This document shows positions 1 to 64,000 of a stretch of 64,000 bases of DNA, piece by piece. The stretch is from Litoditis marina. Lineage: Eukaryota > Nematoda > Chromadorea > Rhabditida > Rhabditidae. How positions within the stretch are numbered: the stretch's first letter is position 1; each line of letters opens with the position of its first letter. The translations under genes and the position numbers were made by a program. The notes beneath the pieces were generated by a model that was not told the origin of the DNA, did not search any database, and was given only the letters and a program-made list of their open reading frames with translations. Location: positions 37,285,279 through 37,349,278 of the forward strand of contig OZ038434.1 of NCBI GenBank assembly GCA_964036275.1, read 5' to 3'.

Positions 1-620
1 GACGATGTAAAATTTCCTGTCTCTTATGAGAAAAAGCTGGGTTTATTGTACTGCATCGTTTTGCCTCTCAATATCAACAAATTACCTCGGACACAATAGA
101 ACCAATAGAACCAGCTGAAGGAGAGCAGAAACAGTTTGGTAGCATCGAATTCGGGACCAAATAGAGAAAAGCAGAATATTCACGAACGAGGCCAGAACAT
201 CAGTGGTATTCTACTGACGTTCGCAAGTACCGTTGAAAACCAGTATATATGACCGGAATATAGAAATATATGTATATATGATTCATGTTGTTGAAAATGA
301 CCATGGATGTGGTGAAATGCATCACCTGAAAAAAGTGTCGTTATGTATGGGTCACAAAATGAATGTTTTCACATCTGCCATCTCGTGCCATTTATATCAG
401 GCTTTAGAAAACCCAATGTAAACCCAATGCATAGTCTCATTTCAATCTCAACTAGGGATTCTACCGTGTTTTCAAGTCAGAATAACTCAACCATTATTCC
501 AGTTTTAGACACACCTCGGACATAATAGAACCAATAGAACCAGCTGGAGGAGAGCAGAAACAGTTTGGTAGTGGAGTATGACAGTTCTCCCATCTGTCCG
601 TTTTTCATGTCTCGTTACTA
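1..620 (-). pseudogene. Chemoreceptor exon-1 fragments, two copies
   Basis: On the minus strand, the stretches near 88-165 and 500-590 match the end of coding exon 1 of the intact chemoreceptor genes A and B: a hydrophobic segment rich in Leu and Val ending at a Cys-Pro followed by a splice donor. The surroundings at 1-60 and 190-480 match the flanks of other copies at 13.5-13.8 kb, 26.4-26.7 kb and 60.6-60.8 kb. Only this exon is present and reading frames upstream contain stops, so this is a dispersed gene fragment rather than a gene. Confidence 0.5.
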
Positions 621-739
621 TTCGTTTACTTTGCTTTGCTAGAATCAGGTCAAATAAAAAAAAGTTAACTAGAACAAAGTTATAACACGAATAACTGGAT
701 GAACTATAAATAATAAATACTATCTAAAGTAAGTTATTG

Positions 740-835
740 ATTAAGTTCAAAGTTACACCGTTTTGGCCTCCGCGCCTCCACCAAAGTACGAAAATAGGTT
801 TGAAGCCCGTAAAGTTCTAGATAATGAAACCAACT
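740..835 (+). repeat. Dispersed repeat module R-A
   Basis: A conserved stretch containing GGCCTCCGCGCCTCCACCAA and ending near GTAAAGTTCTAGATAA recurs at 3040-3140 and 26890-26980 in the same orientation and at 11200-11300 and 59640-59760 in the opposite one. It carries no long open frame. It usually sits near the repeats listed here as R-B, so the two are probably parts of one larger mobile family of unknown class. Confidence 0.6.
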
Positions 836-1001
836 CGGTTAATAATGAAACTAATGAAACTCAATTACATTGTCCAGTCACGGAAGATAATATATTCTTC
901 TAACGCGGACGAGATCTTCTTGGACGCATGCACTTCGCTGCTCAAGAGTAATTTCATGAACAGAAACCACCGAGGGACCATGATTCACTGAAAACTAGAT
1001 G

Positions 1002-2155
1002 AATTAGTATAAAAAACGGGTGTTGAATGAATGAATTTATTACGCAAGTAAAGCGTGTGATAAAAAAATATGGTAAGGATGCAAACAAGTTTGAACATGT
1101 CAAACAGTACGAATGGAACACGAAGAGATATAACGAGGGGATAATATACTATACGAAAACATATGTAACATACGGTACATAAAGGAATGGAATAGTAAAA
1201 GTTACGGTGTAGGCAGTCAGTAAATACAGTACAGATCTCACAATATTATGATGATACTATTCGTTTTAACCCTGCAACTGAAAATGGCAACTTCTTCTTT
1301 TTGGTCAGTTTCAAGTATTTTGAACAAGCTCGCACGGAGAAAAACTGCTGACGCAGTTTTGTTTTTGGTATAGGAAAACTCAGTTTAGTGTTCGCTCCTC
1401 TTGTTCTAGAGTTCGAGAAAGTATAAAAATTACACGGTTTCAAACCTATCTGACCAGTTAAGATTTTGTGCACCATGACCAAATCAAATGTATCTCTACG
1501 ACTAATCAGAGATTTCAGGCCAAGTATTCTATTTCTTACTTCAGATGAAGGTACTTTACAATAAGTGTAGCCACCTTTCCTCATGAACAACTTCCTAGTG
1601 AAATCGTTTTGCACAGATTCTAGTGCTTTTACAGCACCCTTATCTGAATTAAATACAGTGCATCCACTCTCGACAATGGGACGAACGTAAGTCTTATATA
1701 GTTTAACAAGCACGTCTTGTTTTTTGACTTTCAATGATTTGAATATATTGAAAGTTCTTCTCTTCGCAAGTCTGCTTATTCTCTTACAATGATTAGCAAA
1801 GTTCAGTGATTCATTAATAATAAATCCTAAAAAAATGTTAAGAAAGTAAGGATTAGTTTCGGATGAGAAGTGTGCAAGAAATATGAAAGAAGTCCAATAA
1901 AAATATTTTGAGGAAAAGGCTAATCTCGCTCGGTTTAAAGTTTCAGAAAGCAATGGATACCGTGTTTTTTGTTACCGAAAAGAAAAATTCCGACTGCGAC
2001 TCACAATGATCTAGCTTATACTCTGTTTTTTTTCTCAAGAAAATCGAGATTACCCTTTTCCTCAAAATATTTTTATTGGGCTTCTTTCATATTTTTTGCA
2101 CACTTCTCATTCAAAACTAATATTTACTTTCTTAACACCCGTTTTTTATACTAAT
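1002..2155. mobile_element. Inverted-repeat element (MITE-like) with a LINE nested in its left arm
   Basis: Sequence 2040-2155 is the reverse complement of 1002-1024 joined to 1840-1945. The arms, about 115-125 bp each, surround a spacer of roughly 95 bp. The left arm is split by a LINE fragment at 1025-1835, flanked on both sides by TGTT, consistent with a 4-bp target duplication. Without the LINE the element would be about 340 bp and could fold into one long hairpin. No transposase is encoded, so it would be non-autonomous. Confidence 0.65.
1025..1835 (-). mobile_element. 5'-truncated CR1-like LINE (3' end of ORF2 and 3' tail)
   Basis: The minus-strand reading frame (1246 to about 1835) encodes the thumb and C-terminal region typical of CR1/Jockey-group reverse transcriptases. 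LYKTYVRPIVESG is followed by ALESVQNDFTRKLF, then an RRDTFDLVMVHKI block and the conserved tail ending in a stop at 1246. The element begins abruptly inside ORF2, so it is 5'-truncated, as usual for target-primed insertion. Its 3' end is a short tandem of TTCA units preceded by a small hairpin-like stretch (TTATTACGC...GTGTGATAA). Similar 3' ends occur near 9486. The fragment is dead by truncation. Confidence 0.8.
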
Positions 2156-2990
2156 TGAACTGTTTTTCTATAGTTACGAAGTAACGGTCATTTTTGATAA
2201 AAATGATATTTTTGAACATTAAGCTAAACAAGGAATGTTATGAGGTTCTATTGAAGTTTTTAACGGCGCCGTAGTTCAGAACAATTGGCGTAGTTATAAC
2301 CTTGTTCAAGTGAGAGCAACTTTTGTGCTCCAGGCAGGAATCGAACCTTCGTTCGCCGTGCGTGAATAGAGCTTTTATCCAATCCGCCAATCAGGCATGT
2401 GAATAGGAGTGAAAACCAAGCTGTACCCGCCTGTCATGAGTTCTTCATTGAAAAATATCTTTCTACTATACGTTAAACTCTTCTTTCATTCTTATTTTCA
2501 CAAAACCGGTCTATCCATGATTTTTCGCGAGACTATTTTTGGCCCTCTGACACGTAATATTCAAATTTCAAACATACCTGGAAAATACGTATACCTCAAC
2601 TTTTTTATAGCTTTTCAACAATGTAAGAAGTTTCGGAATAAGTTAATTTTGAGCGAAACTTTGCCGCGATTTGAGGAGGCGGACACTTTTGTCGCCGCCG
2701 CCGCCTCCGCCTCCGCCTCCGAGCACGGAAGCCATTTTTGCGAGACGTTTGGCCCTCTTACTTCTCTCAACTAATCTTACTCGGAACGTGAACTCAGTGT
2801 CTTGTAGACGTGTTGCCCTTCAGTGATTCATGCAAATATCTAGGAAAATGGTCGACGTACTTTGAAGAAAATGGTAATAAACTGTTTTTGAATGTCTGCA
2901 GACCTCTGAATAAAAACTAATCTGCGCAGAGCGCTGCGCACGATGATCGAAAAGTTTGAGTAGGAAAAAAGTAGAGAAATGAGTTGTCGC
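2156..2990. other. Intergenic; contains a tRNA-like fragment and GCC-rich tract
   Basis: No gene is supported here. Positions 2337-2389 hold tRNA-like boxes (separate entry). A short run of GCC/TCC triplets lies at 2694-2723. At 2931-2950 there is a GC-rich self-complementary hairpin (TGCGCAGAGCGCTGCGCA) resembling the hairpins at 11.3 and 59.2 kb. Confidence 0.5.
2325..2400 (-). repeat. tRNA-derived fragment (A and B boxes)
   Basis: On the minus strand the sequence has a good internal B box (GGTTCGATTCC, reverse complement at 2337-2347) and an A box (TGGCGGATTGG, reverse complement at 2379-2389), correctly ordered and spaced for a tRNA. The 5' and 3' acceptor strands do not pair, so it is unlikely to be a functional tRNA gene. 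A tRNA pseudogene or the head of a SINE fits better. Confidence 0.5.
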
Positions 2991-2999
2991 AATCAATCA

Positions 3000-3780
3000 A
3001 TTGTGTCCAATGAAAAACGAGGATAAATACTATCTAAAGTTAGTTATTGATTGAGTTCAAAGTTACGCCGTTTTGGCCTCCGCACCTCTACCAAAGTACG
3101 AAAATAGGTTTGAAGCCCGTAAAGTTCTAGATAATAAAACTTCACCTTAGTTAAGTTTATTTTAAGTCAATTATATTGTACTAATAAAACTAAATTACCT
3201 TGTCCAGTGATTGAAGAAAGGGTCGGAAACTGATCGGGAACCATACTGGAATACTGGTGTTTCCTTGCAGTACTTTCTTCGATACGATCCACCGAAGCTT
3301 TTTACCATCGACAACCGCACTTCAAACGTTTCCTGAAAAGTCAATACCATTCAAGCAATATGGAAAGTCTGATGTGCTTTTTCAAACGTTTGATTGGCTT
3401 TAAAATAGTCAATATGATGAATATGGGTAACACGTTCTCTTTTTAGTCAGAAAGCCTAAGATTTGGTGAGCTAATGCAAACCTTCTCGATGAAAATCGTG
3501 TTCATGATGAACAATTGAGACGCCTTTAAATGGAAGGAACTAACCTGATAATAACAGCATAAATATTGTAGAATTGAATATGTAGTACTTTCCAGAGATG
3601 TATGATCCGGTAGTAAGAATGACATAGGGTTGGAGGTTACACCAAGATGCCACGCCTACACGTTAATTGGAGTTTCAGTTTTGAGTAGCACACCTGGGTG
3701 AGAATTTTGGGAAGGCAATAGGCCAATGGGTAATTGGGGATTCACCTCAAAACTCAATTATGTTCTAGATGTGAGATTAT
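3000..3780 (+). repeat. Dispersed repeats R-A and R-B
   Basis: 3040-3140 is module R-A. 3440-3780 is module R-B, recognised by a block with AAGATGCCACGCC followed by GTTAATTGG and later CACACCTGGGTGAGAAT. R-B recurs at 7480-7760, 27480-27800 and 54770-55020 in this orientation and reversed at 10690-11070 and 56220-56600. The copies share the order R-A then R-B in both the 3 kb and 27 kb regions. Confidence 0.6.
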
Positions 3781-5310
3781 GAACCACATTAAGGCGTTCT
3801 GTGTATCAGAGCATGAAAAACAGGAGATTTGTGGACATCAGGAATGTGATCAAACTACAAACACAGAAAAACAGGACACAATCTGCTTCTGAAGACGATC
3901 ATTATGGTCACGTAAATAATGTAGAGACATTAGAAAATGTTCACGTTTCTCAATTTTGATGTACAGACTCAACTCAACCTCATAACTCAACATCATAACT
4001 TGCAAATCGATCGGTCGTTACAGACTTGTATACATTATTGCTCCTTTTCTGGGCATATTCTTTATCGATTGCGCTTGTTCTAATACGATCAAAGCTCTGT
4101 ATTTCACTTTATTGATTGGATTGTTATCTTTTCGTTTGTTTTCCCCATAGTTTGCAATATAGCTTTCAAAGGACTGATTCGCATACTTCCACGACAGTGG
4201 TTCTTGAACATTTTTCGTAACTGGAAAACTGATTTGAGTACTTCAGTAGTTGGTCTTTTAGTAACATTGTAATATTGTAACGAACGAACAGTTTGTTGTT
4301 TCTAATGGCTAACTGGATATGAAAATGATTATATGTCTCAATTTTTCCCTGTACAAGTGAATTAAATTTCTGATCAACATTTATCTTTTCAATCTTCTAA
4401 TTTGTCTGTCAAATATCACGTTCTTATCATTATCAGATCATGTGAGAATATCGGTTCGGAAAATAACTTGATTGTTTTGATTGTTTTCCATTTATTTCAC
4501 CGGAATTTGGTAGTTTTCTTTCTGCCAACTTCGGAATATTCCATACATCATTAAATATTACTGGTCGTTATTTGGTTTCCAAAGACTTGTTTTAGTTTTA
4601 TCTCACCGTGATTCGCGAGATTTGACTTTAAATCAATTGGAAAAACTACTCACACAATGGAACTGAAAGGCGTTCCCCGTATGCTGCTTCAGATAAAGCG
4701 AATCTCACACCCGTGGTCTTTCCCAGTTCAAATGAAACCCGAACTTGAAGTTTTTTCTGAAGTTTGCGTTTAAACTCAGAACAAGCGTCGTTGCAAATCA
4801 GTAAACTACTGTTTATACAGCGTGGCTGTCGTAGATATTGATTTTTCTCTTGTCTTCTGACTCTCCGGTGCCCGCACTGTCTCTAGAATTGTTGCAATAC
4901 AGGTCCGACCAGACGCGAATTTGTAATTAACAATGGTCCCAGAAGAAGCCTATGGTCCCAGAAGAAGCTGTTACTGATATGGAGTCGGTAGGTTGGCTCT
5001 GGGTGGAAATTCGTGAGTAACCTGTACGTTTTGAGATCAAAGTAAAAGGCCAGCCCAACCTTCATCGATCCGAAATTACAATTTGCGTTCTGGTCAGCAT
5101 GAGGCAAACACTTTTGTCAACAGAGATGTAGCTATGATATCGTCTTTTTGTTGTTGATTGAAATGCATAACAAGTTAGCTCTCACGAGAGCGTATTAAAG
5201 CCTTCTCTAACTCAAATTCGGTTCGATTTACGCTCTCGGAAAGTTTTTACGAGAAAGGAGTTCTGCTTCTTGGATTGTCGATTAGACTACAGTATAAACA
5301 AGTCTTCATT
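3780..5310. other. No gene recognised
   Basis: AT-rich sequence without a convincing reading frame, splice pattern or RNA signature. A motif resembling GATCAAACTACAAACACAG, which recurs across the window, lies at 3849-3867. The minus-strand frame at 4883-5107 has no recognisable family. Confidence 0.5.
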
Positions 5311-5318
5311 GGAAAACT

Positions 5319-5700
5319 ATGTCGTATGATGTTTCGAAATGTACAAACGAGGGTTGTCATGATCACTTGTTGTTGGTCAAAGAAGCTGTAACTGGCTTGG
5401 AGTCGGTTGGTTGGTCATGGAGCCGGGGGCGGATGGGCAAAGGGCAGGCGCGATGTAGTCGTTGCCAGCGGAAAGGTGGAGGGGTACTGTATATATCACT
5501 TTCCGCTGTTATGTGCTCTATTAGCGCAGTGGTAAGCGCTCTGCTACGAATATTCTGCCCGCAGGTTCGATTCCGGCTAGAGACAGTAATTCATAAATTT
5601 GGCACCTACTATAGCAGCTGCGCTACTCGAGCATTATCTTCAAAGGAGTTATTGCATTGGCATTGATATAACCTCTTCTAAAAGTTTTTCAGGTGCATAT
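5319..5700 (+). repeat. tRNA-derived SINE-like repeat
   Basis: A box TAGCGCAGTGGTAAGCGC begins at 5522 and a perfect B box GGTTCGATTCC lies at 5564-5574, at normal tRNA spacing, so RNA polymerase III promotion is plausible. The leader at 5380-5510 includes CAGCGGAAAG and later CTTTCCGCTG, which can pair as a hairpin. The same leader and tRNA body occur on the opposite strand at 14.6-14.9 kb and 61.6-61.9 kb. Confidence 0.65.
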
Positions 5701-6109
5701 ATTCGTTAACTTTGTTTGGTCCAAAACCACACACAAAGACAGAAAAAGTTTATTGACTGATTTCTTGTTGATTAGTTATATACAAACAATTGTTATGATC
5801 ACTGATTGCTGGTGTTGAAGAAGCTGTCACTGGTTTGTAGTCAGTTGGTTGGCCCTGAAAAACATGGGTATTGATTGAAGATGGTGAAAAATTTTATTTT
5901 TATCCACTGTGTTACCTCTTGCTTCAAATTAACTGACGAAGGAAATGCTAATTGGTCAAAGACCTGTTTTGTTTCGTTTAAATGTTGCTACGGTTATCCC
6001 TACAGAATGAGTGCCGTTTTCCTCTCTCGTTCGGTGGGATGTTTGTGAGAAAATCTCGGGATGGTTACTCTGAGCTCAAGCATTTTTTCCATTTTTTTGA
6101 CGCATGTTC

Positions 6110-6520
6110 TCGAACTGTCAATGGGACTCACCGTAACCAATCACTAGGGCAGCCAGAAAGATGATCACTCTCAAAAAAAGACTTTTTTGTCCATTATAAC
6201 CAGTAGACGATGATAGAACGGAATGGCAGTCGTCATAACGTTGTTGGTCGTCAGAAACACCAAAATAGCAAAACTGAAACAAAGGTATATAGGAATATAC
6301 TTTGTTATTCGAAGTATGAATGAATAGATAAAGATACCAAAACAACCTGAGATGAAATCCAAAAACAGTTAGTCAAGTGAAAGCGAAAATTTATGGACGA
6401 AAATGTATCAACAATTTACCTCGGACATAATAGAATCAATAGAACCAGCTGAAAGAGAGCAGAAAAAGTTTGGTAGTCGAGTATGACATCGAATTCGGGA
6501 TACAATAGAGAATAACAGAT
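6110..6520 (-). pseudogene. Chemoreceptor pseudogene: exons 2 and 1 fragments
   Basis: Minus-strand 6270-6125 matches coding exon 2 of genes A and B: FAILVFLTTNNVMTTAIPFY, then RLLVI, then a frameshift. After a Lys-Lys-Val stretch one nucleotide is missing relative to the intact frame, giving an in-frame TGA, while the downstream part (LRVIIFLAALVIGYG) continues in the next frame up to a donor GTGAGT. 6510-6415 matches the end of exon 1. The same deletion is present in the copies near 14.1, 25.2 and 61.1 kb. Confidence 0.65.
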
Positions 6521-7770
6521 TATTCTCAATTGAGTCCAGTACATCAGTGGCATTCACATGTCACAACCACAAGTAGACCATTGGACGACCACGGATGTAG
6601 TGAAATATATCATCTGAAAGAAGTATAGTTATGTATGAGTTACAGTTCTCACAACTGTCCGTTTTTTTCCGCTACTGATTGTTTACTTTGTTACGCTAAA
6701 ATCAGGTCAAAATATAAGAACTTCAACTATACCAAAGTTTTCCTGTATGATTAAACGACTCAATTTCATTTTAGCATCATAAGTTACATTTCATAGAACA
6801 TGAACGAGCGAAACGTTACCTGAGTTGTACTACTCCATCGAACTTGGTCCTTTTCTGCCATTCGAGCATTCTCAGAAAATATTCTTCGTTGAAAACCTCT
6901 GCGATCTCCTTGTGGAGTGTTGTTGAGGTTTTACGGTAGATATGATGGTGAGGTAGGCCAATCGAACCAGAATAAAGAGGTGTCTGGACGAAAACTGGTG
7001 TCTCGCTCAGATGTATCAATGTACAGTAGCACTCTTCGTGAACGGTATCCGTTTCTTCTCCAATATGTTATCTGACTTTGACCGTGAGAAGTTGTCTTAA
7101 ATCTTCTCATTCAACCGTTCCGAAAAGCAAGGAATCAATTCAGAGACCGTTGTCACCATTTCGTTCCTGAAATCAGTTGGAATGGGGATTGACATGGATT
7201 GACAGTTGTAGTTTTCACTCGATTCATAATTCCATCTTCGAACAAAATAAGCAGGAGCAAACTACAAACACAGCAGGATGTACTTGAGTTCAAATGTGTT
7301 AACTGAACACAGGAGAAAGATGTGTTCTATGAAATACACGGTCGCTTCGCTATGATATAACAGGTTTGTAGTTTGATCGCGATACGCTGATCACAACCGA
7401 GATTCGGTCAATGATTGCTAACTTTAAGTTCTAGATAAAATAGATAAAACTTTAAGTTCTAGATATAGTGTTTTTGAAAACAATTGAGATGTGTTTTGGA
7501 GAAATATGGAGCAAACTAACCTGATAGTTCGAACATAAATATTGTAGAAGTGAGTACGTAGTACTTTCCAGAGATGTCTGATCCCGTAATGAGAATTATA
7601 GAGGGTTAAAGGTTACACTAAGATGCCACGCCCATGAGTTAATTGGGGTTTCTGTTTCGAGTCGCACACCTGCGTGAGAATATTGGAGAAGCAATGGGAT
7701 CAATAGGTTATTGGATGAGAAATCGGATTGAATTCAATGGATAAATGAACTCAATTATGCCCATGAAGTA
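6410..7770 (-). repeat. Segmental duplicate of 53.7-55.06 kb
   Basis: This stretch is nearly identical, in the same orientation, to 53700-55060. It includes a minus-strand exon-like reading frame at 6816-7019, described separately, then R-B-like sequence. A few substitutions and a TTAG microsatellite at the far end distinguish the copies, so the duplication is recent but not brand new. Confidence 0.75.
6816..7019 (-). CDS. Exon-like open frame of unknown function, duplicated at 54.1 kb
   Basis: A 67-codon minus-strand frame ends exactly at a splice-donor-like CAG/GTAACG and is kept open in the paralogous copy at 54114-54317 with only three or four amino-acid changes. The product includes TPLYSGSIGLPHHHIYRK and FDGVVQLR. 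I do not recognise the family. The upstream start is not marked by a clear acceptor, so this may be an internal exon of a gene carried by the repeat or a chance frame in a young duplication. Confidence 0.3.
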   Translation of the reverse strand: MIHLSETPVFVQTPLYSGSIGLPHHHIYRKTSTTLHKEIAEVFNEEYFLRMLEWQKRTKFDGVVQLR

Positions 7771-7827
7771 AAAATGGAAATCAAATTATTATTTTCCGGG
7801 TGTCAAAACTTGAGATACAAATATAGT

Positions 7828-7828
<1 letters not shown>

Positions 7829-7865
<37 letters not shown>
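7829..7865 (+). repeat. (TTAG)n microsatellite
   Basis: About nine tandem GTTA units immediately precede a truncated copy of the CACGTG MITE (7866-7920). The paralogous position at 55.09 kb has only a single unit. Confidence 0.9.
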
Positions 7866-7866
<1 letters not shown>

Positions 7867-7920
7867 GCACAGTCACGTGAAACATGTTAAACACAGCAGA
7901 ATTCTGAAAAACGTTATGGC
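7866..7920 (+). mobile_element. CACGTG MITE, 5' half
   Basis: The left half of the short element described at 27977-28090 (CAGTCACGTGAAACATG then ACACAGCAGAATTC); the right terminus is missing here. Confidence 0.6.
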
Positions 7921-7929
7921 TCGTCGTGA

Positions 7930-9390
7930 TTTCGGTCATTTTTTTCTTATTTTTTTTCAATCGTTAAAATGATGTTCAGATGTGAACGTTTCCGGAACAC
8001 TCTTATTCTATCGAGATTTATCCACAAATCGGTTTTCGATTCGTGAAATTCGGTTGAGGGCAGACTTATGGCCGAAGTTTCAAATTTTTTTCATGGATTG
8101 GTGACGTTTTAATGTTGAAAGCAAAACTAATACGTGTTACGGTAATAGAAAAATCGGAGATAGGAGCTGAGGTTTGTTGGCTGGGTTTATCTCATACACA
8201 GAGGGTGGAACTGAAAGTTTGAGCAAATTTGGTCAAAGTTGAAATTGAGAAACCACGGGATCAAGCTACAAGCATAACGATTTCCAGAACTTTTCGGGCA
8301 AAGGGTGGTAATCCTGGTTTAAACGGAGATACTCAGCTGAAACTCGCTCGAGGAGCAAAATAGGTCTTTTTCACGATTCTGTAAATGATTCGGCCAAAAA
8401 TGTTCATAACTGAGCAACTTGTTCAATGTCGCTAAAAAACGACCAAATGTCGTTTTGAATCGACCTTTTGGCCGTTTTTTAATACAGGTCGGTTGGTTTT
8501 ATAAACGCAAAATCAAAAAGTTCATTTTGGGTTTACGTGGTTTGCTTTTGAGCTTTGATGTTTGAAAGGAAACCTATCTGAAATAAACACATCCTGCGAA
8601 GTTTTGAAGCATATTTATGTTGGAGCTAGATTTAGGGGGTTCGGCATTTGTTGCCCCTTTTTTGGACAAAACGACGTGAAAATATACGGAAAGTTGATAT
8701 TTGTTTACAAAACTCGCAACAGCAGCGTGATTTGGCGGTCCAAATCACCCATCAATCTACCGTGGCAAAATTCCGAGGAATCTGTGAGAATTTCGAAAAT
8801 TTCGATTTTGATGTCGTTTCAAATCGACAATTTTGGCTCTAGTAAAGTTGAGACAGTTTCATGGAAAATAAATGTGAATGGATTTGGCTGAAACTTGACC
8901 TGGATGCAGGGAATGGGGAAATAGTTTGTTTTTCACAAGATGAAGTGATAATAAAGAACTATGATAGGGTAGTTCATTGATAGGTATTGAGTAGTTCAGG
9001 TGGACATGACATTTCAGAGCTACATCATTTCAATAGGTTCAATATTCTACAGTTTAAGCACCTGATAAACTATATACGAGTCCATTCCAACACTTCCTTT
9101 TGTTATATTAGCATATATTCACTTATGTTCGTATATTGCATGTCGTTGTTGAAACAACATCGTATAAATACCATAAGTTGATCGTTTCTCTTTGTTTGGA
9201 AGTGGCTTCTCCAAGTCGTCATAAAACAAGTAAGAAGATCAACTATCCCTATGTGGTCTCACATGTCGTTTTGAAATAACATTCCAGAGAAAATTATGTT
9301 TGTTTTTGAACGTAGCAGCTGTTTGATGTTCCAGACTGTCCATTTCCACGATTTTGACCGCGCTCAAGTTTTTCAAAGGTTCAATCCACG
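7930..9390. other. No gene recognised
   Basis: The sequence has scattered short open frames (for instance plus 8562-8891) without splice signals, family resemblance or codon bias. Short phrases such as GACGTTTT and GACCAAATGTCGTTTTGAA are internally repetitive. I see no RNA gene or defined repeat boundary. Confidence 0.45.
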
Positions 9391-9400
9391 CCAACAGTAC

Positions 9401-9695
9401 AGTCCCGGTCATTCCTACTGAGACTTGGCAGTGTGCCAACGAATATTCTAGGATGTTTTTCACCGCTTTGGAGGTTTTTTCAATATGAATGAATTTATTA
9501 CGCAAATGAAGCGTGTGATAAATTAAATTGGTAAAATGGAAAACATTGTCGAGATTGCAAAGACAGTATGGTTCAAACACGGAAAGATATTACAAGTTGG
9601 AGGCAAATTAGTCCCGGTCATTCCTACTGAGACTTGGCAGTGTGCCAACGATAATTCTAGGATGTTTTTCACCGCTTTGGAGGTTTTTTTCAATA
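9401..9695 (-). mobile_element. LINE 3'-end fragment flanked by ~83-bp direct repeats
   Basis: The segment from about 9486 to 9610 resembles the 3' end of the LINE at 1025 (TGAATGAATTTATTACGC then AAGCGTGTGATAAA). It is bracketed by 9401-9484 and 9610-9694, two nearly identical copies of a host sequence starting AGTCCCGGTCATTCCTACTG. The simplest reading is a very short, 5'-truncated LINE insertion with an unusually long target-site duplication. Confidence 0.6.
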
Positions 9696-9749
9696 ATCTG
9701 CAAAACTCTGGAAGCGATTGTTCAATCCCATAAGACAATGTTAACAAAA

Positions 9750-10400
9750 AAACGTCTGTAGAGTACTTTTCTGCTCTAAGGCGTGCGCAACCTGAAAAAG
9801 TGAGGTCAACGCGGACAAAAAATTTAATATGTTTGCGTCTTTAGATTTTCGATTTCTTTTTCGTATTCTACGCCTAAAAAGTTAATCTATAGAAATAAAC
9901 AATAATTAGAAACCTGTTCTCGCAAAAAACTGATTAAATATGCAAGTTTAAGTTTAACCATTTGCACAGACATAAAAACAACAGAAACTAAGAAATTAAA
10001 GTTATACCTCAAATATTGAGGTTTTGAACTACCTCTCTCTCTTTGATTTTTTCGAAAAATGTATATTCTAGGTGGAGTAATGTCTAATCAAACTTTGTTA
10101 CTTCTCCATCGCGGGTAAAACGCGTTTTGCCCGATTTCAGTCTGCCACAAAAGGGGCGGAGCCTGCGGTCTCTATCTAAGGAATAGTCATTCAAAAATCT
10201 TGGCACAATGCCAAGGGGTCTCAGTGGGAATGAAATGAATAATATTTCTACGTTATCCATAGTGATGACCATTGAATGCAACCAGAGAGATTGAGGAACA
10301 CAAATGGACATTTATCGATTTCGCTGTGCCTCGATCAAAAAGGTTACTTTCGCGTCAAACTACAACGAAGAGTTGGGCACTTTTCATAGAGATTCATGGG
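9750..10400. other. No gene recognised
   Basis: Non-coding AT-rich sequence; 10280-10400 resembles 28130-28210 in inverted orientation and is therefore part of a dispersed repeat next to the MITE. Confidence 0.45.
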
Positions 10401-10405
10401 AATAT

Positions 10406-10520
10406 ACTAGAAGTAAATTGAACAGTCACGTTTGGTCATCATTCTAACGAGGAATCGCGCGCTTTGTCATCTGACGTTTCTGATTTCTGCTGTGTTTAAC
10501 AAGTTTCAAGTGACTGTGCA
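10406..10520 (-). mobile_element. CACGTG MITE copy
   Basis: Reverse-oriented copy of the ~115-bp element defined at 27977-28090, with the outer AGTCACG and AAGTGACTG termini and the inner GCTGTGTTTAACA block. Confidence 0.65.
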
Positions 10521-10689
10521 AACTATTAACAATATTATGTCTATTCATATTTGCACGTTACCATGATCATCGTCCTTAGAGGCATAGGCGAAAACGGTCA
10601 TTTTGTAGTTTGTTCTTCTGTGTTTGTAGTTCGATCACATTCCTGAAGTCAACAATTCTTCTTTTTCTCATGTTCAGGACACCATAATT

Positions 10690-11290
10690 TGGTTCATATT
10701 CTCACCTCTGGAACATAATTGAGGTTCAAGGTAAATCCCCAATTACCTGTCGCCTTTCCAATATTCTCATCCAGGTGTGCTACTCAAAACTGAAACCCCA
10801 ATTAACTTGTGGGCGTGGCATCTTGGTGTAACCTTTGACCCTATATAATTCTCATTACCGGATCATACATCTCTGGAAAGTACTACACACTTACCCATAC
10901 AATATTTATGTTCTCCCCATCAGGTTAGCTTTCTTCATGTTTCTTTACCAGAAATCTCAATCGTTCCCAATGAACACGATGTTTATCGAGAATATAAGGT
11001 TCGCAATTGTTCACCGAATCTTAGCTGTAATCAACACTTTGCGATCAAACTACAAACCTGTATAACGTAGCAAAGCGAGCGTGTATTTCATGGAAAAATA
11101 TTTTGGCTGTTTTTAGTTAACACATTCTATCTCTCAATTGTATTCTGCTGTGTTTGTGAACAATAGTTCGAGCAGTTGTGTAGCAATAGTACGCAAGAGG
11201 TTTTATTATCTAGAAATTTACGGGCTTCAAGCCTATTTTCGTACTTTGGTGGAGGTGCGGAGGCCAAAACGGTGTAACTTTGAACTTAAT
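10690..11290 (-). repeat. Dispersed repeats R-B and R-A, reverse orientation
   Basis: 10690-11070 is R-B reversed and 11200-11290 is R-A reversed. The part at 11060-11190 (ending in TTGTGTAGCAATAGTACGC) is paralogous to 59230-59345, and 10690-11090 to 56220-56620. This preserves an unoccupied version of the transposon insertion site of the 56.6 kb copy. Confidence 0.6.
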
Positions 11291-11547
11291 CAATATTTAA
11301 CTTTACAGATAGTCCCAATTATCGCGCGCAGCGCGAAGCGCTGCGTGTGAGTTGTGTTTGGTTTGGCCATTGCGCACCCATTTTTGGCTTTCAAACCACA
11401 AAAGTCTTCAAATAAAACATTTTTTTCGAAATTTAAAAAGAGAGAGAGAGCTAGATATGTATTAAATACATGTTGTGTGAAAAAATTAGGATAATCGGTC
11501 GAGGTTGAGAAAAGTTATGCTGCCGTGTCGTTATGAAAATTTCCGTT

Positions 11548-11625
11548 GTCCCTCGTCCCTCGTCGCTCGTCCCTCGTCGCTCGTCCCTCGTCGCTCGTCG
11601 CGCGTCCCTCGTCCCTCGTCCAATG
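11548..11625 (+). repeat. CGTCCCTCGTCGCT minisatellite
   Basis: About ten imperfect tandem units of seven to eight bases (CGTCCCT, CGTCGCT). The diverged complementary motif GAGGGACGAGGGACGA occurs near 58985 in the other copy of the element. Confidence 0.8.
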
Positions 11626-12420
11626 TCCGCATAGAAAATTATTTTTTTAACTACTGGACCGATTTGGCTGAAATTTGGCACACATGTGTAAACCCCAAAG
11701 TTAGCGCGGCCCCAGAAGTTTGGTGATGTCACGTTATGTCTGACGCTTGGCGCTGGCGCCAGATGGCGCCAAAAGCTGGAAAATATGTGTTCCCATGAAT
11801 AAATTTGTTTGAAATTCCGCACAGATGTCATAAAAGTAGGTTCAACCTGATTTCCAAAACATGGTGCCATTATTATCAAATGGCGCCAAACGCGGGCGCC
11901 TATTGGCGTCAAATGAGGACACCATTAGCGAAGTAGGGTAACGACCGGATTCGTTCACAGATGTCAGAACTATACATTTTGTTAACAGGCGGATCAACAT
12001 TTTATCCACATTTCTTTGACATTTGGCGCCGAGAAGCCCGTTTATCCGCCAATTGGCGCCAAAATTGAAGATATTGTTTCCGAACAAAAAATCATCGGAA
12101 ACTGTGCCAAATGGTTGAAACCGTTCGTTCCAGGTTTTCCACCAATTGGAGTAACATGTATGATTATTGGCGCCAAACGCTGGCGCCCGTTGGCGCCAAA
12201 TAAGTAAAGCGTTGCGTTGTACTGAAATGACTCAGATTTTTTACGTTTTTTAGAGGTCAATTGGCGCCAAAAATAATTTGAAAAACTAGTATCACACCAT
12301 TTGAAAACTCGAAACTTCGCCCACTAATCAGGATGTTTTATAGTCACCAATTTTCGTATTTCATTCTGATTGTTCTGATCAATGAGTGATTGTACTAGTA
12401 CAACTAGCAAAAAGAACACA

Positions 12421-12754
12421 ATTAGTAAAAAGTGGGGGACCAGGAAGTGTGTGAGTTCTGTTCGATTTCACCGTTTTCAGCAAAAAGTGTACAATGCAGG
12501 TAGGGAGTGTGCAACAAAAATAGAACAATAAATAGGTTTGCACAACGGTTCACAAAAAACATTGATAACAAAAATCGTGATTTTAGCGTGAGTGTATAAG
12601 TGGTTTAACGTACGTACGTTGTGAACCGTTGTGCAAACCTATGTATTATTCTATTTTCGTTGCACACTCCCTACCTGTATTGTACACTTTTTGCTGAAAA
12701 CGGTGAAATCGAACAGAACTCACACACTTCCTGGTCCCCCACTTTTTACTAATT
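12421..12754. repeat. Foldback inverted repeat, copy 1
   Basis: Arms 12421-12555 and 12619-12754 are reverse complements with few mismatches, around a 63-bp loop. Outer ends read TTAGTAAAAAGTGGGGG and CCCCCACTTTTTACTAA. It forms one end of the composite element at 11318-12755; the equivalent structure is at 56620-56990. Confidence 0.85.
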
Positions 12755-12859
12755 ATTAGTTCATTTGGTTATTCATGCGAAAACTTCGTTCAAGTTAAGA
12801 ACTCAGTTGTGAGAACAGTTGTTTTGTGATCCAGGTATAACTTTCCAACTTTTTTTCAG

Positions 12860-14168
12860 GTGTTATATTCCACCACATCCATGATCGTTGTTAACATCAT
12901 GAATCATATTCTTCTACATTCCGGTCATATATACTGGTTTTCAATGGTGTAAATGTGTTATGGATCAGTACACTACCACTGATGTACTGACCTCATTGGC
13001 GATATTCTGTATTGTATCTCGAATTCGATGTCATACTCCACTACCAAACTGTTTCTGCTCTCCTTCAGCTGATTCTGTTGGTTCTATTATGTCCGAGGTA
13101 TGTCTAAAACTAGAATTATGGTTGAGTTATCCTGACTTGAAAACACGGTAGAATCCCTAGTTGAGATTGAAAAACGATGAAACTATGCACTGGTTTTCTG
13201 GATTTCAAATTGGCAAGCGCGTTGGTTGGATAATGAAGGAAACTGTTTTTTTGCGAACTATAGAAAATCGTAAAAGACCGTTCGACTGAGATGCTAACTT
13301 TCTTCATCAACTTACTTTTACACGTGTGATGTAGTACATTTGACAGAATCGGAACAAAGTACGTAATATGTAAATAAATAGTTGTGCAATTTCCGTGAGG
13401 CCTGAAATAAACGGCGCGAAATTAACAATTGGCAGTAAAATAAATGTAAAAACTGTTATTTTGTGACCCATTAATAACTATACTTCTTTCAGATGATACA
13501 TTTTACTACATCCATGGTCGTTTTCAACAACATGAATCATATTTCTCTGTATTCCGGTCATATATACTGGTTTTCAACGGTATGAATCTGTTATGGATCA
13601 GCACAATACCACTGACGTACTGAACTCAACTGAGAATATTCTGCTATTCTCTATTTTATCCCGAATTCGATGTCATACTCCACTACCAATCTGTTTCTGC
13701 TCTCCTTCAGCTGGTTCTATTGGTTATATTGTGTCCGAGGTAAATTGTTGATATTCAGAGGCACAACGATGCAGTACAATAATTCCAGCTTTTTCTCATA
13801 AGAGACAGGAAATTTTACAAAGTTAATAGTTAAGAGTAACTTTTTCTTATTAAACTAATTCATTACGCATAACACTTTGTTTCATATTTCCTTCTATTTA
13901 TAGTATAGTCTCCTCCACACATTCTCGCCACTTGACTAACCGTTTCTGGTTTTTGCTCGGGTTGTTTTGGATTTTCTTATTCATTTCTCTATAATTTAAA
14001 TAACGAAATATTAATGTTTCAGTTTCGCTATTCTGGTGTTTCTAGCGATCAACAACGTCATGACGACTGCCATTCCGTTCTATCATCGTCTACTGGTTAT
14101 AATGGGCAAAAAAGTCACTTTTTGAGAGTTATCATGTTTCTGGCTGTCCTCCTGATTGGTTACGGTGA
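12860..14168 (+). pseudogene. Chemoreceptor pseudogene fragments (exon 1 twice, exon 2 once)
   Basis: Plus-strand exon-1 ends lie near 13018-13098 and 13665-13740, the second encoding PEFDVILHYQ and a Leu/Val-rich helix, each followed by GTAT or GTAAAT donors. Exon 2 follows a TTTCAG at 14019: FAILVFLAINNVMTTAIPFY, HRLLVI, then an in-frame TGA caused by a one-base deletion. The frame resumes as RVIMFLAVLLIGYG up to GTGAGT at 14165. No exons 3-6 follow; the block runs into GA repeats. Confidence 0.65.
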
Positions 14169-14169
14169 G

Positions 14170-14191
14170 TCCCGTTGAGAGAGTGAGAGAG

Positions 14192-14253
<62 letters not shown>

Positions 14254-14292
14254 CGAGAGAGAGAGAGAGAGAGCGAGAGTAAGAAAGAGGGA
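14170..14292 (+). repeat. GA-rich microsatellite
   Basis: Imperfect GA and GAAA repeats directly after the pseudo-exon donor. The minus-strand open frames over it encode only Ser-Leu repeats and are artefacts. Confidence 0.9.
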
Positions 14293-14599
14293 AAACACCG
14301 CACTCATTTTGAAGATATAACCCTAGCAAATTCATTCTAGGTTTTTGCACAGTTTGAATTTCTCTTGTTAGCAAATAAAGAGCATGCGTTAACACGGAAG
14401 GATAGTAAGATTTTTCACCATCTCCAAACAATACGTATATTTTCCAGGGCCAACCAACTCTCTTCCAAGCCAGTGACAGCTTCTTCAACACCAACAATCA
14501 TTGATCACAACAATTGTTTGTATTTAACGAATCAAAAAGAAATCAGCCAATAAACTTTCCATGTCTTTGCTTGTAGTTTCTGACCGAATAAAGTTAACG

Positions 14600-14950
14600 A
14601 ATAGATGCACTTGATAAACTTTTCGTAAAGGGTTTATCAATGCCAATGCAATAACTCCTGGTATAGTAGCTGTCAAAATTTATAAGTTTCTGTGTCTGGC
14701 CGGAATCGAACCTGCGGGCAGAATATTCGTAGCTGAGCGCTAACCATTGCGCTATAAGAGCACATACCAGCGGAAAGTGAGATATACAGTACTCCTCCGC
14801 CTTTCCGCTGGCAACGACCATAGCGCGACTGCCCTTTGCCCATTCGCCCCCGCTCGAGGGCCAACCAACCAACTCCAAGCCAGTTACAGCTTCTTTGACC
14901 AACAACAATCATTCATCCAAACAAATGTTTGTAGATAACAAATCAAAAAG
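14600..14950 (-). repeat. tRNA-derived SINE-like repeat
   Basis: Minus-strand A box (reverse complement at 14737-14754) and perfect B box GGTTCGATTCC (14702-14712). The GCCAGCGGAAAG/CTTTCCGCTGG hairpin leader lies at 14770-14815. Duplicate at 61.6-61.95 kb; related plus-strand copy at 5.3-5.7 kb. Confidence 0.65.
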
Positions 14951-15101
14951 AAATCAGCCAATCAACATTTCATGTCTTTGCTCGTGGTTTCGGACCAAAC
15001 AGAGTTAAAGAAACTTTCCGTAAAGGGTTCATCAATGCCAATGCAATGACTCATCTACATCAATAAAAAATTTTACTCGAAAAATCTTAATTTTAGTTGC
15101 T

Positions 15102-16812
15102 AACCATAGGGACCAAACCTACTGATTTTTCCTTTACTTTGATCTCTCCATGGGAGTCCACGAAGCCTTTGAAAAACGATCTACCTACAGTACCGTCGCA
15201 TTTATTTTCGCAAGAGAACAAAAAACGCAATGAACGGGGGGCATAATCATTAAAAGTTGGCCCGGACTACTGAATTTTCCTTCATTTTGATCTCTTCATG
15301 GGAGTCCACGAAGCCTTTGAAAAACGATCTACCTACAGTAACGTCACATTTATTTTCGCAAGAGAGCAAAAAACGCAATGAACAGGGGGCATAATCATTA
15401 GAAGTTGAACTTGACTATTGCATTTTCCTCCATTTTGATCTCTCCGTGAGAGTTCACGGAGCCTTTAAAAAACGATCTACCTACAGTATCGTCGTATTTA
15501 TTTCCACAATAGAGCAAAAAACGCAATTAAGAGGGCATAATCATTAAAAGTGGACCCTGACTACTTTATTTTCATTCATTTTGATCTCTCCGTGGGAGTC
15601 CACGAAACCTTTGAAAACGATCTACCTTCAGTATCGTCGCATTTATTTCCGCAATAGAGCAAAAACGCAATGAAGAGGACATCATCATCAAAAGCTGACC
15701 CTGACTACTGCATTTTCCTCCATTTTTATCTCTCCGTGGGAGTCCACGAAGCCTTTGAAAACGATCTACCTACAGTACCGTCGCATTTATTTTCGCAAGA
15801 GAGCAAAAAAACGCAATGAAGAGGGCATAATCATTAAAAGTTGACATTGACTACTGAATTTTCCTTCATTTAGATCTCTCCGTGGGAGTCCACGGAGCCT
15901 TTAAAAAACGATCTACCTACAGTACCGTCACATTCATTTTTGCAAGAGAGCAAAAAACGCAATGGTGAGGGCATAATCATTAAAAGTGGACCCTGACTAC
16001 TATATTTTCCTTCACTTTGATCTCTCCGTGGGAGTCCACGGACCCTTTAAAAAACGATCTACCTACAGTACCGTCGCATTTATTTTCGCAATAGAGCAAA
16101 AAACACAATGAATAGGGTATAATCATTAGAAGTTGACCCTTACTACTGAATTTTCCTTCATTTAGATCTCTCCGTGGGAGTCCACGGATCCTTTGAAAAA
16201 CGATCTACCTACAGTACCGTCACATTCATTTTTGCAAAAGAGCAAAAAACGCAATGAAGAGGGCATAATCATTAAAAGTGGACCCTGACTACTATATTTT
16301 CCTTCACTTTGATCTCTCCGTGGGAGTCCACGAAGCCTTTGAAAACGATCTACCTACAGTACCGTCGCATTTATTTTCGCAATAGAGCAAAAAACACGAT
16401 GAATAGGGTATAATCATTAAAAGTGGACCCTGACTACTGTATTTTGCTTCATTTAGATCTTTCCGTGGGAGTCCACGGAGCCTTTGAAAAACGATCTACC
16501 TACAGTACCGTCACATTCATTTTCGCAAGAGAGCAAAAAACGCAATGAAGAGGGCATAATCATTACAAGTTGACCCTGACTACTGAGTTTTCCCTCATTT
16601 TGATCTTCCCGTGGGAGTCCACGGATCCTTTGAAAAACGATCTACCTACAGTACCGTCACATTCATTTTCGCAAAAGAGCAAAAAACGCAATGAAGAGGG
16701 CATAATCATTACAAGTTGACCCTGACTACTGAGTTTTCCCTCATTTTGATCTTCCCGTGGGACTCCACGGAGCTTTCGAAAAACGATCTACCTACAGTAC
16801 CGCCGCATTTAT
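15102..16812. repeat. ~147-bp satellite array 1
   Basis: About eleven to twelve tandem units of 145-148 bp, recognised by TTGACCCTGACTACTG, TGGGAGTCCACG and CGATCTACCTACAGTACCGT. Many units contain a perfect small hairpin CCGTGG-GAGT-CCACGG. Read on the minus strand, each unit supplies AATAAA inside GCGAAAATAAATGCG. The last unit abuts the 3' end of gene A (stop at 16877). Confidence 0.9.
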
Positions 16813-16876
16813 TCTCGCATATTATACATGAAACAAAACAACACGATAAGAGTGTCATCCAATCAAATTACAGCAA

Positions 16877-19800
16877 TTAAATGAAGACAATAACTGCAAT
16901 GAGAGCGACCAGGACACAAAAAGGATAACCGAACACACGTTGGTAACGACCGATCGTTCTGACAGTAAGCAGGACCTGGCAGCCAAGGACCAGAGGCCCT
17001 ACACCGAACAAGAGGCATTCGAAACACTTCGGAATTTGGGAAAACTGGAAAGAGGGGAATTGATTTTCTCTAGGCCTTATCTCTCTTTATCTTTCTACAT
17101 ATAGTACAAGCTTTATGTTTCTCTCGAATCAACAGGAGTGGATGGCGTTCAAAGGATGCTGAGATGGAGAGGAAAAACGTCTTCTAGAAAAACAACGGCT
17201 TTCCTTCACGACACCATTTATATTTACTGATAACATAGTACTTCTAACTATAAGTGAGATATTTGGTGAGAGTTTGCGCTTGTTCGCAATAGTAATCAAT
17301 ACAGTGCAACTCACTTGTTTGTGCGAAAAAAACCAAACAAGTACGACAAGTGCGATGATGGACGGAATTGAGGCTTGGACGAAGAAGGACTGGAACAAAA
17401 CAGTTTTCATATCTTGAAATCATCCCCGCCTCTTTTCTGCGAGCTGTAACAAGGGTGCACTCAGGTCAATAAGGACCATCTGAGACAGTCTGCATCTCTC
17501 TGACCTCAATACTCTGTCGCAGAGGCCGCTACAAGTATGGCTTGCGGGTTGACGAAGAGTTGTCTGAGAAACCGTTCAGTCCCATGTCGAAACTGTACCA
17601 ACAGTGTGTCTTGATTTTTTTCCTGCTTTCGTTTTTGACAGAGTGAAATCCTCAGCTTTATTTTAAATAGATGAGCATCGAATGGCAAAACTATCATCTG
17701 TCGATTTCGAAAAGTTAATGAGAAAGTGCAATGCAGCACAACATGATTACCTCATCTTTCACACTATTACTCTATTTACTGCACTGTGTCTTTCCAGCTC
17801 TCTCCAGAGCAATTCTATACGGTGTATGTTGGACAATCTTGTGATTGTAGTTTGAACCCGTGGCGTTTGGAACGAAGTTTGGTGAACAGGGCGTGTACAA
17901 CTTTCAAACTACAAACTACAACTGAGCTGTGGTTATTATCAATACACAGCGATGCGCGCGGCCAACTTATCTACTGAGCCTTCTTAGCGGGCAAATCATG
18001 AACGACCGTTGGCAGTCTTTGTTGGGGAAATGAAGACTATACCTGCAAAAGTGTCTTGTGCATCTGTTTGTTGGCTTCACTGATATTCATTGTAGGCATC
18101 ACTTGTTCGGCTTCCCAAATCACGTAGACTGCGATAATGTATACAATCAGGGGACTGCCCACTGTGACAACTGAAATAGGAAGGACAAAATATAGGAGGT
18201 ACAGTAGGACTGACGGTCATAAGCATATCCATAATTTTAAAAAATAGACGCGTGGTTTAGGGAACCAAATCATAAATTTGATTTAATCTCGAAATATACC
18301 GTGAATCGCGGGGTTTAACTGAAAAGAAATGAGATGAAAATACAAACACTGCAGGATTGGGCAGCATTGACTGTATAGAACTGCCTCTATGATCGCCGCT
18401 CGGCTGGAAACTTCTCACACTGTCACGTTTGACACTCATTGGCGAGAGGAAGAAGTGTGCAACAGCTCAATGCTGTTTAGTTGGTGAGTAAAATCATTGA
18501 AAAAATGAGTCACGGATTTTCACATCACGCATTTGAGTTTCATTGATAACTCAGACTTTTGAGGAAACTTTCTCCGATTAGCAAAGTAGAAACGGGGAAG
18601 AGCAAGAGGATCTACGGGACCGCAGACAATCTCAGATCGTCCCCGTCTCTCTGACCTGCACACTTTCTCGTCGATACCGCTACAAAAGTAGCGATAAATT
18701 CGAAAGAGAATTGTTCGAGAAAAGTTACAGGAGGGATAGGCATAATTAGAAGCAAGCTGATACGGTTTGTGTTGCCGTGTCCGGATGTGTTTGAAGTTTG
18801 ACCTCGTTACTTCTCGATCGATGTTCACGGGTTCAAACTACAACACCGTGACAGTTTCCTACGTAAGCTAATTATGAGCGAAAGAGTTCGAAACCTACCC
18901 ATAACATAGAGCCCGCTCCATGTGGTAGTGTTGTACGCAAAACTTTTGACTTCCTCAGTTGTATTGTTGTTGTCGAGGATTTCTGGTGAAAAATCTTTCC
19001 AGTCCTCGATGCACATCAAACGTATCTGGAATAACCAGAAAATTGTTGTAGTTTACACGCAAGACATGCTATATTGTACGGAAGTCGACCGGAGTCTAAC
19101 AAGAGTACAAACACCGTGGCAGAATGAAACGTATAGGCTTGCGGTGATAGGAACGAACCCTAAAGCTAAAGACTTGAAATGACCGACAACGATGAGACAA
19201 ATCGAGCTATATTTTCATTTCTCTGGAATTTCAACTTCAAAGCTCTGTTTGCAGTATATAATCAGTTTTATATGAGTGCTGTACGGAAATATAGCTGATT
19301 CAACAGAAACGTATTTTATATGTTATTGAACTTGCTCCGATTATTTTATTGGACAGATTGCGGTTTCCCCCCTCTCTCGTTTGGCTCAATGTTCGTGAGC
19401 AATCCTGGAAATGGTTACTGCAAGCTCCAATCCGTTTAAAAAATCTCTTTTCTCCTAGACCTATTTTTCGGAAATATTAATTGGACTTACCATAACCACT
19501 ACTTGGGGCAGCATACCGATTACCAGAAACCATAGTATACTCAGACGAGAGACTTTCACGCCTTTTATAGCCCAGAGACGATGAAAAAACGAAACGGCGA
19601 TGGGCACAACGGTGTTGATGGCTAGGAACACCAATACAGCGAAACTGAAACATAAGAACCAGAGGATTTGATGAAAAGTACTGAAGCTCTAACTCAATAA
19701 AGACCGAACCAAAACGAAAAACAAGAAGGCAAATGAAGGTGAAGTTCCGAAAGAGAGGCTCAGTGTAAGTGTACGTCGTTTCATTTGCATGTAGACTTAT

Positions 19801-21925
19801 TGACATCGTGCCAAGATTTCAAATGAACAGCTGCTAGCTGAGATTTGTAGTTCTTTCGAGAAACTATGAAGTAGTAAAAGTTTGCACTTAATATTTATTT
19901 GTACGCTGCCGAATTTTCTGTGAGAATAACCAAAGCTATACTGTCGCCACCCCATCACCTATATTTGAACACATGCCATGTGTTTTGGAAACATGTCAAT
20001 ACGGCGTTTGTTGCTTCACAATACTGTGTTTACAGTTTCACCCTGTTGCCTTCCGATCAAATTCCGTTTACCGGAACGCATTGTGAGATCAAACCACAAC
20101 GAAAATTCGGTTCCACTCTATATTTCGATTATACGGTCAGTCAACTGCACAGTCACGTGAAATATGATAAACACCGCAGAACTCAGAAAAGTGCAATGAA
20201 AAATGCACGGTTCCTCATTAGAGTGTTATATTTACGTGACTATACGATTTACTTCTAGTTTAATTCGCATTGAATTTCCACGATCAGAAACTAAAAGCCA
20301 ACATTTAACTGGAGTTCATTTTCAGCTGAGCTCAGCTGAATTATCCCCCGAATTCTTAGTGTTTGGCTCAGTTCAACCCTAGGAAAATTCGATGGATGGA
20401 GGGGGGGGGGGGGGGGGAGTTGAAGTTTGCCAGGCATGTTACTGGCCGTTATACCTATACAAACGAGGTTCATTTCCTATCTTCTCTCGATATCTTATAT
20501 ATCATAAATGACACTTCAATTGTTACTTCAAGTGCACTCACCAATATAATTGGAAATTGGAGTTTAAATTGAAGAGCTCAGCCAGCCCATGAAATGACAC
20601 AATGAACAAGTCATCATCGAACAGTGTTCTGGAAGATATGTCTGTAACTTTCCGGAACTGGAAATTTATACTAACTCGAAAAATTCCGAGCTAGGACCGG
20701 CTCGTTCTTATGCGGCCTGAACGAGAAAATTTGTAGCTTAGAACAAGGCAGACTATCTCAGACTGTCTGATCTCTCATTGATCTTAATACTATCTAATAT
20801 TTTTATTTCGCTAATTGTATAATAGAATACGTTCCTGAGAATACGGCTGTCAATGCGTTGTGTCGCGCGCACACTCTGTCTCTCTCACTCTGTGAACGGT
20901 GGAATTTTTAGGCAGGTTTTTAGTGTGAATCATTTCAGAACATTTGTAGACTATAATATACTAATCACCACCCGTATTACCACAAACTACACTAAAACGT
21001 TGCCGAGAGTCAACGAAATGCTCATTAAAGTCTCATCAGAGAAGTCAGATGATCGTCTCTGCTCTAGAAGTCAAGAACCGAGTTGGTTAACAAAGTTCGC
21101 CCACCAAATTGGTCACTAGTTGATATCAAATTGTGGAATCAAGGTTAGGTAAACTGTCTAAACTTGATTTACAGTTTGGGTTTTCAACTTCGGAGTAAAG
21201 TTTGAAATAAAAACATTGCTACGCTTCCCAAACACGTGATACTCGCAGTTTCATACGTGAGCCAGGTAACGCGTGCGAAATCGCGGGCAAATGCGCTCTT
21301 ATAGTCGCCCTTTTCCCCATAAAGACATCAGAGGGTTCAATTGATTGAGCGATGCGGGGCGAGCGGTCGTAGATTATCTGCCAGCAGTTGAGAGAGAGAG
21401 AGAGAGAGAGAGTGATTAGATCAATAATACGCAGACGAACTGGCCGCTCGCCAAACCCCGTCCCATACAAAATCGATGGTACGGTGCCCACAACGGTTTG
21501 AAAAATCCTATACACTACGACAGAATGCGCACATCCAAAAATTTCCAGATTGCACACCGACAGCGAAGTAACGCATGTGATGGCAAACTTTGTCTGAGAT
21601 GAAAAGTGCGCGCATCACATCGTCTTTCCGATGTGTGTTGTCTTCTCTCACTGTGATTCTAGTTTTATCAATCGAACAAATATCTCATGCATCGAGATAA
21701 ACTGCAACCAAATAATTTCATTTGTACAATTTACCTCGGACACAGTAGAACCAACAGAATCAGCTGAAAGACGGCAGGAGTAGCTTGGCAGTACAGTAGA
21801 ATATCGAATCCGGGAAATGCAGGGAATTGTAGGAAGGGGACCAGCAAAAGCAACACAATATTCAGGTATACAGCCACCACCGCGGCGCCACACATGTAGG
21901 CGAAATAGGCTTCGAGAAAAGCCAT
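16877..21925 (-). CDS. Gene A: nematode seven-transmembrane chemoreceptor, six coding exons
   Basis: Coding exons (minus): 21925-21735, 19644-19491, 19025-18899, 18170-18043, 17389-17315, 17044-16877. They total 843 nt, 280 residues plus TAA, with intron phases 2,0,1,0,0 and GT/AG ends throughout. Exon 1 starts MAFLEAYFAYMC and holds TM1-TM2; exon 2 TM3-TM4 (FAVLVFLAINTVVPIAVSFF); exon 3 an extracellular loop with N-T-T sites (DNNNTTEEV, YNTTTW); exon 4 TM5 (VTVGSPLIVYIIAVYV); exon 5 TM6 (SFFVQASIPSII); exon 6 TM7 and a short tail (GVGPLVLGCQVLL...IGRYQR). This is the architecture of the Str/Srh/Sri-type serpentine receptors, G-protein-coupled receptors of sensory cilia. The exact subfamily is not assigned. 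A TTTCAG site 14 nt before ATG suggests trans-splicing. Paralogue: gene B. Confidence 0.75.
19645..21734 (-). other. Intron 1 of gene A with repeats inside
   Basis: This 2.1-kb intron contains a CACGTG MITE at 20149-20258, an 18-base G run at about 20400-20417 and a GA microsatellite at 21388-21412. No exon with coding features was found in it on either strand. Confidence 0.55.
20149..20258 (+). mobile_element. CACGTG MITE copy
   Basis: Copy with both ends (CAGTCACGTGAAA at left, CGTGACTATAC... CTTCTAGT at right), inside intron 1 of gene A. Confidence 0.65.
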
Positions 21926-21945
21926 AGTTCTCAAACTTCCTGAAA
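21926..21945 (-). promoter_or_regulatory. Putative spliced-leader acceptor of gene A
   Basis: TTTCAG (reverse complement at 21940-21945) lies 14 nt before the ATG. Gene B has the same signal at the same distance. Because no signal-peptide or TM exon is needed upstream, trans-splicing of a leader is the simplest explanation; a 5' UTR intron is the alternative. Confidence 0.5.
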
Positions 21946-22189
21946 CACGATTTCTTATTGAAAATAGAATGCACGATCTGAAGAATGGAAACAATATGTT
22001 TCACACTAAAAACAATGAGAACGAGAAATTTTTTTTCCTAAAACTAAAAGACTCTGACAAAACTAAAACATTATGGTGTGAATATACTAAATTACGAGTT
22101 TCACAAAAACAATTATACAGAAAGATCATTATAAAAATGAAACATGAAATTAGGTATAAATACTAGTAATCACGCGTGATATTATTACT

Positions 22190-22303
22190 GCCAATTGAAT
22201 GTCTCGTAAAGTTTGCATTCTAATGAGGAACCGTTCGTTTTGTCATTGCACGTTTCTGAGTTCTGCTGTGTCTATCATTTTTCACGTGACTGTGTAATGG
22301 ACT
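22190..22303 (-). mobile_element. CACGTG MITE copy
   Basis: Reverse-oriented copy ending in TTTTTCACGTGACTGTG; the other terminus is diverged. Confidence 0.6.
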
Positions 22304-22369
22304 AACAGTACAACTACTGTGGATAACACGTTTCACTTCCACCTTACTGTGCTGTTTTACAACAACATA

Positions 22370-22680
22370 ACACATAAATCCTTGTCACCAGCTACACAAC
22401 TGTTAAATTCTTTTTTCCCAGCTCCCCAGAGAAGCGAAAATGCTACATAAGACTTGAAAAAATCATTTATATGTTACACACAAGGGATTATACTTCTTGT
22501 TTTACCAGTTTCCAGTAGAGACAAACTTTTACGGAGACCGAAAATAATTTATGTTTAGTCACACAAAAGTTTTAAATACTTCGTTCCCAGTACCCCAGAA
22601 GAGACAAACTTTTCCAGAAATTTTAATAACGTTCATTTATCACACAAAACTCGAATACTTCTTCTTCCCCTTCCTTCAAA
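22370..22680. repeat. Diverged tandem repeat with CCCCAGA/AGACAAACTTTT units
   Basis: Three imperfect units of roughly 80-120 bp recur at 22425-22500, 22510-22580 and 22590-22670, each containing a CCAG..AGAGACAAACTTTT-like block and an ATTTATNN..TCACAC block. They lie between the MITE and the last plausible exon of the secreted-protein gene and may be part of its 3' region. Confidence 0.4.
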
Positions 22681-24101
22681 TATGTCTGGAGCCGGCGAAA
22701 CGCAGTTGTAACTCCAGTTTGTCCAGGTCATGAGGGTCCATTCTAAAATGAAAACAATGAAAATTGATGAAAATAATAATAATAATGATATTAATAATAA
22801 TTGTAATAATGATAATAATAAAATCAACTATATTCTGCAAGTTTCTAGGACTAATATATTCCAAAACAAGCACAGACTGGGTATGTTGCGTTAACCGGCA
22901 GAGTTTGTAGTTTGGTACCTTTCAATCCTGTTACATTCTGACTAAAACAACGACAAGATTACTGTTAGTCAATTGTACAGTCACGTGAAACATGTTAAAC
23001 ACAGCAGAACTCAGAAACGTGCAATGACACAGTGCACAATTCCTCAATAGAATGCTAATTTCACGTGAGTATTCAGTTTAGTTCTAGTATATGTAGGTTC
23101 TGTCGGTGTTTAGTATTGAACCAAGATGAATCTTTTCAGCGAGTAAAATCTTCGCCGCGTGACTCATTCCAAGAAAACAGACTACAAGAATATCTACCAG
23201 CTAATACCGACACGGTAGACTTTCATTAACTTTTTACTAATAAAGTTACGAGGAAACGACTCTGATCCAAGAAAAAAAGAATGTTTTCTCACGTTTTTTG
23301 AAAATTCAAGAAAATAAATCAACTCCACCGAGTGAACGTAAAAAGTTCTCTCACGTTTTCGCGAAATTACTAGTAAACTTCCCTGTAAAGGCAACTGACC
23401 CAAGAGAGAGTGGGACGAAGTTCTTGAGTCTGAGTCCTCGCTGTACCTGATCTTCAAGATGCATCATTCGGTTGAAGTAGGGAGCGACGTTCCTGAGGAC
23501 CTCATCTGAAAAACAAAAACAAAAAATATTATTAATAATATTATTGGTTTTAATTCAACAATTGAACTCAAATCGTTTGTTAGTTTAAAACCGGGCAAGA
23601 AACACAGATTGGAGTGCCGGGATTTTCTGTGTATGATATTGAACGCTCTTAACCGAGTTTTTACGGTGCTGCCCAATTCCGCTGTGTTTGCGGTTTGATC
23701 ACAGCTACTTTCCGGTCAAAATTCGTCAAACAGAGCACGTGTGATAATCAAACTACAACGACAGGTTCGATTTTCTCATACTGAGTATTGAGATCAAACT
23801 ACAACACAACATTAGTTCACTGCGAATATCTCACCCGCGGTGTCGACTGTATCGTTGAGGGAATAGTAGTCCAAATTTGCCTGTTCTCATATCTGTTCCT
23901 TATCCTTCTTCCCGCTGTGTTTGTAGTTTGATCCTTACTTTGAATTCGATCAAACTACCACTCACCTGAAGCATCGACTCTAGTGTTGTGAGCGGTATAG
24001 TAATCAAGAGGTTCTCCGAACAGTGGGGGCATCGGGGGTGAGCGAGCAGCAGCCACACCTACCAGCAGGGTCAGAGAGTGTAGATGGAACTTTATGGACA
24101 T
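22681..24101 (-). CDS. Unrecognised secreted small protein, multi-exon, partly resolved
   Basis: Exon 1 (24101-23966) starts MSIKFHLHSLTLLVGVAAAR, a good signal peptide, and ends after EPLDYYTAHNTRVDAS at a phase-1 GTGAGT donor. A second donor-ended segment (about 23880-23835) encodes a near repeat (ANLDYYSLNDTVDTA) and looks like a duplicated exon; its acceptor does not fit the same phase, so it may be alternative or dead. Exon 3 (23505-23447) follows TTTTTCAG and reads DEVLRNVAPYFNRMMHLEDQ in phase. Further exons are uncertain. A terminal exon near 22747-22681 (MDPHDLDKLELQLRFAG...) follows TTTTAG and ends in TGA. The product would be short and extracellular; no family is recognised. Confidence 0.4.
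22975..23093 (+). mobile_element. CACGTG MITE copy
   Basis: Complete copy with CAGTCACGTGAAACATG at left and TTCACGTGAG...TTCTAGT at right, lying in an intron or 3' region of the secreted-protein gene. Confidence 0.65.
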
Positions 24102-24269
24102 GTTGGTTTCAACCAGAGTACTGTCGTTATCAGGGATATTCACAATTCTTTAACGAACTACTTACTGAGTTACATTCAAGCAGTGTGTGACCGATTATTT
24201 GACAGACATTCTGGAAATGTTAAATGGCCTGAGAAATTAGCTACTATTCAATGAATAGTACTCACAAGA

Positions 24270-24641
24270 TTAGAGTTGATTCATCTTTTTGAACAATGAG
24301 AAACGAAAAGGTGTGGAAAGGAGAAAAGAAATAAGAGTTTTCGTCCAACATCTCTTCTCTTTCGAAAAATTGGGTGTTTGAGTTTGGCGAATGATTCTCA
24401 GTTTTGAACTACAATTTAACTGCACTCTTACAGAGCAAAACTTGGTTGAGGATTTTCGCACCTTATTCTCGTACTCAGGAACAGTGAATCGAGAGCATTT
24501 TCCATAAACTTCATTTACAACAGCCTTCGAAAGTTTGTAAGTAAATTTTAAAAAAAAGTCGCTTTCACTGGTGACAGCGTCATTTTCTAACCAGTTATTC
24601 AGTTTGGTCATCCAGAGAAAACACCCTACATCGTGGAACAT
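24270..24641 (-). other. Open frame in a dispersed repeat, no known family
   Basis: A 123-codon minus-strand frame; its upstream part is matched by 46540-46605 (TCACTGGTGATAGCGTCATT then GTTTGGTCATCCAGA), showing it is part of a repeat. The plus-strand continuation after 24633 matches 52300-52380. No conserved domain is recognised, and it is probably not a gene. Confidence 0.3.
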
Positions 24642-24910
24642 GAACTACACATCGGGTTCGTCGATTCAATAGATTTAGGTAACGCAAACCGAAATGTTGA
24701 ACATTGCTACGCGCCGAACGGGATCGAGCCGGGAGCGGCTAGGCGGAAGGCAGGCGCGCTACCCGCTGCGCTACTTGGACATTATTTCCAAAGGAGGTAT
24801 ATGATAGGCATCGCTATACCCTTTTTCGAAAACAAATTGTTCATCTATTCGTTAAACTTGTTTGGTCAAAAACCACAAGCGAAGACATACAAAGTTTATT
24901 GACTGATTTA
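24640..24910 (-). repeat. tRNA-derived repeat, second family
   Basis: Minus-strand B box GGCTCGATCCC (reverse complement 24720-24730) and A-box-like TAGCGCAGCGGGTAGCGC (24756-24773). The head differs from the copies at 5.5, 14.7 and 61.7 kb but the tail (AAACCACAAGCGAAGACA...) is shared. A sister copy is at 52.3-52.56 kb. Confidence 0.6.
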
Positions 24911-25039
24911 TTGTTGATTTGTTATATACAAAGAATTGTTGTGATCAATGATTGTTGGTGTTGAAGAAGATGTCACTGGCTTGAAAACATAAGTATTGAC
25001 TGGAGATGGTAAAAAATATTACTATCCATTCGTGTTAAC

Positions 25040-25069
25040 TCTTGTTCTCTCTCTCTCTCTCTCTTTCTT

Positions 25070-25102
<33 letters not shown>

Positions 25103-25105
25103 ATA
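25040..25105 (+). repeat. CT microsatellite
   Basis: Imperfect CT/CTTT repeat in the same relative place as those at 14.2, 52.8-53.2 and 61.2 kb, next to a chemoreceptor exon-2 fragment. Confidence 0.9.
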
Positions 25106-25194
25106 TTTGATTGGACTCTCGTGAGAAAATCTCAGGATGTTCACGCTAATCTCAAGCATCTTTTTCACTTTATTTTTCTAGACGCCTGCTTCCG

Positions 25195-25650
25195 AACTGA
25201 CAACGGGACTCACCGTAACCAATCAGTAGGACAGCCAGAAACATGATCACTCTCAAGAAGTGACTTTTTTGCCCAATATAACCAGTAGACGATGATAGAA
25301 CGGAATGGCAGTCGTCATGACGTTGTTGATCGCTAGAAACACCAGAATAGCCAAACTGAAACATTAATATTTCGTTATTTAAATTATAGAGAAATGAATA
25401 AGACAATCCAAAACAACCCGAGCTAAAACCAGAAACGGTTAGTCAAGTGGCGAGAATGTGTGGAGGAGACTATACTATAAATAGAAGGAAATATGAAACA
25501 AAGTGCTATGCGTAATGAATTAGTATAATAAGAAAAAGTTACTCTTGACTATTGACATTGTGAAATTTCCTGTCTCTTATGAGAAAAAGCTGGAATTATT
25601 GTTTGGTAGTGGAGTATGACATCAAATTCGGGATAAAATAGAGACTAGCA
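25195..25650 (-). pseudogene. Chemoreceptor exon-2 fragment with shared frameshift
   Basis: 25360-25207 (minus) matches exon 2 up to GTGAGT. As in the 6.1, 14.1 and 61.1 kb copies the reading frame breaks at AAAAAAGTCACTT with a missing base. A partial exon 1 follows at about 25600-25640. Confidence 0.6.
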
Positions 25651-26149
25651 GAATATTCTCAGTTGAGTTCAGTACGTCAGTGGTATTGTACTGATTCTTA
25701 ACCGCAAGTAGACCATTGAAAACCAGTATATACGACCGGAATGTAGAAGAATTTGACTCATTGTGTTAAGAACTACCATGGATGTAGTGAAATATATCAT
25801 CTGAAAGAACATGGGTCATTAAACAACTCTTCCCATTTCAGCCAATTTTCCGGCCAACTACATGAGCAAACTGGTCAATATCAGACAAACATCAACCCGG
25901 TTTCTTTTGTAAAGAAAACTCTTTAGAACCAACCAACTTTTCTCCACAAAAGCAACCGAGTTTCCAGTTTTGTGATGTAATGGAACTTGTTGATTCTAAA
26001 ATCAACTCTGTTGTTTTGTAAATAGAGATTTGTTGCTTTCTAAAAACAGTCCGTGTGCTTTGACAATCTTTTTTCCTCTCACCCGTTCGGTGAGATATTT
26101 TGGAGCTAATCTCTGGATGGTTACTCTAAGCTCAAACCTTCATTAAAGT

Positions 26150-26540
26150 AACTTCTCGCATAACTCCAAAATTTCCACCAGACTCACCATAACCAATTTT
26201 CAGAAACATGATCACTCTCCAAACGGTGACTTTTTCTCTCTTCATAACCAGTAGACGATGATAAAACGGAATGGCAGTCGTCATAACGTTGTTAGTAGCC
26301 AAGCTCATCGAAATAGCAGAACTGAAAAATAGGAATGTATACAAAAGTGTAGGTAAACGAGTTAGGACACCAAAACAACCCGAGCAAAAACCGAAAACGG
26401 TCAGTCAAGTGGCGAGAAAGTATGGAGAAGACTAAATCAACAATTTACCTCGGACATAATAGAACCAATAGAACCAGCTGAAGGAGAGCAGGAACAGTTT
26501 GGTAGTGGAGTATGACATCGAATTCGGGATTCGGGATAAA
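26150..26540 (-). pseudogene. Chemoreceptor exon 2 (frame intact) and exon 1 fragment
   Basis: Exon 2 (about 26323-26189) reads ISMSLATNNVMTTAIPFYHR, then REKVTVWRVIMFL, without the deletion seen in other copies, but it lacks some codons before the donor. Exon 1 end is at 26450-26530. No further exons were located, so it is probably also a fragment, but it preserves the ancestral frame at the deletion site. Confidence 0.5.
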
Positions 26541-26889
26541 ATAGAGAATGACAGAACATTTCCAGTACTTCCAGAATAGTTCCGAACATAGGAGGTAGTG
26601 TACTGATTCTCGCAAGTATACCATTAAAAACCAGTATGTATGACCGGAATATGGAAGAATATGATTCTTGATGTTAACAACGACTATGGATGTAGTGAAG
26701 TGATCACCTGAAATAAGTATAGTTGTACCTGTACAAACAACAGTTCTCCCGTCTGTCCGTTTTTAATATCTCATTACTATTCATTCCCTTTGCTTTGCAG
26801 GTCAAATAAAAGGAAGTTATCTATAACAAAGTTTTCAGATGAATGACTAAATGAACTAAGAATAGCAATAACTATCCGCAAAGTCAACT

Positions 26890-27800
26890 ATTGATCAGGT
26901 TCAAGCTTACACCGTTACGGCCTCCGCACCTCTACCAAAGTACGAAAATAGATTTGAAGCCCGTAAAGTTCTAGATTATAAAACTTCACCTTAGATGAGT
27001 TCATTTAAAAAAAAATTATATTGTACGAAAAAAACTAAATTACCTTGTCCAGTAATTGAAGAAAGGATCGGAAACTGATTGGGAACCATACTGGTGTTTC
27101 CTTGCAGTACTTTTTTGTACGATCCACCGAAACCTTTTACCATCACCACCCGCACTTCACATATTTCCTGAAAAATCAATAATATTCAAGCAATATGGAA
27201 CATCTGCTATACTCTCTCAAACGTTTGATTTGCTTTAAAAAAAGTCAATACCTTACATATGGATAAAACGTTCTCTTTTTAGTCCGAAACGTATAATGCG
27301 TACTATTGCTACACAACTGCTCGAAATATTGCTCAAACTACATACACAGCATAATACAATTGAGAGATCGAATGTGGTAACTTAAAACAGCCAAAATATT
27401 TGTTTCATGGAAAACATGTTCGCTTCGCTACGTTATACAGGTTTGTAGTTTGATCACGAAGCGCTGATTACAGCTAAGATTTGGAGAACAATTGCGAACC
27501 TTATATCATCGATGAACATCTTGTTCATTAGTAACAATTGAAATTTATGTAAAAGAAATACGAATAAAACTAACCTGATGGGGAGAACATAAATATTGTA
27601 TAGGTAAGTGTGTAGTACTTTCCAGAGATGTATGATCCGGTAATGATAATTATAGAGGGTCAAAGGTTACACCAAGATGCCACGCCCATGAGTTAATTGG
27701 GGTTTCAGTTTTGAGTAGCACACCTGGGTGAGAATAGTGGAAAGGCGATAGGCCAATAAGTACTTGGGGATTTACCTTGAACCTCAATTATGTTCTATAT
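26890..27800 (+). repeat. Dispersed repeats R-A and R-B
   Basis: 26890-26980 is R-A, 27040-27200 matches 3190-3330 and (reversed) 59400-59590, and 27480-27800 is R-B. 27340-27480 resembles the reverse of 11000-11140. No coding function. Confidence 0.6.
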
Positions 27801-27976
27801 AAACCAAATTATGGTGTCCGGAACATGAGAAAAAGAAGAATTGTTGACTTTAGGAATGTGATCGAACTACAAACACAGAAGAACAAACCACAAAATGACC
27901 GCTTTCGCCTATGCCTCTAAAGACGATGATCATGGTAACGTTAAATATGAATTGACGTTATATTGTTAGAGTTATT

Positions 27977-28090
27977 TGCACAGTCACTTGAAACATGTTA
28001 AACACAGCAGAACTCAGAAACGTGCAATGAAAAAGTGCACGCTTCCTTGTTAAAATGAAAACCTCACGTGACTGTTCAATTTACTTCTAG
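27977..28090 (+). mobile_element. CACGTG MITE, reference copy
   Basis: A ~115-bp non-coding element. The left end reads CAGTCACTTGAAACATG and the right end CTCACGTGACTGTTCAA followed by TTTACTTCTAG. In the better-preserved copies CAGTCACGTGA and TCACGTGACTG form an 11-bp terminal inverted repeat around the palindrome CACGTG. Seven copies and a half-copy lie in this window. No coding capacity, so movement would depend on a transposase supplied elsewhere. Confidence 0.7.
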
Positions 28091-28559
28091 TTAATTCCCA
28101 TGAAACTCAAAGAAAGGTGCCCAACTCTTCGTTGTAGTTTGACGCGAAAGTAACCTTTTTGAACGAGAGATAGTGAAATCGATAAATGTCCATTTGTGTT
28201 TCTCAGTCTCTCTGGTTGCTACCGGCCAGATACCTGCTGCAATGAGTTTCTCATCTTGCCTCATCCCTCTTCCCTCTTTTCTCTCGTTTTTGAATTTTCG
28301 TATCAAATTTGGTAGAAGCCCTGTCAATCTGTCCATACAAGCACATGTTTCTGTACCATGAATGAATGTTCTTAGTTTTTCTCTGAAGGATATCTTTTGA
28401 GTCGTGCTGTAATTAGTCATGGGTCAGAACTTCGATGATTATAACCGAATTAAAACACACGTTAAACTCCAAAAACAGTTAAACTAACTGTGAATACTGG
28501 ACTGGATCGACAAAATCAAAAGAGAGAAAGAGTGTTTTTTTGGTTCTTTTAGTGTGTTA

Positions 28560-28884
28560 ATAAGACGTTGTTAACATCGACTTACCAGTTTCTAATGTTT
28601 TTCTTATTTTAACCTTTCAGCTCCGTTATTTTGATGAGCCTCGCAACCGACAACGTTATGAAGACTGTTTTTCGGTTCTATCATTGTCTACTGGTCATAA
28701 TCAGCGAAAAGTAACCGTCAAGACAGTGATCATGTTACTGGCAATCGGCATGCTGTCCTACTTATTGGTTACGGTGGTTCCGCTCGAAATTTTTAGAAAG
28801 ATTGGTCTGACCTGGAAGAAATTTGCCTTAAAGGCAGATATCCACGCCAGCATTCAAATTGAATATATAGTGAATCGCCTATAA
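28560..28884 (+). pseudogene. Chemoreceptor exon-2 fragment, independent decay
   Basis: After a TTTCAG at 28614-28620, exon 2 reads ILMSLATDNVMKTVFRFY, then a frameshift within a run of A (GCGAAAAGTAACC) and continues VIMLLAIGMLSYLL in another frame. The inactivating change differs from the one shared by the other copies. Confidence 0.55.
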
Positions 28885-28899
28885 ATGACTCATTTTTAT

Positions 28900-29560
28900 C
28901 AGTTTCGAATATGTATAGTAGGAAGAAAAAGAATATCCCAAGTTTTACAATAAGTTTGTTAGCGAATGTTCGAATTTCTCAATATGCAGGTCCGCGGTAG
29001 TACCGCGCAGTCCCGCGGACGTGTTACCTGTTAGGCCGCGGTTGAATATTCAACCGTGTTAAATAAATAGTACTCAAATTATTTCTTTGTATGTAATTAT
29101 TTTCTCTGTTTTTATTCAAAATTTTAAACATTATCATAAATTTGAAACAAACACAAATACAATGATTAGGACACTCCTCAAGTTCGCCACCTCTAATTGC
29201 GTTACGGTAGGTGCGCATATACGCAGAGGTACCGCCCGATTTCCGATGAAACCCGATGAAGTTAAAAAATAAATTTCATCAAGTAAATTTTAATGTTCCC
29301 TTTTTCACTCATTATCTGGTAGTAACTACCCAAGTAGAATTGGAAAGGGACCCAATCTCAATTTCGATGCTGGCGTGGATCTCTGCCTTTAAAAGGCGCT
29401 TGAGCTTGATTGACTCGAAAACATTCCACCGAAAATTTCGCTAGTGTGTTCTGCACACATACATTCATTGAACGAAGACCATGAAAATGAATGCAATATA
29501 TCATTTCATTGATTTTCAAACTAGCTATTCAACTCCAGTATCCCCACGTCCCCCTGTTCT
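28900..29560. other. No gene recognised
   Basis: Contains a small GC-rich self-complementary stretch at 28990-29040 (CCGCGGTAGTACCGCG) in otherwise AT-rich sequence. No reading frame or RNA gene could be supported. Confidence 0.4.
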
Positions 29561-29830
29561 GTCAGCCAGGAGGTCGGGGGATTCCTCTGGAAATGCTCCG
29601 CTGGAGCTGTGAAATCCGTTGAGCAGTTTGACAACATGCCGAGAACCGCATAATTTCTGGTCGATTAGTGTCTGATGTTTTTGTAATTCTCGCCATGAAA
29701 TTTCCTTCTATACATGCATATTTGTAGGAAAAAATAGAAGGAAAACCATTAAAAACGGTGTCATGACGTTGGAAAAAGGTACTTGATTTCATTTTCAACC
29801 TCAGTAAGTTCAATAGAAAAGGCCTTGAGT

Positions 29831-30530
<700 letters not shown>

Positions 30531-30589
30531 CAGCCATTTACCTAGGGCTAACCGACCGACTCCAAGTCAAAAAAATTTTCGGCGCGAAC

Positions 30590-30823
30590 AACTATGGTGG
30601 TGTCGTTTCGGGGGTTCTATTCCCACGCTACGCTAATCAGCTGGTACTGGCCGCTGTGTGTATAACCTATACACAGCGCCACTCTATCCATGTTCTCAAT
30701 AAACCACAGAACACGTGTCCCACATATAGTTTATGATCTCCCAACAAGTAAAACACACAAGTAAAATAATACACACAATAGAAACAATAGAAAACTACGC
30801 ACCTCTCGTGCGGCTAACAAAGG
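30590..30823 (+). repeat. Left flank repeat of the TRIM element
   Basis: Similar to 42995-43227 (for example GTGTGTATAACCTATACACA and TACGCACCTCTCGTGCGGCT). Together with 32081-32160 it reconstructs the pre-insertion locus seen uninterrupted at 42.99-43.3 kb. Confidence 0.65.
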
Positions 30824-32080
30824 TGTCATGATATAGTACGTCTGTGTCTCTTATCTCTCGTATGGGTTTCGTATATATGTGTATTAGCCACCCGGCGTGC
30901 TATTACTATGTGTAGGCGTGGTCTATTGATTGTCATTCGGGACCACAGCCTAAGACCATGCTGTGTGATATTCAATAACATCTGAATGAATATTGGTACC
31001 GTATCTTGTTCGTTATATGGAGGTCCTCTCGATTGAACACCCATCGCCTAGAGTCAGAAGAGATTGTCGAGTTCGACTGCCGGGATGATCTTCTGACTCT
31101 CAGGATTCACCGCTACACCACCCCAAGTGTCTACCGCCTCAGCTCCAAGGGTCTAATTATTTTGTCTGCCTGACCCTTCCACCCTTATTATTCGACAGGT
31201 CTACTAAATTATATTCTGTCCGGTTGCCCATATTATTCTCATTACTGCTACTTTGAAATCGTCCGTATTCAAAATGCTGTTGTGCCGAGCCGTGAGCCAA
31301 AGTTGCTCCTTTATCCTGGACCGAAGAATTATACCGGCCAGTTGATACTATATTGGTGGGATGAACCAATGTGAGTTCGTATTGATATTTTTTATGTTGC
31401 CGGCTAATATGTTTATCGTGAATTTGTTGAAAGTATTATGGCTACTTTACAATCTTCTAAGTAGATAATGAATTTGATTTTGCAACCACCCTTTTGATTC
31501 TGTCAGTGCAGTGTAGTTTTCAGTTAGACCTATTGTGAGTAATATATTGTTCAACGTTCATTCAGCTCTCCCGTCGTACTGAATTGTTAGGAGTGTTTCA
31601 TGTACAAGTTAATATGTTCGGAAGGTTATTCACTTGTTTGAAAAGTCGATGGAGACACAGTTACCTTATTAACGTAGGGTCAATAGAGTAAATACTGTGT
31701 TGTTGAGCATATTTGAGAAAAAAAATTGGTAGACATTTGCTCAATTGACGTTCATGATTGGTACTATCCCGAATCCGGTACTTTGTAAGATCTTTATTTG
31801 TCAGGACACTAACGTACTCTATCACAATCTATTCAAACATTCCATTCATTTTGCTCGCGGGACTCTCGCTTGTGAAAGGGGTGGGATGTCATGATATAGT
31901 ACGTCTGTGTCTCTTATCTCTCGTATGTGTTTCGTATATATGTGTATTAGCCACCCGGCGTGCTATTACTATGTGTAGGCGTGGTCTATTGATTGTCATT
32001 CGGGACCACAGCCTAAGACCATGCTGTGTGATATTCAATAACATCTGAATGAATATTGGTACCGTATCTTGTTCGTTATA
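30824..32080 (+). mobile_element. TRIM-like LTR retrotransposon
   Basis: LTRs 30824-31017 and 31887-32080 are 194 bp and differ at one position that I can see. Immediately after the 5' LTR is a tRNA primer-binding-site candidate beginning TGGAGGTCCTCTCG. Before the 3' LTR is a polypurine tract, GAAAGGGGTGGGA. The 869-bp interior has no gag or pol frame, so the element is non-autonomous. AAGG (or AAAGG) flanks both ends. A related locus without insertion is at 43220-43235. The direction is assigned from the primer site and polypurine tract. Confidence 0.85.
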
Positions 32081-32379
32081 AAGGCTAGACTGTTCCTTCC
32101 AAGACCGCCCCCTCGGCGTTTCACAATAACAAAATGAAACTATCGCTTTCGCGACATTCGGGGGCCTAAATAGTGGTTCCATGCGCCTTCGCTATGACAC
32201 ACCATTGAACCGATTGAGAACTTTACTCAAAGTTACTCTACCTCCCCGCGGCCAATGTGATTCCTCATGTTTCGAAAGGACACTACGATCACATTCCGAC
32301 TTACGGTCTGGTAATACCAGAAACTATGTTCGTACTCTGCGAACAGTCTAATTCGCACCTTGCAAATAAGAACAGGAGG

Positions 32380-32720
32380 GGGGGGGGGACACACCGTCCC
32401 GTTTGCACCTTGCAAACTATCAAACCCTTGTTTGAACATGAATAACTTTTACAATCAGACAAACTAGAAAATTAGGCACGAAATAACATAGTCACCAAAT
32501 AGTTAACCTCACTGTCAGCTAAATTAACTGTAAAACAAATGGTACAAGCTTGAACATGGTTATGTAGACTTACAAATATAACAGATGATATGAAATAATC
32601 TAGCATGTGAGACACTACTGAATTCTACGATAATCATCTCGGAGAGAATGTTTTTCTTCTTCTTTCTACGTCGGCGAATAGGAATAACCAAGAGAAAACG
32701 ACTTGCTTGTTTCTGACCAA
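32380..32720. other. No gene recognised
   Basis: AT-rich sequence between the TRIM flank and the interrupted gag; a run of ten G at about 32379-32388. If the BEL-type element had a 3' part it is not visible here. Confidence 0.4.
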
Positions 32721-32736
32721 TAGAAACAATGTACCA

Positions 32737-33068
32737 TCAACAGTCATCCGAGAAAATAAGTGTTTTCTCGGAACTGTTTCTACCACCATGTGATAACTCT
32801 ATATCAACGTATTCATTTTCTTTAATCAAATGACTAATATGGTCAACCAACTTTTTGATTGTCATGTCTTCCTTATCTCTAAACTCTAGTCTGGATAGTT
32901 CACGCTGGAACTTAATGGGAAAAGAAGACTTCAACAATCTCAAAACCGAGAGACTGGATGTGTCCTCATCAGCTCGATCCATGGCTGCTATAATGGCCAT
33001 TACATCACTCAGGGTGTTTCTCAAACTGGACGCGTCATTAGTAGCGCGCGGGAGAGACTCCAGCTGTT
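32737..33068 (-). pseudogene. BEL/Pao-type gag, downstream part
   Basis: This minus-strand frame continues the gag begun at 42 kb, resuming with LESLPRATNDASSLRN directly after the 3' end of PLE1 at about 33069. The -LP-a-n---LR-L-d---- pattern following the gag domain is typical of BEL/Pao gag proteins. The frame stops at 32737 and no zinc knuckle, protease or polymerase follows, so the element is defective. Confidence 0.65.
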
Positions 33069-33287
33069 CATTAAATTATAAGAAAACTAGGAAGTTGAAA
33101 CTACTATACAAAACCACGTTGCTCGTGTAAACAAGCTCAACTAACAGGTGATATCAGGCTACTTTAGTAATTTATAAAAGAAAAAAAGTCCAAAGGAGAG
33201 AGGAATGAAAGAGGGAAGAGAGTGAGAGATAAATTTATTTGCACTGTGCAAATTCCTAGATTGTCTATTACAAACATTAGTTACCTT

Positions 33288-33351
33288 GACATTTCGGGCA
33301 ATTACCGATCCATATGTCAAACAGGATGCCCTCATCAGTAGATGACCTGTT
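33288..33351 (-). ncRNA. Permuted hammerhead-like ribozyme, PLE1 main copy
   Basis: Minus strand, 5' to 3': AACAGG (33351-33346), ATCTA (helix I 3' strand), CTGATGA (33338-33332), GGGCA (helix II), CCTGTT closing the extra helix with AACAGG, GACA (helix III), TA, TGGAT (helix I 5' strand, pairs ATCTA with one G-U), then TGCCC (helix II), GAAA (33295-33292), TGTC (helix III). Predicted cleavage after position 33313. It lies about 170 nt after the RT stop codon. Activity is inferred from the core only. Confidence 0.6.
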
Positions 33352-33520
33352 ATAGTTAACCTAGTGAGATTATTTCAAGAAATTGAGTTAGAAGATGTAA
33401 AAAGAGTCCATTTACACTTACACAAGAGCAGAATGATGACCAGTGAGTCAGCTGAGTGCAAGAGGAGGGTCAGAAAATGGACAGACAATTATTGATCGAA
33501 CTGTTCGCTGGATCAAAAGT

Positions 33521-35869
33521 TCACGTCACTGCATCTAATAATCTAGTAAACAATTGCAAGTCAATTGCATACTTACTTGTAATAAATGGTTTATCAGCAA
33601 TTACTTTATAGAAGCGTCTAAGAATCAACATTTTAGGCCAACCATTTTTAAAATAAAAACTAGCAAGCTGTTTTGCTCTTGCTAAGAAATCTTCATAGTC
33701 TGAACAAGCACGTGTTATTCGTATTATTTCGCCAGTAATTGTATTCAAACCAATTCTACTATCGATATTCGAAAAGTAGTTTGGATATCTTATAACGTCA
33801 AACTTGAAGAGATCAGTTTTATTAAATAGAGATACTTTAATCTGGGGAATTGTCACAGTGATATCCAAATCGAGAAACTCGCAATTTGTTTTCAAATCCG
33901 CTGTTGCTTCTAAACTCAATGAAGAGTCATAGATTTGAGCTAAATCTGCTTTGAAATTATCGGATACATCGGAAATATGTAACAGATCATCGATATATCG
34001 ATATGTATAATTGTACTTTCGTGCGAAATGTTGCCCTCGTGTTTCTAAAACTGATTTGATAAACTTGTACTCCATGTAGCTAAGAGTCAGGTCGGCTATT
34101 TGTGGTGAGCAGCTGGCACCTTGTGGAATACCACATCTTTGTCTATAAACCTTGTTACCGTATACAGCAACACTATTTTCTAGAAGTGACTCAAGTAAAT
34201 AACAAACTTCTTGAAAAGTGAAAAATGAACCAGTACCATTATTAGATACGCTGTAACTACAATGGTTACCTTGTACACGTATATAGTTTTGATTTTTGAA
34301 ACAAACACTAAGGAGCTGAAACATATTCAGCTTTATCACGCTATGTGGTAAATTAGTAAATAAACTAGCGAAATCAGCAGAATAAATACGTGTACTATTA
34401 CTGGTACGCAAGGGAGTCACGTCATCCACCACTCGTGAACTGTTGTTTACAGCCCAGTAGTGACGAACTCCGGTTCTCTCGTGTATAACATTGCAATAGT
34501 TAATAAAATGTTTTTGTACATGAGCCAAAATTACTTGCAAATTGGTGCAAAGAGGTTTCAACGGACTAGTTTTAGCACCAGTAATGAAACGAAACTTCAT
34601 GATAGCTTTATGCATTTTTGGTATACCATACATCTTAGGAATTGAAGGGTCTTGCACTTTTTTGAAGTTCAAGCCTTCAATAAACTTAGAATGTTTAATG
34701 ATTACATCATCAACAGTATGATTGGAAACTTCATAAGTGGAAAACTGCGAAACACTGCTTCTTTCAATTTCTACATTCATCATTCGTACGTATAACTTTT
34801 TACAAGTAAATGCATAGTTAGTCGCTGCTTTATCGACACAAGTTATAATGAAATGCTCTTGTAACTTTGTGATATCATTCAAATCACGAGTATTCAAAAT
34901 ATAAGAATTGTCCAAATCAGGATCAAGAGTATGCAATCGGTTAGATACCGTATTACAAACATTTTGCATTAGAATATCTTGGAACGTATCTACAACCTGT
35001 TTGTTAGGTTTATAGCATTTACGAACTGTTCCAATAACTGATTGAACCGCTTTTTGACAAGCTTGAATAATCGATGCTGAGTCTGGTGGTTCTTGACACC
35101 TGAATTTCGTACCACATGTTAGCAAATTGCGTAAATGTGAATTTTTGATGAAAGTTAGATCACCGGTACAGATGTGACCGTGATTAGGATCAATATAAGC
35201 AGAAAACTTGTCACAGATACATTTATAACTGTCAGAAACCAGATAATCAATATGATTGCGATCCAACCTTTTGAGGAACGTGTTATAATTGAACACCTTA
35301 AGTGATAATGGAGGATTGTACGTGAAGATCACCCGAATTTTTGGATTAGGCATTCCACTGATTTCAGAAAGATAGTTGTGAACAACACCCTTATTGAAAA
35401 GGCTAGGTAAATGAAGATGCTCCATACTTTTAGACATGAAAGGAATAGTGACACTAGCAACAATAGTATCTTGAGACTTAGTTCGTTTCGTTTTCCAGTA
35501 ATGATTGCAGATACAAGTATAAAGTTTGTACCTGAATTCAAATTTTTTGGAAAGAAATTCACCTGCAAAAGCATACTGGAGGAGCAAATCTTTCTCATGT
35601 TTAGAGAGAGTTCTTGAAAACAGATAAAGTTCTCTATCTTGCATGATCTGAACACTATTCAACAACTGATCAATATCTCTTTGAGGAGATCTAGAAGTTT
35701 TAGATCGTCGCTTCTTTCCATGACTTTTACGATGTGTTGGAAAAGGCATGACAAAAAAGGGATGGTCAGGTTTAATAAGTGGATTAGGAGTGTTGGAAAT
35801 GTTTCCAAAACCTTTAATTTGATCATTGAAACCAAATGGATAACTTGATGAAAGGATTTTAATCCACAT
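33521..35869 (-). CDS. PLE1 reverse transcriptase (C-terminal main part of the polyprotein)
   Basis: 782 codons. The first residues (WIKILSSSYPFGFND) are the usual end of a Penelope GIY-YIG domain, showing that this frame was once continuous with the endonuclease frame at 38582-38076. A basic region (KKRRSKTSRS) follows. The segment HGHICTGDL...LLTCGTKF (about 230-255) precedes the RT. RT motifs: A, SADFASLFTNLP (about 498-508); B, GIPQGASCSPQIADL (about 580-594); C, YRYIDDLL (about 623-630); then EFLDLDITV and the thumb. The catalytic Asp residues are present. RT would copy the element RNA at a nicked target. The frame is uninterrupted; separation from its endonuclease by PLE2 is the defect. 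Confidence 0.85.
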   Translation of the reverse strand: MWIKILSSSYPFGFNDQIKGFGNISNTPNPLIKPDHPFFVMPFPTHRKSHGKKRRSKTSRSPQRDIDQLLNSVQIMQDRELYLFSRTLSKHEKDLLLQYAFAGEFLSKKFEFRYKLYTCICNHYWKTKRTKSQDTIVASVTIPFMSKSMEHLHLPSLFNKGVVHNYLSEISGMPNPKIRVIFTYNPPLSLKVFNYNTFLKRLDRNHIDYLVSDSYKCICDKFSAYIDPNHGHICTGDLTFIKNSHLRNLLTCGTKFRCQEPPDSASIIQACQKAVQSVIGTVRKCYKPNKQVVDTFQDILMQNVCNTVSNRLHTLDPDLDNSYILNTRDLNDITKLQEHFIITCVDKAATNYAFTCKKLYVRMMNVEIERSSVSQFSTYEVSNHTVDDVIIKHSKFIEGLNFKKVQDPSIPKMYGIPKMHKAIMKFRFITGAKTSPLKPLCTNLQVILAHVQKHFINYCNVIHERTGVRHYWAVNNSSRVVDDVTPLRTSNSTRIYSADFASLFTNLPHSVIKLNMFQLLSVCFKNQNYIRVQGNHCSYSVSNNGTGSFFTFQEVCYLLESLLENSVAVYGNKVYRQRCGIPQGASCSPQIADLTLSYMEYKFIKSVLETRGQHFARKYNYTYRYIDDLLHISDVSDNFKADLAQIYDSSLSLEATADLKTNCEFLDLDITVTIPQIKVSLFNKTDLFKFDVIRYPNYFSNIDSRIGLNTITGEIIRITRACSDYEDFLARAKQLASFYFKNGWPKMLILRRFYKVIADKPFITSKYAIDLQLFTRLLDAVT

Positions 35870-35925
35870 TTTAGATTATCACTGGTGATCCAGAACTATT
35901 TAAAAATACTCCAATATTCGAACTC

Positions 35926-37539
35926 TTGAATAAAGGAACAAAATTCAGACTCCCTAACCATATAGATATTAGTACTATTGAAGATACTCTGATAAATCAA
36001 TGTCTCACACTTGTACATAAAGTTAATGATAAAACTAAAGCTAATGAACCTCAAATACCTGGTGAAATGATAACCACATTACATAACAAACTCATTGAGA
36101 TAATAAAAACTAAAACTAAATTAAATCAACATCAGAAAGAATCACAATATTGGAATAATCAATTGAATAAAATACATGAACAATTTATCATTACAGTTAC
36201 AGATAAAGCAACATCTAATTACTCATTCACATGCAAAAAATTATATGTAAAACTACTCAATGAAGAAATGGGATATCTTAACAATTCACTTAATAATAAA
36301 ACATTTACCAAATACTTCTTAGAAAAGGAAACAGATATTATAGATAGACATACAAGTACTAACACTAACTGGAGATTGAAAAACAACACCCTCACCCAAA
36401 TTCCTAAAATTTATGGAATACCTAAATTACATAAATACCCCATTAAATGTAGATTTATAACTGGTGCTAAAACAAGCAGTTTAAGGGAAATGTCTATACA
36501 ATTTCAAAAAATTTTAAAACACATCAAACAACATTTCCGTAGATACTGTAATGTGATTGAAAATCGTAATAATATCAAACTATTTTGGTCTATAGATAGT
36601 AGCCTACATATCATTAATGATATAAGAGACATGCAAATTAATACACATAAATTATATACTGCTGATTTTTCTAGTCTATTCACTAGCCTCCCCCATAAAA
36701 TTGTAAAAGAAGAACTATCTTTTATTATTGATCTCTGCTTTAAAAATACCAATTCAGGTAAATCTTATATTGTTATAAATAATAATAAATCATACTATAG
36801 TAATGAAATGGCAAACCAAAAAGCTGCTCGTAGCTACACTAAAAATGATATCAAATTGATGCTCAACTATATACTTAATAATAGTTTTACTAAATACGGT
36901 AATCAGATTTATAAACAAGTTGCCGGTATACCCCAAGGTAATAATGCCTCCCCCTTAATTGCTGATCTGACACTCTGTGCTATGGAATATAAATATGCAA
37001 TTAAACATCAACAGAAATTTAAAACTTATAATAATAGAACTTACAGATATATGGACGACCTCTTACAAATTTATAAGCCCAGAGATGAATATGATATAAC
37101 ATCTACATTTAAAGAAATATATGATGAAGCTCTAAATTTAGAACGCACTAATACCACTGATAATGAAGCAAACTTTCTAGATATTACCATAAAAACTGAC
37201 AAAGTAAATAAAGAGATAGTTACTAGATTATATAACAAGACGGATGACTATAACTTCAGAATTAGAAGATACCCACATTTCAATTCCAACATCCCTACCA
37301 GCCTAGGTCTCAACACTGTTAAAGGAGAAGTCATTCGCTTTAGCAGATGCTGTAGTAAATTCGCAGACTTCAAAAATAGAATAGAAGCACTTATTAGAGA
37401 TTTTAAAATCAACGAATTTCCAACCATCATAATTTGTAACCGAATTATAAGAGTAATCAACGCAAGTCATATAATATGTAATAAGTATGACAAAAATAAA
37501 CTATCCAACTTCATGTCAGTAATTAAAAACTATACTTGA
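35926..37539 (+). CDS. PLE2 reverse transcriptase, 5'-truncated
   Basis: 537 codons from the first ATG; the same frame is open a little further upstream to about 35888. Motifs: A, TADFSSLFTSLP (about 245-256); B, AGIPQGNNASPLIADLTL (about 333-350); C, YRYMDDLL (about 373-380), followed by NFLDITIKT and the thumb KGEVIRFSRCC. RT motifs are complete and uninterrupted, but there is no GIY-YIG region. About half the residues in the conserved blocks match PLE1. Lys-, Asn- and Ile-rich composition reflects AT-rich codons. Confidence 0.85.
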   Translation: MNKGTKFRLPNHIDISTIEDTLINQCLTLVHKVNDKTKANEPQIPGEMITTLHNKLIEIIKTKTKLNQHQKESQYWNNQLNKIHEQFIITVTDKATSNYSFTCKKLYVKLLNEEMGYLNNSLNNKTFTKYFLEKETDIIDRHTSTNTNWRLKNNTLTQIPKIYGIPKLHKYPIKCRFITGAKTSSLREMSIQFQKILKHIKQHFRRYCNVIENRNNIKLFWSIDSSLHIINDIRDMQINTHKLYTADFSSLFTSLPHKIVKEELSFIIDLCFKNTNSGKSYIVINNNKSYYSNEMANQKAARSYTKNDIKLMLNYILNNSFTKYGNQIYKQVAGIPQGNNASPLIADLTLCAMEYKYAIKHQQKFKTYNNRTYRYMDDLLQIYKPRDEYDITSTFKEIYDEALNLERTNTTDNEANFLDITIKTDKVNKEIVTRLYNKTDDYNFRIRRYPHFNSNIPTSLGLNTVKGEVIRFSRCCSKFADFKNRIEALIRDFKINEFPTIIICNRIIRVINASHIICNKYDKNKLSNFMSVIKNYT

Positions 37540-37875
37540 TAATAGAAAATAAGATCCCCCATATAATAACATTATTTCCATGGTAGAATGCGTTTTTATC
37601 TTGCCATACGCTTGCTACGGTAAAACAATAATAGATCAAATCTTCTCCACTTGGCGGGAAATAATAATGATAACACTATATAAGAGGACACCTCTCCGAT
37701 CCATATCACTCAACACACTATATTATAGCCAGTACTATCGTCAGTATGCTACACAGATACAAGGTAATTTTTCATATTTGTAAGTAGATACTTTTGATTC
37801 TTAGTTAAAAATATATAGAATTTTGCAAATAACTTGAAAAAGGAAAATTTTAGTTAGTTAATTCTTTATATATCC

Positions 37876-37952
37876 GGTCAGCGGCTTATCTCCTGATGAG
37901 GCCTCGACCGCTGACCAAAGACATCGTAGAGGACCAGAGGCCGAAACGATGT
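37876..37952 (+). ncRNA. Permuted hammerhead-like ribozyme, PLE2
   Basis: 5' to 3': GGTCAGCGG (37876-37884), TCTC (helix I), CTGATGA (37893-37899), GGCCTC (helix II), CCGCTGACC (37908-37916, pairs GGTCAGCGG), ACATCG (helix III, 37921-37926), TA, GAGG (helix I, 37929-37932), GAGGCC (helix II, 37937-37942), GAAA (37943-37946), CGATGT (helix III). The hammerhead invariants CUGAUGA, GAAA and NUH are present. Predicted cleavage after A37928. Located 340 nt beyond the RT stop. Confidence 0.65.
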
Positions 37953-38075
37953 ATTACTTAGTAATCTTTTTATTAATATTATAGATAGTATTATTCTAAC
38001 CATAATACTCATTTATACTCATTTATTCTCATGTATAACATTTCAAGTCATCTTATCTTATACTTTATACTTATT

Positions 38076-38582
38076 TTATATAATCTCTTTATCGTGTAAA
38101 TGTATCTTAGTTTGTTTATCAAAAGCACCCTGAACTGAATCGAGAATGTCAATCGATATGTTATTTGGGTTGTGACCGCTTTCGAAAAAGTGGCTGGAAA
38201 GATAAGTGTTTATGGATTTCTTAGTGAAAGAATACAAATGTTGACTAATACGACCTCTGAGTTTCTGTTTGGTTTCGCCCACGTATTGGTATTTACACGT
38301 GTTACACGTAATACAATAAATCACATTTTTAGTCTCACAGTTGGCTTGGCTCGGTTTATTTGTAACAATGAAATTCTGAGTTGTGGTACATAGTACCCTG
38401 GAGCTAAAGTTCATAATTTTACAAATACGGCAATTACCCCTATGACACCTACTACCTTTTTGATCTGAGAAATGGGAGGGTGTGACTAAGTAGTTTCTAT
38501 CGCATTTTTCAACGTAACTATACCAAGTAGATTGAACTGCGTTACTGTTTGTGTTCGGGGTGGTAGTAGGCTCTGACTCCAT
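38076..38582 (-). CDS. PLE1 GIY-YIG endonuclease (N-terminal part of the polyprotein)
   Basis: 168 codons. An in-frame TAG five codons before the ATG supports this start. A Cys-rich stretch, CHRGNCRIC (about 46-54), is followed by NVIYCITCNTC then YQYVGETKQKLRGRISQH, the GIY-YIG core with its second Tyr-Val-Gly and the conserved Arg residues and His. The frame ends in HDKEII at the PLE2 junction, where the next residues of the domain (WIK...PFGFND) lie across the insertion at 35869. The enzyme would nick target DNA for priming. An endonuclease upstream of RT is the permuted order reported for Naiad/Chlamys-type Penelope-like elements. Confidence 0.85.
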   Translation of the reverse strand: MESEPTTTPNTNSNAVQSTWYSYVEKCDRNYLVTPSHFSDQKGSRCHRGNCRICKIMNFSSRVLCTTTQNFIVTNKPSQANCETKNVIYCITCNTCKYQYVGETKQKLRGRISQHLYSFTKKSINTYLSSHFFESGHNPNNISIDILDSVQGAFDKQTKIHLHDKEII

Positions 38583-38599
38583 GAGGACGCTGGCCTAGA

Positions 38600-40211
38600 C
38601 ATCCTCAATTGTGTGAGTTGTTATGAGAAACGTTTTTGTTTCTCCGGTACGGGCACCGATCAGTATCAGAGAGCACTACTAGTAGACAACTACACGTGGA
38701 ACGGGGTTGCCCGCCTACATAGCACGATCTCTCACAGTAATGAAAAGTTCAACGTGGAATTCCATCAGTAACATTACTAAGTAACTACTAAGGAAACATG
38801 TGATAGGGAAATGAAGGATATAAAATTAATGTTAAGTAAATCCACTGGACAGTAGTTTAGAACTTTGACACTTAAACTATAAAAAGCAGGGTTGATAAAA
38901 ACATATATTGCATTTATATGTCCTACAATATAGATTATAGAAACGGGAGAAATTAAAGAGGAGCTAGGAAATTATAGTATTAAGATACACTCCAGAAGCT
39001 GAGAAACATACAATAACGTATAATGTGTTAAGGGATCCAAGTATGAATTAGAATTACACAAATAGAAATATGTTGATATGTTATTTTACGTAATACAATT
39101 TGTTTAAGAAACTTGGGGCAAACGAGGAGGGGGTATGCAAAATAGGCGTATATTAAGGTAGTAGGAGTATTCATTTATAACCAATAACCGAACCAATGAG
39201 ACCATGTTTATTAAACGAATGTTACATGTGTTACAGTTTGTATGTGATCTTAGTCCCATTAGTCGAGACACCGAAGTGTCCTCCCAAACTGTAACACAAT
39301 TGAACGAATATATTAGAACGTATAAGTGAAATAGTAAGAAACTTAATGATAAAATAGTACCATAGATGTATAGGAACTTAGTCCTATTAGACGAGTAAAC
39401 ATAGAAGAACTCCCGCGACTCATAAGAGACGCGTATAGGCTCTTAGGCCCATTAATCGAGATCAAACTACATTTACTCCCATCAGATACTACATGAGAAA
39501 TTATGATAGAGAATGAATCACTCAATATTGTGTGATTGGTAATTTTACAATTGACGTGAGCTCTACAAAATGGAGACGATAGCGGGTGTATTTGTCCAAA
39601 ACTTACAAAAGCCGATAAATAAAACACTGGGTTGATTTTAATTAATGAATATTACATGTGTTACAGTTTGTATGCGATCTTAGTCCCATTAGTCGAGACA
39701 CCGAAGTGTCCTCCCAAACTGTAACACAATTGAACGAATATATTAGAATGTATAAGTGAAATAGTAAGAAACTTAATGATAAAATAGTACCATAGATGTA
39801 TAGGAACTTAGTCCTATTAGACGAGTAAACATAGAAGAACTCCCGCGACTCATAAGAGACGCGTATAGGCTCTTAGGCCCATTAATCGAGATCAAACTAC
39901 ATTTACTCCCATCAGATACTACATGAGAAACTATATAAGAAAATTAACCACTTAGTACTGGGTAGTTATTAAGTCAATACAATAGTAAGACAGAACCACG
40001 ACAATCAAGTTTCAATTAGATAAGGTGTAGCCCTAATACTTACTGAATATAATAAATTAGATAATTTAGTTCATGATGTTGAAAAGGCGATAGAAAGGGA
40101 TTAGCCAAATAGAACTAAGGAAAAGAAAATAAATAGGTAAACGGATGAGTTTCTAAGTTTAACGGCGAGTGAGTGTGAACTACACAATCAGCACGTATAC
40201 TTAGACAAAAC
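38600..40211 (-). repeat. PLE1 leader with two ~285-bp direct repeats
   Basis: 39216-39500 and 39646-39930 are near-identical with a period of 430 bp. Each contains GTTACAGTTTG and, about 50 bases later, CAAACTGTAAC (a hairpin), enclosing a smaller hairpin GACAC-CGAA-GTGTC. No reading frame is shared by both. The position, 5' of the endonuclease start, suggests a transcribed leader or promoter region. Confidence 0.65.
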
Positions 40212-40428
40212 ATTAAATTATAAGAAAACTAGGAAGTTGAAACTACTATACAAAACCACGTTGCTCGTGTAAACAAGCTCAACTAACAGGTGATATCAGG
40301 CTACTTTAGTAATTTATAAAAGAAAAAAGTCCAAAGGAGAGAGGAATGAAAGAGGGAAGAGAGTGAGAGATAAATTTATTTGCACTGTGCAAATTCCTAG
40401 ATTGTCTATTACAAACATTAGTTACCTT

Positions 40429-40492
40429 GACATTTCGGGCAATTACCGATCCATATGTCAAACAGGATGCCCTCATCAGTAGATGACCTGTT
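40429..40492 (-). ncRNA. Permuted hammerhead-like ribozyme, PLE1 truncated copy
   Basis: Second copy of the motif at 33288-33351, offset by 7141 bp; the ribozyme-core bases look identical. It lies in the upstream pseudo-LTR, as expected if ribozymes define both ends of the element's RNA. Confidence 0.6.
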
Positions 40493-40661
40493 ATAGTTAA
40501 CCTAGTGAGATTATTTCAAGAAATTGAGTTAGAAGATGTAAAAAGAGTCCATTTACACTTACACAAGAGCAGAATGATGACCAGTGAGTCAGCTGAGTGC
40601 AAGAGGAGGGTCAGAAAATGGACAGACAATTATTGATCGAACTGTTCGCTGGATCAAAAGT

Positions 40662-42050
40662 TCACGTCACTGCATCTAATAATCTAGTAAACAATTGCAA
40701 GTCAATTGCATACTTACTTGTAATAAATGGTTTATCAGCAATTACTTTATAGAAGCGTCTAAGAATCAACATTTTAGGCCAACCATTTTTAAAATAAAAA
40801 CTAGCAAGCTGTTTTGCTCTTGCTAAGAAATCTTCATAGTCTGAACAAGCACGTGTTATTCGTATTATTTCGCCAGTAATTGTATTCAAACCAATTCTAC
40901 TATCGATATTCGAAAAGTAGTTTGGATATCTTATAACGTCAAACTTGAAGAGATCAGTTTTATTAAATAGAGATACTTTAATCTGGGGAATTGTCACAGT
41001 GATATCCAAATCGAGAAACTCGCAATTTGTTTTCAAATCCGCTGTTGCTTCTAAACTCAATGAAGAGTCATAGATTTGAGCTAAATCTGCTTTGAAATTA
41101 TCGGATACATCGGAAATATGTAACAGATCATCGATATATCGATATGTATAATTGTACTTTCGTGCGAAATGTTGCCCTCGTGTTTCTAAAACTGATTTGA
41201 TAAACTTGTACTCCATGTAGCTAAGAGTCAGGTCGGCTATTTGTGGTGAGCAGCTGGCACCTTGTGGAATACCACATCTTTGTCTATAAACCTTGTTACC
41301 GTATACAGCAACACTATTTTCTAGAAGTGACTCAAGTAAATAACAAACTTCCTGAAAAGTGAAAAATGAACCAGTACCATTATTAGATACGCTGTAACTA
41401 CAATGGTTACCTTGTACACGTATATAGTTTTGATTTTTGAAACAAACACTAAGGAGCTGATAGAGGGCATACCGATAGCGCCTTTTGTCGGCATAGAGCC
41501 CTTGCAATATCTTAATTGCCGAAGGATTATCCGAACCTTTTCTGGGAACTCTTTTGAGCGCTCTAGCGGCATCTCCCTCACATGCTTCTAGGAGCATTGT
41601 TAGTTTTTCGATGTCCGCGTACTCTTTTTGATGCACTACTGCCGAAAACAGATCCCAGAACCCGTCCCATTCACTAATTTGACCATCAAATTCGGGAATT
41701 TTCATCTCTCTGTTCAAAGAGAGTTTGTTACACAGGCTGGCGAGCACTGACACCTCAGGCGCTATGTCTTCATCATCATCGTCGTCGTCGTCGTCGTCGA
41801 CTTCGTTGTCCAAACGAATGATAGATGTCTGAACACGAATTTCACGTGCCCTTTTTTCCAAAACTATCTTAGCGTCATTCGAAGAATTGATGATCTCATC
41901 AAACTTTTTGTCAACCAGATATTTCTCTAAATTATTCTTGGCTAACCCTCCCAGAGTAGCATCAAATGCCTTGATGTCCTCTACTTTGACGCTGACCTCT
42001 GCTAAGAAGTTTTCGACCGCTTCGATTTTCTTGTCTAGAGAGCGTGCCAA
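40662..42050 (-). pseudogene. Chimeric frame: BEL/Pao gag fused to the end of PLE1 RT
   Basis: The first ~196 residues are a BEL/Pao gag: coiled-coil-like N-terminus, an acidic run of nine Asp, then IPEFDGQISEWDGFWDLFSA and EKLTMLLEACEGDAARAL, the signature of the retrotransposon gag domain found in these elements. The frame then passes into PLE1 RT at QLLSVCFKNQ, including motifs B and C, and stops at 40662. The fusion is produced by insertion of the 5'-truncated PLE1 copy in frame. It lacks RT motif A and is not expected to work. Confidence 0.8.
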
Positions 42051-42260
42051 TTTCCAAGACTCGATCGTTCTCTGTTCAAAAGGTGCTTTATAGCATCTTC
42101 ATCTGTAGGAAAATCGAATTTCCTGTCATACGGCTCACATTCCGTAGTCAAAGCTTGTAGATCTTTTATAAGCTTCGTACCCTTAGTACGGGAGTACCTT
42201 AGTGTCGGATCTGGCCGAGCCATGCCACCTCTGGCTGAATCCGATACTCTCTCCTTATGT
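42051..42260 (-). pseudogene. Upstream part of BEL gag, in another frame
   Basis: The minus-strand frame above 42050 reads TKLIKDLQALTTECEPYDRK and DFPTDEDAIKHLL, plausible gag N-terminal sequence, but ends in a different phase from the gag frame at 42050. A frameshift near 42080 is likely. No LTR was identified upstream. Confidence 0.4.
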
Positions 42261-42399
42261 AAAGAACACAACTGTAAGCGTGAAAAATAGGGATAACTCT
42301 TCTTACCACCTTGCAGAGCGAATGAGATAGCAAGTGGCGTGACAGCTCCTGTACAATCTGCTATTACACATTGCATTAGCGCCATCCATTAGCACGTTC

Positions 42400-42990
42400 A
42401 CACGTTATCTGTATGTAGATCTGTCGCATGCCAAGCTCTCTCAAAACATGAGCAAGCAAATGCATTTTTTCGTACAGCGAGAAAAAATGACTGAACCTGT
42501 GGGGACCGTTAATCGTAGAAGTTTGGCCAAAAATCTAGAAAAAACTCCCTACTACCCTTTACCGAGGGTGATTTTGAGAATACTTCATTAACGTATTAAC
42601 TCATTGCTGTGTTGCCCAGGGCTCTCTGCAACTTCCAGCACCGATTGATCGATCGAACGAAAATATAGCCATAGATTCGTTGGTGGTTTTACAATTACCT
42701 TACTGCAATTACGTAGCAATGTAATGCGTTTCGAAACCTTGAGTCTGCCTCACAGTACAAAATTCTACATAAAATCTAATGGTACGTCCACCGGCTCTCA
42801 TGAGAAGTTTCACTGTTTGTATCTATCTATGTAATGTCTGTGTACTCGTCTCTAGTACCGTACTGAACCGTGCCACGCGACCGCGCGTAACGTGAACCGA
42901 CCGATAACGAAAACCAAATGTTTTGCATACCGTGGTGAGGTAGCGAATTCGTATCACCAAAAGTCAACTCTAACTTTTCGTTTTTGCCGA
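42400..42990. other. No gene recognised
   Basis: Possible remains of a BEL leader or LTR, but no matching second LTR exists in the window. No reading frame or RNA feature is supported. Confidence 0.35.
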
Positions 42991-42994
42991 TGCA

Positions 42995-43460
42995 CCATGT
43001 CGTTTCGGGGGGTTATAATCCCACGCTACGCTCTAACAGCTGGTACCGGCCACTGTGTGTATGACCTATACACAGCGCCGTAACTCATTGTCTCTTTTTA
43101 AGTTACAACAGAACACTTCCTTCAATAAGGATTCATGATCTTCCAAAGACAACCAACACACAAGTACAATAATACACACAATAGAAACAATAGAAAACTA
43201 CGCACCTCTCGTGCGGCTAACAAAGGCTGGACTGTTCCTTTCAAGACCGCCCCCTCGGCGTTTAACAATAACAAAATGAAACTATCGCTTTCGCGACAAG
43301 TGGGTGCCGAATTTATAAATTTCTGTCTCGTCCGAAATGCAAGCAAAAAAATCGTAGCAGGGCGCAAACCATTGCGCTATCAGAACACTTCGCCGTGAGC
43401 TTTGGAACCGAAGAAATATGTGTGTACACATCGGAAAGTGAGATATACAGTACCCTGTCG
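42995..43460 (-). repeat. Repeat containing the empty TRIM site and a tRNA-like A box
   Basis: 42995-43300 is a relative of 30590-30823 plus 32081-32160 without the TRIM. 43359-43382 carries a reverse A-box-like GCGCAAACCATTGCGCTA, and 43430-43480 the CGGAAAGTGAGATATACAGTACC leader of the SINE-like repeats, so this region mixes two repeat families. Confidence 0.55.
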
Positions 43461-43920
43461 TCTTCCCGTTGGCGACGACTATAACACATTCGTGAGTTGA
43501 GACACGGTGTACGTTGCTCTTCCATTATGTTAGTCGCGAACAAACGTTCTATTCTATTCTATCATTCGAATTCCATTGAATCCACGTCAAACCTAGTGAA
43601 TTACGGTGACACTTAACTTTTACCAATACTTAAAAATCGAACGACTACCAAAGTAATTCAGGTGAAAAATGTATTATGCCGGAGTTGACGAATAGAACAC
43701 TACAAAATCCAGATCGAATGAATGAAAACAACGGAAAACGAGAAATAATGTTGATTTTTTCCCTTGATATTTTTATCATAATATTGATGCAATTGAAATT
43801 TCACAGATGAGATGAATGATGATCAGAGAGGAAAAGATACACTTGTACAGGTGAAAGATTAAGACAAGTACACTGTAGGAGTACTAATGTACTGTAGGAG
43901 TACTAATATACTGTAGATCT

Positions 43921-46900
43921 TTAATGGTAGGCGGTAATACATTTAAATGGTAATACCACCAGCAAAAAACAAGAAAGAGTGAGCGCCAGCGAAGAGGCAG
44001 ATTCGAAGCAAAGTAGCTGGCCAACAGCATTATAACAGAACATCTTTCTGTCCGTAAGTATTGTGGCCTGGAGGCGGAGCAAAAGTGGTACAATTCCAAG
44101 AAAGTATTCAAAGAACAGGGAGCCTTGGGTGAACTGAAAAAAACAAAATTAACTCTTCTTCTCACTTTCTCTCTCTCTCTCTCTGTCTGTATTTCTCTCT
44201 CTTTCTGTTTCTTTTTTATTTATCTATCTCCATCCTTTTTCGTTTCTGTTTTTCTCTCTATCTTTATCTCCTCATCAAAATGTCATATATTCAAAGAGGA
44301 GAGAAAAGGGGTTAGGCACATTTTTTTCAGCTCAAACCACAAAAAAGGGTGGAAGTGGAAAAAAAAAAATGCAAAGAGCCAGTTTTCCACCTGCACTCAC
44401 ATATCTGCAGTGTATACCATCCACGCGTAACTCTTTACAGTGACTTTTTTGATAGACAACTGTCTGGCTTATGGTTAAATCAAATAGTTTGAGCTCGAAG
44501 TACATCGTACTTGCGAAATTCGACCGAAAAGCAACAGAAAGGAGGAAACTACAAACACAGTGGGATGAATAAACATACACCGTATAGACTGGCTTTGGAA
44601 TATGTGAGAGTTTGTGTCAAGCATACGTTCTTCCGTAGTAGTAAACGAGGATATGCAACTCACTCTTATATGTTCAAGATACCCAGAGAGTACGGCCAAT
44701 CCGGTTATGAGAGGAATGATGGCTGGCATGAAAAAGGCCTGGAACAATGTCGTTTTTGTGATTAGCCAGCTACAAAACGATAGCATGGTGGTCAATGATA
44801 CTGTGTGCAGGCTAATACAGTCTGGGTCTCTCTGACATGTCCACTCTCTCGTCTCTGCAAAAGTTGCCGACCAACTGACTTGTATATTTGATCTTAACGC
44901 TTTCTCAACGATCTAAACTCCAACATTCCTCATTCGACCTAGCTCTCTACTGACTTTGTTGAAAAGGTGGAGGCCATAAATTCTTTTCCATTCCTCCGGA
45001 GACTGCTACAGTCTGATCGGCAAACTTTCAGTCCGTTTTCAGCGGGTACGATCCATCGTGTAACGTAACAGGGTAACCATACCCCTTTTCTTCTCAACTT
45101 TTCGCTCCATTTAGCCATTTGGAGTGCCAAGTACTATGTGGAATTCACGTGGTAAATCGCGAATAAATCTATTGTGTTCTATTCTATTGAGAGGGTTAGA
45201 AACTCCCGCTACTTTTTTCGTTACAAAACGAACGCTCATTGAAAAGTTCGACTGTGTTTTGTGGGGTTCGCAGTACGCTGTAGAACTGAGTACGTATGCT
45301 AGATAGAGTGGTTAACCAACTCCAAACACCAAATCAATTCAATTCTACTTTTTCTGGTTGTCCAAAAAATTCAATTCAGTTCAATTCCGATTTTCTCACA
45401 ATAAAAACAATACACTATGGAGATAATAACATCAAAAAAGTCGTAATGACAACAAAGATTTTTTTAAATAATTATAAAAATAATGAAACCTATTCAACCA
45501 CCCTAACGCTAGAGCATCTCGGCACCTTCATCCCATCAGGCGACTCTTGCTTTGCCTCAATATTTCGCGAGACTCGAATGCGGGCGGGCTGTTATAGTCT
45601 GTTTCACCAATCGATGTACTCCTACAGTAATCCGTCAATTATTCAAGGGGTGTTTTCTAATTGAAAAGTCTTCACTTTGGTTTCAAATTTTCAGAGTTAG
45701 TAGTGTAAACATGCAGAAGACACTATGAACATTTTGAGGCGTTCTGAATACGCTAATATAGTGAACGTTGACCTGGAAGTGTTAGCAGATTACTGTAGAG
45801 GGTTATAAGTGGGTGGAACAAACTATAGAGGAGAATTGGCGTAAGTTTCAGAAAAGGCAAGTTGTAATGACGGTGCGGGATCTTCTAGCAATCATACAGT
45901 TTGTTCCACTCTACCCTCCACCGTAATACGCTCAAAATTCAAAGTCAAAGTTTGATATGTGGGCGTTTAGGATTTTCTTCAGGTTCCGATAATGTCATAT
46001 CTCCCCTCACTAGTAAAAACTCCGGAAGATTGAAAAAAAAAGTAATTGAGTAACTCATAAGGAAATACCTCTTACTGCTTAAGGACATATATTTGGGAAA
46101 CAGAGTATACCTTCCAGAATGTTGTCTGCATCTTGAACATAACCTCAATGGCGTTGTCATTGGACAGCAGTTGCTTCGCCTGCCAGCTCACGCCGATGTC
46201 GAACAGGAACACGAGCAGGGGGCTGGCCGCTGTGAGACCTGAATGGCGACTGATTTACTGACTATGGAAAAAATATTGCCGAGCGCATGCCGGGTGGTCG
46301 ACTGGTTGTGTGCGCGCTATATAAAAATGAACAAAGTAACACACGGCTGAAATAGTTGCCATAAAAGATGATCATTTATGCAAAATTCGCCCACTTTTCG
46401 GCCGCCAGGCCTATTTTGCGGACCGCACGCACTCCCAAAAGCGCAAAACGAGGGCTCGCCCTCCGCAGTCAAAAAATGGTGTTAAATAGCCCAACCAAGA
46501 TATTTGTATTCGTTTAGTTCAGTAAATTTGAAAAAAACTTTCACTGGTGATAGCGTCATTCTATAACCAGTTTTTTAGTTTGGTCATCCAGATAAAACAC
46601 CCTATTTTCATTCAGTTTTTGTAGACGACAAAGTCAAATTGATTTTTGTCGAATAAGGAATAATAGGTAAATACATTTATTGATGCTCGACATTATGTTT
46701 TATAGTTTTATTCTACTCGTTTTGTTGCTATAGGTTATAGGCTGCTTGTCAATCCTTTTTTCAATTAGTGACCAATCTCACACTTGGCTTCATCGAAAAA
46801 TGAAGAAAAGGTACCACTCATAATTGTTGTTTTCATCAAAACAATTTTGGGAAGTTGTTCAATAAAAAGTGATATATAATTTATGAGGGGGTTGTGAAAC

Positions 46901-49900
46901 TGTATTTGCGTGTGTTCTTATATGTCTTTTCATAGGTATAACCGGGATCTCTGGAATGAGAAGATCAACAGAAATCCAACTTTTTTCAAAGATTAGTATA
47001 AGTTTTTGTGTGATAAATTGATGGTTTGTTTGTTGCATACATGCTTTGAATTAGATGTTTTGTTGCTGATTTCTACAATGAATATATGAAAATAGATAGC
47101 AAACATTTGTATATTCTTTTCCTTCAAGATATTGACCTATAAACTTGATTATGAAGAATATATGGCCTAGAACGACTGCCGGGGGATGATGCTATACTCT
47201 GCGCCCCGCATACCCACGATTTGCGGATCGCATGCACAAAATTAGCGATCGGAATGTTGTACGCAAAGTCCCGACATTTTGAGTGCAGGCGGTTCGCCGA
47301 TTTTGGGCATGCGTCGCGCAAGATGTTTTCCCAGCCTAAAGTCCCACTTCCTGAAAACTAAATTTCTGAGCTCCTCCTTTCATCTTTCAATAAAGGTTGA
47401 GAACGTATGTGTTTCAGGATTTGGTTGGATGTTGTCTGACAGAAGTGAACGGCTGGATCAATGCCTGCCTATACAGTTCGAGTGATCTGGGCTGTTTTTG
47501 TAGTTTGCTCCTGTCTCTTCTCGATAGAAGCTCATGAGTTCAAACTTCGACGCAGATGTGGTACTTGCCTGAATTCGCTTAGTATATTGGTAAAAATGCA
47601 AAACTCACCCATTACAATTTGTCCTCTCGGCGTGGTTAAGTTGTACCCAATATGCTTGTGATTTTCAGGGGTGTCGAATTCTCTCCAGTCCCCCCCGTTA
47701 AGCACCAAAAGTTCCTAAAAATATAGATTTTCAGCTGAACTCTAGAATATCTTGGTTTATTGGCACTGAACACGTGAATTTCCACATACTATCTTGAATG
47801 TGACCCTCCAATTGACTAAATGGGGGACAAATTGTGAAAATGGTATAGTTGCCCGGTTACGCACATATAGTACCATAGTAATATTCAGTCTCACTGACAC
47901 CTCGGCAAAATCTTGAACAAATGAATTCCAAAGAGAGAGGCTTTTGCTACAAAGTAGAATAGTTCACATTTCGCAGTAGGGATGGTTAACCACTCTTTCA
48001 CACTCTTCAAATTAATCTTACTTGCTTAAAGTAACTTTGATACTCTTCGGCCCGTGGTCAGACTGTAATTTGGACAGTGTTCGACGACAGTGAAAGTACC
48101 AAACAGTTTTGAGCGGACTCACCGAAACCACTAGGGAGGGCATTGAACAGATTATCAGAAACATGCAGAATTTCGAGAATCGGATATTTTCGCCCTTTAT
48201 AAACAGTAGACGAGTATAGAGCGAAAAAGCAGTAGTAGTAACGTTGTTGATCGTGAGAAACATCAGAATAGCGAAGCTGAAACGAAAAAAGAAGAATGAG
48301 AATGTTTCGTGAACCGGGAAGATAGACAACGAGTATTGAGGTCAACCATAATCAAAAAAGCAGAATCAAATGAAGGCGAACATTTCAAAAAAGGAGCTTA
48401 GTCATAGAATACTTCTTGCATGCGAAAAACGAAAAAAAGTTCGAAAAATCGCTTGTCTACTGAGTACTAAGCATGAGAAGAGCAGCAAAAAAAGGCTTTA
48501 GGGGTTAATGTCTAATTTAAAAACTTGTCTCAAATCTTCCGACGAAGAGATGAGAATAAAATGTTCCCGGCAGATTTTCTTCAGTCTTTTTCATTCCTAC
48601 TGAGATTCCTACAGTAAGACTACAATATTTCAAGCCTGTTTCAGTGAGGTGAATGCTATCGAAATTGTTAACAATTTATTGCATTCCAATCTAATCACTT
48701 ATAACAAAAAGCGGTTGAATTCATTGAAAAGCAACTATGGCAAAATTCGAAAGTGTATTGTAGAAGTCTCAGTGGGAAAGATAGCGACTATATCTACTTC
48801 TCCGAGTGAACTCACGCGAATACTTGTAGATCGAAACCACAGTAGTAAATCAGACCATCGAATGCCACACCAAAAAATTCATCAACAAACACTGTTCTGA
48901 AACATTGGTCCGTAGTTTGGCAATAACTGCAGAAAACCGAAACTGTCGCATGGTACTCCAAGGTTACTCTTCTTCTTGTTCACTTTCGTGCATAAGCCGA
49001 AATGTATACAATCAGTGAGCCAGCAGCTTCCCAGCAAAACAGATTTCCAGCATAGGTCTGAGCTGAGTAAAAATTGAAAAGGAAAATATACTTTTTTGTG
49101 TATCTCAAATTCTTCGAACGTTCGCAAGTGGATGTAAGTTGTATGAATTCTGTTATCAAATTTACATGGAACATATGGGCTTCCTTCACAAATTGACACA
49201 GTTTAATCATTTTGTGACACAGATTCATTACACATTAACTAAAACCTGTGGTAGTAAACTGTAGTTACCGCAAGGATACGCCCACTTTTGTACAAAATAA
49301 TGTATACATTGAGATAAACTCTGTTTTGACGCAAAGTGAATGTGCGTAGGGCACCTCGAAGAGGTTGGCGGTAATTGGCTGGAGTTGGCCGGGAATTTTA
49401 GAAACCGCCGTACCCAGAAAATTGAATTTGCGGTTTTTATCCAAAAATCATAGTTATCAGCAACCAACGTGGCTACTACGATAATACGCGTTCAAGTTAA
49501 TGATGTAAGACCCCCTTCAGCTCCCTTAAAGAAGCGAAGAAGAGGTATTTGGGTAAATAACGAAAGCAAGATTGCACGAAGTGACAAACCGAGAATCGTA
49601 ATTTGATGTTAGGATCGTTGACTTGTGTTTTCAGGAGTTCACATCGCTTACAACAATGAAATACCTCCAATTCAGGTACACATGTCAATTCTTTCTGTTG
49701 AAGAATGAAGAAATATGGTTTTTTCGTGCAAGTCACAAAAACGCGATTGAAATCAGTCATTGAGCATTTTTCGGCTTTCGCCCAGTTTTTGGATCTTTCG
49801 TCAACTGTCAGAATACTGAATATAAGACTCTTCATTTAACTGGTAGTATAAACTACCACGAAGATTCCCCACGAAATAATTCACCTTGGACACAGTAGAA

Positions 49901-50075
49901 GCAATAGTATCAGCTGGAAGAGGGCGCAACCCGATTGGTAGAGCATTATAACATCGAGTTCGGGGAAAAATCTGGATGGTTTTTTCACGAACAGCTTGAC
50001 CAACCGATAGTTCGGGAATGCGGCCAGAAAAACCACAAAACACATGTAGTACGAATAGAAGTTAAAGAAAGCCAT
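43921..50075 (-). CDS. Gene B: nematode seven-transmembrane chemoreceptor, six coding exons
   Basis: Coding exons (minus): 50075-49885, 48276-48123, 47714-47609, 46238-46111, 44738-44664, 44133-43921. They total 867 nt, 288 residues plus TAA, phases 2,0,1,0,0. Exons 1, 2, 4 and 5 have exactly the lengths of gene A (191, 154, 128, 75). Exon 1: MAFFNFYSYYMCFVVFLAAF (TM1) and a Leu-rich TM2. Exon 2: FAILMFLTINNVTTTAFSLY (TM3) and TM4. Exon 3: loop with GGDWREFD and the N-glycosylation site YNLTTP. Exon 4: TM5 (SPLLVFLFDIGV). Exon 5: TM6 (AFFMPAIIPLITGLAV). Exon 6: TM7 (FFEYFLGIVPLLL) and a tail longer than in gene A with a further hydrophobic stretch. It is a putative odorant-type G-protein-coupled receptor. 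Codons are less degraded than in the pseudogenes, suggesting constraint. Confidence 0.75.
48885..49230 (-). pseudogene. TM5-like pseudo-exon in intron 1 of gene B
   Basis: After TTTTTACTCAG on the minus strand (about 49065) the sequence encodes EAAGSLIVYISAYAR, resembling the TM5 exon of gene A (VGSPLIVYIIAVYVIW), but a TGA follows shortly. It may be the remnant of a third paralogue into whose remains gene B's intron extends. Confidence 0.35.
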
Positions 50076-50095
50076 TCTGCTGAGAGCTCCTGAAA
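50076..50095 (-). promoter_or_regulatory. Putative spliced-leader acceptor of gene B
   Basis: TTTCAG (reverse complement at 50090-50095) ends 14 nt before the ATG, exactly as in gene A. Confidence 0.5.
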
Positions 50096-50399
50096 CAGAA
50101 ATCTTCTTAGCAATTAAGTAGCTGAGCTACGTTGTACAGACTTGAACAAATTGAAAAAAAGAGTAGCACAGGCATGGTACGTTCTGCCTTTACCCCAGAG
50201 CACTTCAATAGTTATTGTTGAGGAATTTTCAGTGAAGGGAAATCGAATATGTTTCGAGAGAAACTTGGATGAAACATACATAAAACGACCAAAACGAACG
50301 TCTTAAATACAAAAATCTTAAAACACTAAAGTTAATCGGCAAACGGAACATAGAGCAACATATAGAAACCAAGTGTTGAATATGAACCTTCTCTTTTTG

Positions 50400-51310
50400 T
50401 TTTGGTTGTGTCTCAGACCATTGTGCGACGCTGACCTATGTTTGTCTCAAACTGCATTGTACATTGTAGTCTGATTAACGCTCACTCATAATTTTTAATT
50501 CAGTTACAAGGCTTCAGCTACTCCTTGTTTTGTATCATTTATATTATAAGAATAAACATCGTGAGAGAAAATGAGCGAGATAATCGGAAGAAGAAATAGA
50601 GAGACGGATAGAGAATAGAGATGGAGAGAACGAAGAAAAAAGAAAGTAGTACGTTCCGGATCGACCTCTGACCAATTTCATCATCTTTTTTGACGCATAC
50701 TCAGTGAGGTAAGGAGGGGAAAACAAATGTGTTTTGTTGAAGTTTAGAACAAACGAAAGAAAATACGCTAAAGAAAACTGGTAATGAATGCCTAAAAGAC
50801 TAAAATCGAAAAAAAAAACATAAAATAATAATGAAAACGGAACAAAGCAATGAAGGAAAAACCACTTGTTAGAACATGATCTTCTCCTGATATCTGCGGT
50901 TGGGGCGTCTGACTATTGTGTGCCTCTGACCTATGTTTGTCTCAAACTACCGTGTACTTTGTAGTCTGATCAACGCTCACTTGTGGGTAAATTGGAAATT
51001 TAACCTACAATTCGTTTTTTTTTCATAGAATCTTGCAACAATTCAGTTGCATCACTTCTACTATATTTTGTTCTGTCCCATTTATATTATTATATAATAT
51101 CATACAGAGAAAGAGTACAAGATAAGCACAGGAGAAATAGAGAGACGAATAAAGTATAGAGATAGATAGAGAAAAAGAAATAAAGAAAGCAAGAAAGAGA
51201 GAGAGAGGCTGAATAACATAAAGCACGAGAGAGTTAGTCCAAATTGACGTAACTTGAATGGTGAAAGTTGAATGTACCCTGAGAGATGGAGGAACACGAA
51301 TGGTCAACTA
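50400..51310 (+). repeat. Two diverged direct repeats of about 490 bp
   Basis: 50412-50660 and 50905-51165 share, in order, TGACCTATGTTTGTCTCAAA, a TTTGTAGTCTGATCAACGCTC block, a CATTTATATTATA block and GAAATAGAGAGACG. GA-rich stretches cause the Ser/Leu open frames on the other strand. No gene is supported. Confidence 0.6.
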
Positions 51311-51379
51311 TCGATTTCCTGGTGCGCCGAAACGAAAAGGGGACGTGCCCAGGTCCAGAGCTTTCGTAGAAACAACCCG

Positions 51380-52110
51380 GTCTTTGTAGTTTGATCTCTG
51401 TGCAAACCATGGTTAGCGATGTCTGTATGCTGATGGTGAGTGGTCTATTCTGTGGTTTTAGCTCAAATAGCCGGGTAAGCCATTTGAGTAAGCAGTTTAT
51501 TCATCAAACTTTAGTTTATTCGTCAAACTTTGGTTACGTTTACGGTAATATCATAACATTTGTGCCTAGTCGTGAGCGAGTTTATCAGTTTCTCACAGGT
51601 GATAGAGTCGACACCATTCCTACTGAGACTTTTACAGAACACATTCGAAGTTTTCAATATTTGGTGTAGTTTGATCTCTGTGCTTACCAGTGTGCTGATT
51701 GTGAGTGATCGTAGTTTATGAGCTCAAATAGCCGGGTGCGCCATCTGCGTTAGAGGGAGGGGGGAGGGGGGCAGAAAGGAAAGTTCATATTGAAGAGCCG
51801 CTCCAGAGAGACCGATATACACAAATTTTCATTCACACTAACGAACCTACTTTGCATACGGTTCGCATGTTTTATCCTGTTTTTGCTCGCGCAACGTTAC
51901 GTTTAGGTACCCCGGGGTACCTAAACTAGCTTTCCATTCTGCCCTCCTTCAAAGTTTCATTCATTTAATTTTGGTTACGTTGACGGTAATTTTATCACAT
52001 TTGTACCTAGTCGTGAGCAAGTTTGTCAGTTTCTCACAGGAGAAAGATTCCTACTGAGACTCCTACAGTACACATTCGAAGTTTTCAATGTCAGGTTTCT
52101 CATCTAAATA
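51380..52110 (+). repeat. Diverged direct repeats with TTTGTAGTTTGATC starts
   Basis: 51380-51665 and 51660-52100 share TAGTTTGATCTCTGTGC, AGCTCAAATAGCCGGGT, GGTTACGTTTACGGTAAT, CCTAGTCGTGAGC and ACACATTCGAAGTTTTCAAT in the same order. The plus-strand 92-codon frame at 51391 is confined to one copy and not conserved in the other, so it is not called as a gene. Confidence 0.6.
51901..51926. other. Perfect 26-bp palindrome
   Basis: GTTTAGGTACCCC followed directly by its reverse complement, with no spacer. It lies inside the second copy of the 51.4-52.1 kb repeat. Confidence 0.9.
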
Positions 52111-52289
52111 TCGACTTTGCAGGAGAAGTTTTGGAGCAGTCCTTGTGATTGAGAAGCAGAATCATGTGCGAACAACTTTACTTCTCGATAAAATGTAGTT
52201 CATCCCAACGCACTGTAATCTCACTGTAGGAGTCTCAATGAGAATGAAAAATACTACTTTCAGCTTTTCTAATCGAGTCAAGTTCCATC

Positions 52290-52560
52290 ACGTCGTGGAA
52301 CATGAACTACACATTGAGTTTGTCGATTCAACAGGTTTGGGCAACACATACCGAAATATTCAACATTGCGTGAGCGCCGAGCGGGATCGAGCCGGGCGCG
52401 GTTAGGCGAGAGGCAGGCGCACTACCCGCTAAGCTACTTAGACATTATTGTCAAAGGAGGTATAACATAGGAATCGCTATACTCTTTTTCGAAAAAAAAA
52501 TTTCAAGCTCATCTGTTTGTTAAATTTGTTTGGTCAGAAACCACAAGCAAAGACATGGAA
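52290..52560 (-). repeat. tRNA-derived repeat, second family, copy 2
   Basis: Reverse B box GGGATCGAGCC at 52383-52393; flanks match 24630-24900 throughout. Confidence 0.6.
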
Positions 52561-52816
52561 AGTTTATTGGCTGATTTCTTTTTGATTCGTTATATACAAA
52601 CAATTGTCATGATCAAGGAGTGTTGTTCAATGAGGCTGTCACTGGTTTGAGTTGGATGGTTGGCCCTGAAAAACATAGGTATTGATTGTAAATGGTGAAG
52701 AATCTTATTATCCACTCGTGTTATCTCTTTCTCAAAGTTTAATAACAAAATAAATGCAAACTGTGCAAGAACCTAGAATGAATTTGCTAGGTTATATCTT
52801 CAAAATGAGTGCGGTT

Positions 52817-52921
<105 letters not shown>

Positions 52922-52924
52922 ATA

Positions 52925-53095
52925 CAAAATAAATTGTTGTTCATCACATAAACTCCTATTTATGGCTAACGGAATCCCCTGATGAGCCTTAACCGTTAGC
53001 CAGTGTAGTTTTGTAGGGACTTATAGGCGAAACAAACTACACATTGATTTATACATTACTTAATTTACAACATGTGTTCCACCATATTTCCTTCT
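52925..53095 (+). mobile_element. Orphan insert with ribozyme-like motif between CT tracts
   Basis: About 170 bp of non-repetitive sequence separates two CT tracts that are a single tract in the homologous copies (14.2, 25.04 and 61.2 kb), indicating insertion into the microsatellite. Apart from the motif at 52964-53042 it has no coding content. It may be a 3' end of a severely truncated Penelope-like element or a small non-autonomous retroelement. Confidence 0.55.
52964..53042 (+). ncRNA. Permuted hammerhead-like ribozyme, orphan copy
   Basis: 5' to 3': GGCTAACGG (52964-52972), TCCC (helix I), CTGATGA (52979-52985), GCCT (helix II), CCGTTAGCC (52993-53001, pairs the first element), GTGTAGTTTTG (helix III, one extra T), TA, GGGA (helix I, 53016-53019), AGGC (helix II), GAAA (53029-53032), CAAACTACAC (helix III). 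All helices are kept although the sequence differs from the copies at 37.9 and 33.3 kb. Predicted cleavage after A53015. Confidence 0.65.
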
Positions 53096-53096
53096 C

Positions 53097-53150
<54 letters not shown>

Positions 53151-53279
53151 CTCTCTCTCTCTTTCTCTCTCTCTCTATCTCTATTTGGTTGGGTTTTTGT
53201 GAGAAAATCTCGGAATGTGAACTCCAATCTCAAGCCTCTTCTCCATTAGATTTCTCTAGACGCCTGCTTCTGAACTGTC

Positions 53280-53810
53280 AACGGGACTCCCAGAAACATG
53301 ATCACTCTCGAAAAGTGACTTTTTTGTCCAATATAACCAGTAGACGATGATAGAACGGAATGGCAGTCGTCATAACGTTGTTGGTCGCCAGGCTCATCAG
53401 AATAGCGAAACTGGAACATAGGAATATATTTCGTTATTCAAAGTATATGGAAATGAATTGGTTAATCAAGTCTAGCGAGAATGTATGGAGGAATCTGTAT
53501 CAACATTTTATCTCGGATATAATAGAACCGGTTTTTCACTATTTTCACTAGTTCGCGGAAAATAGTTTTCTCCATCATCTAACCAACGCGCTTGCTAATT
53601 TGAAATTCCGTGAGCCCAATGCATAGTTTCATCTTATTTCAATCTCAACTAGGGATTCTACCGTGTTTTAAAGTCGGGATAACTCAACCATTATTCCAGT
53701 TTTAAACATACCTCGGACATAATAGAACCAATAGAACCAGCTGAAAGAGAGCAGAAACAGTTTGGTAGTCGAGTATGTCATCGAATTTGGGATACAATAG
53801 AGAATAGCAG
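53280..53810 (-). pseudogene. Chemoreceptor pseudogene fragments (exon 2, exon 1)
   Basis: Exon 2 is at 53412-53290 and runs into a deletion that removes the end of the exon and its donor. Exon-1 ends lie at 53713-53800, with a further fragment near 53510-53535. This is homologous to 6.1-6.5 kb. Confidence 0.55.
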
Positions 53811-55060
53811 AATACTCTAAATTACGTCCAGAACATCAGTGGTATTCACATGTCATAACCACAAGTACACCATTGGACGACCACGGATGTAGTGAAATAT
53901 ATAATCTGAAAAATACTATAGTTATGTATGAGTCACAGTACTCACAACTGTCCGTTTTTTCATATCTCGCTACTATTAGTTTACTTTGCTTCGCTAGAAT
54001 CAGGTCAAAATAAAAGAACGTCAACTATACCAAAGTTTTACTGTATGATTAAACGACTCAATTTCATTTTAGCATCATAGGTTACATTTCATAGAACATG
54101 AACGAGCCAAACGTTACCTGAGTTGTACTACTCCATCGAACTTGGTCCTTTTCTGGCATTGGAGCATTCTCAGAGAATATTCTTCGTTGAAAACCTCTGC
54201 GATCTCCTTGTGAAGTGTTGTTGAGGTTTTACGGTAGATATGATGGTGAGGTAGGCCAATCGAACCAGAATAAAGAGGTGTCTGGACGAAAACTGGTGTC
54301 TCGCTCAGATGTATCAATGTACAGTAGCACTCTTCGTGAACGGTATCCGTTTCTTCTCCAATATGTTATCTGACTTTGACCGTGAGAAGTTGTCTTAAAT
54401 CTTCTCATTCAACCGTTCCGAGAAGCAAGGAATCAATTCAGAGACCGTTGTCACCATTTCGTTCCTGAAATCAGTTGGAATGGGGATTGACATGAATTGA
54501 CAGTTGTAGTCTGCACTCGATACATAATTCCATCTTCGAACAAAATAAGCAGGAGCAAACTACAAACACAGCAGGATGTACTTGAGTCCGATTGTGTTAA
54601 CTGAACACAGGAGAAATATGGGTCCTACGAAATACACGGTCGCTTCGCTATGATATAACAGGTTTGTAGTTTGATCGAGATACGCTGATCACAACCGAGA
54701 TTCGGTCAATGATTGCTTACTTTATGTTCTACATAAAACAACGTGTTTTTGAAAACAATTGAGATTTTGAATAAATTGAAGGTAACTAACCTGCTAGTTT
54801 GAACATAAATATTGTAGAAGTAAGTACGTGGTACTTTCCATAGATGTTTTATTCGGTAATAAGAATGGAATAGAGTCAAAGGTTACACGCCACGCCCATA
54901 AGTTAATTGGGGTTTCGGTTTTGAGTAACACACCTGGGTGAGAATATTGGAGCGGCAATGGGATCAATAGGTAATTGGGTGGGAAATCGGATTGGATTCA
55001 ACAGATAAATCTACTCAATTATGCCCATGAAGTAAAGATAGAATTCAAATTATTATGTTT
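53700..55060 (-). repeat. Segmental duplicate of 6.41-7.77 kb
   Basis: Same orientation as the first copy at an offset near 47298 bp. Includes the open exon-like frame 54317-54114 with only a few residue changes from 7019-6816, then R-B at 54770-55020. Confidence 0.75.
54114..54317 (-). CDS. Exon-like open frame, second copy
   Basis: Counterpart of 6816-7019: 67 codons, ends at CAG/GTAACG. Substitutions lie around EEYSLRMLQCQKR. Function unknown; see the first copy. Confidence 0.3.
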   Translation of the reverse strand: MIHLSETPVFVQTPLYSGSIGLPHHHIYRKTSTTLHKEIAEVFNEEYSLRMLQCQKRTKFDGVVQLR

Positions 55061-55097
55061 CGCGTATCAGAACTTGAAATACAAATATCCGTTTTAG

Positions 55098-55285
55098 TTG
55101 CACAGTCACTTGAAACATGTTAAACACAGCAGAATTCAGAAAAGTGTAATGACAAAGCGCGCGATTCCTCGTTAGAATGATAACCTCACGTGACTGTTCA
55201 ATTTACTTCTAGTAATTCAGAAAAGTGTAATGACAATATGCATAAGGGTTCTAAACTTACGTAACTATCAATTGACTCTTAGTAT
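55098..55285 (+). mobile_element. CACGTG MITE plus half-copy
   Basis: A full copy at 55098-55213 (CACGTGACTGTTCAATTTAC at right) is followed immediately by a diverged right half at 55217-55282, suggesting tandem or nested insertion. Confidence 0.65.
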
Positions 55286-55289
55286 ACAT

Positions 55290-56200
55290 TGACCACTTCA
55301 GGAATGTGCTCAAACTAAAACACGGCTTGGGCCCATGCTTCTAAGGACGACCAGCCATCCCGTGAAGACAGTGGTCGAATAATCATCAATAGTCAACATC
55401 GAACGCTAATCACCAGCACGACTAATGCGCATTTTGCACATATAAGAAAACGGTTCACTTTCGTTTCACATTTCCATCTTCTGGCATATTCGAAAACATG
55501 CTGATAATCATCATTTGTATTTGCATGTGATAACACACGTAGAACGAACAAAACTCCTGTGCATGTGTATGTATTCCAGTAATTGTGGTGTTAGAAATTA
55601 TCTGGTCCTTTTGAGCTTTCTAGTATTTTACCTGATAGCAAATTTGAGCACATTGCTCTGCAGTGGGGGTGCGAGCTGTCCGTTCCAACATAGCCTTGAA
55701 GTGTGGATCTCTATCTTCAAAGTTTACGATTCGGAAGTTGATAGACATAGAAAGTGTTCAGGTTCTTCACGTTCTGGTGAAACAAATGTCACGCATTTCA
55801 GTTATACTTTTCACAGATCGAATAACCGTAGAGTGTATTCGATATCATGCTGTTCTTAAACATGCGCTAGATTTCCCAAACTAGCATTTTGTCGAAAGCG
55901 TGAAACAGCAAATCAGACTGTTAACGAAAACATCGGAGGAAAAAGTGTTTCGGGGTTTTTCCAAAAAAAAAACCCACATGAAAAATGTTGGATGCGAGAT
56001 TTGATTCGAGCGATTTCTGAGGATTTGAGTTGAGTCTGTGGTTACGTGACACGTGTAACATCAAAATTGAAACGTGAACATTCTCTAATGTCTCTACATG
56101 TTTTACGTGACCATGGAGATTGTTCTCAGAAGCAGATTTTTTGTATGTTCTTTTGTATTTGTAGTTTGATCACTTACCTGAAGTCGAAATTTTTTTCTAT
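55290..56200. other. No gene recognised
   Basis: The plus-strand frame at 55515-55859 includes a hydrophobic start but has no family resemblance or splice support. 56030-56170 matches the reverse of 3838-3960 (part of the R-B neighbourhood). Confidence 0.4.
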
Positions 56201-56219
56201 TTTCTGATACGCCGAACAC

Positions 56220-56619
56220 CATAATTTGGTTTACATTCTCACCTCTGGAACATAATTGAGTTTTAAGGTTAATCCCCAATTACCTATCGCCTCTCCAATA
56301 TTCTCACCCAGGTGTGCTACTCAAAACTGAAAATCCAATTAACTTGTAGGCGTGGCATCTTGGTGTAACCTTCGTTCCTATATAATTCCCATTACCGGAT
56401 CATACATCTCTGGAAAGTACTACATACTTGCCTCTACAATATTCATGTTCTCCCCATCAGGTTAGCTTTCTACATATTTCTTTAACATAAATTTCAATTG
56501 TTCCTAATGAACAAGATGTTCATCGATAATATAAGGTTCGCAATTGTTCACCGAATCTTAGCTGTAATGCACTTTGCGATCAAACTACAAACCTGTTCAA
56601 CGTAGCAAAGCGAGCGTGT
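56220..56619 (-). repeat. Dispersed repeat R-B, reverse orientation
   Basis: Paralogous to 10685-11090. It is cut at 56619 by the composite element; the sequence continues after that element at 59228. Confidence 0.6.
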
Positions 56620-56990
56620 ATTAGTAAAAAGTGGGGGAACCAACAAATGTGTGAGTTGTGTTTGGTTTGACCTCGATATCAGCAAAAAGTGAACGATACG
56701 AATTGCTGTGATACTGTAGCAGAAGTATTCTGCAAAAATAGAACAATACAAATGTTGAACAATGGTTCACGGAGCCCGCATGATATTTCAGAAATTGCCG
56801 AATGGTATTTCATGTGTGCTTTGACGACATGCGTGCGTTGTGAACCATTGTGCAACATTTGTATTGTTCTATTTTTGCAGAATACTTCTGCTACAGTATC
56901 ACAGCAGTTCGTATCGTTCACTTTTTGCTGATATTGAGGTCGAACCAAACACAACTCACACATTTGTTGGTTCCCCCACTTTTTACTAAT
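56620..56990. repeat. Foldback inverted repeat, copy 2
   Basis: Arms 56620-56770 and 56840-56990 are reverse complements around a ~69-bp loop; outer ends as in copy 1. The middle of the arms differs from copy 1, yet both arms of each copy match each other, indicating arm homogenisation or independent amplification. Confidence 0.85.
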
Positions 56991-57059
56991 TGTTCTTTTT
57001 TTGCTAGTTGTACTCCTACAACTTCATTATGTTGCCTATTCACAGATTGGATCTTGTGA

Positions 57060-57690
57060 ACTCATTGATTGATTGATTTATTTATTTACATGCAAGCATG
57101 TGAGATACATGGAGAGAACGAAAAATGAATAAAAACCAAATGAATTTGAGCAATATGAAAACACGAATCGAAACATGGTGAACAGTAAGGTGAACATTGA
57201 ATGAGCTTATATATGACTACAGTACAACGATCGACATTTCAATGGGGTTTTGACTAATAAACATGGTAAGGTCAGTTACAAGTGCTTTTCCGAAAAATAT
57301 TTCTTGGCCGCCGCAAGAGAACTCGGAATATTTTTGTTCTTGCTGTGTTTCAAGTATTTTGAACCGGCACGAACAGTGAAGAACTGTGCACGATGACTAG
57401 TTTTTGGTATTGGAAAGCTAATCTTCTCCTTTGTACCTCGAGTACGTGAACGATTGAACGTGAAAAAGTCAATCGCATTTAGACCACATTGTCCAGTTAT
57501 TATTTTGTGTATCATAACTAAATCAGTTGTATTTCTTCTAGATTCCAATGATATCAATGTTAATTTCCTGTTCCTAAATGAAGAGCCAGGAATAGTGCAA
57601 TATTTGTAGCCACCAAGCCGGAAGAACAATTTTCTGGTGAAATTATTGTGAACTGATTCAATTTTCTTTAAAACTCATTATATTATTACT
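57060..57690 (-). mobile_element. 5'-truncated CR1-like LINE
   Basis: The minus-strand frame (57629-57276) encodes the LINE ORF2 C-terminus (YCTIPGSSFRNRKLTLISLE, RRNTTDLVMIHKIITGQ, SFPIPKTSHRAQFFTVRAG). The 3' end has GATT units (57064-57080) matching the tail at 29.83-29.94 kb. Nested in the composite element. Confidence 0.8.
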
Positions 57691-58544
57691 TATTATATTA
57701 TTATGGAAATCTCAGCTTTGTGTGCACGAAGCCGAATGCAGACCATAAAATTGCTGATGTTGTAATATAACGCTATTTTAACGCTAAGTTACTGGCTCTG
57801 TATCTATCAACAACTGAACGAAAACGCTAAACGTTCCGATTGACATGTACACCGCTTTTAGCTGCGATAAGCGAACGGGATTGGCGCCATTGAGCAATCT
57901 ACAATTAGAGACACCAAATCACTTACAATATAGCCATTATTTCCGATACCACATGAAAAACCTTCATGTTGAAACTATCTTGTTTTTCCTTCCAGCGCCA
58001 ATTGGCACACATGTCTGGCGCCAGAACGAAACTAAATTTTCTAGGTTTTTGAGCTACCAGTACACACTACATGTGTCAATTACTGAATGGAGCAATATTC
58101 AAACTATTCAATTGTCAGTTCGTGTGTTTTTGTTTTGGCGCCATTTGGCGTCTGTTCCGAGCCAGAAGATAAAATTCGGTTTTGAATTTGTGGATCTATA
58201 TTTCACATTGGAATATTCAATATCTGTTAACTTGAAACAGTTTGATAGACGATAACTGATATTTTTCCAACTTTGGCGCAATTGGCGCCAGCGCACAATG
58301 CCAACAGATTTTTTTTGATTTTCAGATTGAGCATCTTACTTGCCATGTGATAGTTATTCAGTGTACCGAATTTCAGACGATTCCATTGACGCTGTTGTGA
58401 GTTTGGCTTTTGGCGCCATCTGGCGCCTGGTTCGAGCGCCAGAAGAAAAATTTCAGTTTTGGAAGAAGACTTTCACACTTTTCACCAAATTATTCAATTT
58501 CTATTAGTGTTCAACATTTTAGTTGATGATAAATAGTGTTTTGC

Positions 58545-58960
58545 CGTTTTTGGCGCCTATTGGCGCCAGCGCCGGGCGCCAATGATGATGTATTCATCTC
58601 ATATTTGGCGCGACGGGCTAACTTTTGCATTATAACTCATGTTCCAAATTTCAGCTAAATCGGTTCGGTAGTTTTTCCAATAGTGGTTTTGGCGCCTATT
58701 GGCGCCCGCGCCCGGCGCCAATGAGGAGCTATACATCTCATATTTGGCGCGACATGCTAAATTTCGCATTGGAACTCATGTTTCAAATTTCAGCTAAATC
58801 GGTTCGATAGTTTTTCCAATAGTCATTTTTGGCGCCTATTGGCGCCCGCGCCCGGCGCCAGAGATTACATATACATTTCATACTTGGCGCGACGAGCTAA
58901 CTTTTGCCATAGAATAGATGTTTCAAATTTCAGCCAAATTGGTTCAGTAGTTTTTCCACT
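58545..58960 (+). repeat. Three ~139-bp GGCGCC-rich tandem units
   Basis: Units starting near 58548, 58687 and 58826 share TTGGCGCCTATTGGCGCC, GCGCCCGGCGCCA and TTTCAAATTTCAGCTAAATC, ending in GTAGTTTTTCCA. Density of the palindrome GGCGCC is extreme compared with the surrounding AT-rich sequence. Confidence 0.8.
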
Positions 58961-59227
58961 ACGATGCGGACAGAATTCCGTGAGGGAGGAGGGACGAGGG
59001 ACGAACGGCGGAACTTTTCAACAACGACACGAAACCATAACTCAGGCGAAAATAATCCGATTTGGCTGAAATTTTCACACAATGTTCAATTTGTGATTCT
59101 CTAACTTTCTCTCCTTTTAGTTTTCAAAAAAAAATATGTTTGAAGATTTTTGGTAATCAAAAGGAAAAAACGAGTCCGCAATGGCCAAACCAAAGACAAC
59201 TCACGCAGAGCGCTTCGCGCTCCGCGC

Positions 59228-59780
59228 GTTTTCATGGAAAAAATATTTTGGCTGTTTTTGTTAACACATTCTATCTCTCAATTGTATTCTGCTCTGTTTG
59301 TGAACAATAGTTCGAGCAGTTGTGTAGCAATAGTACACATTATACGTTTTGGACTAAAAAGAGAAAGTTTTACCCATATTCGTGTTATTGATTTCTTCAA
59401 GAGAACCAACCGTTTGATAGAGAATATCACACTTCCCACTACGCTTGAATGGTACTGACTTTTCCAGGAAATATGTGAAGTGCGGATGATGATGGTGAAA
59501 TGCTTCGGTTGATCGTATCGAAAAGAGACACCAGTATGGTTCCCGATCAGTTTTCGACCCTTTTTTCAATTACTGGACAAGGTAATTAAGTTTTATTAGT
59601 TCAATTTACTGTTAAATGATTTCAAATAAGACAACGTTTCATCCTCTAGAACTTTACTGACTTCAAGCCTATTTTCGTACTCTGGTAGAGATGCGGAGGC
59701 CAAAACGATGTAACTTTCAACTTATTCAATAATTAACTTCACAGATAGTCTTAATCATTATTAGATCATTTGGTTACTTA
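59228..59780 (+). repeat. Dispersed repeats continuing after the composite element
   Basis: 59228-59345 matches 11090-11195, 59400-59590 matches the reverse of 27040-27200, and 59640-59760 is R-A reversed. 59741-59780 is the empty site for copy 1 of the composite element. Confidence 0.6.
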
Positions 59781-59859
59781 TGTGAAAATTTCGTTCAAGT
59801 TAAGAACTCAGTTATGAGAACTGTTGTTTTGTGACCCAGGTATAACTTTCCAACTTTTT

Positions 59860-61190
59860 TTCAGGTGATACATTCCACTACATTCATGATCGTTGTTAAC
59901 GTCATGAATCATGTCCTTCTACATTCCGGTCATATATACTGGTTTCCAATGATATAACTGTGTTATGAAACAGTACGATACCACTGATGTTCTGGACGTA
60001 ACTGAGAATATTCTGCTATTCTCTAACTCATCCCGAATCCGATGTCTTACTCGACTACCAAACTGTTTCTGCTCTCCTTCAGCTGGTTCTATTGGTTCTA
60101 TTATGTCCGAGGTATGTCTAAAACTAGATTAGTGGTCGAGTTATCCTGACTTGAAAACACGGTAGATTCCCTAGTTGAGATCTAAATAAGATTAATCCAT
60201 GCATTGCGTTCACGGAATTTCGAATTGTCAGGCGCGTTTTTAAGATGATGGAGGAAACTATTTTCTGCGAACTATTGGAAATCGTGAAAGACCGTTCGAC
60301 TGAGATGCTAACTTCTGAGTTTACTTCATCAACTTACATTTACACGTGTGATGTAGTACATTTGACAGAATCGGAACAAAGCACGTAGTATGTTAATCAA
60401 TAGTTATGCAATTTCCTTGAGGCCTGAAATAAACCGCGCGAAATTAACAATTGGCAGTAAAATAAATGTAAAAACTGTTATTTTGTGACCCATGAATAAC
60501 TATACTTCTTACAGATGATATATTTCACTACATCCATGGTCGTTTTCAACAACATGAATCATATTTCTCTGTATTCCGGTCATATATACTGGTTTTCAAC
60601 GGCATGAATCTGTTATGGATCAGCACAATACCACTGACGTACTGAACTCAACTGAGAATATTCTGCTATTCTCTATTTTATCCCGAATTCGATGTCATAC
60701 TCCACTACCAATCTGTTTCTGCTCTCCTTCAGCTGGTTCTATTGGTTATATTGTGTCCGAGGTAAATTGTTGATATTCAGAGGCACAACGATGCAGTACA
60801 ATAATTCCAGCTTTTTCTCATAAGAGACAGAAAATTTTACAAAGTTAATAGTTAAGAGTAACTTTTTCTTATTAAACTAATTCATTACGCATAACACTTT
60901 GTTTCATATTTCCTTCAATTTATAGTATAGTCTCCTCCACACATTCTCGCCACTTGACTAACCGTTTCTGGTTTTAGCTCGGGTTGTTTTGGATTTTCTT
61001 ATTCATCTCTCTATAATTTAAATAACGAAATATTAATGTTTCAGTTTCGCTATTCTGGTGTTTCTAGCGACCAACAACGTTATGACGACTGCCATTCCGT
61101 TCTATCATCGTCTACTGGTTATAATGGGCAAAAAAGTCACTTCTTGAGAGTGATCATGATTCTGGCAGTCCTCCTGATCGGTCACGGTGA
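59860..61190 (+). pseudogene. Chemoreceptor pseudogene fragments, duplicate of 12.86-14.17 kb
   Basis: Exon-1 ends at about 60038-60112 and 60690-60762, exon 2 at 61045-61187 with the shared missing base (AAAAAAGTCACTTCTTGAGAG) and donor GTGAGT. Confidence 0.65.
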
Positions 61191-61195
61191 GTCCC

Positions 61196-61196
<1 letters not shown>

Positions 61197-61269
<73 letters not shown>

Positions 61270-61296
61270 CGAGAGAGAGAGAGAGCGAGAGTAAGA
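61197..61296 (+). repeat. GA microsatellite
   Basis: Counterpart of 14170-14292, here with a purer and longer GA run. Confidence 0.95.
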
Positions 61297-61609
61297 AAGA
61301 GGGAAAACACCGCACTCATTTTGAAGATATAACCCTAACAAATTCATTTTAGGTTTTTGCACAGTTTGAATTTCTCTTGTTAGCAAATAAAGAGCATGAG
61401 TTAACACGGAAGGATAGTAAGATTTTTCACCATCTCCAATCAATACGTATATTTTTCAGGGCCAACCAACTCTCTTCCAAGCCAGTGACAGCTTCTTCAA
61501 CACCAACAATCATTGATCACAACTATTGTTTGTATATAACGAATCAAAAAAATCAGCCAATAAACTTTCCATGTCTTTGCGTGTGGTTTCTGACCGAACA
61601 AAATTAACG

Positions 61610-61960
61610 AATAGATGCACTTGATAAAATTTCGTAAAGGGTTTATCAATGCCAATGCAATAACTCCTGGTATAGTAGCTCTCAAAATTTATAAGTTTCT
61701 GTGTCTGGCCGGAATCGAACCTGCAAGCAGAATATTTGTAGATGAGCGCTAACCATTGCGCTATAAGAGCACATACCAGCGGAAAGTGAGATATACAGTA
61801 CCCTTCCACCTTTCCGCTGGCAACGACCATAGCGCGACTGCCCTTTGCCCAACCGCCCCCGCTCGAGGGCCAACCAACCAACTCCAAGCCAGTTACAGCT
61901 TCTTTGACCAACAACAATCATTCATCCAACCAAATGTTTGTAGATAACAAATCAAAAAGA
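61610..61960 (-). repeat. tRNA-derived SINE-like repeat
   Basis: Reverse B box GGAATCGAACC at 61711-61721 and reverse A box at 61746-61763; duplicate of 14600-14950. Confidence 0.65.
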
Positions 61961-62109
61961 AATCAGCCAATTAACATTTCATGTCTTTGCTTGTGGTTTC
62001 GGACCAAACAGAGTTAAAGAAACTTTCCGTAAAGGGTTCATCAATGCCAATGCAATGACTCATCTACATCAATAAAAAAATTTTACTCCAAAAATCTTGA
62101 TTTTAGTTG

Positions 62110-64000
62110 CTAACCATAGCGACCAAACCTACTGAATTTTCCTTTACTTTGATCTCTCCATGGGAGTCCACGAAGCCTTTGAAAAACGATCTACCTACAG
62201 TACCGTCGCATTTATTTTCGCAAGAGAACAAAAAACGCAATGAACAGGAGGCATAAACATTAAAAGTTGGCCCTGACTACTGAAGTTTCCTTCATTTCGA
62301 TCTCATCATGGGAGTCCACGAAGCCTTTGAAAAACCATCTATTTACAGAACCGTCGCATTTATTTTCGCTAGAGAGCAAAAAACACAATGAAGAGGGCAT
62401 AATCATTAAAAGTTGACCCTGACTACTGAATTTTCCTTTATTTTGATCTCTCCATGGGAGTCCACAAAGCCTTTGAAAAACGATCTACCTACAGTACCGT
62501 CGCATTTATTTTCGCAAGAGAGCAAAAAACGCAATGAACAGGGGGCATCATCATCAAAAGTTGACCCTGACTACTGCATTTTCCTCCATTTTGATCTCTC
62601 CGTGGGAGTCCACGGAGCCTTCGAAAAACGATCTAACTACAGTACCGTCTTATTTATTTTCGCAAGAGAGCAAAAAACGCAATGAAGAGGGCATAATCAT
62701 TAGAAGTTGACCCTTACTACTGAAATTTTTTTCATTTTGATCTCTCCATGGGAGTCCACGAAGCCTTTGAAAAACGATCTACCTACAGTACCGTCGCATT
62801 TATTTTCGCAAGAGAACAAAAAAACGCAATGAACAGGAGGCATAAACATTAAAAGTTGGCCCTGACTACTGAAGTTTCCTTCATTTTGATCTCTTCATGG
62901 GAGTCCACGAAGCCTTTGAAAAACTATCTGTTTACAGAACCGTCGCATTTATTTTCGCTAGAGAGCAAAAAACACAATGAAGAGGGCATAATCATTAAAA
63001 GTTGACCCTGACTACAGAATTTTCCTTTATTTTGATCTCTCCATGGGAGTCCACAAAGCCTTTGAAAAACGATCTACCTACAGTACCGTCGCATTTATTT
63101 TCGCAAGAGAGCAAAAAACGCAATGAACAGGGGGCATCATCATCAAAAGTTGACCCTGACTACTGCATTTTCCTCCATTTTGATCTCTCCGTGGGAGTCC
63201 ACGGAGCCTTCGAAAAACGATCTACCTACAGTACCGTCTCATTTATTTTCGCAAGAGAGCAAAAAACGCAATGAAGAGGGCATAATCATTAGAAGTTGAC
63301 CCTTACTACTGAATTTTTCTTCATTTTGATCTCTCTGTGGGAGTCCACGAAGCCTTTGAAAAACTATCTATTTACAGAACCGTCGCATTTATTTTCGCTA
63401 GAGAGCAAAAAACACAATGAAGAGGGCATAATCATTAAAAGTTGACCCTGACTACTGAATTTTCCTTTATTTTGATCTCTCCATGGGAGTCCACAAAGCC
63501 TTTGAAAAACGATCTACCTACAATACCGTCGCATTTATTTTCGCAAGAGAGCAAAAAACGCAATGAACAGGGGGCATAATCATTAAAAGTTGACCCTGAC
63601 TACTGAATTTTCCTTCATTTCGATCTCATCATGGGAGTCCACGAAGCCTTTGAAAAACCATCTATTTACAGAACCGTCGCATTTATTTTCGCTAGAGAGC
63701 AAAAAACACAATGAAGAGGGCATAATCATTAAAAGTTGACCCTGACTACTGAATTTTCCTTTATTTTGATCTCTCCATGGGAGTCCACAAAGCCTTTGAA
63801 AAACGATCTACCTACAGTACCGTCGCATTTATTTTCGCAAGAGAGCAAAAAACGCAATGAACAGGGGGCATCATCATCAAAAGTTGACCCTGACTACTGC
63901 ATTTGCCTCCATTTTGATCTCTCCGTGGGAGTCCACGGAGCCTTCGAAAAACGATCTAACTACAGTACCGTCTTATTTATTTTCGCAAGAGAGCAAAAAA
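62110..64000. repeat. ~147-bp satellite array 2 with higher-order structure
   Basis: About thirteen units, running off the window end. The unit variant with GGGAGTCCACAAAGCC recurs at about 62455, 63044, 63484 and 63777, so spacing is four, three and two units. Two plus-strand 90-codon frames (62413 and 63002) are identical for most of their length because of this 589-bp superunit and are not genes. Confidence 0.9.

What the first reader, a model, noticed from the sequence alone, without database searches (positions are those of the whole stretch)
37876..37952. Pseudoknotted, strand-permuted hammerhead ribozyme in a Penelope-like element
Seen: the hammerhead strands CTGATGA, GAAA and a TA cleavage dinucleotide all sit at correct helix junctions. 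Their order along the RNA is helix I-CTGATGA-helix II, then helix III-TA-helix I, then helix II-GAAA-helix III. This is not a circular permutation of the classic order and forces a pseudoknot. An extra nine-bp helix (GGTCAGCGG/CCGCTGACC) encloses the first strand. Established: Penelope-like elements are known to carry hammerheads, and I believe non-circular permutations of hammerheads have been described, but I cannot check that here. Inference: the RNA self-cleaves after 37928.
Basis: partly seen in the sequence, partly recalled or inferred. Interest (0 to 1): 0.92.

Follow-up and report, generated by a model that had tools for sequence, protein, structure and literature searches.

The report
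Strand-permuted hammerhead ribozymes in Penelope retrotransposons
Several families of jumping genes in this large eukaryotic genome carry a predicted self-cutting RNA whose parts come in an order that makes it a knot, an arrangement published so far from only two sequences without a known owner, so this gives that rare RNA shape a carrier and natural variants to test.

Summary
Confirmed. At 37876-37952 (+) the hammerhead core (CTGATGA, GAAA, TA) sits at correct junctions of helices I, II and III in the order CTGATGA-TA-GAAA, with a 9-bp helix (P) around the first strand. An order-neutral scan of the window finds four motifs, all in this order; 30 shuffles give none. The same scanner finds 42 classical-order motifs and no CSG in 2.19 Mb of viral contigs. 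Representatives of six families (A-F) in the genome keep the four innermost pairs of helices I-III while letters change on both sides. In families C, D and F tandem copies were read: the motif lies in direct repeats around a Penelope-like element with GIY-YIG before the reverse transcriptase, so cleavage would release unit-length RNA. This order is 'type CSG', published in 2023 from two metagenomic sequences that cleave in vitro (PMC10085705). Not a new kind; apparently new, within the open papers searched, as a multi-family set with a known genetic context. Cleavage is inferred. 'Nematode' is unverified, and there is no genome-wide census because the search machine mostly did not answer.

The parts
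37876..37952 (+). Family A type-CSG hammerhead: P - I - CTGATGA - II - P' - III - TA - I' - II' - GAAA - III'
   Evidence: DNA-similar copies in the genome
37876..37916 (+). Hairpin 1: outer helix P (37876-37884 / 37908-37916) whose loop holds helix I 5' strand 37889-37892, core CTGATGA 37893-37899, helix II 5' strand 37900-37905
   Evidence: P is in the minimum-energy fold; P pairs change on both sides at 4 of 9 positions across families
37921..37952 (+). Hairpin 2: helix III (37921-37926 / 37947-37952) whose loop holds TA 37927-37928, I' 37929-37932, II' 37937-37942, GAAA 37943-37946
37928..37929 (+). Predicted cleavage between A37928 and G37929 (inferred by analogy)
   Evidence: Inference; the analogous site is reported for CSG-1 and CSG-2 in PMC10085705
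35870..38079 (+). Nested, 5'-truncated Penelope-like insertion (family A) that carries the motif near its 3' end; inserted into the minus-strand element
   Evidence: the uninterrupted relative L089 aligns up to window 38080 on one side and 35869 on the other, with a two-base overlap and nothing between
35875..37539 (+). Reverse transcriptase reading frame of the family A element (554 codons, 5'-truncated)
   Evidence: (RVT_1 E 1e-4, 22.5 bits, below Pfam's cut-off of 29.6)
33286..33350 (-). Family D type-CSG hammerhead: P 33350-33346/33325-33321, I 33343-33339/33312-33308, CTGATGA 33338-33332, II 33331-33327/33300-33296, III 33320-33315/33291-33286, cut expected between 33313 and 33312
   Evidence: 40 of 40 scored matches in the genome (of 194 candidates) identical over 106 bases
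40427..40491 (-). Second copy of the family D hammerhead, in the upstream direct repeat of the same element
33524..35875 (-). Reverse transcriptase part of the family D element
   Evidence: (26.2 bits, below Pfam's cut-off)
38079..38594 (-). N-terminal GIY-YIG part of the same family D reading frame, split from the RT part by the family A insertion
   Evidence: (29 bits, above Pfam's cut-off); unsplit frame of 953 codons in L089
52964..53042 (+). Family E type-CSG hammerhead: P 52964-52972/52993-53001, I 52975-52978/53016-53019, CTGATGA 52979-52985, II 52986-52989/53025-53028, III 53003-53013/53033-53042 with one bulged T, cut expected after 53015
   Evidence: relatives

Best explanation
It is a type-CSG (non-circularly permuted) hammerhead ribozyme carried in the direct repeats ('pseudo-LTRs') of Penelope-like retrotransposons. 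The RNA forms two ordinary hairpins, P and III, joined by 0-5 nucleotides. Their loops then pair with each other through helices I and II, and this loop-loop pairing brings CUGAUGA, GAAA and the UA site together as a normal hammerhead core that cuts after UA. Because two copies lie one element length apart, cleavage at both would release a unit-length RNA that holds the whole GIY-YIG/RT frame, with (as for hammerheads in general) a 5'-hydroxyl and a 2',3'-cyclic phosphate. Shown here: order, core, helices, double-sided changes, many copies, element anatomy in three families. Inferred: the loop-loop fold, the cleavage, and its use in the element's life cycle.
For: Window scan: 4 of 4 motifs CSG, 0 in 30 shuffles. 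Positive control that the scanner is not biased to CSG: 42 distinct classical-order motifs (CGS 17, SCG 14, GSC 11), 1 weak SGC, 0 CSG in 240 viral loci, 2.19 Mb. 74 motifs in 72 of 88 own-genome loci, all CSG (these loci were chosen by DNA similarity to the window's motifs and a few overlap). One representative of each of families A-F: 24 of 24 standard pairs in the four innermost pairs of each of I, II and III; dealing partner strands among families reaches this in 4, 6 and 6 of 720 permutations; slid partners give 10-15, 3-12 and 3-8. Over 77 places (families A, B, C, E, F; 28 distinct haplotypes), double-sided changes occur at P3, P4, P6, P7, I1, I2, I4, I5, II2, II4, II5, III2, III4, III5; the whole core is intact in 72 of 77 counting one CTGAGGA. 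P and III are in the minimum-energy fold of 6 of 6 representatives. Element anatomy in L089, L090, L091. Two published RNAs of this order cleave at the predicted site (PMC10085705).
Against: No cleavage data. Helix I is short (4 pairs with one U-G in the window copy). Its second pair is non-standard in 17 of 77 places, 15 of them in family F (T-C or A-C), and its fifth pair in 14 of 77; all four inner pairs of helix I are standard in only 58 of 77. The third pair of helix III fails in 11 of 77. In one search a seventh representative, of the family F subgroup, has 3 of 4 helix I pairs; it was not in the permutation test. Permutation counts rest on six related families, so they are not strict probabilities; dropping families gives weaker counts (2 of 120, and 1 or 2 of 24). 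In the minimum-energy folds some letters of CTGATGA are paired, with upstream letters in A-D and among themselves in E and F, and would have to open. The family D fold is no more stable than shuffles (z -1.0). A related element (Poseidon of Anolis) needs protein for its hammerhead to cleave, and cleavage was not needed for insertion in vitro (PMC11167929, passages).
Confidence: 0.9

Rival explanations
1. A classical hammerhead (type III, or a decayed one) that only looks permuted: GUC of the P strand would be the cut site, and the S block a long loop of helix II.
For: Rfam Hammerhead_3 matches 3 of 12 own-genome loci given (all family B) at 24.1 bits (gathering score 48.5) and the window copy at 15.3 bits, treating the stretch with TA as a 27-28 base insertion.
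Against: In both alignments two of the seven stem III pairs are lost and at least one stem I pair is non-standard. Family E gives no hammerhead match at E up to 10, and its P strand, like that of F, has no GTC. The reading leaves the P and III helices and their double-sided changes unexplained. All six families satisfy the CSG reading.
Confidence: 0.03
2. Two structured hairpins (P and III) with another role in the retrotransposon, such as protein binding or initiation of reverse transcription, whose loops resemble a hammerhead by descent from an active one; no cleavage today.
For: P and III alone are the predicted nested folds. Some copies have a broken core or helix I. In Anolis a structured RNA region serves initiation, and the hammerhead was dispensable in vitro (PMC11167929, passages).
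Against: The core is intact in 72 of 77 places. Helices I and II, which such hairpins would not need, co-vary across families. Family D looks young (40 of 40 scored matches identical over 106 bases) and has a perfect core.
Confidence: 0.05
3. The active form is a dimer: C block of one RNA with S and G blocks of another, as reported for minimal type I hammerheads of Penelope-like elements. This is a variant of the best explanation, not exclusive of it.
For: Tandem copies supply two motifs per transcript; known minimal Penelope-like hammerheads may self-cleave through dimers (PMC7761336, passages).
Against: The monomer has P and III helices that tether the blocks; published CSG RNAs cleave during transcription of single motifs. 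Sequence cannot exclude dimers.
Confidence: 0.08
4. Chance assembly of short motifs.
For: Core motifs are short.
Against: 0 in 30 shuffles against 4 in the window; conserved across copies and families.
Confidence: 0.005

Closest known systems
Type-CSG hammerhead ribozyme (Eckert, Friedrich, Weinberg and Weinberg, NAR 2023, PMC10085705; parts 1-6 of 8 read)
   Same: Same block order (CUGAUGA, cleavage site, GAAA), same conserved core, crossing helices I-III, and a helix that brings stems I and II together.
   Different: The paper has two similar sequences, found only in metagenomes, with modest covariation and no stated organism or element. Here: six families in one genome, 77 examined places plus family D, in repeats of Penelope-like elements where the element could be read. 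The published letters (supplement and figure) could not be compared.
Type-SGC hammerhead (HRIMA-1 and variants, same paper)
   Same: Also non-circular; short I-II linker and a helix bridging I and II; 583 predicted sequences; validated cleavage.
   Different: Order S-G-C; from metatranscriptomes beside hairpin ribozymes, which the authors link to circular RNA agents.
Minimal type I hammerheads of Penelope-like elements and Terminons (Cervera and de la Pena 2014, Lunse 2017: not read; described in PMC7761336, passages)
   Same: Same kind of element and same location in pseudo-LTRs, in tandem.
   Different: Type I order (C-G-S), helix III minimal or absent, may act as dimers. Here order C-S-G, helix III of 6-10 pairs, extra helix P.
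Penelope-like elements with GIY-YIG before the RT (Naiad/Chlamys-type; name recalled, paper not held)
   Same: One reading frame with GIY-YIG first and RT second in family D; same order by similarity in C and F.
   Different: Clade membership was not tested by a tree.

Membership tests
Hammerhead ribozyme | C3-U-G-A-N-G-A9 between helices I and II | tested here: met
   Window 37893-37899; this strand intact in 73 of 77 places counting one CTGAGGA; the whole core in 72 of 77
Hammerhead ribozyme | GAAA between helices II and III, U16.1-H17 between III and I | tested here: met
   37943-37946 and 37927-37928; present in the representatives of A-F
Hammerhead ribozyme | Three helices meeting at the core | tested here: met
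   24 of 24 inner pairs in each helix over six representatives; over 77 places all four inner pairs are standard in 58 (I), 73 (II) and 66 (III)
Hammerhead ribozyme | Contact that brings helices I and II together | tested here: met
   Helix P: all nine pairs standard in 70 of 77 places, double-sided changes at 4 of 9 pairs; 5 pairs in family D. Its role as the I-II contact is inferred
Hammerhead ribozyme | Site-specific self-cleavage after H17 | not testable with these tools
   Needs a bench test
Type-CSG hammerhead | Block order C then S then G | tested here: met
   4 of 4 in the window; 74 of 74 in the chosen loci
Type-CSG hammerhead | Sequence homology with CSG-1 and CSG-2 | not tested
Minimal type I hammerhead of Penelope-like elements | Order C-G-S with a minimal helix III | tested here: not met
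   The motifs here have order CSG and helix III of 6-10 pairs. No CGS motif in the window or the 88 loci at the thresholds used, which ask for at least 4 pairs in helix III and so would miss minimal type I motifs
Rfam hammerhead families | Reaches the curated gathering score | tested here: not met
   No hammerhead match to the window at E up to 5; 24.1 and 15.3 bits against 48.5 in short stretches. Control: in 5 viral loci with classical motifs 3 Hammerhead_II matches pass, others stay below
Penelope-like element | RT plus GIY-YIG in one frame, tandem or partial tandem copies with pseudo-LTRs | tested here: met
   in L089 the RT match is under Pfam's cut-off (25.9 of 29.6 bits), GIY-YIG above it (26.1 of 22.6). 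The frames of L090 and L091 are split, and in L090 Pfam finds only GIY-YIG; RT there rests on similarity
Penelope-like element, N-terminal GIY-YIG clade | GIY-YIG before RT; placement in that clade by phylogeny | tested here: inconclusive
   Domain order met; no tree was built

The most novel reading that the evidence does not exclude
The CSG permutation is the standard hammerhead of a whole clade of Penelope-like elements whose protein domains are also in permuted order. It arose once, before RT lineages now only 36% identical split, and the metagenomic CSG-1 and CSG-2 come from such elements. The ribozyme is a loop-loop pair of hairpins with a built-in inactive fold that may delay cleavage until the element's protein binds.
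Probability: 0.3. Interest if true: 0.85.

Novelty: new member of a known kind. Interest (0 to 1): 0.68.

Why it matters
Type CSG rested on two sequences without a stated host, and its authors wrote that support for its biological relevance is weaker than for type SGC (PMC10085705). Here it occurs in six families, with double-sided changes in all four helices, in elements of which one family (D) looks recently active. That gives it a carrier, a plausible job and natural variants. It makes three questions testable: how hammerheads change strand order in evolution, whether pseudoknots define ribozyme classes, and what hammerheads do for Penelope-like elements.

Tried and rejected
Rfam as a direct detector: no hammerhead in the window at E up to 5; weak type III matches to 3 of 12 loci and, in a short stretch, to the window copy, rejected as a classical reading because pairs are lost. 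Rfam Hammerhead_1 over the own genome: 0 matches, but the control also rang nowhere, so nothing follows. Structure model for a genome-wide search: alignments made, but MAFFT misplaced the P' strand, and family D; the search machine did not answer either, so no model was built. Host identity: no nematode SL1 leader and no run of TTAGGC, TTAGGG, TTAGG or TTAGGT in 108 loci and the window; one TTGCATTGCA in one locus, taken as chance; so little sequence says little. Of the proteins found, one has a label with an organism (a bacterial MAG), none. PDB: no sequence match to the family D protein. No tree, fold prediction or structure search was run. Rows dropped from counts: 81 to 77, L033 and L090 as double places; family D left out of the pair counts over places because its scored copies are identical; 3 of 40 places were not fetched. 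Loci without a scanner hit (16 of 88): L014, L018, L021, L035-L043, L045-L048; causes seen are a broken pair, a mutated core, truncation or decay, or the T-C pair in helix I of family F.

Full report
What is there. In a classical hammerhead, whatever its circular permutation, the three core strands come in the cyclic order CUGAUGA, GAAA, cleavage site. Here they come as CUGAUGA, cleavage site, GAAA. No circularisation of the RNA can turn one into the other. Helices I, II and III then all cross one another.

More than chance. I wrote a scanner that looks for CTGANGA, GAAA and T followed by A, C or T, with helices I (3 or more pairs), II and III (4 or more), in any of the six orders, on both strands. 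In the window it found four places, all of order CSG: families A (37889-37952 +), E (52975-53036 +) and D (33285-33343 and 40426-40484, both -). Thirty dinucleotide-preserving shuffles gave none. As a positive control it was run, with looser helix limits, on 240 viral-contig loci (2.19 Mb; chosen by patterns for CTGATGA and GAAA with a three-base helix II, whose spacing would also admit CSG motifs like these). It found 17 CGS, 14 SCG and 11 GSC motifs, one weak SGC and no CSG. The scanner therefore sees classical orders where they exist, provided helix III is not minimal. In 88 own-genome loci, chosen by DNA similarity to the window's motifs, it found 74 motifs, all CSG, in 72 loci. That set is biased by its choice and a few loci overlap; the window itself was not chosen by similarity.

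Families and covariation. DNA searches of the own genome each returned 40 scored matches (A: of 144 candidates; E: of 81; D: of 194), so copy numbers are lower bounds. By helix letters the matches form families A (one copy), B, C, D, E and F. For one representative of each, the four innermost pairs of I, II and III are all standard (24 of 24 per helix). Dealing the partner strands among the six families reaches this in 4, 6 and 6 of 720 permutations; sliding the partner by 1-3 bases gives at most 15, 12 and 8. Families are related, so these are not strict probabilities. Over 77 places of families A, B, C, E and F (40 of 40 places and 37 of 40; 28 distinct haplotypes), pairs with changes on both sides occur in all four helices: P3, P4, P6, P7; I1, I2, I4, I5; II2, II4, II5; III2, III4, III5. 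The whole core is intact in 72 of 77 (71 CTGATGA, one CTGAGGA). Against: the four inner pairs of helix I are all standard in only 58 of 77, mainly because of a T-C or A-C second pair in part of family F (15 of the 17 failures of that pair); the fifth pair of helix I fails in 14 of 77 and the third of helix III in 11 of 77. In all, 55 of 77 places have an intact core and twelve standard inner pairs.

Architecture. The minimum-energy fold of each of six representatives contains hairpins P and III. The crossing helices I and II would then pair the two loops with each other. So the ribozyme can be seen as two hairpins, joined by 0 (D), 1 (E, F) or 4-5 (A, B, C) bases, whose loops kiss to build the core; this is my inference, since the folding program does not model pseudoknots. 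In these folds some letters of CTGATGA are paired: in A-D its GAT region with letters just upstream (such as ATC), in E and F its ends with each other. That would be an inactive alternative which might act as a brake, or be noise. Five of the six folds are more stable than shuffles (z -3.1 to -5.4); family D is not (z -1.0).

The elements. The window holds a minus-strand partial-plus-full tandem of family D (41460-33068). Its 953-codon frame, seen unbroken in L089, has GIY-YIG first (residues 86-124) and RT second (725-813 for the Pfam match, which is below Pfam's cut-off). In the window it is cut by a 2.2-kb plus-strand insertion, 35870-38079, a 5'-truncated element of family A that carries the reported motif 127 bases before its 3' end. 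In L089 a 618-base direct repeat, 100% identical, flanks most of the frame, with one motif in each copy and cut sites 4929 bases apart; in L090 (family F) they are 4344 apart and in L091 (family C, other strand) 4246 apart. The frames of L090 and L091 are split into pieces; their domain order follows from Pfam (GIY-YIG in L090) and similarity to D and A. Cleavage at both motifs would release a unit-length RNA with the whole frame. All 40 scored family D matches are identical over 106 bases, which suggests recent activity. RT identity is 63-69% between A and C (two pieces), 46% between A and F and 36% between A and D, so the CSG motif spans distant lineages. By eye, no frame of 110 or more codons near the family E motif in the window resembles a Penelope RT; its relative F has one.

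What is known. Eckert et al. (NAR 2023, PMC10085705; parts 1-6 of 8 read) report the first natural non-circular hammerhead permutations and name the orders. Type CSG rests on two similar metagenomic sequences that cleave at the expected site at 0.004 and 0.026 per minute. [quoted passage not shown] Penelope-like elements were known to carry minimal type I hammerheads in tandem (PMC7761336, passages). In Anolis such a hammerhead needs protein to cleave and is not needed for insertion in vitro (PMC11167929, passages). Eight searches of the open library listed no title or abstract that reports a CSG hammerhead in a Penelope-like element or in a eukaryote, and the phrase 'type-CSG hammerhead' occurs in one paper only. 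Of the listed papers I opened three. Subscription papers and preprints are not held.

What could not be done. The machine for whole-genome searches answered four requests and not the others, so there is no census, no valid test for classical hammerheads elsewhere in this genome and no host name. 'Nematode' stays unverified. The published CSG letters could not be compared.

Verdict. It is a new set of members of a known but barely sampled class, in a context that gives the class a carrier.

Noticed in passing
window 35870-38079 inside 33068-41460: A plus-strand Penelope-like copy (family A) is nested in a minus-strand one (family D); the uninterrupted relative L089 shows the empty site.
   Followed up: yes
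L089 43-212 and 5756-5925: A 170-base flanking repeat (97% identical) directly abuts both ends of a partial-plus-full tandem of the family D element; either a very long target-site duplication or insertion into a tandem repeat.
   Followed up: no
window 39207-39522 and 39637-39952; L089 1088-1403 and 1518-1833: Tandem direct repeats of about 317 bases, 430 apart, in the 5' region of the family D element.
   Followed up: no
window 37885-37900 and the same place in families B, C, D: Letters upstream of the core pair with part of CTGATGA in the predicted minimum-energy folds: a possible inactive form of the ribozyme.
   Followed up: partly
window 56668-56942: Long inverted repeat that scores as a plant microRNA precursor (MIR8562, 96 bits, below its gathering score of 211); more likely a palindromic mobile element.
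   Followed up: no
window about 52819-52921 and 53100-53180: Long CT-rich microsatellite tracts flank the family E motif on both sides.
   Followed up: no
window 40665-42098 (-): Open frame that joins a DUF1759 stretch (Pao/BEL-like by recall) to the C-terminal part of the family D RT: the truncated upstream copy sits in another repeat.
   Followed up: no
P0006 against L090: A 666-residue protein from an ENA contig is 99% identical to the family F frame over 81% of it, so DNA of this or a very close organism may lie in another public sample.
   Followed up: no
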